From NCBI RefSeq assembly GCF_030252185.1, contig NZ_CP126970.1:496001-560000 (forward strand): a DNA stretch of 64,000 nucleotides. The letters are read 5' to 3'. The notes under the pieces are model-generated. The model saw only the letters and a list, made by a program, of their open reading frames with translations. It had not been told where the DNA came from and searched no databases. A program made the position numbers and the translations under genes. Source of the stretch: Corynebacterium suedekumii. Lineage in GTDB: Bacteria > Actinomycetota > Actinomycetes > Mycobacteriales > Mycobacteriaceae. This document shows, in pieces, positions 1-64,000 of this stretch; the first letter of the stretch is position 1; each line of letters starts with the position of its first letter.

Positions 1-9
1 GTACCTGTG

Positions 10-10
<1 letters not shown>
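1..10 (+). CDS. glnX: 3' end of upstream gene, probably glnX
   Basis: Only the last codons (Tyr-Leu-stop, TGA at 8-10) are inside the window. The stop overlaps the ATG of the next gene in a TGATG arrangement. In C. glutamicum the gene before glnH-pknG is glnX, a membrane protein of the same signalling chain, so identity rests on gene order only. Confidence 0.45.
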
Positions 11-3655
<3,645 letters not shown>

Positions 3656-3670
3656 GCCGAACCCCCGGAA

Positions 3671-3740
3671 GTCACGCGGATTCGACAACGACGGGCACGT
3701 TTGCCCAGGTCGTGGCCGGAGACCGGTGACATCCGCGTGA
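3671..3740. repeat. Hairpin element, copy 1
   Basis: Intergenic hairpin with 10-bp perfect arms (TCACGCGGAT at 3672-3681, ATCCGCGTGA at 3731-3740) and a 49-nt loop. The loop shares CGTTT-x-CCCAGGTCG and a following CGGAG with the loop of the element at 4782-4852, so the two are related copies flanking the gene at 3803-4780. It begins 16 bases after the pknG stop and could also slow transcription there. It has no T run. Confidence 0.75.
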
Positions 3741-3802
3741 ATTCTCGGGAGCCTTGACGGCTCCGACAGGTACGACGGCGCTCACCGGGATACGGTGAAC
3801 CC

Positions 3803-4780
3803 ATGAGTGGAGCCGGGGGGCCTCTCGTCGACATCGTCACGCTGTCGGACGGGGAGCAGCGGAAGTTTCGACAGGGCGGGAATGCGGTCAGGTTGGCCCG
3901 GGGGATCTACATTCCCACGGACACCTGGCGGACGCTCGATCGCCGGTCCCGGGCCGTCGCCCGGATCGTGGCGGCCGGCCGCACCGCGCCGACGCTCATG
4001 GTCGCCGGGAAATCCGCGGCGGTCATCCACGGCATGCCGCTGCCCGGGTACGACGACACCCACGATATCGAGCTGGCGGGATGCGGCGCCACCAGCGGAC
4101 GACGCAGCACCCGCGGATTCCGGTACCGGAACATTCCACCCGCCCACCAGCTGCTGGTGGAGACGGTGTCCACCCGCTTCGGCCCCGTCCACGTGTCCCC
4201 ACCGTCGATGGCCGGCCTCGACGTGGCGAGATGGCACGACCTCGCCGCCGGTGTCCGCTGCCTCGACCACGCGCTGGCCACGGGCCTCACCACCCGGGAG
4301 GACATCGAGCGGGTTATCCAGGTGGGGAACAGGGTCACCGGGGTCGGCACCATGCGGGAGGCCGGGCGGCTCGCGACCCCGTGGTCCCAGAGTCCCCGCG
4401 AATCAGACCTCAAGGTCGCGCTCTGGAGAGCGGGACTTCCGCCACCGCAGCAGCAGGTCATGCTCTTCGACGCAGACGGGGTGTTCCTGGCCCGCCTCGA
4501 CTTCTTCTGGCCGGAGATCGGGTTCGGGGTGGAGTACGACGGCCAGGGGAAGTTCACCGGGGAGTTCGGGGTCCCGGTGGAGGTGTCGGCCCGGCAGGAC
4601 ATGGAACGCCAGCACCGCATCGTCAACCTCGGGGTGCTCCTGTTCCGGGTGGACCGGAGCACCTACCTGGACGGTTCGGCCGTGGCCGGGATCGTCGGGA
4701 TGCACGGCCGGGTGGCGGAGCGGGGCATCCCGCTGGCACCGGCGTTCTGGCGTGGCGGCGGTCTCGCCTGGACGCCCTGA
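3803..4780 (+). CDS. AbiEi-like / DUF559-type nuclease-fold protein
   Basis: 325 aa. The N-terminal half resembles the antitoxin/AbiEi-type domains common in actinobacteria (VAGKSAAVIHGMPLP at about 67-81). The C-terminal half has a DUF559/Vsr-like PD-(D/E)XK pattern: Glu 200 (ESDLKVALWRAG), Asp 233 (RLDFFWPEIG), then VEYDGQGKF with Glu 244, Asp 246 and Lys 250. These are positions expected for a metal-dependent nuclease active site. It stands alone, not in an operon, and is bracketed by two related hairpins (3671-3740, 4782-4852). The ATG at 3803 has a weak ribosome binding site. The biological role is unknown; genes of this class are usually accessory. Nuclease activity is inferred from the motif only. 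Confidence 0.75.
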   Translation: MSGAGGPLVDIVTLSDGEQRKFRQGGNAVRLARGIYIPTDTWRTLDRRSRAVARIVAAGRTAPTLMVAGKSAAVIHGMPLPGYDDTHDIELAGCGATSGRRSTRGFRYRNIPPAHQLLVETVSTRFGPVHVSPPSMAGLDVARWHDLAAGVRCLDHALATGLTTREDIERVIQVGNRVTGVGTMREAGRLATPWSQSPRESDLKVALWRAGLPPPQQQVMLFDADGVFLARLDFFWPEIGFGVEYDGQGKFTGEFGVPVEVSARQDMERQHRIVNLGVLLFRVDRSTYLDGSAVAGIVGMHGRVAERGIPLAPAFWRGGGLAWTP

Positions 4781-4781
4781 A

Positions 4782-4852
4782 GTCACGCGGATTCCCCAGG
4801 GGCGGTCGCGTTTTCCCAGGTCGCGTCGGAGTACCGGGGGAATCCGCGTGAC
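4782..4852. repeat. Hairpin element, copy 2
   Basis: Perfect 16-bp inverted repeat: arm 4782-4797 begins GTCACGCGGATT and arm 4837-4852 is its exact complement, with a 39-nt loop containing TTTTCCCAGGTCG. It starts two bases after the stop codon of the DUF559 gene. It is related to copy 1 at 3671-3740 in both stem and loop. Confidence 0.85.
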
Positions 4853-4880
4853 AACCGGGCACCTCGGCACCAACGGCAAC

Positions 4881-4912
4881 GACGCCGCCCCTCCTGCGGG
4901 AGGGGCGGCGTC
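4881..4912 (-). terminator. Terminator hairpin of pta-ackA
   Basis: A 14-bp perfect stem (4881-4894 with 4899-4912) and TGCG tetraloop, 12 bases beyond the ackA stop. No T run follows on the minus strand. The word GTCGATAAGC lies at 4910-4919 against the hairpin. Confidence 0.75.
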
Positions 4913-4924
4913 GATAAGCGGGGG

Positions 4925-6124
4925 TTACGCCTTCGCCAGCTCGGTGGCCTTCTGGGCGATGGCCAGCTCCTCGTTGGTGGGGACGACGAAGACCTTGATG
5001 GCGGAGTCGTCGGTGGAGATCTGGCGCGGACCGTCGTTGGGCAGGTCGTTGCGCTCGGGGTCGATCTGGATGCCGTACATCTCCAGGCCGGCCAGGGCGT
5101 CCTCGCGGACGAACTTGGCGTTCTCACCGACGCCGGCGGTGAAGGTGATCGCGTCGACGCGGCCGAGGGCGATCATGTACGAACCGATGTAGCGGCGCAG
5201 CTGGTGGATGTAGATGTTGTAGGCGGACCAGGCGTCGGTGTCGCCGTTGTCGATCATCTCGCGCAGCGCACGGAAGTCGTTGACACCGGACAGACCCTTG
5301 ATGCCCGAACTGCGGTTGAGCAGGGTGTCGATCTCGTCGATGCTCAGACCCGCGGTGCGGTAGAGGTGGAAGATGATGCCCGGATCGATGTCACCGGAGC
5401 GGGTACCCATGACCAGGCCCGCGAGCGGGGTCATGCCCATGGACGTGTCGATCGCGTGGCCACCCTGGACGGCGGAGCAGGACGCGCCGTTGCCCAGGTG
5501 GAGGACGATCTGGTTGACGTCGGCCGGGTCCTTGCCCACCAGCGCCGGGACCTGCTGCGAGATGAACTCGTGGGAGGTGCCGTGGAAACCGTAGCGACGG
5601 ACACCGTGCTCGCCGGCGACCTCGGCGTTGATGGCGTAGAGGGCGGCGGCCGGGGGCATGTCGGCGAAGAATCCGGTGTCGAAGACCGCGACGTGCGGGA
5701 TGTCCGGGAGGATCTGGCGGGCGACCTCGATGCCGTCGACGTTGGCCGGGTTGTGCAGCGGGGCCAGCGGGATGAGGTCCCGGATCATCTCGACGACCTG
5801 GTCGTTGATGATCTCCGGCCGGGAGAACACCTTGCCGCCGTGGACGACGCGGTGGCCGACGGCGGAGATGTCCACGTCCTTCGGGCCGACGCCGTGCTCG
5901 GCCATCATGGCGAACGCCATCTCCAGGCCGGCGGAGTGGTCCGGGATCGGCAGCGTGGAGGTGACCTTCTCGCCGCGGATCTTGATGACGATGTTGCCCT
6001 CCGGCTCACCGATCTGCTCGACGAGGCCGGAGACCAGCGGCTCCGCGTTGGCGTCGAGCGAGGGGTCCAGCAGCTGGAACTTGATCGACGACGATCCGGA
6101 GTTGAGAACGAGTGCGTAGGTCAT
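4925..6124 (-). CDS. ackA: Acetate kinase
   Basis: Converts acetate and ATP to acetyl phosphate, reversibly. 399 aa, normal family length. The sequence carries the family signatures: [11 protein letters not shown] at the N-terminus, HRVVHGG near residue 91, [19 protein letters not shown] near 175, HLGNGASC and FTAGVGEN near the C-terminus. Its ATG follows the pta stop directly (TAAATG), so it is translated with pta as one operon. In C. glutamicum this operon is activated on acetate by RamA and repressed by RamB. Confidence 0.98.
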
Positions 6125-7501
6125 TTACTTTCCTCCGGCCTGGATGGCGGTGATGGCGACGGTGTTGACGATGTCGGGGACGGTGGCGCCACGGGACAGG
6201 TCGTTGACGGGCTTGTTCAGGCCCTGCAGGATCGGGCCGACGGCGAGGGCGCCACCGGTGCGCTGGGCGGTCTTGTAGCCGATGTTGCCGGCCTCGAGGT
6301 CCGGGAAGACGAAGACGTTGGCGTGGCCGGCGACGTCGGAGTCGGGCATCTTCTTCTTGGCCACGCCCGGGTCGACGGCGGCGTCGAACTGCAGCGGGCC
6401 GTCCACCTTGAGGGAGGGGTCGATGCGCTTGGCGTGGCCGAGGGCGTCGACGGCGCGGTCGACGTCCGGGCCGGAGCCGGAGACACCCGTGGAGTAGGAC
6501 AGCATGGCCACCCGCGGGTCGATGCCGAACTGGGCGGCGGTCTTCGCGGAGACCACGGCGATCTCACCGAGCTGCTCGGCGGTCGGGTTCGGGTTGACCG
6601 CACAGTCACCGAACGCCCAGAGGCGGCCGCGCAGGACCATGAGGAAGATCGAGGACACCACCGACGCATCCGGGGTGGTCTTGATGATCTGGAAGGACGG
6701 CTTGATGGTGTGGGCGGTGGTGTGGGCGGCGCCGGAGACCATGCCGTCGGCCAGGCCCTTGTGCACCATCATCGTGCCGAAGTAGGAGATGTCCTGCATC
6801 GTCTCGCGGGCCTCCTCGAGGGAGACGCCCTTCTTCTTGCGCAGCTCGACGAAGTCCTCGGCGAACTCCTCTGCCAGCGGGGAGGTGTGGTGGTTGATGA
6901 TGTGGGCCTTGGACAGGTCCACGCCCAGCTCACCGGCGCGGTTCCGGATGTCCTCCTTGTCGCCGAGGATGGTGATCTCGACGATGTCGCGCTCGAGGAG
7001 CTGACCGGCGGCGAGCAGGATGCGGTCATCGTCGCCCTCGGGGAGGACGATGTGTGCCTTGGCGTCCTTGGCGCGGGCGAGCAGCCAGTTCTCGAACACC
7101 GGCGGGGACATGACCGGTGCGACGTCCGCCTTGTTCAGCGCGTCCCGCAGCTTGACCACGTCGCGCAGTCCGTCCTCGGTGACCGCCGCGGCGATGACCG
7201 CGTCCAGCTCCTGGGCGTGGCGCTCGGCGAGCTGGACGTGGCGGCCCTGGGCGTCGGCGAGGAGGATGACGGGGACGCCGAGGGCGGCGGCGATCTCCGA
7301 GTCGAAGTGCAGGTTGCCGGTGCCGACGATCAGGGCGGGACCGTCATCCAGCAGGCCGGCGGCGACGATGGAACCGACCCGGGGGTCGTGGTCGTCGAGG
7401 CGCTGGACGGTGAGTCCGAGAGAGGCTGCCAGGCCCTCGATGTCGACGCCGTCGAAGTTCCGGTTGACGACACTGAGCAGTGCTGATCGTGGGTCAGACA
7501 T
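6125..7501 (-). CDS. pta: Phosphate acetyltransferase
   Basis: Converts acetyl phosphate and CoA to acetyl-CoA; with AckA it forms the acetate activation route. 458 aa: a short N-terminal regulatory-like region, then the PTA_PTB domain from about residue 135 (PPVFENWLLARAKDAK, LPEGDDDRI, GMVSGAAHTTAHTI, FVFPDLEAGNIGYK). The ATG at 7501 is preceded by AGAAAGG. It is the first gene of pta-ackA. The upstream region carries a good -10 (TAGAAT) about 100 bases before the start. Confidence 0.97.
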   Translation of the reverse strand: MSDPRSALLSVVNRNFDGVDIEGLAASLGLTVQRLDDHDPRVGSIVAAGLLDDGPALIVGTGNLHFDSEIAAALGVPVILLADAQGRHVQLAERHAQELDAVIAAAVTEDGLRDVVKLRDALNKADVAPVMSPPVFENWLLARAKDAKAHIVLPEGDDDRILLAAGQLLERDIVEITILGDKEDIRNRAGELGVDLSKAHIINHHTSPLAEEFAEDFVELRKKKGVSLEEARETMQDISYFGTMMVHKGLADGMVSGAAHTTAHTIKPSFQIIKTTPDASVVSSIFLMVLRGRLWAFGDCAVNPNPTAEQLGEIAVVSAKTAAQFGIDPRVAMLSYSTGVSGSGPDVDRAVDALGHAKRIDPSLKVDGPLQFDAAVDPGVAKKKMPDSDVAGHANVFVFPDLEAGNIGYKTAQRTGGALAVGPILQGLNKPVNDLSRGATVPDIVNTVAITAIQAGGK

Positions 7502-8022
7502 GCGTTACCTTTCTGTCGCGAATGCGGTGCAGGCACGTGGTTGCTCAGGGTGAGGGAGCGTCACGGGACACCGGTCATGTGGGATCGGTCGCCATTCTAT
7601 AACCAATGTCGCCTCCGCCACACTGGTAGCGGCGGAAATTTTCAGACTTAACAAGGCATAACCGGACTCTCCGCACCCGCACGCCTCGCCAGCGTAGCCC
7701 GGACCGCCACACCCCGCCGGGCCGGAACCAGTCATCCACACACGTCAACAGCAGTGACGGGCACCACATCGCCGTCCGGATCGGAGGTGTGGGATTCATG
7801 CCGATCCCCCGCCCGTCGACCTCCCCAGGGGGCCGAGATCACACGTCACAGACCTGCAAATGCCCGCGAATCCACCCGTCCAGGTATCCCCCGCCCCATC
7901 CCCCCGTCGCATTGTTGGCACCGTCCCCGATGTCCCCCGCCGGCGACCCCGGTCAGTACTATGGAGCGGAGGAAAACTCTGGAGAACACTCCCCCACCGT
8001 TATCGAAGGATGTCGTCTGATC
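7502..8022. other. Divergent promoter region pta / fprA
   Basis: 521 bases without a convincing gene, between divergent pta and fprA. On the minus strand a -10-like TTATAGAAT lies near 7597-7605 as a likely pta promoter. The stretch 7630-7670 is comparatively A/T-rich. GAAGGA at 8005-8010 is the fprA ribosome binding site. No confident RamA or RamB box was picked out by eye. Confidence 0.5.
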
Positions 8023-9390
8023 ATGTCCCGCCCCCTGCGTGTCGCCGTCGTCGGCGCCGGCCCCGCCGGCATCTACGCCTCGGATCTGCTCGTGAAGTCC
8101 GGTCAGGACGTGGCCATCGATCTCTTCGAGCGGATGCCCGCCCCCTTCGGCCTCATCCGCTACGGCGTCGCGCCGGATCATCCGCGCATCAAGGGCATCG
8201 TCAAGTCGCTGCACGCGGTGCTGGACAAGCCCGAGATCCGGCTGCTGGGCAACATCGAGATCGGCAAGGACATCACTGTCGACGAGCTGAGCGAGTTCTA
8301 CGACGCGATCATCTTCTCCACCGGCGCGACCGGTGACAAGGAGCTGCGCATCCAGGGCTCGGACCTGCAGGGCTCCCACGGCGCCGGCGAGTTCGTCGGT
8401 TTCTACGACGGCAACCCCGACTTCTCCCGTACCTGGGACCTCACGGCGGAGAAGGTCGCGGTCATCGGCGTGGGCAACGTCGCCCTGGACGTCGCCCGCA
8501 TCCTGGCGAAGACGGCCGACGAGCTCAAGGTAACGGAGATCCCGGACAACGTCTACGAGAACCTCGGCCGGTCCGCGGTCAAGGAGGTCCACGTCTTCGG
8601 CCGCCGCGGCCCCGCCCAGGCGAAGTTCACCCCCTTGGAACTCAAGGAACTGGACCACTCGGAGAACGTCGAGGTCATCGTCGACCCGGAGGACATCGAC
8701 TATGACGAGGCCTCGGAGCAGGCCCGCCGTGACTCCAAGTCGGTGGACCTGGTGTGCCAGACGCTGGAGAACTACGCCATCCGGGAGCCGAAGGGCGCCC
8801 AGCACAAGCTGTTCCTCCACTTCTTCGAGTCCCCGGTGGAGATCCTCGGCGAGGACGGCAGGGTCGTCGGCCTGAAGACGGAGCGGACCGAGCTCGACGG
8901 CACCGGCAACGTCCGGGGCACCGGTAAGTTCACCACCTGGGACGCCCAGGCCGTCTACCGCGCGGTCGGTTACCGCTCCGAGGCCGTCGAAGGCGTGCCT
9001 TTCGATGCCGAGCGCGCCGTCATCCCCAACGACGGCGGCCGGGTCCTCGACCCCTCCACCGAGGCACCGGTCCAAGGGCTGTACGCCACCGGCTGGATCA
9101 AGCGCGGCCCCGTCGGCCTGATCGGCAACACCAAGTCCGACGCGAAGGACACGACGACCATGCTGCTCGAGGACTTCAACACGGGCCGCCTGAGTGCCCC
9201 GTCGAAGCCTGAGCCCCAGGCCGTCCTGGAGCTTCTCGACGCCCGCGGGATCCCCGTCACCACCTGGGAAGGCTGGCGCAACCTCGACGCCGCCGAGCGT
9301 TCACTCGGCGAGGCGGAGGGCAGGGAGCGCAAGAAGATCGTCGAGTGGGACGAGATGGTCGTCTCCTCGCACCCCGAGTACGAGATCTAG
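8023..9390 (+). CDS. fprA: Ferredoxin/adrenodoxin-type NADP+ reductase FprA
   Basis: 455-aa flavoprotein of the adrenodoxin reductase family that moves electrons between NADPH and ferredoxins. The FAD-binding Rossmann motif VAVVGAGPAGIYASD is at the N-terminus, followed by PFGLIRYGVAPDH, a second nucleotide site VIGVGNVALDVARIL near residue 150, FGRRGPAQAKFT, and GWIKRGPVGLIGNTKSDA near the C-terminus, all typical. The ATG at 8023 is chosen because GAAGGA lies 12 bases upstream and the family N-terminus starts there, although the frame is open further upstream. It is followed by a strong terminator. Gene order pknG-ackA-pta-fprA matches C. glutamicum. Confidence 0.95.
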   Translation: MSRPLRVAVVGAGPAGIYASDLLVKSGQDVAIDLFERMPAPFGLIRYGVAPDHPRIKGIVKSLHAVLDKPEIRLLGNIEIGKDITVDELSEFYDAIIFSTGATGDKELRIQGSDLQGSHGAGEFVGFYDGNPDFSRTWDLTAEKVAVIGVGNVALDVARILAKTADELKVTEIPDNVYENLGRSAVKEVHVFGRRGPAQAKFTPLELKELDHSENVEVIVDPEDIDYDEASEQARRDSKSVDLVCQTLENYAIREPKGAQHKLFLHFFESPVEILGEDGRVVGLKTERTELDGTGNVRGTGKFTTWDAQAVYRAVGYRSEAVEGVPFDAERAVIPNDGGRVLDPSTEAPVQGLYATGWIKRGPVGLIGNTKSDAKDTTTMLLEDFNTGRLSAPSKPEPQAVLELLDARGIPVTTWEGWRNLDAAERSLGEAEGRERKKIVEWDEMVVSSHPEYEI

Positions 9391-9397
9391 CGGCACG

Positions 9398-9449
9398 ACG
9401 ACGCCGGGCCGGGGACTTCTTTCATGTTCCCGGCCCGGCGTCGTTTTTT
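9398..9449 (+). terminator. Rho-independent terminator of fprA
   Basis: A 16-bp perfect stem (9398-9413 with 9429-9444), 15-base loop and a run of six T at 9444-9449. It also lies eight bases beyond the stop of the opposite-strand gene at 9458. Confidence 0.95.
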
Positions 9450-9457
9450 CTGACTGT

Positions 9458-9967
9458 TTAGAAGCGGATGCCCAGGTTGCCCAGGGCGTCTCGCAGCCAG
9501 TTGACAACGGGGGCGAGAATCTCGGGCACCGGGAAGGTCTGGCTGCCGATGCTCACGGTGTTGCCCTGGGCCTGGGCGGGAGCCTGTCCGGGGGCGGGGG
9601 CCTGAACCTGCTGGCCGCCCTGCTGGACGGGAACCGGGGCCTGGCCGTTCTGGGCGGCGGGGGCGGTTGCACCTCCCCCGATGAGGCCGCAGCGGTGGGC
9701 GGCTTCGTCGACACGTGCGAGCACGTCGCGGATTTCGCCGCCGCGCGGATGGAAGTTGGCGGCCAGCAGCGCCTGGCTGCGCTTACTCTGGTAATCGCCG
9801 GCGTCGGTCCAGTAGTTGTTTGCCTGCTGGCAGGAGATCTGGCCGGCGGGGATGGCCGCGAGGTAGGTGTCCACGACGTCCGCGTGGGCGACGGCGGGAG
9901 CGGCGGCAACGAGACCCGCGACGGCGAGGGTGGTCATGGTGTTACGGAACTTGCGCATGGCCACCAT
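9458..9967 (-). CDS. Secreted protein of unknown function
   Basis: 169 aa. It has an N-terminal signal peptide (basic MVAMRKFRN, hydrophobic LAVAGLVAAAPAVAHA, likely cleavage after AHA). A small globular part with two cysteines (about 46 and 93) follows; it resembles the DUF732-like secreted proteins of actinobacteria only loosely. Next is a Pro/Ala/Gln-rich linker and a conserved-looking end with EILAPVVNWLRDALGNLGIRF. The ATG at 9967 has GAGG six bases upstream. It is monocistronic and converges on the fprA terminator. The two cysteines may form a disulfide outside the membrane. No function can be assigned. Confidence 0.85.
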   Translation of the reverse strand: MVAMRKFRNTMTTLAVAGLVAAAPAVAHADVVDTYLAAIPAGQISCQQANNYWTDAGDYQSKRSQALLAANFHPRGGEIRDVLARVDEAAHRCGLIGGGATAPAAQNGQAPVPVQQGGQQVQAPAPGQAPAQAQGNTVSIGSQTFPVPEILAPVVNWLRDALGNLGIRF

Positions 9968-10495
9968 GAAACCTCACGCCGGGGAATCTCACACTCCCAC
10001 CCTAATAATCTTCTACGGGTCCACGGCGGCTCAGACCAAGGTTATGAGGCCAAAACAGGTTGCAATGACTGTCGGGACCGCGCCGTCGACGAATGCGGCG
10101 AGCCAGTTCCACGGTTCGGGCGAGGCGCGGGTCGTGTCGGTGGGGCTGGCCAACTCGGTCACCCTGACGATCCGCGAACGCCGCCATGACCATGCACTTC
10201 TGCGGAACATTGGGGAGGGCACCGCGGGGCGCTCGTCCGCACCGGTCCCGTCGGGCTTTCCGCGGCCCCACCGACCCGGGGAAGCCGCCCCGGGGAAGAC
10301 TGGCGCAACGGGCCGGGACCGGCCGCCGGAAAACACACCCGTACGCAATGTATACGGGGTATTTTGGTGATGGAGGTACTACTCGTAGACAACTTCATCC
10401 ATGATGAGGTGAAAATCACATCCCACATTGCTTTGATCATTGAGCCCCTCGGAGTTCAATAAAAGATGTTATCTTCCGCTGGAAATGGAGCAGCC
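9968..10495. other. 528-base region without a firm gene
   Basis: No protein family is recognisable. Two weak candidates exist. On the minus strand 10031-10162 could encode 43 aa from a GTG, ending in a plausible membrane segment (WLAAFVDGAVPTVIATCFG). On the plus strand 10370-10462 could encode 30 aa (MEVLLVDNFIHDEVK...) just before the broken M20 gene. The stretch 10350-10480 is clearly more A/T-rich than its surroundings. It contains a 5-bp inverted repeat AAGAT-GTT-ATCTT at 10463-10475, which may be an operator. Confidence 0.4.
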
Positions 10496-11725
10496 ATGAC
10501 GATCCAGAACATCGTTTCCCATCTCGACACCACCAGAAGCGCCCGCTAAGAGCTGTACAAGGAATTCCACCGAATCCCGGAGCTCTCCCTCCAGGAACAC
10601 AAGACCTCGGCGAAGATCCGGGGAGAGCTCGACCGCATCGGCGTCGACGAGCTCAACACGGTCGGCAGGACCGGCCTGGTCGCCATCCTCCGCAACGGTG
10701 ACGGCCCCGTTGTCGCGATGCGCGCCGACATCGACGGGCTACCCATGGCCGAGCAGTCCGGCAAGGACTACTCCGCCGAGGGAGTGACCCAAGTCGACGA
10801 GAACACCGGCGTGGAAACGCCGGTCGCGCACACCTGCGGCCACGATGTACACATCATGTCCCTGCTCGGCGCCCTCGAGGCCCTGGCCGCCGCCCGCGGA
10901 GAGTGGTCCGGCACCTTCGTTGGCGTCTTCCAGCCGGCCGAGGAGATCGCGGCCGGCGCCCAGGACATGGTGGACAACGACATCGCCGCCAAGATGCCCA
11001 CCCCGGACGTCTAACTGGGCCAGCACGTGCTCGGGATGGTCCCGGGCGGGGCCGTCGGCACCCGCCGCGGCCCGCTGTTCTCCCAGGCGGCCTCGATCAA
11101 GATCACCATCTACGGCAAGGGCTCCCACGGCGCGATGCCCAACCTCGGCGTCGACCCGATCGTCCTGGGCGCATCCATCGTCACCCGCCTGCAGACCATC
11201 ATCTCCCGCGAGGTCGCGCCCAAGGAGACCGCGGTGGTGACCGTCGGCTCCTTCCACGCCGGCACGAAATCCAACATCATTCCGGATTCGGCGATCCTGC
11301 TGCTCAACACACGCGCCTACAACGCCGAGGTCAGCGCCTCGCTGCACGAGGCGATCGAGAGGATCGTCAAGGCGGAGTGCGAAGCCTCCCGCAGCCCGCG
11401 GGAGCCGGAGTTCGAGTACTTCGACGTCTACCCGCTGACCAACAACGACGACGACGTGACGGACACTGTCGCCGCCGCCTTCGACGACTTCTTCGGCGAG
11501 AACTCCGTCGAGATGGGTCCCGTGCCCGCCTCCGAGGACTTCTCCGTCATCCCGGATTCCCTGGGCGTGCCGTACACCTTCTGGGGCCTCGGCGGGTTCG
11601 CCGACACCGCGACCGCGCCCGGCAACCACTCCCCCTTCTTCGCACCCGACATCCAGCCCACACTCGACCGCGGCGCTGAAGCCATCATCGTCGCCGCGTC
11701 CCCGTGGCTCCTGAAGGAGAACTGA
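10496..11725 (+). pseudogene. M20-family amidohydrolase with two internal stop codons
   Basis: The frame from the ATG at 10496 encodes a 409-residue M20D peptidase/amidohydrolase (N-acyl-amino-acid or hippurate hydrolase type), interrupted by TAA at 10547-10549 and TAA at 11012-11014 without any frameshift. Family features in order: ELYKEFHRIPELSLQEHKT, VVAMRADIDGLPM with the metal Asp, CGHDVHIMSLLGAL, VGVFQPAEE with the catalytic Glu-Glu, LGQHVLGM, the dimerisation domain (KITIYGKGSHGAMP) and GGFADTATAPGNHSPFF. The likely original codons are CAA or GAA at the first site and TAC at the second. The ribosome site before the ATG is GGAG. MFS genes follow two bases after the stop. A shorter product could restart at 10718 or 11027 but would lack essential parts. 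Confidence 0.9.
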
Positions 11726-11727
11726 GC

Positions 11728-13197
11728 ATGACCACCACGACCACACCAGTCAGGACCGATTTCAAGGGCAACGACGCCTCCCTCTTCGGCATCGTCCTCG
11801 CGGTCATCACCTTCTGGCTCTTCGCCCAGACGACAATGAACATCGGCCCCCTCATGGCCGACGACATCGGCATGCCGATGGAGGTGATGAACATCGCGAT
11901 TTCGCTGTCCGCCCTGTTCTCCGGCATGTTCATCGTCATGTGGGGCGGCTTCGGCGACAAGTTCGGCCTGAAGAAGATCGCCACCCTCGGCAATGTCTTC
12001 GGCATCATCGGCTCCCTGCTCATCGCCTTCGCCTTCAGCGAGGCCGCCTCCGGCATGGTTGTCACCGGCCGCGTGCTCCAGGGCCTGTCGGCCGGCGCCA
12101 TCATGCCGACCACCATGGCGCTGCTCAAAGTGTACTGGGAGGGTCCCGCCCGCCAGCGCGCCGTGTCCATGTGGTCCATCGGTTCCTGGGGCGGCTCCGG
12201 CCTGACCGCCATCTTCGGCGGTTTCATGGCCTCCACCGCCCTGGGCTGGCGCTCGATCTTCATCATCAGCGCAGTCGTCTCCGTCCTCTCGATCATCCTC
12301 ATGCGCCAGATCCCCGAGGCGGCGCCGGGCGCGGGCAAGCCCGGCCGGACCGACTGGATAGGCATCATCTCCCTGGCGGTCGCTCTGGCGTCCCTGCTCA
12401 TCGTCGTCACCCAGGGTTCCTCCATCGGCTGGACCAGCTGGATCACCTGGGCCCTGCTGGCGGTTTTCCTCGCCGCGTTCGGCGTCTTCATCAACCAGGA
12501 ACGCAACACCGGCACCCCCTTCGTCGACTTCGCGCTGTTCAAGAACACCGTGTTCACCGGCGCGACGATCTCGAACTTCCTCATCAACGGCACCGCCGGC
12601 GCCCTCACCGTCTCCCTCTGGGTCCTGCAGGGCGCAGGCAACATGTCGGCCGCCGAGGCGGGCTACCTGACCCTCGGCTACGCCATCTTCATCATCGCGT
12701 TCATCCGCGTGGGTGAGAAACTGCTGCAGAAGTTCGGTCCGCGGAAGCCGATGATCTGGGGAACCCTCATCGTGCTGGTCTCCATCGCACTGCTCATGGC
12801 CACCAACACCATGCAGGGCACCTACCAGATCCTCGCGGTGATCTCGTACTCCCTGTTCGGCCTGGGACTGGCGTTCTACGCCACTCCCTCGACAGACGCC
12901 GCACTGTCCAACCTGCCCAACGACCAGGTCGGCTCGGGCTCCGGTATCTACAAGATGGCCTCGTCCCTGGGCGCCGCTTTCGGCGTCGCCGCGTCCGCAG
13001 CCATCTTCACCGCGCTCCAGACCTCCGGCCTCGACATCGTCGGTGCGGCTATCGATTTCTCCGGCCGACAGGACAATGTGGCGGTCCGTGAAGCCGGCTT
13101 CGTCGGCCTCGCCTTCAATGCCCTGATGGCGATCGCCGCCCTCATCTCCATCACCTTCTTCATCCCCAAGGGCAAGAAGGCCGAGGCGGAAGCCTAG
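11728..13197 (+). CDS. MFS transporter, DHA2-type exporter (copy 1)
   Basis: 489-aa membrane protein with 12-14 hydrophobic segments. It has the MFS motif A-like loop GGFGDKFGLKKIATLG after segment 2 and motif C-like glycine patterns, placing it with proton-driven multidrug or metabolite exporters of the 14-TM DHA2 group. The ATG at 11728 is two bases after the M20 stop, and GAAGGAGA at 11712-11719 serves as ribosome site, so the two were one operon. It is a close paralogue of the next gene. Substrate unknown; the M20 neighbour suggests an N-acyl or conjugated amino-acid compound, which is inference. Confidence 0.9.
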   Translation: MTTTTTPVRTDFKGNDASLFGIVLAVITFWLFAQTTMNIGPLMADDIGMPMEVMNIAISLSALFSGMFIVMWGGFGDKFGLKKIATLGNVFGIIGSLLIAFAFSEAASGMVVTGRVLQGLSAGAIMPTTMALLKVYWEGPARQRAVSMWSIGSWGGSGLTAIFGGFMASTALGWRSIFIISAVVSVLSIILMRQIPEAAPGAGKPGRTDWIGIISLAVALASLLIVVTQGSSIGWTSWITWALLAVFLAAFGVFINQERNTGTPFVDFALFKNTVFTGATISNFLINGTAGALTVSLWVLQGAGNMSAAEAGYLTLGYAIFIIAFIRVGEKLLQKFGPRKPMIWGTLIVLVSIALLMATNTMQGTYQILAVISYSLFGLGLAFYATPSTDAALSNLPNDQVGSGSGIYKMASSLGAAFGVAASAAIFTALQTSGLDIVGAAIDFSGRQDNVAVREAGFVGLAFNALMAIAALISITFFIPKGKKAEAEA

Positions 13198-13215
13198 ACT
13201 TCGGCGAGCTCCGGG

Positions 13216-13260
13216 CAATGACCGCCGCTGCGGGAATCACCTCCCGGGCAGCGGTCATTG
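13216..13260 (+). terminator. Hairpin between the two MFS genes
   Basis: An imperfect stem (CAATGACCG... at 13216 pairing with ...CGGTCATTG ending at 13260) with one bulged base, 19 bases after the first MFS stop and without a T run. It could partly terminate or stabilise the upstream transcript. Confidence 0.55.
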
Positions 13261-13293
13261 TGGTTCGTCGCCCGACAACCATAAGGAATGCCA

Positions 13294-14808
13294 ATGTCAA
13301 CGCCCACCGCAGACACCGGCCCCACCGGCGCGGACCGTGAGTTCACAGGCACGAACCCGACCCTGCTCGGCCTGGTCCTGGCCGTCCTGACCTTCTGGTT
13401 GTTCGCCCAGTCGGCGCTCAACATCGGCCCCGTCATGGCCGGCGACACCGGCATACCGCAACCGCTGATGAACACCGCCATTTCCCTGGCAGCGCTGTTC
13501 GCCGGAATGTTCGTCGTCATCGCCGGCGGTTTCGGCGACCGGTACGGCCGGGTACGGTTCCTCACGATCGGGCTCGTCATCAACATCGTCGGTTCCCTGC
13601 TCGTGGCCGGAGCGTTCAGCGACCTGTCGGCGGTGATGATGCTGCTGGGCCGTGCGCTGCAGGGCCTGGCCGCGGCGTTCATCATGCCCACCTCTCTCGC
13701 GCTGGTGAAGACCTACTGGCAGGGTAAGGACCGCCAACGCGCCGTGTCGATGTGGTCGATCGGCACCTTCGGCGGGTCCGGGCTCGCAGCCCTGGTCGGT
13801 GGTTGGCTCACCGGCACTGTGGTCGGCTGGCGCGGGCTGTTCGTGCTCAGCGCGGCCGTGGCCGTCGCCGCGATAATCCTCATCCGGCCACTGCCGGAGT
13901 CCCGGCCCGCCGCGGGGCTGGAGCGCAGGCTCGATGTCGCGGGCATCGCCAGCTTCCTCGTCGCCCTCCTGTCCGCCCAGGTGGTGGCCACCCAGGGATC
14001 CTCCCTCGGTTGGGCCCACCCGATCATCCTCACGCTGGCAGCTGTCGCCGCCGCCGCGCTGATCGTCTTCTTCCGGGTCGAGTCCGGTAATCCGGATGCC
14101 TTCATCGACTTCCGGCTCTTCCGCAGCCGCTCCTTCTCCGGTGCCGTGCTGGCGAATTTCCTCATGAACTCCTGCGTGGGTGTGATGACGGTGGCGCTGT
14201 GGATGCTGCAGCAGGCGGGAGGCCTCTCCGCCGCCGACGCCGGTTACGTCACCCTCGGCTACGCCGTGTGCGTCATCGCCTTCATCCGCGTGGGCGAGAA
14301 GATGCTGCAGAAGCTCGGCCCCCGCAAGCCCATGGCGTTGGGCGCCGCGACGATGCTGGTGGCCATCAGTTTCCTCATGTTCACCAACCTCTACCAGACC
14401 TCCTACATCATCATGGCCGCGATCGGTTTCTCCCTGTTCGGGCTGGGACTGGCCTTCTTCGCCACCCCGGCGACGGACACCGCCCTCTCCTCGCTCCCGG
14501 ACGAGTACGCCGGTTCCGGCGCGGGACTGTTCAAGATGGCTTCTTCCCTTGGCGCGGCCTTCGGTCTCGCGGGTTCCACCGCCATCTTCACCGCGCTGGA
14601 GGAGACCGGGGTGCCTGCCCTGCGGGAGCTGATCCCCTTCGTGGGCGTGCAGTACAATGTGGCGTTACGCGAGGCAGGCATGGTGGGCATCGGATTCAAT
14701 GCCCTCCTGGCTTTCATCGCCCTCGTCGCCATCCTCGTCGTCGTGCCCCGCCAGAAGCGGCCGGCCGACCAGATCGCCGTCGATTCCCCCACGACCCACA
14801 AGAGTTGA
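13294..14808 (+). CDS. MFS transporter, DHA2-type exporter (copy 2)
   Basis: 504-aa paralogue of the preceding transporter. Long stretches align, for example GLVLAVLTFWLFAQSALNIGP, GGFGDRYGRVRFLTIG, RQRAVSMWSIGTFGGSGL, VALREAGMVGIGFNALLAF. The start at 13294 is preferred over the ATG at 13288 because AAGGA (13283-13287) then has six bases of spacing. The pair looks like a tandem duplication that has diverged. It ends eight bases before the acetyltransferase GTG. Substrate unknown. Confidence 0.9.
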   Translation: MSTPTADTGPTGADREFTGTNPTLLGLVLAVLTFWLFAQSALNIGPVMAGDTGIPQPLMNTAISLAALFAGMFVVIAGGFGDRYGRVRFLTIGLVINIVGSLLVAGAFSDLSAVMMLLGRALQGLAAAFIMPTSLALVKTYWQGKDRQRAVSMWSIGTFGGSGLAALVGGWLTGTVVGWRGLFVLSAAVAVAAIILIRPLPESRPAAGLERRLDVAGIASFLVALLSAQVVATQGSSLGWAHPIILTLAAVAAAALIVFFRVESGNPDAFIDFRLFRSRSFSGAVLANFLMNSCVGVMTVALWMLQQAGGLSAADAGYVTLGYAVCVIAFIRVGEKMLQKLGPRKPMALGAATMLVAISFLMFTNLYQTSYIIMAAIGFSLFGLGLAFFATPATDTALSSLPDEYAGSGAGLFKMASSLGAAFGLAGSTAIFTALEETGVPALRELIPFVGVQYNVALREAGMVGIGFNALLAFIALVAILVVVPRQKRPADQIAVDSPTTHKS

Positions 14809-14816
14809 GGCTCACC

Positions 14817-15269
14817 GTGCACACTCTCATCGCCGCCCACCCCCTCGCGGCGTTGTCACCGCTCGAGGTCCACAAACTCTACAAGCTGCGGGTGGACATC
14901 TTCGTCCACGAGCAGCGCTGCCCGTACGCGGAGATCGACGACGTGGACGCGGATCCGGACACCGTCCATCTGCTGGCCTGGGACGTCGCCGGGCGGCAGC
15001 TACTGGGGACTGCACGGGTCTTCCCCGACGGCGCCCGGCTGCGGCTGGGACGGGTGTGCGTGACGCCGTCGGCGCGGGGCACGGGACTGTCCGGACAGCT
15101 CGTTGAAGCAGCGACCGGGCTGGCCGAGGGCCGGGACGTGGTCCTGGACGCCCAGGTCCCGCTGGTGGAGTTCTACCGCGGGTTCGGGTTCGAGCCCGTC
15201 GGCGACGTCTTCGACGACGAGGGAATCCTGCATCAGCCGATGCTGCGGGTCGCCGCCTCCGAGGCCTGA
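14817..15269 (+). CDS. ElaA-like GNAT acetyltransferase
   Basis: 150 aa. The N-terminus LSPLEVHKLYKLRVDIFVHEQRCPYAEIDDVDADPDTVHL is characteristic of the ElaA group of GNAT enzymes. The acetyl-CoA loop is LGRVCVTPSARGTGLSGQLVEAA (about residues 80-102). It ends with a FYRGFGFEPVGDVFDDEGI motif. The GTG at 14817 follows GAGG with six bases of spacing, eight bases after the MFS stop. Its 3' end overlaps the convergent purT gene by 37 bases. Substrate unknown. Confidence 0.88.
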   Translation: MHTLIAAHPLAALSPLEVHKLYKLRVDIFVHEQRCPYAEIDDVDADPDTVHLLAWDVAGRQLLGTARVFPDGARLRLGRVCVTPSARGTGLSGQLVEAATGLAEGRDVVLDAQVPLVEFYRGFGFEPVGDVFDDEGILHQPMLRVAASEA

Positions 15270-16315
15270 GCCGCCCGGCTGCGGGCGCTGTCAACGGTTT
15301 CTGCGGTGACCAGGACCATGGCCCGCTCGTCGCGGTAGAGGCGGACGTCGGCCTCCGGAACCGCGAGAGCGGCGGCGAGGTCGTTGACCGGCCCGTAGAG
15401 CATCGTGCAGGCGCCCGGGGAGACGAGCGTGGTGTCGATGGGCAGCCCGAGGACCGCCCGTGCATGGAGGTCGTACTGCGAGAAACGCTGGGAACTCAGC
15501 GTCACCGTCGCCACGTCGTGCGGGCGGGGGGTGACCCCGGAAAAGTACACGTCGTCGCCGGACACGAACATCTCTACCGCGAAGACACCCCGGCCGCCGA
15601 GCGCATTGGAGATCCGCGCGGCCATGGAGCGGGCGTTGTCCAGCGCGGCGGGGCTCAGGGCCGTCGGCTGCCAGGATTCGAGCAGCCGACCGTCGTGGTT
15701 GATGTGGCCGATCGGCTCGCAGAACCAGGTGGCCAGTTTGCCGGTGGCCGGGTCGACGGAGCGCACGGCCAGGAGCGTGATCTCGGAGTCGAAATCGACG
15801 AAACGTTCGACCATCACGTCGTCGCCGTCGCCGCGCGCGTTGTCCCACGCCGCGTCGACTTCCCCTTCTCCGCGAATGACGGTGTGCCCGGGCCCAGCGG
15901 AGAAGGTCGCCGGCTTGACGATGCAGGGCAGGCCGAGGTCCGCGACCGCCTGATCGAAGTCCGCCCGGTTGTCCACGAAGCGGTATGCCGTCGTCGGCAG
16001 CCCCAGATCCTGGTTGGCGGTGTGCCGCAGCGTGTCGCGGGCGGCGGCGAGCTCGCAGCCGTGCGCGGAGGGTACGACGACGACATCGCCCGCAGCCTCC
16101 AGCTCAGCCAGGACCTCCACGGCGGTGTTCTCGATCATGGGGAGGATGAAGTCCGGGTGGTGCTCGTCGACGAGCGCCCGGAGCCCCTCCGGGTCGCGGG
16201 CGGCGTCGTTGTCCGCGGTACGGACCTCGACGCCGAGCCGGCGGAAGGCCACGGCGAGTTCCTCGGCGAACTCCCCGCTCCCGAGGAACAGTGCGCTGGT
16301 CGGTGGCATAGGCAC
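15233..16315 (-). CDS. purT: Formate-dependent phosphoribosylglycinamide formyltransferase
   Basis: PurT uses ATP and formate to formylate glycinamide ribonucleotide in purine synthesis. About 360 aa, ATP-grasp fold: LFLGSGEFAEELA at the N-terminus, PMIENTAVEVL, LPCIVKPATFSAGPGHTVI (ATP lysine), MVERFVDFDSEITLLAVR, CEPIGHINHDGRLLESWQP, RGVFAVEMFVSGDDVYFSGVTPRPHD. The E. coli enzyme is about 390 aa, so this is slightly short. Starts are GTG at 16315 or ATG at 16309; neither has a strong ribosome site. It sits four bases after the purA stop and is probably translated from the purA transcript. Confidence 0.93.
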   Translation of the reverse strand: MPMPPTSALFLGSGEFAEELAVAFRRLGVEVRTADNDAARDPEGLRALVDEHHPDFILPMIENTAVEVLAELEAAGDVVVVPSAHGCELAAARDTLRHTANQDLGLPTTAYRFVDNRADFDQAVADLGLPCIVKPATFSAGPGHTVIRGEGEVDAAWDNARGDGDDVMVERFVDFDSEITLLAVRSVDPATGKLATWFCEPIGHINHDGRLLESWQPTALSPAALDNARSMAARISNALGGRGVFAVEMFVSGDDVYFSGVTPRPHDVATVTLSSQRFSQYDLHARAVLGLPIDTTLVSPGACTMLYGPVNDLAAALAVPEADVRLYRDERAMVLVTAETVDSARSRAAQASEAATRSIG

Positions 16316-16319
16316 TGAG

Positions 16320-17609
16320 TTAATCCGCCAGGACGTCGTGGCGCACGATCGTCTGGTCGCGGCCGGGGCCGACGCCGATGTAGGAGATGCGGCAGCCGGA
16401 GAGCGCCTCCAGGCGCAGGACGTAGTCCTGGGCCTTCTGCGGCAGCTCCTCGAAGGTGGTGCAGCCGGTGATGTCCTCGTCCCAGGCGGGCATGGTCTCG
16501 AAGATCGGCTCCGCGTGGTGGAACTGGGACTGGGTGAGCGGCATCTCGTCGAAACGCTCCCCGTCGACGTCGTAGGCCACGCAGATCGGGATCTCGCCGA
16601 TGCCGGTGAGCACGTCCAGCTTGGTCAGGAAGTAGTCGGTGAAACCGTTGACGCGGGAGGCGTAGCGGGCGATCACCGAGTCGTACCAGCCGCAGCGACG
16701 CTTGCGGCCGGTATTCACGCCAATTTCGCCGCCGACGGTCTGCAGGTACTCACCCCACTTGTCGAAAAGCTCCGTCGGGAACGGGCCGGCGCCGACGCGG
16801 GTGGTATACGCCTTGATGATGCCCAGGCTGGTGGTGATGCGGGTCGGACCGATGCCCGCACCCACGCTGGCGCCGCCGGCGGTCGGGTTGGAGGAGGTGA
16901 CGAACGGGTAGGTGCCGTGGTCGACGTCGAGCATCGTGGCCTGACCGCCCTCCATGAGGACGCGCTTGCCCTCGTCGAGGGCTTTGTTGAGCATGTACTC
17001 CGCGTCGACGACCATCGGGCGCAGGCGGTCCGCGTAGGACAGGAAGTACGTGACGATCTCCTCCGGGTCGATCGCCTTGCGGTTGTACATCTTCACCAGG
17101 ACCTGGTTCTTGATGTCGAGAGCGGAGGTGACCTTCTGCCGCAGGATCGACTCGTCGAAGATGTCCTGCACGCGGATGCCCACGCGGGAGACCTTGTCGG
17201 CGTAGGTCGGGCCGATGCCGCGACCGGTGGTGCCGATGGCCCGCTTGCCCAGGAAACGCTCCTGCACGCGGTCCATGACCTGGTGGTACGGGGCCACGAG
17301 GTGGGCGTTGGCGGAGATCTTCAGCCGGGACGCGTCGGCGCCGCGGGCCTCGAGTCCGTCGATCTCCTCGAAGAGCGCCTCGAGGTTGATCACCACGCCG
17401 TTGCCCAGGATCGGGACGGCGTTCTCGGAGAGCACACCGGCGGGAAGGAGCTTGAGCTCGTACTTCTCGCCGCCGACGACGACGGTGTGGCCGGCGTTGT
17501 TACCGCCGTTGGGCTTGACCACGTAGTCGACCAGGCCGCCGAGAATATCCGTGGCCTTGCCCTTGCCCTCGTCGCCCCACTGGGCACCGACAATCACGAT
17601 TGCAGCCAT
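16320..17609 (-). CDS. purA: Adenylosuccinate synthetase
   Basis: Joins IMP and aspartate using GTP, the first committed AMP step. 429 aa, the normal bacterial length. Signatures: [14 protein letters not shown] at residues 8-21 (IMP/GTP site with catalytic Asp), [11 protein letters not shown] with the catalytic His about 41, [33 protein letters not shown], and [13 protein letters not shown] near residue 300. It leads a purA-purT unit and is divergent from the gene at 17715. Confidence 0.98.
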
Positions 17610-17714
17610 TTGTTTGCGTCACTTCCGCTCATTCGTCGACAACTCCAGGCCGTATGCAGCCGTGGCCGGAGGTTGATTCTACTCCCTACTCTCTCCGGCG
17701 TACTATCACACCTC

Positions 17715-18575
17715 ATGCGAGTGCTTTACCTGCGCTGCGGGGACGCCTCCCCGCCCGCCCCTGCCGGTGTGGAGACCCACACGCTTGACGACGTCCCCTC
17801 CCGCCGCGCACTGCGCTTCCTCGACGAGGCCACCACCCAGATCCTGCCCGAGGATCCCACCCCCTCCCTCGACGAGATCGCCGCCCGGCCCGACGTCGCC
17901 CATCTGGGCACCCCCGGCCCGGCCCCGCAGGCACCGCACCTGCCCGAGCGGCTCCGCGTCATCGTCGCCGGAACGGATGCCGCCCTGTCCGCCGTGCTCA
18001 CCCGCCTCATGCGGGCCGACCATCTCTGGGCGGAGGTCGGCTTCGTGCCCTCGTCGTCTGATTCCACGGCGGCCCGGAACTGGGGGCTGCCCACATCCGG
18101 CGAGGCGGCGCTGGAGCTGGCGATGACCGGGACGGTGCGCCCCGTCCCCCTCATCCGCACCGACGCCGGCGTGGCCGTCGCCGGTTCCGCCACCATCACC
18201 GACTGGGAGACCCCGGAAATCACCGGCGAGATCATCGTCGACGATGACGTCCTCGTGCGCCACGAAGGTGCCGGGGGTGTCGTCGGCGCGCGCCTGGTCC
18301 CCATGCTCGACGCCCCGGGCATCGTCGCCGGCCGGACCGTGCTGCCCCCGGCCGGATGGCGGGAGCGGATCACCACCTGGCCGGTGCTCCGCCGATTCTC
18401 CCGCGGGCAGGCGCGGACGCCGAAGGTGGACCCGGACACCCTGTTCACCGGCCGTGCCGTACAGGCAGGCGGCCCGGCCCTGGGCGTCACCGTCGACGGG
18501 GTACGTCACCCGCGCGCCCTGGAACGGGTCACCTTCTACCGCCATCTGCGCGATCTGCAGGTCGTGCGCCCCTGA
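17715..18575 (+). CDS. Degenerate diacylglycerol-kinase-like protein
   Basis: 286 aa. The middle reads like the catalytic domain of lipid/diacylglycerol kinases: VIVAGTDAALSAVLTRLMRAD occupies the place of the GGDGT-type nucleotide loop, followed by VGFVPSSSDSTAARNWGLP (compare the usual GTxNDFARxLGIP) and a downstream beta-rich part. The loop glycine-aspartate residues needed for ATP binding are not conserved, so it may be catalytically inactive. Orthologues appear to be conserved next to purA in corynebacteria. The ATG at 17715 is eight bases after a good -10 (TACTAT, 17701-17706), suggesting a nearly leaderless mRNA. Function unknown. Confidence 0.7.
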   Translation: MRVLYLRCGDASPPAPAGVETHTLDDVPSRRALRFLDEATTQILPEDPTPSLDEIAARPDVAHLGTPGPAPQAPHLPERLRVIVAGTDAALSAVLTRLMRADHLWAEVGFVPSSSDSTAARNWGLPTSGEAALELAMTGTVRPVPLIRTDAGVAVAGSATITDWETPEITGEIIVDDDVLVRHEGAGGVVGARLVPMLDAPGIVAGRTVLPPAGWRERITTWPVLRRFSRGQARTPKVDPDTLFTGRAVQAGGPALGVTVDGVRHPRALERVTFYRHLRDLQVVRP

Positions 18576-19069
18576 GCATCCGCTGCCCGGCGTCCGACGG
18601 CGACGGCGGGCGACGCCGGGCCTCGGGAAAATGACCGCCCGCACCCCCGTGTGATAAAGCTCACATTCGGCGATTTTTAATAAATCTGAGACTTCATGTT
18701 CGACACATGCAATCTTCGACATGTCGTCTTTCCGCGCCCGGACCCCGCCGACCGATCGTGTCCGCAATACCCAGCGCATCACACATGAGCCTGGTCAGAC
18801 AGTGTGACTCCCACCACGGCCACGACGGGCCACCACCGCGGTCCGGGACAAAACCAGCCATTGTAGGGATCTCGCCGACGACGTCAAGGAGAGTCAGGAA
18901 GAAATTACTTGATTCGTCAACCTTCGGCTGGGCACTCCGCCCCACCCCCGCAGATTTCCCTACCGTCGATGGAGCAACGCCACTTAAGACAAACCCACGC
19001 TTCCTCCCCGGCAACCGGCTGTTGCTCGACCGCCACACGGAGGGGGCAACAATCTTGAGAGGACACATC
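18576..19069. other. Upstream region of the DUF2382 stress gene
   Basis: 494 bases with no recognisable gene. The part 18650-18700 is A/T-rich (TTTTTAATAAATC), and another A/T-rich patch lies at 18895-18925. Either may hold the promoter of the gene at 19070. TGAGAGGA at 19056-19063 is its ribosome binding site. No clear SigB or SigH consensus was assigned by eye. Confidence 0.45.
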
Positions 19070-20047
19070 ATGGTTAACCGCAACGTCCAGGATCTGACCA
19101 ACGCCACCGCCTACGACAAGAACGGCGACAAGCTGGGCTCCGTCAAGGAGGTCTACATCAACGACGCCACCGGCCAGCCGGACTTCGTCGAGGTCGGCCA
19201 CGGTCTCTTCGGCATGAGCTCCAGCCTGGTGCCGCTGCGCGGCCACCGTCTCGACGGCGAGGACCTCCGCCTGGCCTTCACCAAGGACCGCATCGAGGAT
19301 GCCCCGAACATCGACGACGATGCCCACCTGTCCGAGAACGACCAGGACACCATGTACCGCCACTACGGCATCGAGGGCACGGAGAACGTCGAGACCTACG
19401 ACTCCGACCGCCGCAACTGGGACCGCGACGACCGCCTCCGCGATGACCGCACCGCCGCCGCAGGCACCGCTGGTGCCGCCGGTACCGTCGGCGCCGCCGG
19501 GACCGTGGCCGACGGCTTCGACGCCCGCGATGACCGTGACTTCGTCGATGCTGACCGCAACCGCATCGACCGCGATGTCACCGACCGTGACCGCGACCTC
19601 ACCGACGGCGACTCCATCGTCCGTTCCGAGGAGCGCCTCAACGTGGACAAGGACCGCGTCGAGACCGGCCAGGCCCGTCTGCGCAAGTACGTCGTCCACG
19701 ACACCGAGACCGTCGAGGTCCCGGTCGAGCGCGAAGAGGTGCGCATCGAGCGCAACCCGATCGACGCTGACGACGCCCGCGCACACCGCGGTGGCCAGCT
19801 CGGCGACGACGAGGCTTCCGTGACCCTCCACGAGGAGCGCGTCAACGTCAGCAAGGAGACCGTCCCGGTCGAGGAGGTCCGCCTGGACAAGCAGACCGTC
19901 CGCGACACCGAGACCGTCCGTGAGGACGTCGCCCACGAGGAGATCGAGGTCGACGGCGCAGGCCGCAACGTCGCCGACCGTGACCGCGACCTGCTCGACG
20001 ACAAGGATCGCCCGGTCACCGACCGCGACGGCCGCAAGAACCTCTAA
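19070..20047 (+). CDS. PRC-barrel / DUF2382 (YsnF-AvaK) stress protein
   Basis: 325 aa, very hydrophilic. Residues about 1-85 form a PRC-barrel (YDKNGDKLGSVKEVYINDATGQPDFVEV). A Gly/Ala-rich linker and a Asp/Arg-rich stretch with repeated DRDRDL follow. The C-terminal DUF2382 domain has two repeats with RSEERLNVDKDRVETGQARLRKYVVHDTE and LHEERVNVSKETVPVEEVRLDKQTV. Proteins of this kind are induced by general stress in actinobacteria and Bacillus; the molecular role is unknown. The ATG at 19070 is chosen for TGAGAGGA seven bases upstream and because the domain begins there. Transcribed alone, ending at a strong bidirectional hairpin. Confidence 0.88.
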   Translation: MVNRNVQDLTNATAYDKNGDKLGSVKEVYINDATGQPDFVEVGHGLFGMSSSLVPLRGHRLDGEDLRLAFTKDRIEDAPNIDDDAHLSENDQDTMYRHYGIEGTENVETYDSDRRNWDRDDRLRDDRTAAAGTAGAAGTVGAAGTVADGFDARDDRDFVDADRNRIDRDVTDRDRDLTDGDSIVRSEERLNVDKDRVETGQARLRKYVVHDTETVEVPVEREEVRIERNPIDADDARAHRGGQLGDDEASVTLHEERVNVSKETVPVEEVRLDKQTVRDTETVREDVAHEEIEVDGAGRNVADRDRDLLDDKDRPVTDRDGRKNL

Positions 20048-20080
20048 GGTTCCGCAGCCCGTCCGGTAACCACCGGCAAC

Positions 20081-20127
20081 AGAAGGCCCCCGGCGTCTGA
20101 CCACCACGGTCAGACCCCGGGGGCTCT
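20081..20127. terminator. Bidirectional terminator
   Basis: A stem of about 20 bp (20083-20102 with 20108-20127, one mismatch near the middle, five-base ACCAC loop) between convergent genes. It lies 33 bases after the DUF2382 stop and 14 bases beyond the stop of the minus-strand gene. Confidence 0.88.
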
Positions 20128-20141
20128 GTCATCTCCCGACC

Positions 20142-21329
20142 TCAGTCGTCGTCCTCGTGGATCCCCGGCCACCGTTCGTGCGGGTAGGCCGGGGTCTCCG
20201 ATGTCGGGGCGAGGGCGGACATGGCGGATTCCCGCGACCAGCCGCAGACCTCGAGGAGGTCGACGGTGATGGACCGGGACTGGGCGAGGATGACGTACTC
20301 GGAGAGCACGCCGTTCTCCCGGATGGCGGACATGTCGGCGCTGGCGGCGAGGATCTGCAGGCGCCGGACCAGGCCGGGGATCTGGGTGGCCTCCACGGCG
20401 TCCGCCTCCCCGTCGAACAGGTCGGACAGGGAGGCGGCGATGTCCGCGAGCTCGTCGACGATGTTGACCAGGCGGGTGCTCACCCGGTCGCCGTCATCAC
20501 AGAGGACCAGCGCACGGCGGGCGAGCACGCGGGCGTTGCGCATGGTCTGCTCGACGGCGGGCAGGATCCGTTCCAGCGACCGGACGCGGCGGCGGGCACC
20601 CCACATCAGCGGGGACAGGCTCGTCATCTCGCGGCCCACCTTGGCGGCCGCGAGCATGTTGTTGATGTCGGGCTGGGTGTTGTGGACGGCGTGGATGGCC
20701 CGGTCGAGCTCCCCCGATTCGCCCTTGTCCAGGGCGGTGGCCACGTCATCGAGGACGGAGGAGGCGATGCCGAGGAGTTTGGCCACCTCGTGGCGCCCGG
20801 AGTTCAGGGGTGAGGACGGGAGCAGGGCGATGGTGGCCAGGCCGATGATCGCGCCGATGATGGCGTCGAGCATGCGGGCGGGCCCGCCGCCCTCGGTGCC
20901 CGGCGGCATGATCGTGGCGATGAGGATGGCGCCGATGGCCACCTGGTTGCTCACCAGGGGTGACTTGGAGGCGAAGGAGGCGACCAGCAGGGAGATGCCG
21001 ACGATGATGGAGATCTGCCACACGCCCGGCCCGAGGTAGAGGACGAGGAGGTCACCGAGGCCGACACCGATGGTGCAGCCCATGGCGAGTTCGACGGCGC
21101 GTCTGATGCGGTCGCCACCGGAGAGCCCGAGGATGATGACCACGGTGATGGGGGCGAAGAAGGGGGAGTCGTGGCCGAAGACGGCCTGCGCCACCCAGTA
21201 GGCCAGGCCGGCACCGACGGCGGCCTGCAGGATCGCCAGCCAGCGTTTGCGGACGCGGCGGGCACGCGACTCCAGGGATCCCTCAATCTGCCGGAGGCGT
21301 TCGAGGGTGCCGATTCTCAGTTTCGCCAT
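20142..21329 (-). CDS. FUSC / aromatic-acid-exporter-like membrane protein
   Basis: 395 aa. Residues about 28-185 contain five to six hydrophobic segments (WLAILQAAVGAGLAYWVAQ, FFAPITVVIILGL, ISIIVGISLLVASFA, ...AIIGAIIGLATIALL) typical of the FUSC/ArAE N-terminal domain. The C-terminal half is a long helical cytoplasmic domain. Members are proposed efflux components, but transport by single-domain actinobacterial forms is unproven. The gene follows the fba terminator and is probably read separately. Confidence 0.85.
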   Translation of the reverse strand: MAKLRIGTLERLRQIEGSLESRARRVRKRWLAILQAAVGAGLAYWVAQAVFGHDSPFFAPITVVIILGLSGGDRIRRAVELAMGCTIGVGLGDLLVLYLGPGVWQISIIVGISLLVASFASKSPLVSNQVAIGAILIATIMPPGTEGGGPARMLDAIIGAIIGLATIALLPSSPLNSGRHEVAKLLGIASSVLDDVATALDKGESGELDRAIHAVHNTQPDINNMLAAAKVGREMTSLSPLMWGARRRVRSLERILPAVEQTMRNARVLARRALVLCDDGDRVSTRLVNIVDELADIAASLSDLFDGEADAVEATQIPGLVRRLQILAASADMSAIRENGVLSEYVILAQSRSITVDLLEVCGWSRESAMSALAPTSETPAYPHERWPGIHEDDD

Positions 21330-21357
21330 GAATCACAACCTACCCGGGAACGCGGAC

Positions 21358-21378
21358 AACCCCGCACGAGGCGGGGTT
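21358..21378 (-). terminator. Terminator hairpin of fba
   Basis: A perfect 8-bp stem (AACCCCGC-ACGAG-GCGGGGTT), 19 bases beyond the fba stop on the minus strand. Confidence 0.75.
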
Positions 21379-21397
21379 GAGCAGCGGAGAAGGGGTG

Positions 21398-22432
21398 TTA
21401 CTTGGAGACGGACTTGCCCACGGAGTGGAGGTCCTGGCACGCCTCGACGACGCGCTCGGACATGCCCTGCTCGGCCTTCTTGAGGTAGGAACGCGGGTCA
21501 TAGACCTTCTTGTTGCCCACCTCGCCGTCGATCTTGAGGACGCCATTGTAGTTCTCGAACATGTGGCTCACGATCGGGCGGGTGAACGCGTACTGGGTGT
21601 CGGTGTCCACGTTCATCTTGATGACGCCGTAGCGCAGCGCCTCCTCGATCTTCTCCTTCTCGGAGCCGGAGCCGCCGTGGAAGACGAAGTCGAACGGCAG
21701 GTCGTTCTCGCCGAGGCCGAGCTTCTTACGCGCAACCTGCTGGCCCTCGAGGAGGACCTCCGGGCGCAGCTTGACGTTGCCCGGCTTGTACACGCCGTGG
21801 ACGTTGCCGAAGGTGGCGGCCAGCAGGTAGCGGCCGTTCTCACCGGTGCCGATGGCGTCAATGGTCTTCTCGAAGTCCTCGGCGGTGGTGTAGAGGTTGG
21901 CGCCGGCCTTGGCCTCGACACCGTCCTCCTCGCCGCCGACGACACCGATCTCGATCTCGAGGACGATCTGGGCCTTCCGGGCCTTCTCCAGCAGTTCCTG
22001 GGCGATCTCGAGGTTCTCGTCGATCGGCACGGCGGAACCGTCCCACATGTGGGACTGGAACAGGGGCAGCTCGCCGCGGTTGACGCGCTCCTGGGAGATC
22101 TCGATGAGCGGGCGGACGTACTCGTCGAGCACCTCCTTCTGGCAGTGGTCGGTGTGGAGTGCGACGTTGACGCCGTAGTGCTTGGCGGCCTCGTGCGCGA
22201 AGGCGGCGAGTGCGACGGCACCGGCGACCTTGTTCTTCACGTTCAGGCCCGAGCCGAACTCGGCGCCGCCGGTGGAGAACTGGATGATGCCGTCCGACTC
22301 CGCGTCGGCGAAGCCCTTGAGAGCGGCGTTGATGGTCTCCGAAGAGGTGCAGTTGATGGCCGGGAAGGCGTAACCGCCCTGCTTGGCCTTGTCGAGCATC
22401 TCGGCGTAGACCTCGGGAGTTGCGATAGGCAT
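21398..22432 (-). CDS. fba: Class II fructose-bisphosphate aldolase
   Basis: Splits fructose 1,6-bisphosphate in glycolysis and gluconeogenesis; zinc-dependent. 344 aa. Signatures: FPAINCTSSETINAALKG, LHTDHCQKE with zinc His near residue 113, SHMWDGSAVPI, EIEIGVVGGEEDG, FGNVHGVYKPG and FVFHGGSGS with zinc His near 257. The ATG at 22432 follows GGAGGAA. Monocistronic with its own terminator; the equivalent C. glutamicum gene is called fda. Confidence 0.97.
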   Translation of the reverse strand: MPIATPEVYAEMLDKAKQGGYAFPAINCTSSETINAALKGFADAESDGIIQFSTGGAEFGSGLNVKNKVAGAVALAAFAHEAAKHYGVNVALHTDHCQKEVLDEYVRPLIEISQERVNRGELPLFQSHMWDGSAVPIDENLEIAQELLEKARKAQIVLEIEIGVVGGEEDGVEAKAGANLYTTAEDFEKTIDAIGTGENGRYLLAATFGNVHGVYKPGNVKLRPEVLLEGQQVARKKLGLGENDLPFDFVFHGGSGSEKEKIEEALRYGVIKMNVDTDTQYAFTRPIVSHMFENYNGVLKIDGEVGNKKVYDPRSYLKKAEQGMSERVVEACQDLHSVGKSVSK

Positions 22433-22530
22433 AGAGAGTTCCTCCGGGTTGTCGGTAGTGTCACCGTCCAGTATGCCCGCGTTCGCTCCCGCTCGCCGTG
22501 CTTATCGACGCCACGACTCCCCCGCCCGTG

Positions 22531-23729
22531 TCACCCCACCGTAGGGCCGGTGTCACCGGCCACCCGCGCCGCAGCCTCGAGCAGCATCCAGCCGGAGAGC
22601 TGGACGGAGAGGTCGCGTTCGTCGATGCGGATGACGCCGATGGCCTCCGGGAGGGTCGACGGGGCGAGGCCGTAGTTGTGGGGCAGGCGGGCGTCGGCGG
22701 TCCAGTCGGTGGCGAACACCGGCAGGCCGTCGACCTCGAGGCGGCGATTCCACACGGAGTGGGCGGAGGCGGTGACCAGGCGGGCGGCGATCTTCTTCAC
22801 GGCCCGGTTGGCGGGGCTGTCGGCGGGCAGCCGGACCGCGACGTCGGCGAGGTAACGCACGAGGATGCCCTTGAACAGGCCGCCGTCACCGTCACCGGTG
22901 TCCCAGTCGATGACGCCGGCCGGGGTGGCCATGTGGACGGCGACGGCCTGGACGAGTCCGCGGATGCGGGTGAGGTAGATCATGGCCTCGTCGGCACGCT
23001 CGGCGTCGTGGACGTCGACGATCTCGTCGGTATGGTCGAAGCCGGCCTGCTCGCGCAGTGCCAGGGAGATCTCGAGGCAGGCGCCCAGCGCCACACCCTG
23101 GCAGTAGGGGTGGAGGTTCTCCACGATCTCAGGGCCGTGCATGCGCATGCGCAGCCCGTCCATCATGAGGCCGTCGTCGTTGAGCAGGTGGTCGAACATC
23201 CAGTCGGTGACCTTGCGTGCCTCGGCCAGTCGGCCGGTGCGCGCCATCATGATCGCGGCGGGCCCGTTCGAGGGCACGTTGTAGAAGGTCTCCCCGTCCG
23301 CCAGGGCAGGACGCCGGTGAGGGAGTCGATGCCGGCGACGATGTTCTCCTCCAGCGGTGCCAGCGCCTTGGTCGGCGAGACCTTGTCCAGGTGCCCGGCC
23401 CGGTCCATGGCGAGTGCGAGCCAGGCCTTGTCGTCGTAGTAGTTGTTCTTGGTCAGCTTCGACAGGTTGCGGATCCGGATGCCGGTGATGGTGTCGCGGA
23501 TGCGGGTGCGGCGGGCGCGGGTGGCGCGGCGGAGGGCGGCGTCGACCTGGCAGTCGAGGTAGTGGGCCTGCCACCAGTAGTGCCAGTGGACGAAGAGTCC
23601 TTCCTTGGTGGTCGGCGGCCAGCTCACCACGGCGAGATTGGTGCGGGGAATGCCCCACAGCCGCGTCGCGTGGCGTTCGTTGATGGCGGATTCCGCCAGA
23701 TCGGCGCGGTGCGCCCATTTCTCCTGCAC
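22531..23729 (-). pseudogene. GH76-like glycoside hydrolase, one-base frameshift
   Basis: Predicted glycosidase of the alpha-1,6-mannanase-like GH76 type, about 399 residues if restored. The N-terminal part (from GTG at 23729, AGGA five bases before) reads EKWAHRADLAESAINERHATRLWGIPRTNLAVVSWP and contains the acidic NNYYDDKAWLALAMDRAG motif. At the GGG run 23304-23306 (plus strand) one base is missing; the protein continues in another frame as LADGETFYNVPSNGPAAIMMARTG and on to the C-terminus. No signal peptide is visible. It lies downstream of fba, as do related genes in other corynebacteria. The clean join suggests sequencing error or a very recent mutation. Confidence 0.85.
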
Positions 23730-23780
23730 AGTTGTCCTGTCGTCGTGGCCGAGATGAGTGTTACCCCATCGTAATCATGC

Positions 23781-24428
23781 TCACCAGGCCTGCGTGAGAT
23801 CGCCGTGCTGGCGGATCCAGGCGTGCATGGCGATACCCGCCGCCACACCCGCGTTGATCGAGCGGGTGGAGCCGAACTGCGCGATGGAGCAGGTCATCAG
23901 CGCCCCGTCGGCGGCCTCCGGGGAGATACCCGGCCCCTCCTGCCCGAAGAGCAGGAGGCATTCCCGCGGCAGCTCGACGGTCTCCAGGGGGACGGATCCC
24001 GGGGTGTTGTCGATGGCCACGACCGTCAGGTCGTTGCGGATCGCCCACACGAGCAGCGAGTGGACGTCCGGGTGGTGCATGAGGTGCTGGTAGCGGTCGG
24101 TGACCATGGCGCCCCGGCGGTTCCAGCGGCGGCGGCCGACGATGTGGACGGTGTCGACGGCGAAGGCGTTGGCGGTGCGGACGACGGTGCCGATGTTGGC
24201 GTCGTTCTCGAAGTTCTCGATCGCGATGTGCAGCGGGTGCCGGCGGGTGTCGATGTCCGCGACGATCGCCTCGCGGGTCCAGTAGCGGTAGGCGTCGACG
24301 ACGTTGCGGGTGTCACCCTCGGCGAGGAGGGCGGCGTCGTAACGCGGGTCGGTGGGGTGCTCCCCCTCCCAGGGACCGACACCGTGCCGTCCCTCACCCC
24401 ACTCGGTGGGGCCTTTAAGCGAGTCCAA
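23781..24428 (-). CDS. SpoU/TrmH-family RNA methyltransferase
   Basis: SAM-dependent 2'-O-ribose methyltransferase of the SPOUT class acting on tRNA or rRNA, 215 aa. Motifs: IAIENFENDANIGTVVRTANAFAV (motif 1, Asn/Arg), LLLFGQEGPGIS (motif 2) and CSIAQFGSTRSINAGVAAGIAMHAW (motif 3, SAM knot). There is no upstream ATG. The TTG at 24428 gives a sensible N-terminus (MDSLKGPTEWGEGRHGVGPW) and overlaps pyrE by 14 bases, so translation is coupled to pyrE. Exact RNA target unknown. Confidence 0.9.
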   Translation of the reverse strand: MDSLKGPTEWGEGRHGVGPWEGEHPTDPRYDAALLAEGDTRNVVDAYRYWTREAIVADIDTRRHPLHIAIENFENDANIGTVVRTANAFAVDTVHIVGRRRWNRRGAMVTDRYQHLMHHPDVHSLLVWAIRNDLTVVAIDNTPGSVPLETVELPRECLLLFGQEGPGISPEAADGALMTCSIAQFGSTRSINAGVAAGIAMHAWIRQHGDLTQAW

Positions 24429-24969
24429 GATCGTCCAGGCCCAGCAGGAAGCGGTACTCGAGGCCCTCGGCGCGGATGACCTCGTCGGCGCCGGTCGCGC
24501 GGTCGACGACGGTGGCCACGCCGACGACATCAGCGCCGATCTCGCGCAGCGCGGCGACGGCGGTGAGCGGGGAGTTACCGGTGGTGGTGGTGTCCTCGAC
24601 GACGAGGACCTTCTTCCCCACGACGTCCGGCCCCTCGACGCGGCGCTGCATGCCGTGCTTCTTGGCCTCCTTGCGGACGACGAAGGCGTCGATGTCCCGG
24701 CCGTCGGCGTGCATGACGGCGATGGCCACCGGATCGGCGCCGAGGGTGAGGCCGCCGACGGCGACATAGTCCCAATCAGCGGTGAGCTCGCGCAGCAGCT
24801 GCCCGATGAGGCGGGAGGCACGGTGGTGCAGCGTCGCGCGGCGCAGGTCGACGTAGTAGTCGGCCTCCTTGCCCGAGGACAGGGTCACCTTCCCGTGGAC
24901 GATGGCCAGCTCCTTGACCAGCTCGGCGAGCTCGGCCAGGGCGGCGGTGTCGACATCGGTTCGGGTCAT
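24415..24969 (-). CDS. pyrE: Orotate phosphoribosyltransferase
   Basis: Makes orotidine monophosphate from orotate and PRPP in pyrimidine synthesis. 184 aa. Signatures: VTLSSGKEADYYVDLRR near the N-terminus, VGGLTLGADPVA, RKEAKKHGMQRRVEG (catalytic loop) and the PRPP motif VLVVEDTTTTGNS at about 118-130. The ATG at 24969 follows GGAG. The 3' end overlaps the methyltransferase start. Confidence 0.97.
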   Translation of the reverse strand: MTRTDVDTAALAELAELVKELAIVHGKVTLSSGKEADYYVDLRRATLHHRASRLIGQLLRELTADWDYVAVGGLTLGADPVAIAVMHADGRDIDAFVVRKEAKKHGMQRRVEGPDVVGKKVLVVEDTTTTGNSPLTAVAALREIGADVVGVATVVDRATGADEVIRAEGLEYRFLLGLDDLGLA

Positions 24970-25008
24970 GGCGGGCTCCTGTGGTCGGGGTGGGGTCGTA
25001 GTTAAAGG

Positions 25009-26130
25009 TTAGTGGGTCGGGTCGTCGAAGATCGACGGGCCCTTCCTCAGGTCCCGCGGCATCCGGGTGCCGGGCACGTCCCCGGGGTGATCGCGGCGCC
25101 CCTCACCGATCGCGTCGACGTCGTCGGTGCCCACCTCGCGGGGCTCGACGACGCCACGGGCCACCGGCAGGACCCGCGACGGCAGATCGAGGGGTTCCTC
25201 GGGGCGCTGGACCAGGGGACGTTCCCCCTCATCGACGCCGGTGGAGCGGACGATCTCCAGCACGCTCACCCCGGTGACCCCGGGCGGCGGCATGTGCCGG
25301 GTGGGGTCGAGTCCGTCGAGGTTGAGCACCTGCGCCGTGGTGGATTTCGGTGGGAGGGCACGGGCGGCGTCGGCAAGCAGGGCGAGCGGGGCGAGCATCG
25401 CCTCCCAGTCCTCGGCGTGCGAGCCGCGGTCCGTCTGCGCGAGCACCCAGTCGGACTCCATCCACACGGCGGTGACGATCCCGGGCATGACCTCGAGCGC
25501 GGTGGACACGCGTTCCTCCACCAGCCGCTGCGCGACACCGGTGTCGGTGGCGAAGATGGTGAAGTCACCGACCCGCAGCGCCTCGATGAGATCCTCGGAG
25601 GACTCCGCCAGCGACATATCCCCACGACGCAGATCGACGACGACGTCCGACGCCGCGCCACGACGCATCGCCATGACGTTGACGCCGCCGAGATCCATGA
25701 GCACCATCTCGTGGCCGTAGGCCTGACCACTGACGATGTCGCGGGCGGCCGCGCCGGTGGCCGCCGCCCCGCGGGACCACTCGTCGTTGAGGTAATCGTC
25801 GGTGCGTGCGAAATCGAAACCCTTCTCCTCCGCCCAGGCGCGCCGCTCCCGGCGCAGCGCACCCGGCATGGCGAGACCGTGTCGACGCCGCTCCGGTGCT
25901 GCTTCCGAGGTGCCCTCGGCGTCCGGCTGTGGTTCCGGTTCCGGCTGGGCAGCTGGCTCGATGATCGACGCAGGCTCAGGGTCCGGCTCAGGGTCGGGCA
26001 CGGCATCCGGCACGGTCGCCGGAACCGGCTCGGGCCCATCGGTGGCGTGGCGCTTGCGGGCATCCAGACGCCACAGAGCGGCAGCCCCGACTGCGGAGGC
26101 TGCTGCGAGGAGGAATGCGAGGGTGGCCAT
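25009..26130 (-). CDS. Membrane-anchored protein of unknown function
   Basis: 373 aa. An N-terminal hydrophobic helix (LAFLLAAASAVGAAALW, residues 4-20) is followed by a Pro/Glu repeat linker (about 33-72) and a large globular part starting near residue 85 with GFDFARTDDYLNDEWSRGAA. The linker may span a surface layer, or the domain may face the cytoplasm; orientation is uncertain. The C-terminus (RDLRKGPSIFDDPTH) is charged. It sits just upstream of pyrE on the same strand with a 39-base gap. A similar gene lies between pyrE and the sulfurtransferase gene in C. glutamicum. No domain function recognised. Confidence 0.8.
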   Translation of the reverse strand: MATLAFLLAAASAVGAAALWRLDARKRHATDGPEPVPATVPDAVPDPEPDPEPASIIEPAAQPEPEPQPDAEGTSEAAPERRRHGLAMPGALRRERRAWAEEKGFDFARTDDYLNDEWSRGAAATGAAARDIVSGQAYGHEMVLMDLGGVNVMAMRRGAASDVVVDLRRGDMSLAESSEDLIEALRVGDFTIFATDTGVAQRLVEERVSTALEVMPGIVTAVWMESDWVLAQTDRGSHAEDWEAMLAPLALLADAARALPPKSTTAQVLNLDGLDPTRHMPPPGVTGVSVLEIVRSTGVDEGERPLVQRPEEPLDLPSRVLPVARGVVEPREVGTDDVDAIGEGRRDHPGDVPGTRMPRDLRKGPSIFDDPTH

Positions 26131-26189
26131 CCCCTACGACCTTAGTGGGCGGGGCTGCCTGCCCGGGCTGACGCACCAGGTGAATCGGC

Positions 26190-27029
26190 TTAATCGCCGT
26201 GCTCGACGGGGTTGCGGGGGTTGGCGGACCACTGGGACCAGCCGCCGAGGAAGTGGGCGGCACCGGTCAGCCCCGCCTCCTCCATCGCTGCCAGGGCGAA
26301 CGCCGAGTGGTTGCCGGAGCCCGAGTAGACGATGACGTCCGTGCCCTCGGTGACCCCGACCTCGGCGAACACGGCGCGGATCTCCTCCGGGCTGCGCATC
26401 GAGTGGTCCTCGTTCTGCAGTTCCCGGACCGGCACGTTGACGGCACCGGGGATGTGCCCGGCCTTGAGATCGAGGATCTCGCGGCGACCGGCGAAGCGGT
26501 TGCGTTCGCGGGTGTCCACGAGGATGCCGCCGTTGCGGCTGTGGTTCATGGCGTCCTCGATGGTGGCCACGGGCATCTGCCCCTCGACGACCGTCGCGTC
26601 GGAGGAGGCCGCGAAGTTGCCCGGGCCGCCGACGACCGGCAGGTCGAGCTTCTCCCAGGCGCGCAGGCCACCGTCGAGGATCTGGATGTTGTCCACCCCG
26701 GCCCAGCGGAGGATCCACCAGGCGCGGCCGGCGAGGATGCCGCGGCCCTCGTCGTAGACCACGACCCGGCCGCCCTCGGTCAGTCCCCATTTCCGGAACC
26801 AGGACTGCAGGTGGTGGGACTCGGGCAACGGGTTGCGGCCGACGTCCGAACCCGGCACACCGGCGAGTGCGGCGGCGGGGTCGCAGAACAGGGCGGTGGG
26901 CAGGTGCCCCTTCTGGTAGATCTTCAGTCCCTCCCCCTCGCCCGGGCCCCACAGGGAGGCGAGGACGGTCTGTTTGTGGCCGTGGTAGATGTCATGGACG
27001 AGATCGGACGCGGACACGAAAATGCTCAT
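26190..27029 (-). CDS. sseA: Rhodanese-type sulfurtransferase homologue lacking the catalytic Cys
   Basis: 279 aa, two rhodanese domains (about 1-130 and 150-275). Domain 1 has VVVYDEGRGILAGRAWWILRWAGV; domain 2 has ILVDTRERNRFAGR and GHIPGAVNVPV. In domain 2 the active-site loop reads VIVYSGSGNHSA, with Ser 236 where a persulfide-forming Cys is expected (usual CGSG). The only Cys is residue 49. So it is probably not a classical thiosulfate sulfurtransferase. The ATG at 27029 gives the normal family start. It is 10 bases from the divergent-pair TetR gene stop upstream on the same strand. Confidence 0.9.
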   Translation of the reverse strand: MSIFVSASDLVHDIYHGHKQTVLASLWGPGEGEGLKIYQKGHLPTALFCDPAAALAGVPGSDVGRNPLPESHHLQSWFRKWGLTEGGRVVVYDEGRGILAGRAWWILRWAGVDNIQILDGGLRAWEKLDLPVVGGPGNFAASSDATVVEGQMPVATIEDAMNHSRNGGILVDTRERNRFAGRREILDLKAGHIPGAVNVPVRELQNEDHSMRSPEEIRAVFAEVGVTEGTDVIVYSGSGNHSAFALAAMEEAGLTGAAHFLGGWSQWSANPRNPVEHGD

Positions 27030-27039
27030 GCGGATCAGT

Positions 27040-27645
27040 CTAGGGGCGTAACTGAGAATGCGCTGAGCCAGGCAGTCCCATGCGCAGGAGCACTCCCCGG
27101 AGCAGGTCGCGGACCCGTTCCTCGTCGGTGTCGGGGCGTTCCAGCAGGCGCAGGACCAGCCCGTCGAGGATGAGGCGCAGCTCGACGGCGTCGAAGTCGG
27201 CCGGCCGTGTCGACCACTGCCCGAGAGCCTCGCAGAGACGGTCCAGCCCCTCACCCGCGCGCCGGCGGGAGGACACGACGTCGGCGTTGCCGGAGTGGGC
27301 GGAGAGCACGGCGAGCTGGGACAGGGCCTCCAGGCGGGTGTCGTCGCGGGTGGGGACGATCTCGATGAGCGCGTCGACGGCGACGTCCACCGGGGCACGG
27401 CCCGCGGCGAAACCCTGCTCGATGATGGCGGTGACGCGGGGCTGGGCGTGGTCCGCGCCGTCGTCGAGAAGCGCGACGAACAGGTCGTCATGGAGGGGGA
27501 AGATGTGGCGCAGGCTGCCGGTGGACATGCCCGCCTCCTCCGCGACCTTGCGGACGCTGACCTGCGCGATCCCCTCCCGGAGGATGATGCGGCGGGCGGC
27601 GTCGAGGGCCTCGGCGCGGCGTTGCTCGGCGGACTTGCGGGACAT
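27040..27645 (-). CDS. TetR-family transcriptional regulator
   Basis: 201 aa. N-terminal TetR HTH (AEALDAARRIILREGIAQVSVRKVAEEAGMSTGSLRHIFP, residues 11-50) and a ligand/dimer domain of the TetR_C type. It is divergent from the small membrane protein at 27736 with only 90 bases between, which is the usual layout for a TetR repressor and its target. It may also be cotranscribed with sseA 10 bases downstream. Confidence 0.92.
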   Translation of the reverse strand: MSRKSAEQRRAEALDAARRIILREGIAQVSVRKVAEEAGMSTGSLRHIFPLHDDLFVALLDDGADHAQPRVTAIIEQGFAAGRAPVDVAVDALIEIVPTRDDTRLEALSQLAVLSAHSGNADVVSSRRRAGEGLDRLCEALGQWSTRPADFDAVELRLILDGLVLRLLERPDTDEERVRDLLRGVLLRMGLPGSAHSQLRP

Positions 27646-27663
27646 GACAGTCAGCCTAGCCCC

Positions 27664-27691
27664 TTGACTTCTATTACGCCCGTGCTACTCT
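27664..27691 (+). promoter_or_regulatory. Promoter of the small membrane protein gene
   Basis: TTGACT at 27664-27669, 16-base spacer, TACTCT at 27686-27691. A direct repeat CGTGCTA occurs at 27681-27687 and 27716-27722, the first overlapping the -10. It is a candidate site for the divergent TetR protein, though not the palindrome usual for that family. Confidence 0.5.
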
Positions 27692-27735
27692 CGGCCAGAC
27701 AGAGATTAATACAGTCGTGCTAGAAAGGGTTCGTC

Positions 27736-28281
27736 ATGATCGTCGCCGCCATCATCGCCATGGAGATCACCTTCTGGATTCTCGTCGGCCTCGGACTCCT
27801 CCTCCGCTACCCGCTGCGCCGCCCCCGCGCCGGCCTGGTGGCCTTCCTGCTCACCCCGCTTGTCGACGTCATCCTTCTCACCCTCGTCGTCCTCGACCTG
27901 CGCGCCGGTGGTCACCCCAGCTGGGCCCACACCATGGCCGCCTTCTACATCGGCTTCTCCGTCATGTTCGGCCACCGCATGATCAGCTGGGCCGACCGCA
28001 CCTACCGGGTCAAGGTCCGTGGCGAGCACGTCCCCAAGCCCGTCTCCACCACCCCGGTCCGCGACGAATGGCTCTCACTGTTCCGCGCCGTCGGCGCCAT
28101 CGGCATCGCCGTCATCGCCATCGAGATCGTCATCGCCTTCGCCGCCAGCCCCGACGCGTACCAGCTCCGCGGCGCCTGGGTCACCGGTGGCATCATCCTG
28201 GTGATCTGGCTGCTCACCGGCCCGGTCTGGGAGATGCTGCGCGGTGCTCAGACCCAGCCGAGCTCCCGGGCGCGGGTGTAG
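27736..28281 (+). CDS. Four-helix integral membrane protein
   Basis: 181 aa with four hydrophobic segments: about 2-22 (IVAAIIAMEITFWILVGLG), 32-50, 63-85 and two close helices near 120-165. Resembles the small '2TM/YmcC-like' membrane proteins often paired with TetR regulators, without known function. The ATG at 27736 has AAAGGG seven bases upstream. The 3' end overlaps the convergent response regulator gene by 34 bases. Confidence 0.85.
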   Translation: MIVAAIIAMEITFWILVGLGLLLRYPLRRPRAGLVAFLLTPLVDVILLTLVVLDLRAGGHPSWAHTMAAFYIGFSVMFGHRMISWADRTYRVKVRGEHVPKPVSTTPVRDEWLSLFRAVGAIGIAVIAIEIVIAFAASPDAYQLRGAWVTGGIILVIWLLTGPVWEMLRGAQTQPSSRARV

Positions 28282-28871
28282 GCCTCGAAACGGTTCTGCG
28301 CACCGACCTTGCCCATCGCCGAGGACAGGTAGTTGCGGGTGGTGCCCGGCGCGAGGTGCGCGGCGGCGGCGATGTCCTCGACGGATCCGCCGCGGCCGGC
28401 GATCTCCAGCAGTTCGGCCTCACGGTCGGTGAGCGGGGAATCGCCGGCGGAGATGGTCATGGCGGCGAGCTCGGGGTCGAGGTGCCGGCGGCCGGCGTGG
28501 ACCGCTCGGATGGCGGCGGCGAAGTCCTCGGACGTCGATGTCTTGGGCAGGAAGCCGAGGATCCCGGAGGCCAGCGCGCGGCGGAGCTGGCGGGGACGGG
28601 CGTGGCTGGTGACGATGAGCGCGCCTGTCCCCGGCGTGAGTTCGGCGACTGCCAGGGCAGTGTCGATGCCGTCGATACCGCCGAGCTGCAGGTCACAGAC
28701 GCACACGTCCGGCAGGTCACCGCCGGTGGTCTGCTGACGGCGCCACCAGTCGAGCAGCTCCTCCCCCGAGGCGCAGACGACGTCGACGGCGAGGTCCTCC
28801 TCCAGCCCGAGGAGGGTTCCCAGGGACTGGGCGACGAGCGATTCGTCGTCAACGATGGCGATGCGGATCAT
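28248..28871 (-). CDS. NarL/LuxR-family response regulator
   Basis: 207 aa. Receiver domain with acidic pocket Asp 8/Asp 9, phospho-acceptor Asp 60 (VCVCDLQLGG) and a Lys in FLPK. LuxR-type HTH at the C-terminus (LTDREAELLEIAGRGGSVEDIAAAAHLAPGTTRNYLSSAMGKVGAQNR), close to DesR-like regulators. The ATG overlaps the kinase stop (ATGA). Last gene of an ABC transporter-two-component operon. Confidence 0.93.
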   Translation of the reverse strand: MIRIAIVDDESLVAQSLGTLLGLEEDLAVDVVCASGEELLDWWRRQQTTGGDLPDVCVCDLQLGGIDGIDTALAVAELTPGTGALIVTSHARPRQLRRALASGILGFLPKTSTSEDFAAAIRAVHAGRRHLDPELAAMTISAGDSPLTDREAELLEIAGRGGSVEDIAAAAHLAPGTTRNYLSSAMGKVGAQNRFEAYTRARELGWV

Positions 28872-30037
28872 GACAGTCCCTCCAGGGTCACAGTGAAGTC
28901 CCCGTCGCCGTGCTCGACGGTGAGGTGGGCGCCGAGGTCGGCGGCGCGGCGTCGCAAAGCGGCGAGACCACCGAGCTTATCGACGCCCCCTCGCCCACCG
29001 TCATTGCGCACCCGCACCCGCGTGGGGCTCAGCGTCAACGCCACCGCGGTGGCGTCGGCATGGCGCAGGACATTGGTGGTGGTCTCGCGGACGAACCAGG
29101 CGGCCAGCTCACGGGCCGACTCCGGCACGTCGACGCTGTGGCCCGTGACATGCAGCTCCACCCCGGCGTCACGGAGCAGGGCGCGGGCCCCCTCGATCTC
29201 CGTGGCCAGGTTGATGGACCGGTAGCCCTGGACCACCTCCCGCATCTCGGACAGGGTGGTGCCGGTGAGGGCGCGGAGATCGGCGAGTTCGGTGAGCAGG
29301 CGGTCATCGCCCCGCTCGGCGAACTTCTGCGCCAGCTCCGCCTTGATGGACATCGCCGCCAGATGCTGACCGAGGGTGTCGTGCAGCTCCTGGGCGAAAC
29401 GCAGCCGCTCCTCGCTCACCTTGAGGTCCGCCTCCAACCGGCGGGCGCGATCCGATTCCAGCATGAGCCCGGCCGTCCACACCGACAACGCAGTGAGCCC
29501 CACGAAGAAGACGGGCGACAACGTGAAATAGATGCTGCCAGCATTCGTCCCCATGGTGCGCAACAACGACCCGCCGACGATCACGGTCACCGCGAACGCC
29601 ACCCACCAGCGGTGCGGCAGGAAGGGGATGAACGCCACCGAGACGTTCATGGTCAGCCCCATGATGATGAAGGCGCTGCCGATGAGAATGCCGTCGGAGA
29701 CGTCGAGGTACTGCGGGACCAGGCAGACAGCCAGCACGAGAAGGTGCCCCGCCAGCCCGGCGAGGAAGAGACCACGGGTGTCGGGCCGGGGCTGATCAGT
29801 GAGCTCCTCCCGCACCTGGATCGCCGCGACAGCGGACACCGCCGACACGACCAGAACCACGGCACCGGTCCAGTGCAGCCAGCCCGGAACATCCGGGGAG
29901 CTGACCAGCGCCACCAGAAAGAGGAACGGCAGGAACACCACCGACAGCTGGAGGCTCAGCCGCGTGTACCACAGGAACTTCCCGGCCGTGCCCAGCTGAC
30001 GCCAGGTACGGACGGGGTGGGGGAAGGTGTCGATCAC
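28868..30037 (-). CDS. DesK-like sensor histidine kinase
   Basis: 389 aa. Six hydrophobic segments occupy residues about 20-200. The HisKA_3 dimerisation domain has the phospho-His in FAQELHDTLGQHLAAMSIKAELAQ, and the N-box RETTTNVLRHADATAV precedes a short HATPase_c domain. The GTG at 30037, 10 bases after the permease stop, is preferred because it starts the membrane region; its ribosome site is weak. The membrane-only sensor with no extracytoplasmic domain suggests sensing within or at the membrane, perhaps together with the ABC exporter. Confidence 0.9.
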   Translation of the reverse strand: MIDTFPHPVRTWRQLGTAGKFLWYTRLSLQLSVVFLPFLFLVALVSSPDVPGWLHWTGAVVLVVSAVSAVAAIQVREELTDQPRPDTRGLFLAGLAGHLLVLAVCLVPQYLDVSDGILIGSAFIIMGLTMNVSVAFIPFLPHRWWVAFAVTVIVGGSLLRTMGTNAGSIYFTLSPVFFVGLTALSVWTAGLMLESDRARRLEADLKVSEERLRFAQELHDTLGQHLAAMSIKAELAQKFAERGDDRLLTELADLRALTGTTLSEMREVVQGYRSINLATEIEGARALLRDAGVELHVTGHSVDVPESARELAAWFVRETTTNVLRHADATAVALTLSPTRVRVRNDGGRGGVDKLGGLAALRRRAADLGAHLTVEHGDGDFTVTLEGLS

Positions 30038-30047
30038 GCCAGCCAGC

Positions 30048-30854
30048 CTATCGGTGCGAATCCCAGCGCATGGTCCGCCCGGCGGCCCACACGGCGGCCA
30101 TGGCCCACAGGATGAGCACGAGGAACAGACGCCAGGTGCCATTGTCCGGATCACCGGCGGTGGTCGTGCCGATCCAACCGACCTGCATGAGATCGGAGGC
30201 CACCGCGAAGGGGGTGAGATCCAGGAGGCGGGCGACACCGTCCGGGAGCAGGTCACGGACGGCGGCCTGGGATCCCATCGCCAGCATGATCACCGGCAGC
30301 GAGGTGATCTGGGCGGCCTCGGCGTTCTGGGTGAACCCGCTGGTGATCAGCGCCAGAGCCGAGGAGATGACCAGGCCGAGGACGACGGAGGAGATCATCG
30401 GCAGCGGGGTGTTCGGCAACGGGGCGCCCGCGAGGGTGAGCACCGCGACGAACACCACCGAGAGAATGAGGGTGACCAGACTGCCGGGCAGGCAGATCGC
30501 CGTGAGGATCTCCCGGTCCCGGGCCTCACCCGTCCGCAAGCGCTTGAGCACCTTCTCGTCCCGGCGCGTCGTGGCCATGGAGAGCACGGAATAGAACTGC
30601 ACGAGAGTGAGCGCGAACAGCAGGAAGATCTCGGCGGCGCTGGCGGTGGCGAAGTCCTCGCTCCCGCTCCCGCGGAGCAGGAAGTAGGCGCCGACCGGGA
30701 ACACGACCGGCATGACGAAGGCCATGAACAGCAGCGTGCGGTTGCGGCGGAACTGCAGCCACTCGGCACGCCCCAGGGACGTGGTGCGCGACAGTGCGGT
30801 GGATCGGTTGGTACGGGTGGTGGGGGTGGTCGGTGTCTCGGTGATGGTGGACAT
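30048..30854 (-). CDS. ABC-2 type exporter permease
   Basis: 268 aa with six hydrophobic segments after a Thr-rich N-terminus (LLFMAFVMPVVFPVGAYFLL, IFLLFALTLVQFYSVLSM, LVTLILSVVFVAVLTLAG, VVLGLVISSALALITSGF, ...LFLVLILWAMAAVWAAG). Works with the ATPase 42 bases upstream. Drug or lipid-type export is typical of this family; the substrate is not deducible. Confidence 0.9.
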   Translation of the reverse strand: MSTITETPTTPTTRTNRSTALSRTTSLGRAEWLQFRRNRTLLFMAFVMPVVFPVGAYFLLRGSGSEDFATASAAEIFLLFALTLVQFYSVLSMATTRRDEKVLKRLRTGEARDREILTAICLPGSLVTLILSVVFVAVLTLAGAPLPNTPLPMISSVVLGLVISSALALITSGFTQNAEAAQITSLPVIMLAMGSQAAVRDLLPDGVARLLDLTPFAVASDLMQVGWIGTTTAGDPDNGTWRLFLVLILWAMAAVWAAGRTMRWDSHR

Positions 30855-30896
30855 GGGGGTCTCCTTCAGGTGTCGTTTCTCGGGCGGTGGCGAGTC

Positions 30897-31829
30897 TTAG
30901 ACGGTGGCGTGCTCGTGGCCCGCGATGGACAGGAACACCGACTCGAGGGTGGCGGGGCGGGCGGCGAACCCGGCAGGTGCGATGCGGTGGTGTGCGGCCC
31001 AGTCGAGGACGGCGAGCGTGTCCTCCGCCAGGTGATTCGTGGCGATGGTGTAGTCATGCCCGGCCCGGGTGATCTGGGTGCCGGGCAGCTCCGGCAGCGG
31101 CGGATGACCGGCGGGCAGGGTGACGGTGATCTCGGCGGCGACCTCGGCGACCAGCTCAGTCGGGGTGCCCGCCAGGCGGATCTCGCCCTCATGCATGATG
31201 GCGATCCGGTCGCAGAGGTGGTCCGCCTCCTCGAGGTAGTGCGTGGTCAGCACCATCGTGGTGCCGCGCTCCTTGAGGCCGGTGAGCAGGTCCCACACAT
31301 TGCGGCGCGACTCCGGGTCCAGGCCGGTGGTCGGCTCGTCGAGGATGATGATGCTCGGGTCCCCCACCAGGGCGCACGCCAGGTCGAGGCGGCGCTGCTC
31401 GCCGCCCGAGAGGGCACCGACCTTGACGTCGGCGCGGTGGGTGAGGTCGACGTCGGCAAGCACCTCATCGATGGGGCGCGGGGTGGAGCAGGTGCCCGCC
31501 CACATCCGCATCGTCTCGGCGACGGTGAGCTGGCTGGGCAGCCCGCCCGACTGGAGCATGATGCCCAGTTCCGGCCGCAGCTGCTGACGGTCCGCCACCG
31601 GGTCGAGGCCGAGGACGCGGATCTCACCGCCGTCCGGGGAGGACAGCCCCTCGATGAGTTCGAGGGTCGAGGTCTTGCCGGCGCCGTTGGTGCCCAGCAG
31701 GCCGAAGACCTCGCCGTGGTGGACGTCGAAGCCGATGCCGTTGACGGCGGTGAACGCCTGGTCCTTCTTCTCGGCACCGTAGGTGCGGGTGAGATCGGTG
31801 ACGGTGATGGCTGGTTGGCTGTTGTTCAT
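30897..31829 (-). CDS. ABC exporter ATP-binding protein
   Basis: 310 aa. Walker A GTNGAGKT near residue 46, ABC signature LSGGEQRRLDLA near 138, Walker B SIIILDEPTTGLDP and switch His in VLTTHYLEEAD. The C-terminal extension is typical of the DrrA/bacitracin-resistance type exporters. First gene of the ATPase-permease-kinase-regulator operon. Confidence 0.93.
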   Translation of the reverse strand: MNNSQPAITVTDLTRTYGAEKKDQAFTAVNGIGFDVHHGEVFGLLGTNGAGKTSTLELIEGLSSPDGGEIRVLGLDPVADRQQLRPELGIMLQSGGLPSQLTVAETMRMWAGTCSTPRPIDEVLADVDLTHRADVKVGALSGGEQRRLDLACALVGDPSIIILDEPTTGLDPESRRNVWDLLTGLKERGTTMVLTTHYLEEADHLCDRIAIMHEGEIRLAGTPTELVAEVAAEITVTLPAGHPPLPELPGTQITRAGHDYTIATNHLAEDTLAVLDWAAHHRIAPAGFAARPATLESVFLSIAGHEHATV

Positions 31830-31886
31830 GCCTCAAGTCTCACCGATGAGAGAAACCGCAGGTAGGGCCGTACGTCAGTAGTTGGG

Positions 31887-31900
31887 ATGACACTTGTCAT
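31887..31900 (-). promoter_or_regulatory. Inverted repeat upstream of the ABC/two-component operon
   Basis: ATGACA-CT-TGTCAT, a perfect 6-bp inverted repeat with two-base spacer, 58 bases before the ATPase start. Its form fits a dimeric NarL-type regulator, so the regulator encoded at the end of this operon is the first candidate to bind it. Confidence 0.6.
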
Positions 31901-32031
31901 ACGCGCGGGGCCGCTGCGGCGGATGCCGCGAGTCCCAGATTCACCACCTGAACCCGCCGACGCTGATCCGGCGGTTGTCCGGGCCAGATGCGCGAACTTG
32001 GCACCGGGTGGGCCGCGCTGACCGGCTGAAA

Positions 32032-32110
32032 GTGCACAGATCCGTTCATCTGGGCCCCGAAAGGCACATTCGCGGCGGTTTTCCAGGCCAGATGAACGGA
32101 TCTGTTGCAC
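32032..32110. repeat. Long-stem hairpin element
   Basis: A 22-bp stem with one bulged base: left arm 32032-32053 starts GTGCACAGATCC, right arm 32088-32110 ends GGATCTGTTGCAC. The 34-base loop ends in GGTTTTCCAGG. It lies just after the end of the GlgC-like gene (stop 32120) and before the ABC operon promoter. No T run. Confidence 0.85.
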
Positions 32111-32119
32111 CCGGAGCAG

Positions 32120-33298
32120 CTACGGCGTGAGCGCGTCACCCTGATCGGTGGAGTCCTCGTTGACCAGGACGGTGATGTTGCCCGGGCCGGGCTTGGTCTG
32201 CCCGATGCGTGTGGCGGGGATGTGGACGTCGTGGTCGGCGACGACCGATTCCAGGTGGGCGCCGGCGGGGACGGTGATGTCGCCGAGGAGGACGGAGCGG
32301 TTGACGGTTGCGCCGCGTTCAACGGTGACGCCGGGGCCGATGAGGCTGTGGGTGACCTCGCCGGCGACGCGGGCACCAGGGCAGATGAGGCTCTCGGTGA
32401 CGTCGGCGGTGGCGTCGATACGCGCAGGTGCGCAGGTGGTGATGTTGGTGAGCAGCGGCCAGTCGGGGCGGTCGAGGTCCACTCCCTCGCCGGTGATCAG
32501 TTCCATGTGGGCCTGGAAGTAGGCGTCGATGGTGCCGAGGTCGCGCCAGTAACCGTCCATCCGGTACTCGTGGACCCGCCCCTTGTCCACGAGGTGGGGG
32601 ACGATGGTCTCGCCGTAGTCACCGAGGTCGCTGCCGTCGTCGTCGGGGCCGTCGAGCAGTTCGTCGATGGCATCCGCCAGGGCGTCGACCTGGTAGATGA
32701 ACACCTCGGTGGCGACGATGTCGGTGGCGGGCTCATCGGGTTTGTAGGAGTAGTCGGTGATCACCCCGTCGGAGTCGGCGCGGACGACGCCGTAGCGGGA
32801 GGCGTCCTCGGCGATCTGCGTGGTGATGACGGTGAGGTCGCTGCCGCGGTCGCGGTGCTGGGCAAGGACGGGACGCAGGTCCAGCTGGTAGAGATGGTCG
32901 GCGCTGAGGACGATGACGGTGTCGGTGCCGTGCTCCCGCAGGGCGTCGAGCTGCTGGTAGAGGGCATGGCCGTTGCCCTGGGAGAAGCCGTCCTCCTCGT
33001 CGTCGTCACGCTGGGCGGGCGGCATGAGGCGCAGGCCGTGGCGGGTGCCGTCGAGGTCCCACGGGCGGCCGCCGGCGAGATGCCGGTTGAGCAGCCCGGG
33101 CCGGTACTGTTCGACGATCCACACGTTGCGCAGGCCCGAGTGGGCGAGGTTGGACAGCGCCACGTCGATGAGCCGGTAGCAGCCGGCGAGGGGGACGGCA
33201 GGCTTCGGGCGGGTGTCGGTCAGCGGTGACAGTCGGCTGCCCCGGCCTCCGGCGAGGATGAGGGCGACGACGTTGTCTGCGGATGTATTGCCGGTCAT
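32120..33298 (-). CDS. glgC: GlgC-like glucose-1-phosphate nucleotidyltransferase
   Basis: 392 aa. Nucleotidyltransferase domain: ALILAGGRGSRLSPLTDTRPKPAVPLAG near residues 12-39, VIVLSADHLYQLDLRPVL, and DGYWRDLGTIDAYFQAHMEL. A C-terminal left-handed beta-helix follows. This is the layout of ADP-glucose pyrophosphorylase, the first committed glycogen step in bacteria. There are no glycogen genes nearby and the sequence has an acidic DDDEEDGF insertion, so a related sugar nucleotide role is possible. It is read after the CmtR-ATPase unit with a 9-base gap on the same strand. Confidence 0.82.
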   Translation of the reverse strand: MTGNTSADNVVALILAGGRGSRLSPLTDTRPKPAVPLAGCYRLIDVALSNLAHSGLRNVWIVEQYRPGLLNRHLAGGRPWDLDGTRHGLRLMPPAQRDDDEEDGFSQGNGHALYQQLDALREHGTDTVIVLSADHLYQLDLRPVLAQHRDRGSDLTVITTQIAEDASRYGVVRADSDGVITDYSYKPDEPATDIVATEVFIYQVDALADAIDELLDGPDDDGSDLGDYGETIVPHLVDKGRVHEYRMDGYWRDLGTIDAYFQAHMELITGEGVDLDRPDWPLLTNITTCAPARIDATADVTESLICPGARVAGEVTHSLIGPGVTVERGATVNRSVLLGDITVPAGAHLESVVADHDVHIPATRIGQTKPGPGNITVLVNEDSTDQGDALTP

Positions 33299-33307
33299 GC
33301 ATTCATG

Positions 33308-35302
33308 CTACGGCGACAGGGTCCCGGCGTGCTGGCGTCCTTCGGTACTCGTGTCGATGGAGGTGCCGGCGATCGGTCCCAGCGGGGGCTGACCGCTGCG
33401 GGCCGCCCGGAGACCGTTGATGATGACGATGACCTCCGCCACCTCGTGGACCAGCACCACGGCGGCGAGACCGAGGACGCCGGTGATCGCCAGCGGTGGG
33501 AGGATGAGGATGATCAGCAGGGACAGGGCGATGTTCTGGTTGATGATGCGGTGTCCGCGCCGGGCGTGCCGGAGCGCCCGGGGAATGAGGCGCAGGTCAT
33601 CGCCGGTGAAGGCGACGTCGGCGGATTCGACGGCGGCGTCCGATCCGGTCACGCCCATGGCGATGCCGATGTCCGCGGCGGCGAGGGCGGGGGCGTCGTT
33701 GATGCCGTCGCCGATCATCGCGACGGGTCCCCGGGGTGCCAGTTCCTTGACGGCGTGGGCCTTGTCCTCGGGCCGTAGTTCGGCGCGCACGTCCGTGATC
33801 CCGGCGTCGGCGGCCAGAGCCCGGGCGGTGCGGGCGTTGTCGCCGGTGAGCATGGTGACGCCGATCCCCTCGGACGTGAGCGTATCGACGACCCCCGTGA
33901 CCTCCGCCCGCAGCTCATCCCGGACGCCGACGGCACCGACGGGGACGTCGTCACGGTGGATGATGACGACGGTCATCCCCTGCTTCTCCAGCTCCTCGAC
34001 CCGGGCGGCCAGCTCCCCGGCGGCCAACCAGCGGGGATGTCCGACCCGGACGGCTGCACCGTCGACGAGTCCGGTGACTCCCCGGCCGGCGGTCTCCTCG
34101 ATGGCGGTGGCCTCCGGAATGTCGTCCGCGGCGGCCGTGATGGCGGCGGCCAGCGGGTGAGTGCTGTGGTTCTCCAGGGCGGCAGCCCAGCGGAGCACGT
34201 CCTCCCGGGCGATCCCGTCGGCGGTGAGTACCGCGGTGACAGTGGGGCGGTTGCGGGTGAGCGTTCCGGTCTTGTCCACGGCCAGGTGCCGGATGGTGCC
34301 CAGGCGTTCGAAGGCGGCACCGGACTTGACCACCACGCCGAATCGGCTGGCTGCGCCGATGCCGGAGACGACGGTGACCGGCACGGAGATCGCCAGGGCA
34401 CAGGGTGAGGCGGCGACGAGGACGACGAGTGCCCGTTCGATCCACACACCCGGGTCGCCGAGCAGGGATCCGATCGCCGCGACGGCGACGGCGAGGATGA
34501 GCACCCCGGGGACCAGGGGCCGGGCGATCCGGTCCGCGATCCGGGCGCGCTCACCCTTCTCGTGCTGTGCCTGCTCGACGAGGGTGACCACGGTGGTCAG
34601 GGAGTTGTCGGTACCGGCTGCGGTGGCCTCGACCTCGAGGACACCGGTGGTGTTGATGGCTCCGGCCGGCACCTCGTCACCGGGGCCGACCTCGACGGGG
34701 ATGGATTCGCCGGTGATCGCGGAGACGTCGAGACTGCTGCGTCCCGTACGGACGACGCCGTCGGTGGCCAGTCGTTCGCCGGCGGCGAGCCGGAGCACAT
34801 CCCCGACGGCCAGCGATTCGGCCGGGACGGTCTGCGGCTGACCGGCCACCACAACGGTGGCGGCGCGGGGGATGAGTGCCAGGAGGGCGCGCAGTCCCGA
34901 CCGGGCCTTGTCCATGGCGCGGCCTTCGAGCGCCTCGGCGATGGAGTAGAGGAACGCCAGGACCGCCGCCTCCTCGACGAAATCGAGGAGGACGGCGCCG
35001 ACGGCGCTGACGGTCATGAGCAGGCCGATGCCCAGCCGCCCGGAGGTGACCAGGCCGCGTACGGCGCCGGGAACGAACTGGGAGGCGCCGAGCAGCAGCG
35101 CCACCCAGAACAGGGCGGTGGCCGCCGCCCCGGCGGTGGTGAACCACTCGAGGAGGAATCCGGCCACCAGCGCCAGGCCGGAGGCGACGGGGATGAGGAC
35201 CGACCGGTCCCGCCACCAGGGGGTCAGTGGCTCGGTCTCGAGGGAGAACCCGGCTCCCGGGGCGGCGGGCTCGGGGGCGGAGCATCCGCACGCGGAGGTC
35301 AT
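33308..35302 (-). CDS. Heavy-metal P1B-type ATPase (Cd/Zn/Pb type)
   Basis: 664 aa metal efflux ATPase. It has a short Cys-containing N-terminus (MTSACGCSAPE) instead of a full metal-binding domain, and eight expected membrane helices. Other motifs are TGES actuator, CPx-type motif ASPCALAISVPV, phosphorylation site DKTGTLTRNRPT, HSTHPLA for the P1B His-Pro and GDGINDAPALA. The M. tuberculosis parallel is CtpG, encoded close to CmtR. The ATG at 35302 overlaps the CmtR stop (ATGA). Expression should be induced by Cd or Pb through CmtR. Confidence 0.92.
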   Translation of the reverse strand: MTSACGCSAPEPAAPGAGFSLETEPLTPWWRDRSVLIPVASGLALVAGFLLEWFTTAGAAATALFWVALLLGASQFVPGAVRGLVTSGRLGIGLLMTVSAVGAVLLDFVEEAAVLAFLYSIAEALEGRAMDKARSGLRALLALIPRAATVVVAGQPQTVPAESLAVGDVLRLAAGERLATDGVVRTGRSSLDVSAITGESIPVEVGPGDEVPAGAINTTGVLEVEATAAGTDNSLTTVVTLVEQAQHEKGERARIADRIARPLVPGVLILAVAVAAIGSLLGDPGVWIERALVVLVAASPCALAISVPVTVVSGIGAASRFGVVVKSGAAFERLGTIRHLAVDKTGTLTRNRPTVTAVLTADGIAREDVLRWAAALENHSTHPLAAAITAAADDIPEATAIEETAGRGVTGLVDGAAVRVGHPRWLAAGELAARVEELEKQGMTVVIIHRDDVPVGAVGVRDELRAEVTGVVDTLTSEGIGVTMLTGDNARTARALAADAGITDVRAELRPEDKAHAVKELAPRGPVAMIGDGINDAPALAAADIGIAMGVTGSDAAVESADVAFTGDDLRLIPRALRHARRGHRIINQNIALSLLIILILPPLAITGVLGLAAVVLVHEVAEVIVIINGLRAARSGQPPLGPIAGTSIDTSTEGRQHAGTLSP

Positions 35303-35661
35303 GCCGGTTCCCCCACGGTGGTGTCGTGGCAGCCGTCGGGGCAGACCGGGTCGAGGCAGGGGGCGTCCTCGTCGACGGCGAGGGTGGTCTCCAGCAGGGC
35401 GGTGAGGGCGCGGCCCAGGTGCGGGTCGGCGATCTCGTAGCGGGTGCGACGCCCCTCCGGTTCGGTGACCACGATGCCGCAGTCGCGCAGGCAGGCGAGG
35501 TGGTTGGACACGTTGGTGCGGGTGAGGTCGAGGGATCCGGCCAGTTCGGCGGGGTAACCGGGGCGGTCCAGCAGGCTGAGGAGGATGCGGGACCGGGTGG
35601 GGTCGGCCATGGCCCTGCCGAGCCGGTTCATGACGTCGAGACGCGAGGCAATGGTCAGCAT
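35299..35661 (-). CDS. cmtR: CmtR-type Cd(II)/Pb(II)-sensing ArsR repressor
   Basis: 120 aa winged-helix repressor that matches M. tuberculosis CmtR closely (GRAxADPTRxRIL, LTRxNVSNHLxCLRxCG). It keeps the three metal ligands in the same positions: Cys 57 and Cys 61 in the recognition helix and Cys 102. It adds extra cysteines at 107 and 111 (CLDPVCPDGCH), which could tune metal binding. First gene of a two-gene operon with the P-type ATPase. The ATG at 35661 lies inside a perfect operator and is probably also the transcript start. Confidence 0.95.
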   Translation of the reverse strand: MLTIASRLDVMNRLGRAMADPTRSRILLSLLDRPGYPAELAGSLDLTRTNVSNHLACLRDCGIVVTEPEGRRTRYEIADPHLGRALTALLETTLAVDEDAPCLDPVCPDGCHDTTVGEPA

Positions 35662-35672
35662 GCACTGACCAT
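35651..35672 (-). promoter_or_regulatory. CmtR operator over the start codon
   Basis: Perfect inverted repeat ATGGTCAG-CATGCA-CTGACCAT. It covers the cmtR start codon and touches the -10, so binding would block transcription start. Confidence 0.85.
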
Positions 35673-35697
35673 ACAGCGAGCACTGAACTGATGGCAA
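35668..35697 (-). promoter_or_regulatory. cmtR promoter, leaderless
   Basis: On the minus strand TTGCCA (35697-35692), an 18-base spacer and TATGGT (35673-35668). The expected transcription start about seven bases on coincides with the A of the ATG at 35661. Confidence 0.7.
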
Positions 35698-35715
35698 CAA
35701 CCTAGGCTGGCGGGC

Positions 35716-36330
35716 ATGGACCGCCACTTCTACGAACCCTCGGCCGGCACCGGACTGCCCCATTCGCCGTTCAACGCGATCATCGCGCCACGGCCGATCG
35801 GCTGGATCTCCACGCGCGGTACGGACGGGACGTTCAACCTCGCGCCCTACAGCTTCTTCAACGCGTTCTGCTACACCCCGCCGATCATCGGTTTCGCCAG
35901 CAACGGCCCCAAGGACACGGTGGTCAACATCGAGGAGACAGGCGAGTTCTGCTGGAACCTGGTCACGCGTGATCTGGCGGAGGCGATGAACGTGACGTCG
36001 GCGGGCGTCGATACGCATGTCGACGAGTTCGCGCTGGCCGGGCTCACGCCCGCCCCCTCCACGCTTATCGACGCCCCGCATGTCGCCGAAGCCCGCGTCT
36101 TCTTCGAGTGCCGCGCGACGCAGCTGCTGGAGTTGCGCGATGCGGCCGGCACGGGGACCGGCACCCGGATGGTGTTCGGCGAGGTTGTCGGGGTCCACAT
36201 CGACACGGAGCTGCTCGTCGACGGGATCTACCAGACCACCCTGGCCGATCCGCTCACCCGTGGCGGCGGGCCGGACACCTACTTCACCATCAGTGACGAG
36301 GGCCGATTCGCCATGACCCGACCTGGGTAG
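35716..36330 (+). CDS. Flavin reductase (DIM6/NTAB) family protein
   Basis: 204 aa FMN-binding split-barrel protein: FNAIIAPRPIGWISTRGTDG at 19-38, NLAPYSFFNAFCYTPPIIGFA, EFCWNLVTRDLAEAMNVTS. Family members are flavin reductases or flavoproteins of unknown role. Divergent from cmtR with 54 bases between and followed nine bases later by a DinB-like gene, probably one operon. Confidence 0.9.
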   Translation: MDRHFYEPSAGTGLPHSPFNAIIAPRPIGWISTRGTDGTFNLAPYSFFNAFCYTPPIIGFASNGPKDTVVNIEETGEFCWNLVTRDLAEAMNVTSAGVDTHVDEFALAGLTPAPSTLIDAPHVAEARVFFECRATQLLELRDAAGTGTGTRMVFGEVVGVHIDTELLVDGIYQTTLADPLTRGGGPDTYFTISDEGRFAMTRPG

Positions 36331-36339
36331 CCTGGGGCC

Positions 36340-36849
36340 ATGAACGCCAACGACACCATCACCGACCTCGCCGGCCGCGTCACCTGGTCCCTGGCCCAGC
36401 TGCGCGAGCTCTCCCCCGCCGAACTCAACGCCCACCCGCTCGGCCACCCCAACTCCCCCGGTTGGCTGCTGTGGCACACCGGCCGCGAACTGGACATGCA
36501 GCTCGCCCACCTGCGCGACAGTGATCAGGTGTGGACCACCCAGGGATTCCGGGACCGCTTCGATCTCGGTGAGATCGGCGACTCCCTCGGCTACGGCCAC
36601 ACCCCCGAGGAGGCCACGTCGATCCAGGTGGCCAACCAGGGCCTGGCCGCCGAGTACATCGAGGCGTGCGTCGAGGCCGTCCTGGACCACGCCCGGACGG
36701 TGCCCGAGGACGCCTGGGACGAGGTCATCGACGAGTACGACGGCGAGCCCGTGACCCGCCAGGTGCGGGTGACCTCCATTCTCATCGACGCCCTCGAGCA
36801 CCTCGCCCAGGCCATCTACGTGGCGGGCATGCCGGACCTGGATCAGTAG
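36340..36849 (+). CDS. DinB/DUF664-family protein
   Basis: 169 aa helical-bundle protein of the DinB/mycothiol-transferase-like superfamily. Candidate metal histidines lie in GWLLWHTGRELDMQLAHL (about His 47, with others near 57) and LIDALEHLAQAIYVAGM (about His 152). In actinobacteria several DinB proteins use mycothiol, but the substrate here is unknown. Likely cotranscribed with the flavin reductase-like gene. Confidence 0.85.
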   Translation: MNANDTITDLAGRVTWSLAQLRELSPAELNAHPLGHPNSPGWLLWHTGRELDMQLAHLRDSDQVWTTQGFRDRFDLGEIGDSLGYGHTPEEATSIQVANQGLAAEYIEACVEAVLDHARTVPEDAWDEVIDEYDGEPVTRQVRVTSILIDALEHLAQAIYVAGMPDLDQ

Positions 36850-36972
36850 AGGCAGGGCCGCAGGGCCGGGCACCTTTTTCGGGCGCCTGACCTGCGGACA
36901 TATGCATGAAAACAGATATGGGATTGGACATCGCGCGGCACGCGGTCTAGCGTGGTCACAACTTGATAACGG

Positions 36973-36993
36973 AACGGTTACCTAACGGTCACC
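36973..36993 (+). promoter_or_regulatory. Direct repeat upstream of the M23 peptidase, MtrA-like
   Basis: AACGGTTACC (36973-36982) and AACGGTCACC (36984-36993) repeat with an 11-bp period, about one helical turn, 56 bases before the ATG. In C. glutamicum the MtrA regulator controls cell-wall peptidase genes such as mepA, and MtrA recognises GTTAC/GTCAC-type direct repeats. Assignment to MtrA is inference. Confidence 0.5.
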
Positions 36994-37048
36994 GATTCTG
37001 TACACATCATCACCAGTGCACCACCCGTACCAGCCAGAAAGTTGCCTC

Positions 37049-37642
37049 ATGCGCTTGTCCACCTCGCGCCGGACCACCGGCCGTCACCGTAAGCCCAGCA
37101 CCCTCGCTACCGCACCGCGCCGGATCGCCGTCGCCGCCGTCACCGCCGGCCTGGCCACCACGGGTATCGCCGGAGGCGCCACTGCCTCCGCCCAGACCTT
37201 CCCGGGCCTGTCCTCGACCGCCACCGAGCTGGTCTCCCAGACCGTCCAGGGCCCGGCCACCACCGTCAGGCCCGCCGAAGGCACCTTCACCTCCGGGTAC
37301 GGCCCGCGCTGGGGCACCATGCACAGCGGCATCGACATCGCCAACACCATCGGCACCCCGATCCTCGCCGTCATGAACGGCACCGTCATCGACTCCGGAC
37401 CCGCCTCCGGCTACGGCCAGTGGATCCGCATCAAGCACGACGACGGCTCCGTCTCGGTCTACGGCCACATGGCCAGCCTCTACGTCTCCGTCGGCGAGCG
37501 CGTCGCCGCGGGCCAGACCATCGCCGGCATGGGCAACCTCGGCTTCTCCACCGGATCCCACCTGCACTTCGAGATCCACCCCGACGGCGCCACCCCGGTC
37601 GACCCCGTCCCGTGGTTCAACGCCCGCGGCATCTACTTCTAG
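37049..37642 (+). CDS. Secreted M23 (LytM) metallopeptidase
   Basis: 197 aa. The signal peptide reaches about residue 48 (RRIAVAAVTAGLATTGIAGGATASAQT). The LytM domain has GYGPRWGTMHSGIDIANTIGTP (zinc His and Asp) and GFSTGSHLHFEIHPDG (HLH zinc motif), so catalysis is expected. It would cut peptidoglycan cross-links or act in cell separation. The ATG at 37049 gives a compact signal peptide; AGAAAG lies 10 bases before. The 3' end shares its stop with the convergent gene (CTAG). Confidence 0.93.
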   Translation: MRLSTSRRTTGRHRKPSTLATAPRRIAVAAVTAGLATTGIAGGATASAQTFPGLSSTATELVSQTVQGPATTVRPAEGTFTSGYGPRWGTMHSGIDIANTIGTPILAVMNGTVIDSGPASGYGQWIRIKHDDGSVSVYGHMASLYVSVGERVAAGQTIAGMGNLGFSTGSHLHFEIHPDGATPVDPVPWFNARGIYF

Positions 37643-37896
37643 TGATTCCTCAGCGCCTCGATGAGCTCGCCCTTCTTCATGCCTGAGCGGCCCTCAATGT
37701 CGAGTTCGGCCGCCCGCTTACGCAGCTCATCGACGGTCCAGTCCTCGTAACTGCCCGCCTCACCGCCCTTCTCCCCCACCTTGCTGCGGGAGGTTTTCGC
37801 GGCGGCGTTGGCGATTCGGGCGGCCTTCTCCTGGCTCGCACCGTCGTCGCGCAGCGCCTCGTAAAGTTCCCGGTCCTTGATCGGATCCTTAGCCAT
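37639..37896 (-). CDS. Small Rho-N / SAP-like domain protein (DUF7218 type)
   Basis: 85 aa. The C-terminal half is a Rho N-terminal-like helix-turn-helix (WTVDELRKRAAELDIEGRSGMKKGELIEALRNH). The N-terminal half is charged (DRELYEALRDDGASQEKAARIANAAAK). Such proteins are common in actinobacteria and may bind nucleic acid; role unknown. The ATG at 37896 is 15 bases from a long-stem hairpin that separates it from clpB. Confidence 0.85.
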   Translation of the reverse strand: MAKDPIKDRELYEALRDDGASQEKAARIANAAAKTSRSKVGEKGGEAGSYEDWTVDELRKRAAELDIEGRSGMKKGELIEALRNH

Positions 37897-37910
37897 GACC
37901 CCGAGGGTAC

Positions 37911-37966
37911 GCCGGGATTGTGCAGTTCCGCCGGGATCAATCACGGCGGAACTGCACAATCCCGGC
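37911..37966. repeat. Perfect 22-bp hairpin
   Basis: Arms 37911-37932 and 37945-37966 are perfect complements; the left arm starts GCCGGGATTGTGC. The loop is 12 bases. It lies between the clpB end and the Rho-N gene start. No T run on either side. It could end clpB transcription. Confidence 0.9.
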
Positions 37967-38041
37967 GACCCGGAAAACAGACCATCACACGACGACGCCC
38001 TCCGCGCCCCGGGTGAGGTACGGACGGCGTCGATAAGCGGA

Positions 38042-40600
<2,559 letters not shown>

Positions 40601-40657
40601 GTGGGCTGCGTTTCCTTTCTCTTTCATCGGTTATCTACTAGTAGTAACGCGTCAAGA

Positions 40658-40678
40658 GTTGAGTCTGTTCCACTCAAG
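40658..40678 (-). promoter_or_regulatory. HspR operator (HAIR) 1 of clpB
   Basis: GTTGAGT-N7-ACTCAAG, one base from the HAIR consensus CTTGAGT-N7-ACTCAAG bound by HspR. Confidence 0.9.
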
Positions 40679-40687
40679 GCAAACTTT

Positions 40688-40708
40688 TTTGAGTCGGGCA
40701 CGCTCAAG
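40688..40708 (-). promoter_or_regulatory. HspR operator (HAIR) 2 of clpB
   Basis: TTTGAGT-N7-GCTCAAG, two bases from consensus, nine bases beyond the first. It lies 27 bases before the divergent YjbR gene and may influence it too. Confidence 0.8.
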
Positions 40709-40734
40709 TTTAGAACGTGGGGCAGGATGGTGCC

Positions 40735-41124
40735 ATGCCGCTTCTCCCGCTTTTCGACGCCGCCCGCTCCCGCGCCGCCGAACTCCCCGGCACCGACAAG
40801 ACCTTCCCCTTCGACGGCCACAACGCCGACGTCGAGGTGTGGAAGGTCCGCGGGAAGATGTTCGCCATGCTCACCCGCGGCGTGGTCACGCTCAAGGCCG
40901 ACCCCTTCGAGGCTGAGATGCTCAGACACACCCACGCCTGGATCACTCCGGGCTGGCACATGAACAAACGCCACTGGATCTCCGTGGCCGACGGAGTCCT
41001 CAACGCCGAAGGAGCCGGTAACCAGTTCCTGGCGGATCTGGTCACCGACTCCTATCTGCTCGTCGTCGCCGGGCTGCCACGGGCGCAGCGACCGGTGGAC
41101 CCGGCGACGTTCGGCCGGGGCTAA
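40735..41124 (+). CDS. MmcQ/YjbR-family protein
   Basis: 129 aa with the double-wing-like YjbR fold: FPFDGHNADVEVWKVRGKMFAML, KADPFEAEMLRHTHAWITPGWHMNKRHWISV, LVTDSYLLVVAGLP. Widely conserved; DNA binding has been suggested for the family but function is not established. The ATG at 40735 is preferred from the family N-terminus. Divergent from clpB across the HspR operators; the stop overlaps the gltS stop. Confidence 0.9.
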   Translation: MPLLPLFDAARSRAAELPGTDKTFPFDGHNADVEVWKVRGKMFAMLTRGVVTLKADPFEAEMLRHTHAWITPGWHMNKRHWISVADGVLNAEGAGNQFLADLVTDSYLLVVAGLPRAQRPVDPATFGRG

Positions 41125-42470
41125 CTTCCCACCGACGCCGCCTTCTTCTTCTGGCGGCCCGGGGTCTGTTTCAGGAAGATCGGCACGAGGATGACACCGA
41201 CCGCGATGATGAGCGAGAGCCAACCCAGCCCGGCGGTGAGCCCGGCGAGGACGGCGATCGGCGCGAGGATGGTCATGCCGATCTCGAAGGGTGCGAAACC
41301 GACATAGGCCACGCCGTATTCGTTGAGCGTGCCGGACTTGAGCTTCGGGTCGACGATCTTGAGCAGCGCGATACCGGTGGCCACGGCCGCAGTGGCCCAG
41401 CCCCAGGAGAAGATGCCGCGCTCGAGCCACTTCTCGCCGAAGAACTCCGGCGAGAGGACGAAGAAGATGAAGCAGCAGTAGACGACGCCGAGGACGAAGA
41501 GCACGAGCAGCGGCACCCAGTAGTCGGCGATGGCGGCCGGGACGATGGAGGCGACACCGAAGGCGATGAGGTAGTCGGTGGCGGCACCCGACATGGAGCT
41601 GACGGTCTCCTTGTCCAGGTAGTCCTTCCTGCCCAGGGCACCCAGGAGGACACGGCCGAGCAGGCCGATGACGAAGGCCATGGCGAACAGCGGGATGGAG
41701 ACGTTGGGGAAGATGCCGGTGATGAACCCGTTGACCAGGTAGGCGGCCAGGACGGTGAGCAGGACGAAACCGAGGTGCAGGGCCAGGGGCTCGATGGCGG
41801 AGGGGTTGGTCGTGGCCTTGCCGATCGAGGGGCGCTGCCTGAGGTCGTCGATGTAGCCGGACCGCAGGTCCCAGGGCAGCTTGTCCGGCATGGTGGAGGT
41901 GCGGCCGGTGCGGATGCCCCAGTTGGCGAAGATGAGGCCGCCGATGATGGCGGCGAGGGTGCCCACGGTGGCGGACATGAAGCCGAGCGAGCTGGCGGCG
42001 ACGGCGCCGGCCTCCTCCAGCGAGGAGCCGACGGCGGCGGCGGTGCCGAAGCCACCGACGAAGCCGACGGGCAGCATCATGCCGAACCAGTCCTCGGTGT
42101 TGAACAACGGCTGGAACAGGTAGACACCGAGGAGGATGAACAGGCCCCACTGACCCATGAACATGCCGGTGGAGTACGACCACATCTGCCGGGCGCCGGT
42201 GCGCACCGAGGGGGTCAGGTCCATCGAGTACGCCATGGACGCGAAGACGAAGGCGATGAGGATCGAGGTGTAGGTGCCGATCTGGTCGGAGAAGTTGATC
42301 AGGCCGAGGACCTCGGGGCCGAAGAGAAGGCCGAGGAGGCCGGCGGTGATCGAGGCCGGCATGAGCAGACGCTGGAACAGGCCCACCTTGCGCCGCAGGA
42401 CGTTGCCGATGACCATGAGCAGGGAGATCCAGCCGACGTCGATAAGCAGGCTGTACGGGGTGTAATCCAC
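41121..42470 (-). CDS. gltS: Sodium/glutamate symporter GltS
   Basis: 449 aa, 10-12 hydrophobic segments with the duplicated GltS fold (LLFGPEVLGLINF; LPVGFVGGFGTAAAVGSSLEEAG with the glycine-rich re-entrant loop; second loop SSMSGAATDYLIAFGVASI). Couples glutamate uptake to sodium. Longer than E. coli GltS (401 aa) and near the C. glutamicum length. The GTG at 42470 is chosen because GGAAGGA is 13 bases upstream; another GTG at 42482 lies too close to that site. Confidence 0.93.
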   Translation of the reverse strand: MDYTPYSLLIDVGWISLLMVIGNVLRRKVGLFQRLLMPASITAGLLGLLFGPEVLGLINFSDQIGTYTSILIAFVFASMAYSMDLTPSVRTGARQMWSYSTGMFMGQWGLFILLGVYLFQPLFNTEDWFGMMLPVGFVGGFGTAAAVGSSLEEAGAVAASSLGFMSATVGTLAAIIGGLIFANWGIRTGRTSTMPDKLPWDLRSGYIDDLRQRPSIGKATTNPSAIEPLALHLGFVLLTVLAAYLVNGFITGIFPNVSIPLFAMAFVIGLLGRVLLGALGRKDYLDKETVSSMSGAATDYLIAFGVASIVPAAIADYWVPLLVLFVLGVVYCCFIFFVLSPEFFGEKWLERGIFSWGWATAAVATGIALLKIVDPKLKSGTLNEYGVAYVGFAPFEIGMTILAPIAVLAGLTAGLGWLSLIIAVGVILVPIFLKQTPGRQKKKAASVGS

Positions 42471-42567
42471 GGCGCTGTTCACTTCCTTCCGGTGCGCACC
42501 GGCCACCGGGTGGGGTGTGCGCTGCGCTGATGCAGTTGTACGGGTGTGCAGTTACCTTAACGCGTCC

Positions 42568-42608
42568 ACCCCGCCATCCCCGACCCGGGCGGTCGGCGAT
42601 GGCGGGGT
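42568..42608 (-). terminator. Terminator hairpin of adhA
   Basis: An outer stem ACCCCGCCATC/GATGGCGGGGT with an inner CCGACC/GGTCGG stem, 16 bases after the adhA stop. Confidence 0.8.
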
Positions 42609-42624
42609 CAGGCGTGCGACGCCG

Positions 42625-43653
42625 CTAGTAGCGGATGGACATGCGTCCGTCGACCTTGCCGTGGCGCAGCTCCTCGAACACGGCGTTGACGTCATCGAGC
42701 GAGCACTCGGAGACGGTGGGCTTGATCAGGCCGCGGGCATAGAAGTCGAGTGCCTCGGCCAGGTCCTGGCGGGTACCCACCAGGGAACCGCGGATGGTCA
42801 GGGCCTTGAACACGATCTCGAAGATCGGGGCCGGGAAGTCTCCCGGGGGCAGGCCGTTGAAGACGATGGTGCCGCCCTTGCGGGCCATGCCGATCGCCTG
42901 GCCGAACGCCTGCGGGTGAACGGCGGTGACGAGGACGCCGTGGGCGCCGCCGTCGGTGAACTCCTGGACGGCCTCGGCGGGGTCGGCGTGCTTGGCGTTG
43001 ACGGTGAACTCCGCGCCGTGCTTCTTGGCCAGCTCGAGCTTGTCGTCGGCAATGTCGACGGCGATGACGCGCATGCCCATGGCCACCGCGTACTGGACGG
43101 CGATGTGGCCGAGGCCGCCGACGCCGGAGATGACCATGAACTGGCCGGGCCTGGTCTCGGAGACCTTGAGGCCCTTGTAGACGGTCACACCGGCGCAGAG
43201 GATCGGGGCGACCTCCACCGGGTCCGAGCCCTCGGGGATGCGGGCGCAGTAACGGGTGTCCACGAGCATGTAGGTGCCGAAGGAGCCGTTGACGGTGTAG
43301 CCGCCGTACTCGGCCTTGTTGCACAGGGTCTCCCAGCCGGTGCGGCAGTGCTCGCACTCGCCGCAGGCGGACCAGAGCCAGACGTTGCCGACGATGTCGC
43401 CGACCTTGACGGAGTGGTCACCGGGGCCCAGTTCGACGACCTCGCCGACACCCTCGTGGCCGGGGACGAAGGGCGGCTCGGGCTTGACCGGCCAGTCACC
43501 CTCGGCGGCGTGGAGGTCGGTGTGGCAGATGCCGGAGGCCTGGAGCTTGACCAGGGCCTGATGGCGGGCCGGCGTGGGCATCTCGACGTCACGGAGGTTG
43601 AGCTCGGGGCCGAAGTCCTCGACGACGGCGGCGCGGAAGGTGGTGTCAGTCAT
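42625..43653 (-). CDS. adhA: Zinc-dependent alcohol dehydrogenase AdhA
   Basis: 342 aa. Catalytic zinc ligands: Cys in ASGICHTDLHAAEGDWP, GHEGVGEV His-Glu, later Cys near residue 150 (ILCAGVTVYKGL). Structural zinc cysteines in CGECEHCRTGWETLC, and NAD-binding ISGVGGLGHIAVQYA near 175. Oxidises ethanol to acetaldehyde, feeding the aldehyde dehydrogenase at 56309. The ATG at 43653 is the family start. Candidate RamA sites lie just upstream. Confidence 0.97.
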   Translation of the reverse strand: MTDTTFRAAVVEDFGPELNLRDVEMPTPARHQALVKLQASGICHTDLHAAEGDWPVKPEPPFVPGHEGVGEVVELGPGDHSVKVGDIVGNVWLWSACGECEHCRTGWETLCNKAEYGGYTVNGSFGTYMLVDTRYCARIPEGSDPVEVAPILCAGVTVYKGLKVSETRPGQFMVISGVGGLGHIAVQYAVAMGMRVIAVDIADDKLELAKKHGAEFTVNAKHADPAEAVQEFTDGGAHGVLVTAVHPQAFGQAIGMARKGGTIVFNGLPPGDFPAPIFEIVFKALTIRGSLVGTRQDLAEALDFYARGLIKPTVSECSLDDVNAVFEELRHGKVDGRMSIRY

Positions 43654-43668
43654 GGGTATCCAATCGTT

Positions 43669-43691
43669 GGGGGTCGGTCGGGGGTGCCCCC
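43669..43691 (-). promoter_or_regulatory. Candidate RamA sites before adhA
   Basis: Three G5/C5 runs in 23 bases: GGGGG at 43669-43673, GGGGG at 43680-43684 and CCCCC at 43687-43691, the last two as GGGGG-TG-CCCCC. RamA, which activates adhA in C. glutamicum, binds such short G or C runs. They lie only 16-38 bases before the ATG, so binding may instead repress if the promoter is distal. Confidence 0.45.
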
Positions 43692-43774
43692 ACCGTACAT
43701 AAATGAACCTATGCGGTCCATCACTTTTTCTATTGAATATGGTTTCCATCACAGTGGTCATGCCACATACCTTG

Positions 43775-43802
43775 TTGACATGTCATATAACAGGCGTAGG
43801 AT
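43775..43802 (+). promoter_or_regulatory. Promoter of the flavin monooxygenase gene, leaderless
   Basis: TTGACA (43775-43780), 16-base spacer, TAGGAT (43797-43802). The predicted start falls on the ATG at 43810. The -35 overlaps an 8-bp palindrome GACATGTC. Confidence 0.65.
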
Positions 43803-43809
43803 GACAGGC

Positions 43810-44982
43810 ATGAACCCCGCCGACCTGCAGCACCGCCACATTCCCGCCGTCGTCATCGGCGCGGGTCAGGCCGGCCTCTCCGCCGCCCACGAGCTCCTCC
43901 GGCGCGGCGTCCGGCGGGACGACATGGTGGTTCTCGATGCGAACGACGGCCCCGGAGGCGCCTGGCGCCACCGCTGGGACTCCCTCACACTCGGCCGGGC
44001 ACACGGCATCGCGGACCTGCCCGGCCTGCCCATGGACCGCCCCGATCCGGACGTCCCCGCCTCCCGGCTGGTCACCGACTACTACGGAGCCTACGAGGAC
44101 ACCTTCGACCTCGACGTCGCCCGCCCGGCCGCCGTCCACCGCGTCGAACCGACCGGCGACGACCCCACCGCACCCCTGCGGATCACGCTTGCCGACGGCA
44201 CGAGCTTCACCGCCGACATTCTCCTCAACGCCACCGGCACCTGGGACAACCCCTACATCCCGTATGTGCCCGGCATCGAGACATTCCGGGGCCGGCAGCT
44301 GCACACGAAGAACTACCGGCGCAAGGAGGACTTCGCCGGCCTGCGCACCCTCATCGTCGGCGGCGGCCTGTCCGCCGTGCAGTTCCTCCTCGAACTGGCC
44401 CCGGTGACCGAGACGATCTGGGCCACCCGCCGCCCACCGAACTTCACCCGCCGCGAGTTCGACGCCGGCTGGGGCCTGGCCGTGGAGAAGGCCGTCCGCG
44501 AACGCACTCACTCGGGACAGGCACCCGCCTCGGTCGTCCGCACCACCGGCATCCCCCAGTGGCCCGCCTACCTCGACGGAGTGCGCGCGGGCACGCTCGT
44601 CTCCCGCGGCATGTTCGACCGCATCACCCCGGACGGCGTGGTCTTCGGTGTGCCGGAGAGCACGCAGGCCGGGGGACTCGGGCCGTCGAGAAGCGACAAG
44701 CTGCAGGTGCCGGAATCGTGGGACCCGCTGCCGGCGGGGACCACCCTCGACGTCGACGTCATCTTCTGGAACACCGGCTTCCGCGCCGCCCTGCGCCACC
44801 TCGCGCCGATGCGGCTGCGCGAGCGCGACGGCGGCATCCTCATGCAGGATGAGGTGACACCTGCCCGCGACCGGCGCATCCTGCTCGTCGGCTACGGCTC
44901 CACCGCCTCCACCGTCGGCGCCACCCGCGCGGGCCGGCTGGCCGGTAGAGTCGCCGCGCAACGACTGACACACCTGGTTTAG
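43810..44982 (+). CDS. FAD-dependent monooxygenase (Baeyer-Villiger/YUCCA-like)
   Basis: 390 aa. FAD motif VVIGAGQAGLSAAHELLRRG at 12-31, then GGAWRHRWDSL. A second nucleotide motif LIVGGGLSAVQFLLEL lies near 178, and NATGTWDNPYIPYVPGIETFRG is typical of flavin-containing monooxygenases. ATG at 43801 or 43810; the latter fits a leaderless mRNA. Seven bases separate its stop from the luciferase-like gene, so the pair is an operon of two flavin enzymes. Confidence 0.88.
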   Translation: MNPADLQHRHIPAVVIGAGQAGLSAAHELLRRGVRRDDMVVLDANDGPGGAWRHRWDSLTLGRAHGIADLPGLPMDRPDPDVPASRLVTDYYGAYEDTFDLDVARPAAVHRVEPTGDDPTAPLRITLADGTSFTADILLNATGTWDNPYIPYVPGIETFRGRQLHTKNYRRKEDFAGLRTLIVGGGLSAVQFLLELAPVTETIWATRRPPNFTRREFDAGWGLAVEKAVRERTHSGQAPASVVRTTGIPQWPAYLDGVRAGTLVSRGMFDRITPDGVVFGVPESTQAGGLGPSRSDKLQVPESWDPLPAGTTLDVDVIFWNTGFRAALRHLAPMRLRERDGGILMQDEVTPARDRRILLVGYGSTASTVGATRAGRLAGRVAAQRLTHLV

Positions 44983-44989
44983 GAGAGAC

Positions 44990-46056
44990 ATGAAAGCCTT
45001 CGGATTCCTCAGCTTCGGCCACTACGCCATCGGCGGCCAACCCGGCCCCGGCGCCGCCGACACCCTGAAACAGGCCGTCGAGCTGGGCCGCGCGGCCGAC
45101 GAGATCGGCGTCAACGGCGCCTACTTCCGCGTCCACCACTTCGCCCCGCAGGGCGCGTCCCCCATGCCGCTGCTCGGCGCCATCGCCGGTTCCACGACAC
45201 ACATCGAGGTGGGCACCGGCGTCATCGACATGCGCTACGAGAACCCCCTCTACCTCGCCGAAGAGGCCGCCGCACTCGACCTGCTTTCCGACGGCCGCGT
45301 CGCCCTCGGCGTCTCCCGTGGCTCACCCGAGCCCGCCCAGCGCGGCTGGGAATCCTTCGGCTACCGCGCCGAAGCCCCCAACGGCGCCGACCTGGCCCGC
45401 ACGAAGTTCGAGACCTTCCTCAACGCCATCGACGGCTACGGCGTCGCCACCGCCGCCCCCGCCGAGGAGCAGTACCCGCGCATGTACCAGGCCGGCACCC
45501 CGCTGCCCGTCTTCCCCCACTCCCCGGCCTGCGCCGCAACATCTGGTGGGGCGCCGGCTCCCACTCCACCGCCGAACAGGCCGCCCGCGACGGCGTCAAC
45601 CTCATGAGCTCCACCCTCGTCTCCGAGGCCGACGGCTCCTCCCTCGGCGACCTCCAGGCCGAGCAGATCAACCGCTACCGCGCCGCCTGGAAGGACGCCG
45701 GCCACGACTGGACCCCGCGCGTGTCCGTCTCCCGCTCGGTGTTCCCCATCGTCGACGACCGCTCCCGCGAACTCTTCGGACTCCAGGCCACCGGCCGCGA
45801 CCAGATCGGCTCCCTCGGCGAGGGCACCCCGGTCACCTTCGGCCGCACCTACGCCGCCGAACCCGACCAGCTCATCGAACAGCTGCGTGCCGACGCCGCC
45901 GTCATGTCCGCCGACACCCTCATGCTCACCATCCCCAACCAGATGGGCGTGGAGACCAACCTGTCCATCCTGCAGGCCTTCGCCGACCACGTCGCCCCGG
46001 CCCTCGGCTGGATCCCGGCGGACCAGGGCCCGGTCTCCGGCTACGAGATCGACTAA
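44990..46056 (+). pseudogene. Luciferase-like (LLM) flavin oxidoreductase, one-base frameshift
   Basis: Restored length is about 355 aa. The N-terminal part (MKAFGFLSFGHYAIGG..., ALDLLSDGRVALGVSRGSPEPA) and C-terminal part (NIWWGAGSHSTAEQAARDGVNLMSSTL... to SGYEID) are both well preserved. They are joined if one G is added to GG at 45526-45527, giving SPGLRRNIWWGAGS. AGGAG precedes the ATG. The family uses reduced flavin and oxygen or F420; corynebacteria normally use FMN here. Without the added base the product stops near residue 205. Confidence 0.88.
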
Positions 46057-46058
46057 CC

Positions 46059-46131
46059 GCCAGGCTCGCGCATCCTGGCCTTCCAGGTGTCGGGATCAGT
46101 GCTGTTTCCGGCAAGGATGCGCGAGCCTGGC
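46059..46131. repeat. Perfect 18-bp hairpin element
   Basis: Arms 46059-46076 (start GCCAGGCTCGCGC) and 46114-46131 are exact complements, with a 37-base loop containing TTCCAGGTGTCGG. It sits between two convergent genes, three bases after the luciferase-like stop and eight bases from the Abi_2 stop. No T run. Confidence 0.88.
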
Positions 46132-46139
46132 AGACGGGG

Positions 46140-46835
46140 TCAGGGTTTCTGCGCCAGCACCGCCTGGACAGTGGACGTTGGACCGAGGTGTTCCGCTACT
46201 TCGGGATTGATCATGCTTAAAACTCGCATGAGAGCGGGGTGAAGCTGACCTGGTTCCTGTTCCGGGTTCCCAGGACGATCGAAAATCGGTTCATGATGGG
46301 CGATTCTGTTCCTCACCGTGTTGATGGTGCCGATCACCTGGTCGACACTCGCACGATCAGTCTTCGCCGGGTACGCGTGATGGAGAAAGGGCACCCAGAC
46401 CGACTTCTCATGTGATGCTGACGTGAGCTGCCGCCAGAACCCGAAACTAAGTTCAGCCATCACCTTTCCCGGAGTAGCACTGTTGCCACCACACTTTCTG
46501 ATCGCCCCATCCACTGCCCGACGATTCTGATAGTTAACGTCGGTTCCCCGTTTGAGACCTGACCGGTCCTTCCTGATCCGCCAGATAGGGGTGACCGCAG
46601 GCGAGTCCGGGTCCAGCAACCAATGGCTTTTCCCAGGCCACCTAGATTCCATCGTCTCGTTGTATGCGTTACGCAGCGCGATCTCGAAATGTGAAATATC
46701 ACGCATCAACGCCTGCCCTAAAGCCACGTTCCATTCGTACAGCTTCAACGCCTGTGCACGATCACCGTTACAGACATCTACATACCGTTGAAATCGAGGA
46801 GCCCCCAGCCATTGCTCGATCCAGGCGTCCTTCAT
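46140..46835 (-). CDS. Abi_2 / HEPN-type protein
   Basis: 231 aa. Matches the Abi_2 (Abi-like) family: WLGAPRFQRYVDVCNGDRAQALKLYEWNVALGQAL, LSFGFWRQL, and the C-terminal VRNRIAHHEPIF with Arg 175-x4-His 180, the HEPN ribonuclease motif. HEPN proteins of this type act in phage abortive infection or as toxins. The gene is visibly less GC-rich than its neighbours and stands alone, both signs of acquisition. The ATG at 46835 follows GGGGGTGAG. No antitoxin gene is adjacent. Confidence 0.85.
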   Translation of the reverse strand: MKDAWIEQWLGAPRFQRYVDVCNGDRAQALKLYEWNVALGQALMRDISHFEIALRNAYNETMESRWPGKSHWLLDPDSPAVTPIWRIRKDRSGLKRGTDVNYQNRRAVDGAIRKCGGNSATPGKVMAELSFGFWRQLTSASHEKSVWVPFLHHAYPAKTDRASVDQVIGTINTVRNRIAHHEPIFDRPGNPEQEPGQLHPALMRVLSMINPEVAEHLGPTSTVQAVLAQKP

Positions 46836-46944
46836 GAACTCACCCCCGTAAGTCAAAGCCCCGGCGACGTAGCAAAAGCCAGCGGTCCACACGGGGCTAA
46901 CAGGTCAAAGAATAGGACTACCCGCAGGGTCTGTCAATCGGACC

Positions 46945-48102
46945 TCAGATAACCAACTCGCCATCGGCGACGACGACCCGACCACCGGCGATGACGGTGT
47001 GCCGGGCCGGGGTGCGGACGACGGCGTCGGGGACGTTCTCGGCGTCGACAAGCACGAGGTCGGCGCGGGCGCCGGGGACGATGTCGTGGACCTCGCGGCC
47101 CACGAACCCGGCCGCCCGGGAGGTGGCCAGCTGGGCGACGGTGACAAAATCCTCGTCATGACGGACCCGGTGGAGCCGGGCGAAGGCGAGGGCTATTTTC
47201 AGCATGTCGCCGTCGCCGTAGGGTGACCACAGGTCACGGATGCCGTCGGTGCCCAGGCCGATGCCGATGCCGCGGTCGAGCATCTCCCGCCACGGCAGCG
47301 GGGCGGAGCTGACCGGGGCGACGGTGCTCCAGGTGATCCCCTGCTCGGCCAGGCCGTCGAGGATCCTTTCCTGCGCGGCGGGGTCCAGCTCGCCGAGGGC
47401 GAAGCCGTGGGAGATGTTCACCTTCCCCGCCATCCCGAGGGCGCGGGTGCGGTCGATGATGAGCTCGTACTCGAAGGCGCCGAGGTCTCCCCCGCTGTGC
47501 AGGTGGATGTCCAGGCCGCAGCCGTGGTGGTCGGCAACCCGGAAGATGCCGTCGAGCTGGGCGACAGGGTCGCGGTCGATGGCGCAGGGGTCGAGGCCGC
47601 CGATGTGGTCGGCGCCCTCGGCCGCCGCCTGTTCCAGCAGCTCGAGCACGCCGCCGCGGCGGATGACCCCGTCCTGCGGGAAGGCGACGATCTCCAGCTC
47701 GATCGCCCCGTCGAGTGCCGCGGCCGCCTCACGGGCGACGTGGATGCTGTCGAGCCCTACCCCGAGGTCCACGTCGAGGTGGGTGCGGGCGGCGGTGGTG
47801 CCGTGGCGGAGAAATTCGCGCAGCACCCGCTCGGTGACGGGGACGCCGGGGATGCCCAGCTCGTCGCGGTGTCGGCGTTCGTGGGCGATACGCCCCTGGG
47901 TGGAGTCCTCCCCGACGTAGGACACCCACGGCCGGCCCCACCAGCTCTTGTCCACGTGGGCGTGGGTGTTGATGAAACCGGGGAGGGCGAGCAGGCCGGG
48001 ATTCCCGGCGCCGGCAGCCGGGGTGACCGCGGTGATGCGGTCCCCCTCGACGGTCACGTCGACCGGGTCACCGCCCCAGGGGCGGATGGAGCGCAGCTGC
48101 AT
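46945..48102 (-). CDS. Cytosine-deaminase-like amidohydrolase
   Basis: 385 aa amidohydrolase with a full metal set: HAH in LPGFINTHAHVDKSW (His 47, His 49), LDIHLHSGGD, NISHGFA and the catalytic Asp in GLGTDGIRDLWSP. Closest in style to cytosine deaminase and N-isopropylammelide hydrolase types. The start codon overlaps the binding-protein stop by one base (TGATG), so it is the last gene of the OpuC-like transporter operon. It presumably acts on the imported compound. Confidence 0.88.
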   Translation of the reverse strand: MQLRSIRPWGGDPVDVTVEGDRITAVTPAAGAGNPGLLALPGFINTHAHVDKSWWGRPWVSYVGEDSTQGRIAHERRHRDELGIPGVPVTERVLREFLRHGTTAARTHLDVDLGVGLDSIHVAREAAAALDGAIELEIVAFPQDGVIRRGGVLELLEQAAAEGADHIGGLDPCAIDRDPVAQLDGIFRVADHHGCGLDIHLHSGGDLGAFEYELIIDRTRALGMAGKVNISHGFALGELDPAAQERILDGLAEQGITWSTVAPVSSAPLPWREMLDRGIGIGLGTDGIRDLWSPYGDGDMLKIALAFARLHRVRHDEDFVTVAQLATSRAAGFVGREVHDIVPGARADLVLVDAENVPDAVVRTPARHTVIAGGRVVVADGELVI

Positions 48103-49046
48103 CAGGCGTGCTCGTCGACGAAGTCGCGCGCGATGACGGGCGGCTCGGCCTTCTCCTCACCGATGTTGCGCAGGTTCATCGCCACGAGGGCGTCGGTGGT
48201 GATGTGCCCGTTGACGCCGGTGATGACGTCGATGGCGTCCTGGGGGACGTCGCCGGCGCGCATGAGCGGCAGGACGTTCTGCGGGAGGATCATGCCCTCC
48301 GGGTCCTCGAGGGTGACCAGGTCGACCTCGTTGCCCTCGGAGTCCAGGGACGGGGAGGTGGTGTAGATGTTGGCCACCTCGGCGGTGCCCTCGGTCAGCG
48401 CAGCGACGGTGAGCGGGCCGCCGCCGTCGGAGATCGGCACCATGGTGATCTTCGCGGCGTCGACGCCGTAGACGTCGGTCAGGCCGGGCGGGCCGTAGGG
48501 GCGCTCGGCGAGCTCCGGGTTGCCGGCGACGCGCACCTGGTCGAGGTTGTTCAGGTCGGCGAGGGTGCTCAGGTCGTGCTCGTCCGCCAGGTCGCGGGTG
48601 ACGCGGTAGGAGTCCTTGGATTCGCCCTCGGCGTACTCCCCGGCGGTGATGCCCTCGGGCAGCACGCCCTCGAGGGCGGCGAAGACGTCGTCGGAGCTGG
48701 CGCCGGCGGCGAGGTCGGCCTCGTAGAACTGGGCGAGGTTGCCGGTGTACTCGGGAACGATGTCGATGCTGCCCTCCTCCAGGGCGCGGAGGTAGACCTC
48801 GCGGGAGCCGATGGCGGAGCTGACCTCGACGTCGAAACCGGCGTCCTCGAGGGCGGCGGCCCACACCTGACCGATGATCTCCGACTCGGGGAAGTTGGCG
48901 GTGCCGATGACGATGGTGTCCTCGTCGGCGGCGGCGGTCCCGGTCGAGTCGGTGGCCAGCGGGTCATCCGAGGTGGAGGAGCAGGCGGTCAGCGCGAGGC
49001 CCAGGAGGGCGGTGGTGGCGGTGACGGTGGTCAGGCGGATCTTCAT
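48102..49046 (-). CDS. OpuCC/OsmF-type substrate-binding lipoprotein
   Basis: 314 aa. Lipobox LALTAC with Cys 22; an acidic linker, then the glycine-betaine-type binding domain: IVIGTANFPESEIIGQVWAAALE, EEGSIDIVPEYTGNLAQFY, LPLMRAGDVPQDAIDVI. Binds quaternary amines or related compounds for the two permeases upstream. The gene follows the permease with a 4-base overlap. Confidence 0.93.
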   Translation of the reverse strand: MKIRLTTVTATTALLGLALTACSSTSDDPLATDSTGTAAADEDTIVIGTANFPESEIIGQVWAAALEDAGFDVEVSSAIGSREVYLRALEEGSIDIVPEYTGNLAQFYEADLAAGASSDDVFAALEGVLPEGITAGEYAEGESKDSYRVTRDLADEHDLSTLADLNNLDQVRVAGNPELAERPYGPPGLTDVYGVDAAKITMVPISDGGGPLTVAALTEGTAEVANIYTTSPSLDSEGNEVDLVTLEDPEGMILPQNVLPLMRAGDVPQDAIDVITGVNGHITTDALVAMNLRNIGEEKAEPPVIARDFVDEHA

Positions 49047-49708
49047 GAGGCACGTCCTCGGGGTCGGAGAGTTCTCTGTACGGCTGCCAGGACGAGATCC
49101 ACCACGAGTGCCAGCGCCGTGACCAACAGGGCGCCAGCCAGCATCTGCGGGTAGTCCCGCAGGGCCAGTCCGTCGATGAGATATCGGCCAAGTCCTGACA
49201 ACCCAATGTAGGCGACCACCGTGGCCGTCGCCAGCACCTGGACCACGCAGGAGCGCAGGCCGCCGACCATCACGGGGGCGGCCAGCGGCAGTTCCACGCG
49301 CGTGAGGATCTGGCGTTCGTTGAAGCCGGCGGCCCGGGCCGAGTCGACGACGCGGGGGGACACGGAGACCATGCCGGCGACGATGCCGGCCAGCAGGGGT
49401 GGGACGGCTAGGATGACCAGGACGATGGTCGCGGGGATGACGGGCATGCGCACGCCGAAGCTCAGCTCGACGGTCAGCCAGGTGAGCAGACCGAGGGACG
49501 GCAGGGCGCGCAGGGCTCCGGAGACGGCGAGGACGGCGTCGGCGGCGCGGCGGGTGTGGCCGACCCACAGGCCGATGGGAACGGCGATGAGCAGGGCGAA
49601 ACCGACGGCCAGGACGGTGTAGAAGAGGTGGTCGGCGGTGCGCTCGAGGATGAGGGCCCGGTTGGCGGGGTCGAGGATGTACTGCCAGGCGGCGGCGAAC
49701 TGGTTCAT
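49043..49708 (-). CDS. OpuC-type ABC permease (second)
   Basis: 221 aa with five or six hydrophobic segments and the inner-membrane EAA-type loop SARAAGFNERQILTRVELPLAAPVMVGGLRS. ATG at 49708 overlaps the preceding permease stop. With the other permease it forms the channel of a betaine/choline/carnitine-class importer. Confidence 0.92.
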   Translation of the reverse strand: MNQFAAAWQYILDPANRALILERTADHLFYTVLAVGFALLIAVPIGLWVGHTRRAADAVLAVSGALRALPSLGLLTWLTVELSFGVRMPVIPATIVLVILAVPPLLAGIVAGMVSVSPRVVDSARAAGFNERQILTRVELPLAAPVMVGGLRSCVVQVLATATVVAYIGLSGLGRYLIDGLALRDYPQMLAGALLVTALALVVDLVLAAVQRTLRPRGRAS

Positions 49709-50349
49709 CCGACCCTCCTCGCCCACGGCAGGAGGAGGCGGCCGAGGAGGACCAGGGCGGCGTCGAAAAGCACGGCGAGGACGACGGTGCCGAGCAGGCC
49801 CACCATGATCTGGGTGGGGAAGGACCGCTGGAACCCCTCGGTGAACAGGGTGCCCAGGGAGGACACGCCGATGAGGGCGCCGACGGAGACGAGCGAGATC
49901 GTCGACGCGGAGACCACGCGGATGCCGGAGAGCAGCGCCGGGCCGGCCAGCGGCAGCTCCACGCTGAGGACTCGTCTCCAGGCCGGGTAGCCGGTGGCCA
50001 CGGCCGCCTGGCGAACGTCCTCGGGCACGGTGCCGAACGCATCCGCCGAGGAGCGGACCTGCAGCGCCAGGCCGTAGAGGGTCATGGCGACGATGACGTT
50101 GACCGGCGAGAGGATCGACGTGCCGATGATCAGCGGCATGACCACGAACAGCGCCAGCGAGGGGATGACGTAGAGCAGGCCGGTGGCGATGACCAGCACC
50201 TCACGGGCCGCCCGGTAGCGGTGCGCGACCCAGCCGACGGGCAGGGCGAGGAGGAAGGACGCGAGGATCGCCGGCCACGAGAGGTTGATGTGCGCCCAGG
50301 TCAGGTCGATGATCCGCCCGAGGTTGTCCCCGATCCACTCCCACCTCAT
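49705..50349 (-). CDS. OpuC-type ABC permease (first)
   Basis: 214 aa. Five to six hydrophobic segments; EAA-type loop RQAAVATGYPAWRRVLSVELPLAGPALLSGIR. Overlaps the ATPase stop by four bases. Partner of the permease at 49043. Confidence 0.92.
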   Translation of the reverse strand: MRWEWIGDNLGRIIDLTWAHINLSWPAILASFLLALPVGWVAHRYRAAREVLVIATGLLYVIPSLALFVVMPLIIGTSILSPVNVIVAMTLYGLALQVRSSADAFGTVPEDVRQAAVATGYPAWRRVLSVELPLAGPALLSGIRVVSASTISLVSVGALIGVSSLGTLFTEGFQRSFPTQIMVGLLGTVVLAVLFDAALVLLGRLLLPWARRVG

Positions 50350-51152
50350 TCGAGCACCCCCTGGACACGCCCGTTGCGGTCGACGACCAGCTGGCGGCCG
50401 TCGCGCACCTCGACCGAGAGCTGCCGGGAGTCCGCCCCGGTGAAGTCGCGCACGACATCGGAAGCCGGGGCGAGGATGAAGTCCGAGGGCGGCCCGGCCT
50501 GTTCCACGTGCGCACGGTCACCGAGGAGGACGACCTCATCGCCGAGGAGGAAGGCCTCGTCGATGTCGTGGGTGACCATGAGGATGGTGGTGGACATCGT
50601 TTCCTTGAGGGAGAGGATCTCCTCCTGCAGCCCGCGCCGGACCACCGGGTCGACGGCACCGAAAGGCTCGTCCATGAGCAGGATGTCCGGCTCGGCGACC
50701 AGGCCGCGGGCCACGCCGACGCGCTGCGCCTGCCCGCCGGACAGCTCTGAGGGGTACCGGTCACCCAGGGAGGGGTCGAGGCCGACGAGTTCGAGCATGG
50801 TTCCGGCACGTTCGCGGGCCTGCGCACGCCTTACTCCGTTGAGTTCCGCCACTGCGGCCACGTTGTCCAGCGCTGTCCGGTGCGGCAGCAGCCCCGAGTG
50901 CTGCATGACGTACCCGATGGAGCGGCGCAGCTTCACGGGGTCCACCCCGGCGACGTCCTCACCCCGGACCAGCACCCGGCCGGTGTCCGGGGACACCATC
51001 CGGTTGACCATCCGCAGCAGCGTCGTCTTGCCGCAGCCGGAGGGGCCGACGAAGACGGTCGTCGAGCCGGGCTCCGCGCGGTGGGAGAATTCCTCGACCG
51101 CCGGATGTGCACTCCCCGGGTAGGTGCGGGAGACGCGGTCGAACTCGATCAT
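50346..51152 (-). CDS. OpuC-type ABC ATPase
   Basis: 268 aa. Walker A VGPSGCGKTT near residue 35, signature LSGGQAQRVGVARGL, Walker B ILLMDEPFGAVDP, switch VTHDIDEAF. A short C-terminal extension replaces the CBS pair of OpuA-type ATPases. The ATG at 51152 is chosen for GAGGAG six bases upstream; an upstream ATG at 51185 is less likely. First gene of the operon. Confidence 0.93.
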   Translation of the reverse strand: MIEFDRVSRTYPGSAHPAVEEFSHRAEPGSTTVFVGPSGCGKTTLLRMVNRMVSPDTGRVLVRGEDVAGVDPVKLRRSIGYVMQHSGLLPHRTALDNVAAVAELNGVRRAQARERAGTMLELVGLDPSLGDRYPSELSGGQAQRVGVARGLVAEPDILLMDEPFGAVDPVVRRGLQEEILSLKETMSTTILMVTHDIDEAFLLGDEVVLLGDRAHVEQAGPPSDFILAPASDVVRDFTGADSRQLSVEVRDGRQLVVDRNGRVQGVLE

Positions 51153-51218
51153 CGCGGGCTCCTCGGAGGTCGGGTACTTGTTCATGCAATTCTAGCCATG
51201 ACATGACCCGCGCCGGCG

Positions 51219-51722
51219 TCACTCCCGGCGACAGGCGTCGAGGGCCTCCCCCATGAGTGTCTGCGCAGCCGCGGACGTGAGCATCCCGAGGTGGATGTGG
51301 AGGGTCAGGCCCTCGGCCAACGCGAGCAGTCGGGTCGCCGCGGACTTCCCCACCTCCCGGGCGAGCGCCTCGGACACCCCGGCGCGGGCGTCACGGAGGG
51401 TCCGGCGGATCTCGGGGTCGGTCGCCGACGCCGCGACGAACGCATAGTAGACCGCGGTTCCGGACCGCCGCCCCTCGGCACCTGAGAAAGGGTGGGTGAG
51501 CAGGGTCCGGGCGTCGGTTTCGGGGAAGGCCTCGGACGCGGAATCGATCATGTGGCGGGCCGCGGCGCGGATGAGGCCGGTGCGTGTCGGGAAGTGGTGC
51601 TGGACCCGCCCGACGGAGACGTCGGCGGCGGCGGCGACAGACCGGAAGCTCACGGCGTCGATACCGCGGGTGGCGATGACCTGCCACACGGCGACGAGGA
51701 TATCGGGGGCGGAGCTTCGCAT
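51219..51722 (-). CDS. TetR-family repressor
   Basis: 167 aa. HTH FRSVAAAADVSVGRVQHHFPTRTGLIRAA near residues 26-54. Divergent from the hydrolase at 51800 with a perfect operator-like repeat in the 77-base gap, so it probably represses that gene and perhaps itself. Confidence 0.9.
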   Translation of the reverse strand: MRSSAPDILVAVWQVIATRGIDAVSFRSVAAAADVSVGRVQHHFPTRTGLIRAAARHMIDSASEAFPETDARTLLTHPFSGAEGRRSGTAVYYAFVAASATDPEIRRTLRDARAGVSEALAREVGKSAATRLLALAEGLTLHIHLGMLTSAAAQTLMGEALDACRRE

Positions 51723-51765
51723 GGTGCCGATCGTAGCCGCCCGCAGGTAGAGTGAAGCGTGAAAG

Positions 51766-51781
51766 CAATACGAACGTATTG
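51766..51781 (+). promoter_or_regulatory. TetR operator
   Basis: CAATACG-AA-CGTATTG, perfect 7-bp inverted repeat in the short intergenic region between the TetR gene and the hydrolase gene. Confidence 0.8.
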
Positions 51782-51799
51782 GACTTCCAGGAGGCCCCC

Positions 51800-52768
51800 A
51801 TGACCTGCCGTCGCACTCTTTCCCGGGTGGCCGTCGCGATTATCGCCCTCATCGCGATCACCTCCACCACCGTCCTGCTGCGAGCTCACCCCGAGGTCGG
51901 CCACTGGCGCAGCACCGAGGCCCTCGCGGACTACCGCGCCGCCCACGCAGAGCTCCTCGCCACCCTGCCCGTGGCCCCCGAACGCCTCGACGTCCCCACC
52001 GACCACGGCGTCGTCCACGCCCTCCACTGGCCCGGCGACGGAGAACCTGTCCTGCTCATCCCGGGGCGCTCCTCCGGTTCCGCCCAGTGGGTGGAGAACC
52101 TGCCGGGGTGGATCGGCGACCGCCCCCTCTACGCTCTCGACCCGCTCGGGGACGCCGGGTTCTCCACCCAGCGGCTGCCCCTGGGTAGCGCGGATGAGCA
52201 GGCGGACGCCTACCTCGAGGTGCTCGATGAGCTGGCCATCACCCGCGCCCACGTCGTCGGGCACAGCTTCGGTGGGGCCCAGGCCGCCATGTTCGCCACC
52301 CGGCATCCGGACCGGGTCGCCTCGCTCGCGCTCATGGAACCGGTGCTCGTCATCTCCCCGCTGCCGGCCGCAACCTACTTCTGGGCGGCGGTGAGCACCC
52401 TGCCTGTGCCGGCGTCCTGGCGCGATCGGGCCCTCGCGGAAATCGGCGGCACAACCGTCGAGGAGGTCCGCGCCGACTCCCCCATGGCCCGGATGATCGA
52501 CACCGCCTCGCAGGGGTACTCGGCGCAACTGCCCATGCCCCGCACCCTCGACGACGAGCAGTGGCGCGCCCTGGACATGCCCGTGCGCCTCGACCTCGGC
52601 GGCCGCCAGTCGTTGAGCGGAACGGACGCGGCCGACCGAATCCGGGCGTTGCTTCCCGACGCCACGGTCACCGTCTGGCCCGACGGCACCCACTCCCTGC
52701 CCATGGACCACCACACAGAGTTCGATCGGTTGCTGCCGGAGTTCTGGGACACGGCCGACACCCCTTGA
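51800..52768 (+). CDS. Alpha/beta hydrolase with N-terminal membrane anchor
   Basis: 322 aa. Residues about 8-28 are hydrophobic (VAVAIIALIAITSTTVLL), a signal anchor. Hydrolase features: LLIPGRSSGSAQWVENLPGW (oxyanion region), nucleophile elbow VVGHSFGGAQAA, late Asp in MPVRLDLGG and His in WPDGTHSLPMD. GGAGG lies six bases before the ATG at 51800. Substrate unknown; control by the neighbouring TetR is likely. Confidence 0.9.
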   Translation: MTCRRTLSRVAVAIIALIAITSTTVLLRAHPEVGHWRSTEALADYRAAHAELLATLPVAPERLDVPTDHGVVHALHWPGDGEPVLLIPGRSSGSAQWVENLPGWIGDRPLYALDPLGDAGFSTQRLPLGSADEQADAYLEVLDELAITRAHVVGHSFGGAQAAMFATRHPDRVASLALMEPVLVISPLPAATYFWAAVSTLPVPASWRDRALAEIGGTTVEEVRADSPMARMIDTASQGYSAQLPMPRTLDDEQWRALDMPVRLDLGGRQSLSGTDAADRIRALLPDATVTVWPDGTHSLPMDHHTEFDRLLPEFWDTADTP

Positions 52769-52795
52769 CCGGTCACGGCTGCAGCCGGGCACAAT
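52765..52795 (+). promoter_or_regulatory. Possible leaderless promoter of the flavohemoprotein-like gene
   Basis: TTGACC (52765-52770), 19-base spacer, CACAAT (52790-52795). The transcript would begin near the ATG at 52803. It starts inside the end of the hydrolase gene. Confidence 0.4.
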
Positions 52796-52802
52796 GGAGA
52801 CC

Positions 52803-53993
52803 ATGCAGACCCTGACCGAGACCGGCACCGTCCTCCGCGAGCGCAGCGCCGAGTTCCGGGATGCCGTCCAGCAGCGTCTCTACCAGGACGTCCTGGAGTC
52901 CCGGCAGGTCTTCCCCATCTCCCTGCGCCACACGCACCTCGAGCTCGCCGACGCCTGCGCCTGGGTCCTCGAACGCACCCCCGCTACCGGTGCCGTCCCG
53001 GCGGAGGTCCTCGACCGTCTGCGCGAGCTGGGGCGCGACCACCGTCGGCACGGGTTCCCCGCGGACATCTACCCGGCGTTCGCCGGCGCCCTCTCCCACG
53101 GCCTGCACTCCCTGGATATCCCCCGGGCCGATGCGGCGACCCGCGCCCTCGACACGGTGTGTTCCGTCATGGCCGCCGCCGCCCGCGAGGCGGACCTGGC
53201 CGGCACCGCCCCGGCGTTCTCCGCGGAGGTTCTCGGGGTGCAGCGTCGAACCCGCCGGATCAGCGTCGTCCGGCTCGAGGCCGGCCTGCCGGTGGACTAC
53301 CGGGCCGGGCAGCACCTGCCGGTGACCACGTCGTACCTGCCCGGGGTGTGGCGGATGCTCTCCCCTGCCCTGCCGAGCAATGACTTCGGCCAACTGGAGT
53401 TCCACGTCCGGGCGTTGGATGCCGCAGACGGCAACGGTGCCCCGGACATCTCGCAGCTGCTGGCCACTCCGAAACCGGGTGACTACTGGACCTTCGGCGC
53501 TGCCCGCGGCACCCTGCATCTGAGCGGCGAGCGGGATGTGCTCATGATCGCGCACGGCACGGGCCTGGCGCCGCTGCGCGCGATGCTCTTCGACATGCTC
53601 GACTGGGAGCACCGTCCCCGCGTCCACCTGTTCGTCTCCGCGGAGTACCCGGGTGAGCTCTACGACCTCATGGGGCTGTGGGATCTGGCGATCGTCAGTT
53701 CCTGGCTCTCGGTCGTGCCCGTCGTCGAGCACGAGGAGGACACGTGGTGGGTCGGCGCGACGGAATCCTCCCGCGCCCCGCGTGGCCTGCACCTGCAGGT
53801 CGCCGGGCAGGTCGGTGACGTTGTGGCGTCCTACGGCGCGTGGGCGGACCGGGACGTGCTCATCGTCGGCGACGCCGCGGGGGTCCGGGCCTCCGAGGCC
53901 GCCCTCATCGCCGGTGGCACCCCGCCGGAGCTCATCCAGACGGAGGCGTGGGAGGCCACCAACGACTGGCCGCCCTTACAGCACGGGAAGTGA
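52803..53993 (+). CDS. Flavohemoprotein-like globin-reductase
   Basis: 396 aa. Globin-like domain 1-135 with CD1 Phe about 37 (VFPISLRHTHLELA) and proximal His about 80 (ELGRDHRRHGFPADIYPAF). The FAD domain begins near 150 (YRAGQHLPVTTSYLPGVWRMLSPA) and the NAD domain near 245 (VLMIAHGTGLAPLRAML). This is the layout of flavohemoglobins, which oxidise nitric oxide with NADH and oxygen. The FAD motif is RMLS instead of RxYS and the globin part is divergent, so NO dioxygenase activity is not assured. The 3' end overlaps the convergent nitrilase gene by 18 bases. Confidence 0.85.
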   Translation: MQTLTETGTVLRERSAEFRDAVQQRLYQDVLESRQVFPISLRHTHLELADACAWVLERTPATGAVPAEVLDRLRELGRDHRRHGFPADIYPAFAGALSHGLHSLDIPRADAATRALDTVCSVMAAAAREADLAGTAPAFSAEVLGVQRRTRRISVVRLEAGLPVDYRAGQHLPVTTSYLPGVWRMLSPALPSNDFGQLEFHVRALDAADGNGAPDISQLLATPKPGDYWTFGAARGTLHLSGERDVLMIAHGTGLAPLRAMLFDMLDWEHRPRVHLFVSAEYPGELYDLMGLWDLAIVSSWLSVVPVVEHEEDTWWVGATESSRAPRGLHLQVAGQVGDVVASYGAWADRDVLIVGDAAGVRASEAALIAGGTPPELIQTEAWEATNDWPPLQHGK

Positions 53994-54780
53994 CTTCCGG
54001 GCCTTGCCCACCTGCTCGAGGTCGATCTCGTGGAGCAGGATCTCCGGCCCGTACCCGGCCTCCGCTTCTCGACGCCCCGTCGGCCCCACCACGCACGAGT
54101 GCCCGATGCCGGTGGGCCCGCTGGCCTCCCCGGCGACGGCCTCCCCGCCGGGGCGGGCCTGGCCGGCCGCGACGATCCAGGCCGTGGAATCCAGGCCCCG
54201 GGCGGCGGTGAGGATGCGCCACTGGTCAAGCTTCTCCGGCCCGTCCATCCAGCTGGTGGGTACGACGATGACCTCGGCCCCCGCGCGGGCGAGGTCCCGG
54301 AACAGCTCCGGGAAACGCACGTCGTAGCAGATGGCCACGCCGACGGTGACGCCGTCGACGTCGAAGGTCACCAGCTCCTCACCCGGCCGGACGGTGTCGG
54401 ACTCCCGGTAGCTGTAGGCGTCGAAGGTGTTGATCTTGTCGTAACCACGGTGCAGGTCCGGGCCGGTGATCAGCGCGGTGTTGGACACCCGGTGGATCGT
54501 CTTGCCGTCCCTCTCCAACGTGTCGGCGGGCCGGAACATACCGGCCACGACGGTCACCCCCAGTTCGCGGGCGGTGTCGCGCAGCCCGGTGGCGAACTCC
54601 CCGTCGAGATCCTGGGCCTGTTCATCCAGCCGCCCCAGAATCGAAGGCCTGGCTCGTGGCCTCGGGCAGGACGATGAGTCTCGCCCCGCGGCCGGCGGCC
54701 TCCCGGACCTTGTCCTGCGCGAGCGCGAGGTTGTCGAGGATAGCCGGGCCTGACTGCAACTGCACGATTCCGATGAGCAT
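53976..54780 (-). pseudogene. Nitrilase-superfamily hydrolase, one-base frameshift
   Basis: Carbon-nitrogen hydrolase of about 267 aa if restored. The N-terminal part (MLIGIVQLQSG..., LIVLPEATSQAFDSG with catalytic Glu) and the remainder (LDEQAQDLDGEFATGLRD..., KIN lysine region YDKINTFDAYSYRES, VGVAICYDVRFPELFR with catalytic Cys) lie in different frames. Removing one C from the plus-strand run 54633-54636 joins them. The sequence is otherwise intact, with the Glu-Lys-Cys triad present. Confidence 0.88.
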
Positions 54781-54870
54781 GGGCACCACGATATGTGGAT
54801 AACGGGGAGTTATCCACAAGCCGGCGGGAGCGCGCTTGGCAGACGCCCCCTATTCGCCCACACTGACGCC

Positions 54871-55134
54871 ATGAATCATCTCCTGCTCACCACCACCGCT
54901 CGCGACCTCATCACCTCCCTGCTCACCCGCCCGCTCGACGATCCGACCCCGCCGTCCCTGCCGCCGGGCAGTCGGACGGCGGCCGCCCTGCGCCGGGCCG
55001 CCGACTCCTGGTCGCTCGCGCACCGTCTCGCCGGGGATCAGCTGCGTGATCAGCTGCGGGACACCGCCCGCTTCGCCGCCCACGTCGACGCCCTGGACGC
55101 CTCCCTGGCTCGCTCGCTCGGCGGTGCGCCATGA
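54871..55134 (+). CDS. Small helical protein upstream of DUF1023 hydrolase
   Basis: 87 aa, predicted mainly helical (LTTTARDLITSLLTRPLDD, AAALRRAADSWSLAHRLAGDQLRDQLRDTARFAAHVDALDASLARSL). Size and helix-turn-helix hairpin with a central Trp resemble WXG100-like proteins, but there is no WXG motif (the Trp is followed by Ser-Leu). The stop overlaps the next start (ATGA), so the two products are made together. Function unknown; a chaperone or partner of the hydrolase is inferred. Confidence 0.75.
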   Translation: MNHLLLTTTARDLITSLLTRPLDDPTPPSLPPGSRTAAALRRAADSWSLAHRLAGDQLRDQLRDTARFAAHVDALDASLARSLGGAP

Positions 55135-56308
55135 CGCTTCTCGACGCCCCCTCCCTCCGCACCGCCGCCGTCACCCTCACCGCTGACTCCCGTCGCCTGC
55201 TCGACCAGGTGTCGTTCCTGGGCCGGGAGTGGGAGGACATTCCGGCGGCCGGGTTCGCCGGTGACGCCGCCACCGCCACCATTGTCAGACTCCATCATCT
55301 CACTACCCCACTGTCTGTTCCCGCAGGTCAGATGCATGAGGTGGCCGATGTCCTCGATGTCGCCGCCGCCCTGCAGGCCGATCTGGACGAGGCCGTCGCC
55401 CGCGCCATCGAGGTCGCCGACCGGTTCACCGACACCGCTCCCCTGGTCACCCTTCTGCTCCGGGATCTCCGCGGTCTCGGCGACCTGCTCGACTTCACCT
55501 GCGCCCGCCAGATCGACCTGCTGTGCACGCAGCTGACCCCCGGCCCGGTGCGCCGCCTCGGGGATGCCGGGGAGCTGTCCGTCGACGCGATCCACGAACT
55601 GGCCCTCCTCGACGCCTCCCCGGAGATCGCCACCCTGGCCGCCGAGCACCCCGACCTGCGGCTGCTGGAGACCTCGGACGGCCACCTGGTGGCCGCGGTC
55701 GGCCCGCTGGACACCGCCGCATCGGTGACGACGATCGTCGCGGGCGTCGGATCCTCCGACCCGCAGGGCTGGCCGACCCAGATCCACCGCGCCCGCTCGG
55801 TTGCCGCCGCGACAGGTGGCGCCACCGTCCTGTGGCTGGGCTACACCGCACCCTCCTCGTTGGCGCACGGGGTGCCCCGGTCGGTGGCCGAGCACGCCGC
55901 CCCACACCTGCGGCAGTTCCAGGCGGACCTGGCGGCGCGCAACCCCGGACAGCACCGGACGGTGGTGGCGTGGAGCTACGGGTCCGTCGTGGCGGGGGAG
56001 GCGGCGGGAGGGGCGGCGTCGACACGCGGGCTGCACGCCGATGACCTCGTCCTGGTGGGCAGCCCCGGCGTCGGGGTGAACCACGCCAGCGACCTGCAGC
56101 TGATCGGCGAGGAACCGCAGGTCCATGCGGTGACCAACCCGCGCGATCCCATCGGGCTGGTGACCACCCCGATCGACGGGATACACGGAAAAGACCCGAC
56201 ATCCCCGGAGTTCGGGGCGCGGGTCTGGACCGGTGACCCCACCGGGGGTCACTCGAGCTACTGGGAGGACCCGGAGTTCCTGGCGAACCTCGGCTCCCTG
56301 GCGCGGGA

Positions 56309-56312
<4 letters not shown>
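55131..56312 (+). CDS. DUF1023 alpha/beta hydrolase
   Basis: 393 aa. The N-terminal 1-180 is helical and includes a [21 protein letters not shown] stretch like the WXG-type heads of mycobacterial DUF1023 proteins. The C-terminal hydrolase domain has [15 protein letters not shown] with the nucleophile Ser in GxSxG-like form (WSYGS), [15 protein letters not shown], and late Asp/His (DPIGLVTT..., GHSSYW). Family members are secreted or surface-associated in actinobacteria. No signal peptide seen. The CTAG at 56309-56312 ends both this gene and ald. Confidence 0.87.
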
Positions 56313-57829
<1,517 letters not shown>

Positions 57830-57869
57830 GGTTGAACAGCCCTTTCGCTGGAGCGTGATGGTTGGTCCG

Positions 57870-57885
57870 TGTGACGGTACCCACA
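57870..57885 (-). promoter_or_regulatory. Candidate GlxR/CRP site before ald
   Basis: TGTGACGGTACCCACA, three mismatches from TGTGA-N2-TA-N2-TCACA, 41-56 bases before the ATG. GlxR control of ald is known in C. glutamicum. Confidence 0.5.
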
Positions 57886-58038
57886 CCCTACTGTGCTCCG
57901 CGCCACATTTGCGAAGATCTGTGCCACCCCTCCTGCAAAGGGGGGAATTAGCAACATTGGCAGGCGGTTCACCTGCGCTCCCCCGCAGGACCCGGCGTCA
58001 GCGGCCACCCCCACCCCCGCAGGGTTGGGAAGTCCCGC

Positions 58039-58464
58039 TTATCGACGCCCCGCCGCCCGCGGCTCCCACATCACCAGCGCCGTGGAGCGCGGGACGTGGA
58101 CCAGCTCGCCGCGGCGCCGGCCGTTCTGCTGCCGGGCCACCCGGGTGCGCAGCAGCTGATTCTCCTCCCGTGCCTCGTCGAGCTCGGCCCGCAGGCGGTC
58201 ATTGTCCTGGGTCAGTTCGATGATGGCCTTGATGCCGGCGAGGTTGACGCCCTCATCCTGGGACAGCCGCTGGATCTTCCGCAGCATGGAGATGTCCCGG
58301 CGGGAGTAGCGTCTGCCGCCGCCCCGGGTGCGGGCCGGGGTGACCAGCCCGATGCGGTCGTAGGTGCGCAGCGTCTGGGCGTGCATGCCCGCCAGCTCCG
58401 CCGCGACCGAGATGACGAACACCTCTCCGAGGTCGTTGGTCGCCGATTTATCCTGGTCCGCCAT
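58039..58464 (-). CDS. hspR: Heat-shock repressor HspR
   Basis: 141 aa MerR-type repressor. Winged-helix HTH from about 14-70 (VFVISVAAELAGMHAQTLRTYDRIGLVTPARTRGGGRRYSRRDI) and a coiled-coil dimer helix (ELTQDNDRLRAELDEAREENQLLR). Last gene of dnaK-grpE-dnaJ-hspR, so it represses its own operon. AAGGAGG lies seven bases before the ATG at 58464. The stop codon lies within GTCGATAAGC. Confidence 0.97.
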   Translation of the reverse strand: MADQDKSATNDLGEVFVISVAAELAGMHAQTLRTYDRIGLVTPARTRGGGRRYSRRDISMLRKIQRLSQDEGVNLAGIKAIIELTQDNDRLRAELDEAREENQLLRTRVARQQNGRRRGELVHVPRSTALVMWEPRAAGRR

Positions 58465-58491
58465 GTCCGTTCACCTCCTTCATCTGGTGTC

Positions 58492-59694
58492 TCAGGCGTT
58501 GCCGGCCCAGCCCGCGCGGGGGTTGAAACCGGACTCCTTCTCGGCCTGCGCGTAGGCACGCAGGGCACTGGTGGCGGCGGCGTCGAGATTCTTCGGCACC
58601 GTCGCCTCGACGGTGACCAGGAGATCCCCGGCGGCGTCGCCACGCTTGGGCACACCGCGGCCGCGGACCCGCAGGGTGCGGCCGTTGGGCGTGCCGGCGG
58701 GCACCTTGACCTTCACCGGGGCGTCGAGAGTCGGGACCGTGACGGTGTCGCCGAGGGCGAGCTCCGCGAAGGACACCGGGATGGTGATCTCCAGGTCGTC
58801 GCCCGAGCGGGTGAACACCTTGTCGGGCCGGACGTGGACGGTGACGAAGAGGTCGCCGGCCGGTTTTCCGTTCGGCCCCGCCTCACCCTGGCCCGCGAGG
58901 CGGACCTTCTGCCCGTCGATGACCCCGGCCGGGATGCGGACGGTGATGGAGCGGGTGCGGTGGACGGTGCCGGAGCCCTGACAGGTCGGGCAGGGGTCGG
59001 TGATGACCTCGCCGCTGCCGCCGCAGTGGGTGCACGGCGCGGAGAACCCGAAGGCGCCCTTGTTCTCGCTGGTGAAGCCGGTTCCGGAACACACCGGGCA
59101 GGTGGTGGGGTGACCGGACTTCGAGCCGGAGCCGTGGCAGGTGTTGCAGGGGGCCTCGCCGCTCAGCTGGAGCGGAAGCGTGGTCCCTGTGGCCGCTTCC
59201 CGGAAGTCCAGGGTGATCTCCGTTTCGACGTCGGCCCCCCGCGTCGGCCGAGCTGCGTGGCGAGGACCGCCGCCGCGGTTGAAAAGGCCACCGAAGATAT
59301 CGCCCAGGCCGCCGTCCTCAGAAAATCCTCCACCGGATCCTCGCGATCCGCGCTGTCCGAAGATGTCCGAGACGTCGAAGTCCTCCGTCGTCTGACGAAA
59401 CCCGCCGGGAAATCCGGCACCTCCGCCTCCGCCGAAGCCACCGAATCCGCCGCCGCGGAGCATGGACTTCAGCTCGTCGTACTCCTTGCGACGTTCCGCG
59501 TCACCGACGACGTCGTAGGCCTCGGCCGCCTTCTTGAAGCGGTCCTCGGCAGCTTTGTCACCGGGGTTCTTGTCCGGGTGGTTCTCCCGGGCGAGCTTCC
59601 GGTAGGCCTTCTTGATGTCCTCGGCGGATGCGGATGAGGAGACCCCCAGATCCGCGTAGTAGTTCTTGTCTGCCCATTCACGATGAACAGTCAC
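58492..59694 (-). CDS. dnaJ: Chaperone DnaJ
   Basis: 400 aa type I J-protein. J-domain with HPD ([11 protein letters not shown]), Gly/Phe-rich region about 80-135, zinc domain with four CxxCxGxG repeats ([32 protein letters not shown]), and a C-terminal substrate domain. Stimulates DnaK ATPase. The GTG at 59694 follows GGAGGAG. A hairpin separates it from grpE. Confidence 0.97.
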
Positions 59695-59747
59695 TGGGCA
59701 TCTCCTCCTTTCCTTGAGAGTTGGTGTCTTGAGTTGTGGGAATAGGG

Positions 59748-59773
59748 GCGCCGCCGCCGGTCAGCGGCGGCGC
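59748..59773 (-). terminator. Intercistronic hairpin grpE-dnaJ
   Basis: A perfect 10-bp GC stem with 6-base loop, 20 bases past the grpE stop and without a T run. Likely an mRNA processing or partial termination site that sets the dnaJ-hspR level below dnaK-grpE. Confidence 0.6.
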
Positions 59774-59793
59774 GGTGGTGAAGCAGGGTGGTG

Positions 59794-60482
59794 CTATTCG
59801 GCGGCCGGGGCCGGGTCCGCGATGATGACCATCGCGGTGCGGACCAGGCGGTCGCCGACGCGGTAACCGCGCCGCAGGACGGTGCCGACGGCCTTGTCCT
59901 CGCCGGCGGACAGGTCCTGCACGGCCTCGTGGATCTCCGGGTCGAAGGCGTCGCCCTCGGCGCCGAAGGGTTCCAGCTTGAAGCCGGTGAGGGTCTCGGT
60001 GAGCTTGTCACCGAGGGCCTTGAGCGGTCCGGTCTCCAGGTCGCCGTGCTGGCGGGCCAGGTCGAGATCGTCGAGGACCGGCAGGAGCTTGGTCAGCACC
60101 GACGCCTTGGCGGTGTCGATGATGCCCTGGCGCTCCCGCTCGGTGCGCCGACGGTAGTTGGCGTACTCGGCGCTCACGCGCTTGAGGTCGTCGGTCCGCT
60201 CGGCGAGCTGGGCCTCGATGTCGGTGACCTCTCCGTCGCCGTCGTGGTCCGGGTTGGTCCGTTCCTCGAACTCGGCGTCGATGTCCGCGAGGGCCTGCTC
60301 GATCTCGGCCTCGACGGCCGGGTCGACGTCACCGTCGGGCTGGCCGACGGTCGCCTCGGGATCCTCGTCGGCGGCCCGTGCCGCCTCGTCGGCGGCCTCC
60401 TCCGCACGATCCGGAGTGGTCACCTCCGGGTCAGTCTGGTCCTGGTCGCCCGGGTTATCGGGCATCGGGTCGGGTCGGGTCA

Positions 60483-60483
<1 letters not shown>
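59794..60483 (-). CDS. grpE: Nucleotide exchange factor GrpE
   Basis: 229 aa. An acidic N-terminal extension of about 85 residues, a long coiled coil ([30 protein letters not shown]), then the beta-domain ([40 protein letters not shown]). Releases ADP from DnaK. Its ATG overlaps the dnaK stop by one base (TAATG). Confidence 0.97.
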
Positions 60484-62348
<1,865 letters not shown>

Positions 62349-62382
62349 GATGTGTGTTTCCTCCTGTTGTGGGTTTCGCTTG

Positions 62383-62407
62383 AAGTTGACTGCCTGCGGC
62401 TCAACTT
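62383..62407 (-). promoter_or_regulatory. HAIR-like repeat 1 of dnaK
   Basis: AAGTTGA-N11-TCAACTT perfect arms; in HAIR register GTTGACT-N7-GCTCAAC, four bases from consensus. Confidence 0.7.
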
Positions 62408-62431
62408 TACGACGCCCACTGTACCAGGCGC

Positions 62432-62452
62432 CTTGAGTCGACCGCACTCAAT
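62432..62452 (-). promoter_or_regulatory. HspR operator (HAIR) of dnaK
   Basis: CTTGAGT-N7-ACTCAAT, one base from the HAIR consensus. Confidence 0.92.
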
Positions 62453-62482
62453 CTGACACTCGGTACAACGGGCCACGCGCCG

Positions 62483-62507
62483 AAGTTGTTCCCGATCGAC
62501 TCAACTT
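62483..62507 (-). promoter_or_regulatory. HAIR-like repeat 3 of dnaK
   Basis: AAGTTG...CAACTT perfect outer arms; the right half ACTCAAC matches HspR half-sites, the left half GTTGTTC is weaker. Confidence 0.55.
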
Positions 62508-62532
62508 TCTTCTTCTCTCCAGGCCACAGACC

Positions 62533-63603
62533 CTAAATCAACCTCTCCGCCTCACCCCACCCGCTGCCCGGCGCGCAGATCCACGCCAGCGCCCGGGTCC
62601 AGGCACGGGCGACGAGCGGCAGGGAGCCGGTCGCCCAGTCATACTCCCCCACCCCGGCCCCTGCCCCCACCTCGAGGCTGTGGTGGACCACATGCACCAG
62701 GTCGAGGGCCTCGAGGATCCGGGACGGGTCACGCAGCACCCCGGTGCCGGCGAGCACGACGGCGCAGCCGGCGTCGAGGACCTCGCCCGGCAGGGCGGGG
62801 TCGGTGGCGTCACGCCAGTCGTCGGCGGTGAAGGACCAGGCGGTGGTGCGGGAGGGAGGGGCGTCGACAAGCGTCAGGGCCCAGCCGAGCGCCTCGGCGG
62901 CGAAGGCGGCGTCCCGGAAGGTGACGGCCTCGGCGGTCAGGGCGGGCGTGACCCCGGTGCGGCCGCTGAAGATCGCATCGAGAAAGCCCTGCTCCCGGGC
63001 GGTGAAACGCAGGTCCACCCCCGCGATGAGGTCGTCGGCCGGCGGGAGATACCCCCGGAGGAGGTGCCCTGCGGCGACCGCGATGACGGACAGCGCACAC
63101 AGCCGGTGGGTCACCTCGGCGGGATCGCGGAGGATGAGTTCCGCGTCGGCGGGCACGGCCGGCAGTTCCTCGTTGAGGTAGTAGCCGGCCTCCCGCAGGC
63201 TCCGCAGGTTGCGCAGGCGCCGGTTGCGCGCCTCCGGATGGACGGGCACCTTGACCTCGTTGCCCGGCGCGAGCAGATTCTCGCCGTCGACGTTGCGGAA
63301 GGGGCCGTTGCCGATGCGGAACACACAGTTGAGGTCCATGGCCCAGGCGGCGAACTCCACGAGACCGCGGGCGGTGTAGTCCGCGGGGCGCTCGAAACGG
63401 TGGATGACCGCGGTGCGGGAGAGGTGCCGGGCCAGCGGATGCGTCATGGTCACCGACGGGCCGGTGACGGTGAGACCGGCGTCGGCCAGGTCGGCCAGCG
63501 CCTCACTGATGTGGGCGGCCGGCTCCGTGATCACCTCCACCCCATCACCCCCGTCGGGAACGGCGGGCACCGTGGAGAACGCGAGGACATCCATGGCCCC
63601 CAT
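62533..63603 (-). CDS. DUF4272-domain protein
   Basis: 356 aa soluble protein. The N-terminus begins MDVLAFSTVPAVPDGGDGVEVI and the middle/C-terminus resembles DUF4272 (EVTHRLCALSVIAVAAGHLL, REQGFLDAIFSGR). ATG at 63603 or 63594, neither with a clear ribosome site. Alone on the minus strand between the dnaK promoter and the putA-like gene. Function unknown. Confidence 0.78.
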   Translation of the reverse strand: MGAMDVLAFSTVPAVPDGGDGVEVITEPAAHISEALADLADAGLTVTGPSVTMTHPLARHLSRTAVIHRFERPADYTARGLVEFAAWAMDLNCVFRIGNGPFRNVDGENLLAPGNEVKVPVHPEARNRRLRNLRSLREAGYYLNEELPAVPADAELILRDPAEVTHRLCALSVIAVAAGHLLRGYLPPADDLIAGVDLRFTAREQGFLDAIFSGRTGVTPALTAEAVTFRDAAFAAEALGWALTLVDAPPSRTTAWSFTADDWRDATDPALPGEVLDAGCAVVLAGTGVLRDPSRILEALDLVHVVHHSLEVGAGAGVGEYDWATGSLPLVARAWTRALAWICAPGSGWGEAERLI

Positions 63604-63743
63604 GAAAACAGACCAGGCCCCTCCCCGCCCACCAGCAGATGTGGATTCATCCGTATACTCGGCGGACAGTAACGCCCGTCACATATCTCGCCCACACCCA
63701 GGGGCGATCAGCGGGCGCGTGAACGGAAAGGCGGTGCACGGCC

Positions 63744-63803
63744 GTGAACGACCATCGAACCCGCACCCGACATGCCAGCGACCGTCCGCCGGTCGTGCGC
63801 TGA
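63744..63803 (+). CDS. Possible 19-aa leader peptide before the putA-like gene
   Basis: GTG at 63744 to TGA at 63801-63803 would encode 19 aa rich in Arg, Thr and His with Pro-Pro near the end (MNDHRTRTRHASDRPPVVR). The last third overlaps a small hairpin CGACCG-TCCGC-CGGTCG at 63779-63795. GGAAAGG lies upstream at 63724-63730. Weak evidence; may be chance. Confidence 0.25.
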   Translation: MNDHRTRTRHASDRPPVVR

Positions 63804-63849
63804 ACACCCGTACCCACACCTGTTCAGCACACTTCCGAGAGGACCCAGC

Positions 63850-64000
63850 ATGTCCACCGACAACACCACCAACAACCAGAACGACACCTACCGGGGCGAC
63901 GTCGAGACCGTCCTGCCCGCCGCCGTGGAACGCGCCCGCGCGTGGCTCGAGGAGACCGACGCGGATGCCGGCGGCACCTCCGCCACCGAGCAGCTCGCCG
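63850..64000 (+). CDS. putA: Start of proline dehydrogenase / P5C dehydrogenase (PutA-like)
   Basis: The first 50 residues (MSTDNTTNNQNDTYRG..., VERARAWLEETDADAGGTSATEQLA) match the N-terminus of actinobacterial PutA, where ARxWLxET and T-x-QLA precede the proline dehydrogenase barrel. The gene runs out of the window. AGAGGA lies seven bases before the ATG. Identification from the N-terminal piece only. Confidence 0.55.
   Translation, partial: MSTDNTTNNQNDTYRGDVETVLPAAVERARAWLEETDADAGGTSATEQLA

Follow-up and report, generated by a model that had tools for sequence, protein, structure and literature searches.

The closest described systems in which a gene is accompanied by its own palindromes are the REPtrons, in which a RAYT gene, encoding a tyrosine transposase of the Y1 (HUH) type, is flanked by cognate REP palindromes in inverted orientation; the passages of these accounts on which we draw report that the presence of the gene correlates with cognate copies, that the two coevolve and that the gene evolves faster than its neighbours, and they describe REPs as 20–40 bp long with a GT(A/G)G head, usually in more than 100 copies per genome (PMC2817692, PMC8266576). 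Palindrome-type miniature elements such as REPINs and Correia elements, as portrayed in the portions of the literature consulted, are also intergenic palindromic or inverted-repeat elements with conserved parts, but the palindromes reported here differ in that their arm sequences link them to a nuclease-like gene of the same genome. A repeat of the type described below does not appear in the passages of PMC2267715 and PMC5217627 that were consulted. No association of DUF559 or AbiEi proteins with palindromes or hairpins is described in the titles and abstract openings searched (a set mostly without subscription papers and preprints).

The locus analysed here lies in a 64-kb stretch of the Corynebacterium suedekumii genome (below, the window), in which a single gene (3803..4780, forward strand) stands between two long palindromes; its neighbours, identified with Pfam, are the protein kinase G gene (pknG) and the acetate kinase gene (ackA). 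The upstream palindrome has extended arms spanning 3663..3749 (forward strand), with strong arms TCACGCGGAT/ATCCGCGTGA at 3672-3740, and the downstream palindrome (4782..4852, forward strand) starts one base past the stop codon and has 16-bp perfect arms. The exact arms TCACGCGGA/TCCGCGTGA occur in both hairpins, at 3672-3740 and 4783-4851 (69 bp each), and the loop GTTTxCCCAGGTCG...CGGAG is common to both, so the two matching hairpins that a preliminary description placed around this gene are confirmed in arms, loop and gene limits. Each also has a core at the dyad, GTTTGCCCAGGTCG in the upstream palindrome (3699..3712, forward strand) and GTTTTCCCAGGTCG in the downstream one (4810..4823, forward strand). 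The pattern CACGCGGAN{30,59}TCCGCGTG is found twice in the window against an expectation of 0.01 (none of 100 shuffles reached two), so the pair of window hairpins is not due to chance. In the whole 2.86-Mb genome the exact pattern occurs at three places, the two in the window and one at 969034, between a tRNA-Arg gene and a prephenate dehydrogenase gene, and reversed-pattern controls gave none. A hairpin-model search of this genome finds five copies with the window arm type, the two flanking ones and three solo copies, one at 969028 and two less exact ones at 604970 and 467114; of the weaker matches, four that were read have other arms. The genome-wide search for the consensus thus returned few hairpins of the same type (about five), as a link to the gene would have it, but three of them stand without the gene.

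The gene encodes a 325-aa AbiEi-like protein with a probable restriction-endonuclease-fold part, as judged from profile searches and conservation. Its nearest named family is AbiEi, through a weak PADLOC match (E 1.7e-4) that covers residues 116-177 (4148..4333, forward strand). A Pfam search gave no significant family (only GIDE at E 0.19, under its cut-off), an NCBIfam search gave no match, and a PDB sequence search with the profile of the homologue set A5 returned only one ribosomal protein (E 0.22). Members of A5 (n = 18) match AbiEi more often, six of them Pfam AbiEi_4, three AbiEi_1 and eleven the commonest PADLOC AbiEi model. The likeness to AbiE type IV toxin-antitoxin systems therefore resides in an AbiEi-like protein, weakly so for the window protein and more strongly in its relatives; the differences are that the window locus, the only one checked, has no AbiEii-type nucleotidyltransferase partner beside pknG and ackA, that the protein has an extra nuclease-like C-terminal part, and that palindromes lie downstream as well. 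That C-terminal part, a putative nuclease domain (residues about 186-300; 4358..4702, forward strand), contains a set of invariant residues, and its fold is deduced through relatives: E200, K204, R231, D233, E244, D246 and K250 are invariant in 20 of the 20 homologues of set A4 and, except for K204, in A5 too, a combination that we take to be a PD-(D/E)XK signature. Conservation is lower in residues 1-180 than in residues 186-300 in 156 of 190 pairs. The earlier label "DUF559-type" does not hold for the window protein, which gives no match to PF04480 (DUF559) in Pfam at E <=1, nor does its C-terminal part at E <=10; the label applies only by way of distant relatives, two of the six tested, whose C-terminal parts match both DUF559 and the MTES_1575 restriction-endonuclease-like proteins (L198, DUF559 E 1.8e-8, above cut-off, and MTES_1575 E 1.4e-7; L199, DUF559 E 0.001, below cut-off, and MTES_1575 E 3.8e-5), whereas the window protein itself matches neither. 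The protein is probably an AbiEi-like part joined to a PD-(D/E)XK / DUF559-like nuclease part.

Homologues of the window protein are widespread in the genus, with matches in 166 of 242 Corynebacterium genomes and none in the other 76. Seventy Corynebacterium homologue loci, taken from a longer match list (30 via search and 40 by place), were scanned for strong palindromes, taken as stems that score 12 or more and lie no further than about 180 nt from one end of the gene, with scans beginning at 50 nt length. Such stems precede the gene in 22 loci and follow it in 28, which makes 40 loci with at least one and 10 with one at each end; they are rare in equal-sized control windows, whether taken from other parts of these loci (16 of 778) or from inside the genes (4 of 300); gene ends were placed mechanically, and the few that are misplaced (e.g., L047 and L089) add only misses or noise. 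The objection foreseen in the preliminary description, that relatives might have the gene without flanking hairpins, holds in part, as the other 30 of the 70 loci, several of them from one group of similar genomes, have no hairpin above threshold. Control open reading frames from the window and from eleven loci of two sister genomes, G013 and G217, have a hairpin on one side in 8 of 169 cases, on both sides in none, and a matched pair in none. Where both sides reach a score of at least 11 (14 of the 70 loci), the words shared average 16.7 nt within a locus and 7.8 nt between loci, and a word of at least 12 nt is shared in 10 of the 14 two-sided loci versus 13 of 182 between-locus pairings; permutation of the hairpin pairs reached the observed sum in 0 of 10,000 trials. 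In these loci each palindrome is much closer to its partner than to the palindromes found at other loci. The genome of the window supplies further cases, since its paralogues at 1997510 and 141365-142256 (the latter broken) each have a matched pair of their own with other arms, and those at 2457707, 953066 and 1135603 have a one-sided hairpin with scores of 14, 18 and 12.5, respectively, the first and last of which are within the range reached by other stretches of these loci; a very weak homologue match at 2805584 has no hairpin worth counting. In G013 and G217 the cognate palindrome is on one side of the gene only.

The association extends beyond the genus. Two further families of the class were scanned, f28, to which the Nocardioides query genome belongs, and f21; of their 30 loci, 18 have a hairpin scoring at least 12 (15 of 21 in f28 and 3 of 9 in f21) against 12 of 347 control windows; six are two-sided, five with matched pairs. 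In one f28 genome, the single case outside Corynebacterium tested for dispersal, none was seen, and its exact palindrome is present only as the two gene-flanking copies. By eye, a homologue in Streptomyces sp. SID13031 (L194) is also bordered at each end by a long palindrome; the two are alike (GGGGTTAACCCC...CAACCCACACTCTG), and the one downstream scores below threshold.

The arms of these palindromes vary between syntenic orthologues and match within a locus. Of 29 candidate hairpins 27 entered the alignment, from which 13 rows with arms misaligned by MAFFT were removed, and the remaining 14 served for the covariation count and the model. In these 14 rows 91.5% of the arm cells pair, both partners have changed in 15 of 16 pairs, and covariation scores 0.877, compared with 0.270 when shuffled and no more than 0.21 when partners are slid; row removal tilts this count towards pairing, and the slid-partner control argues against that being the whole effect. 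The arms covary. Thirty-five flank hairpins contain a CAGGTC/G core, about which the arms score at least 9 in 28 and do not in 7; in 28 of the 28 scoring hairpins the dyad is offset by 3, 4 or 5 nt and so falls within the core. The core marks only part of the family, because it is absent from 20 strong flank hairpins and from the matched pairs of the paralogues 1997510 and 141365-142256.

The site of the gene between pknG and ackA also differs among genomes. In 28 genomes in which the pknG-ackA gap was inspected, the gene is inside in six (gaps of 1249-1285 nt), pknG and ackA are less than 120 nt apart in eleven (54 nt in G013, 70 in G217, 113 in G031, and -4 to 81 in eight others), a larger gap without the gene is present in five, and pknG was not found in the fetched stretch in six. 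The empty sites whose existence in relatives had been proposed as a check are therefore there, in 11 of the 28; the sequence to either side of the window unit can be aligned with that bordering the short gaps, with, for example, 23, 37 and 130 nt left over in G013, G217 and G031, respectively, and no target-site duplication of the gene unit is resolvable at the empty gaps. The gene of the window's genome is inverted relative to the other five filled genomes. The ackA tree is compatible with gain or loss of the gene. No phage record matches the window protein at E <=0.001, and one plasmid record does so weakly. Past mobility of the palindrome-gene-palindrome unit is likely. The gene and its palindromes are a real, recurrent and co-changing unit, as the preliminary description had supposed, and the support comes from recurrence in the genus and in two further families, from matched pairs, from concerted change of the arms and from filled, empty and inverted sites.

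Some genomes carry palindromes of the cognate type away from the gene. The arm pattern TTCTCTAGAAT...ATTCTAGAGAA is present 17 times in G013 and 14 times in G217, both of which carry homologues with this palindrome, and in none of the 240 others; ACCGGCAGATTT...AAATCTGCCGGT is present five times in G012, where two copies flank its homologue, and in none of the 241 others. The two arm types tested are thus confined to 2 and 1 of the 242 genomes, those with the cognate gene. The hairpin model has matches at E <=0.01 in 54 of 242 genomes (e.g., 16 in G131, 15 in G012 and 13 in G170), many of them weak. We dropped as evidence a looser pattern, ACGCGGA...TCCGCGT, whose matches in 161 of 242 genomes are apparently mostly coding-sequence chance. 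At orthologous G013/G217 copies position and spacer are kept while the outer arms change at several sites (L147/L164, L154/L172 and L156/L173). All 19 of the G013 solo sites examined are matched in G217, an arm being lost in one case; the G217 sites at 940411 and 1816943 have no equivalent in G013, the flank being not alignable or another palindrome being in place, and among the G013 and G217 sites examined we found no clean empty site or target duplication for a solo palindrome.

Comparison with the RAYT-REP systems gives a mixed result for the analogy drawn in the preliminary description, which holds for several comparative features and fails for the enzyme and for consistent inversion of the palindromes. 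The likenesses are that the window gene lies between two cognate palindromes (at many other loci there is one on a single side, or none), that cognate copies occur elsewhere in the same genome, with the two arm types confined to genomes with the cognate gene, that the flanking palindromes of syntenic orthologues change yet stay palindromic, and that the gene outpaces its neighbours: its product is 51-59% identical among the same five species in which acetate kinase is 88-90% identical and the end of pknG (the roughly 70-80 residues contained in the stretches compared) is 84.5-88.9% identical, so that it evolves much faster than ackA. On the other hand, the enzyme is unrelated to the Y1/HUH transposases; the window protein has no Y1_Tnp match, and such matches are found in 0 of 10 genomes at E <=0.001 (the search control was positive in 5 of 14 named genomes), and we rejected RAYT enzymes as the cause because Y1_Tnp is absent from all ten. 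The palindromes here are also longer (50 nt and more, 50 nt being the scan minimum, and 69 bp in the window), the arms read have no GT(A/G)G head and there is a core, GTTTNCCCAGGTCG, at the dyad, and copies are far fewer than 100 per genome. Nor is inverted orientation consistent, since among the eight loci with both cores oriented they are inverted in four (L038, L039, L040 and L094) and direct in four (L035, which is the window, L037, L069 and L071). By these comparative features the unit resembles a REPtron, but it is not a RAYT system.

We lean towards the view that the gene and its palindromes form one DNA unit that works like a REPtron, in which the protein recognises, cuts and spreads its cognate palindrome. 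The AbiEi-like DNA-binding part and the nuclease part would together read the arms, and the core where there is one, of their own palindrome, the target being DNA as duplex, cruciform or single strand. Repair after a cut at the palindromes would then copy or move the palindrome-gene-palindrome unit, as well as solo palindromes in some lineages, after which protein and palindrome would diverge together. Binding, cutting and protein-driven spread are steps that we infer. We read the locus as a palindrome-ended unit, once or still mobile, whose protein recognises its palindrome as DNA (recognition at the DNA level being the best reading of the palindromes), and it seems to represent a type of DNA unit, made of a gene plus palindromes, that has so far gone unrecognised. 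More tentatively, and with some doubt on our part, such units may constitute a new class of palindrome-ended elements in Actinomycetes that is independent of HUH transposases, in which an AbiEi-like reader-nuclease fusion cuts its cognate palindrome and repair copies the unit or solo palindromes. If this is true, the enzymes of such units would include the products of many genes currently annotated as AbiEi-type antitoxin or DUF559 protein. The unit described here suggests that a second nuclease fold has independently adopted the REP-RAYT mode of life, with an enzyme gene placed between copies of its own palindrome that in some genomes seeds more of them, in bacteria that can lack Y1 enzymes. 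It also gives a testable function to a common, unexplained protein family and supplies many ready pairs of enzyme and site that differ in specificity.

AbiEi is known to bind inverted repeats within its own promoter, and the AbiEi-like part could accordingly be a repressor with the palindromes as operators; the dispersed copies would then make up a small regulon, and the nuclease part would act elsewhere or be vestigial. The AbiEi matches in A5 (from 6 of 18 with Pfam AbiEi_4 up to 11 of 18 with one PADLOC model) fit this, as does the distance of 25-60 nt that often separates the end of an upstream palindrome from the start codon. So does conservation in the 31 G013/G217 copies, which were chosen by exact inner arms: it is 1.45 bits in the core, 1.1-1.3 in the outer arms, 0.65-0.75 in the spacers and 0.32 further out, favouring core and outer arms over spacers as binding sites would. 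We nevertheless consider operators rather unlikely, as palindromes follow the stop codon (28 of 70) no less often than they precede the start (22 of 70), all 20 homologues share the putative catalytic residues without variation, and the 35 typed dispersed copies lie in convergent gaps in 13 cases, tandem in 14 and divergent in only 4 (the other 4 are inside open reading frames of at least 100 aa that are possibly spurious).

A domesticated chromosome system, in which the protein and the dispersed palindromes serve the host (for example in chromosome organisation or repair) and mobility has been lost, strikes us as improbable. It would account for the G013/G217 copies, which hold their positions while their arms change in step at several sites, and for the near lack of phage and plasmid matches; it is hard to square with copy numbers that are low and uneven, 2 and 5 in one genome each and at least 14-17 in two more, and with a protein that has no match in 76 of the 242 genomes of the genus.

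The preliminary description had allowed that the protein acts on hairpin RNA. The palindromes would then be RNA hairpins at both ends of the mRNA which the protein binds or cuts, and the strong predicted RNA folds (folding z-scores of -3.3 and -5.2 for the two window hairpins) and the adjoining start and stop codons are in keeping with this. However, the asymmetric core is oriented with the gene in 12 and against it in 16 of 28 hairpins, so that the transcribed loops differ, and action on RNA is disfavoured for this reason; solo copies occur away from the gene, and an Rfam search of the window gave no match at gathering scores. We give an RNA-level device very little credence. That the palindromes are ordinary terminators or chance palindromes is hardly credible, for although both window hairpins lie at gene ends and 8 of the 169 control reading frames have a one-sided hairpin, no T run follows either window hairpin in the sequence as read, none of those frames has a matched pair, the two arm types tested keep to genomes with the cognate gene, a separate hairpin that reads as terminator-like lies beside ackA in the window's genome and is kept in the empty gaps of G013 and G217, and the permutation result speaks against chance matching.

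The reading as a REPtron-like DNA unit leaves several smaller observations on the palindromes to be recorded. In the genome of the window, the solo palindromes at 969028, 604970 and 2523772 (L107, L108 and L112) are about 40-90 nt from tRNA genes (Arg, Gly and Arg, respectively), and those at 2821877, 1633653 and 2523772 (L110, L111 and L112) belong to a second type with arms around CGCGCATCTG and a similar core; arms of this type are beside none of the homologues found in this genome. Several G013/G217 palindromes (e.g., L149 and L157) are directly adjoined by a short repeat, GATCGCGACG(CCC), which is sometimes in tandem. Another palindrome family (AAACCCGCACTTCCTAACAAC...), without the CAGGTC core, is represented by L206 and L166 in the same two genomes, once at a site where the sister genome has a nuclease-type palindrome. 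The flanks of a paralogue with hairpin in G200 (L066) align to L151 and L169 of G013 and G217, where a solo palindrome with arms of a different type stands, as though one gap could take in different palindromes. Finally, positions 2964-8350 of L164 (G217:C1:745200-756500) hold a 5.3-kb metabolic block (aldehyde dehydrogenase, a 3-hydroxyisobutyrate dehydrogenase-like protein, a LysR regulator and an MFS-type transporter) between two very similar palindromes; at this site in G013 (L147) the block is absent and there is a single palindrome.
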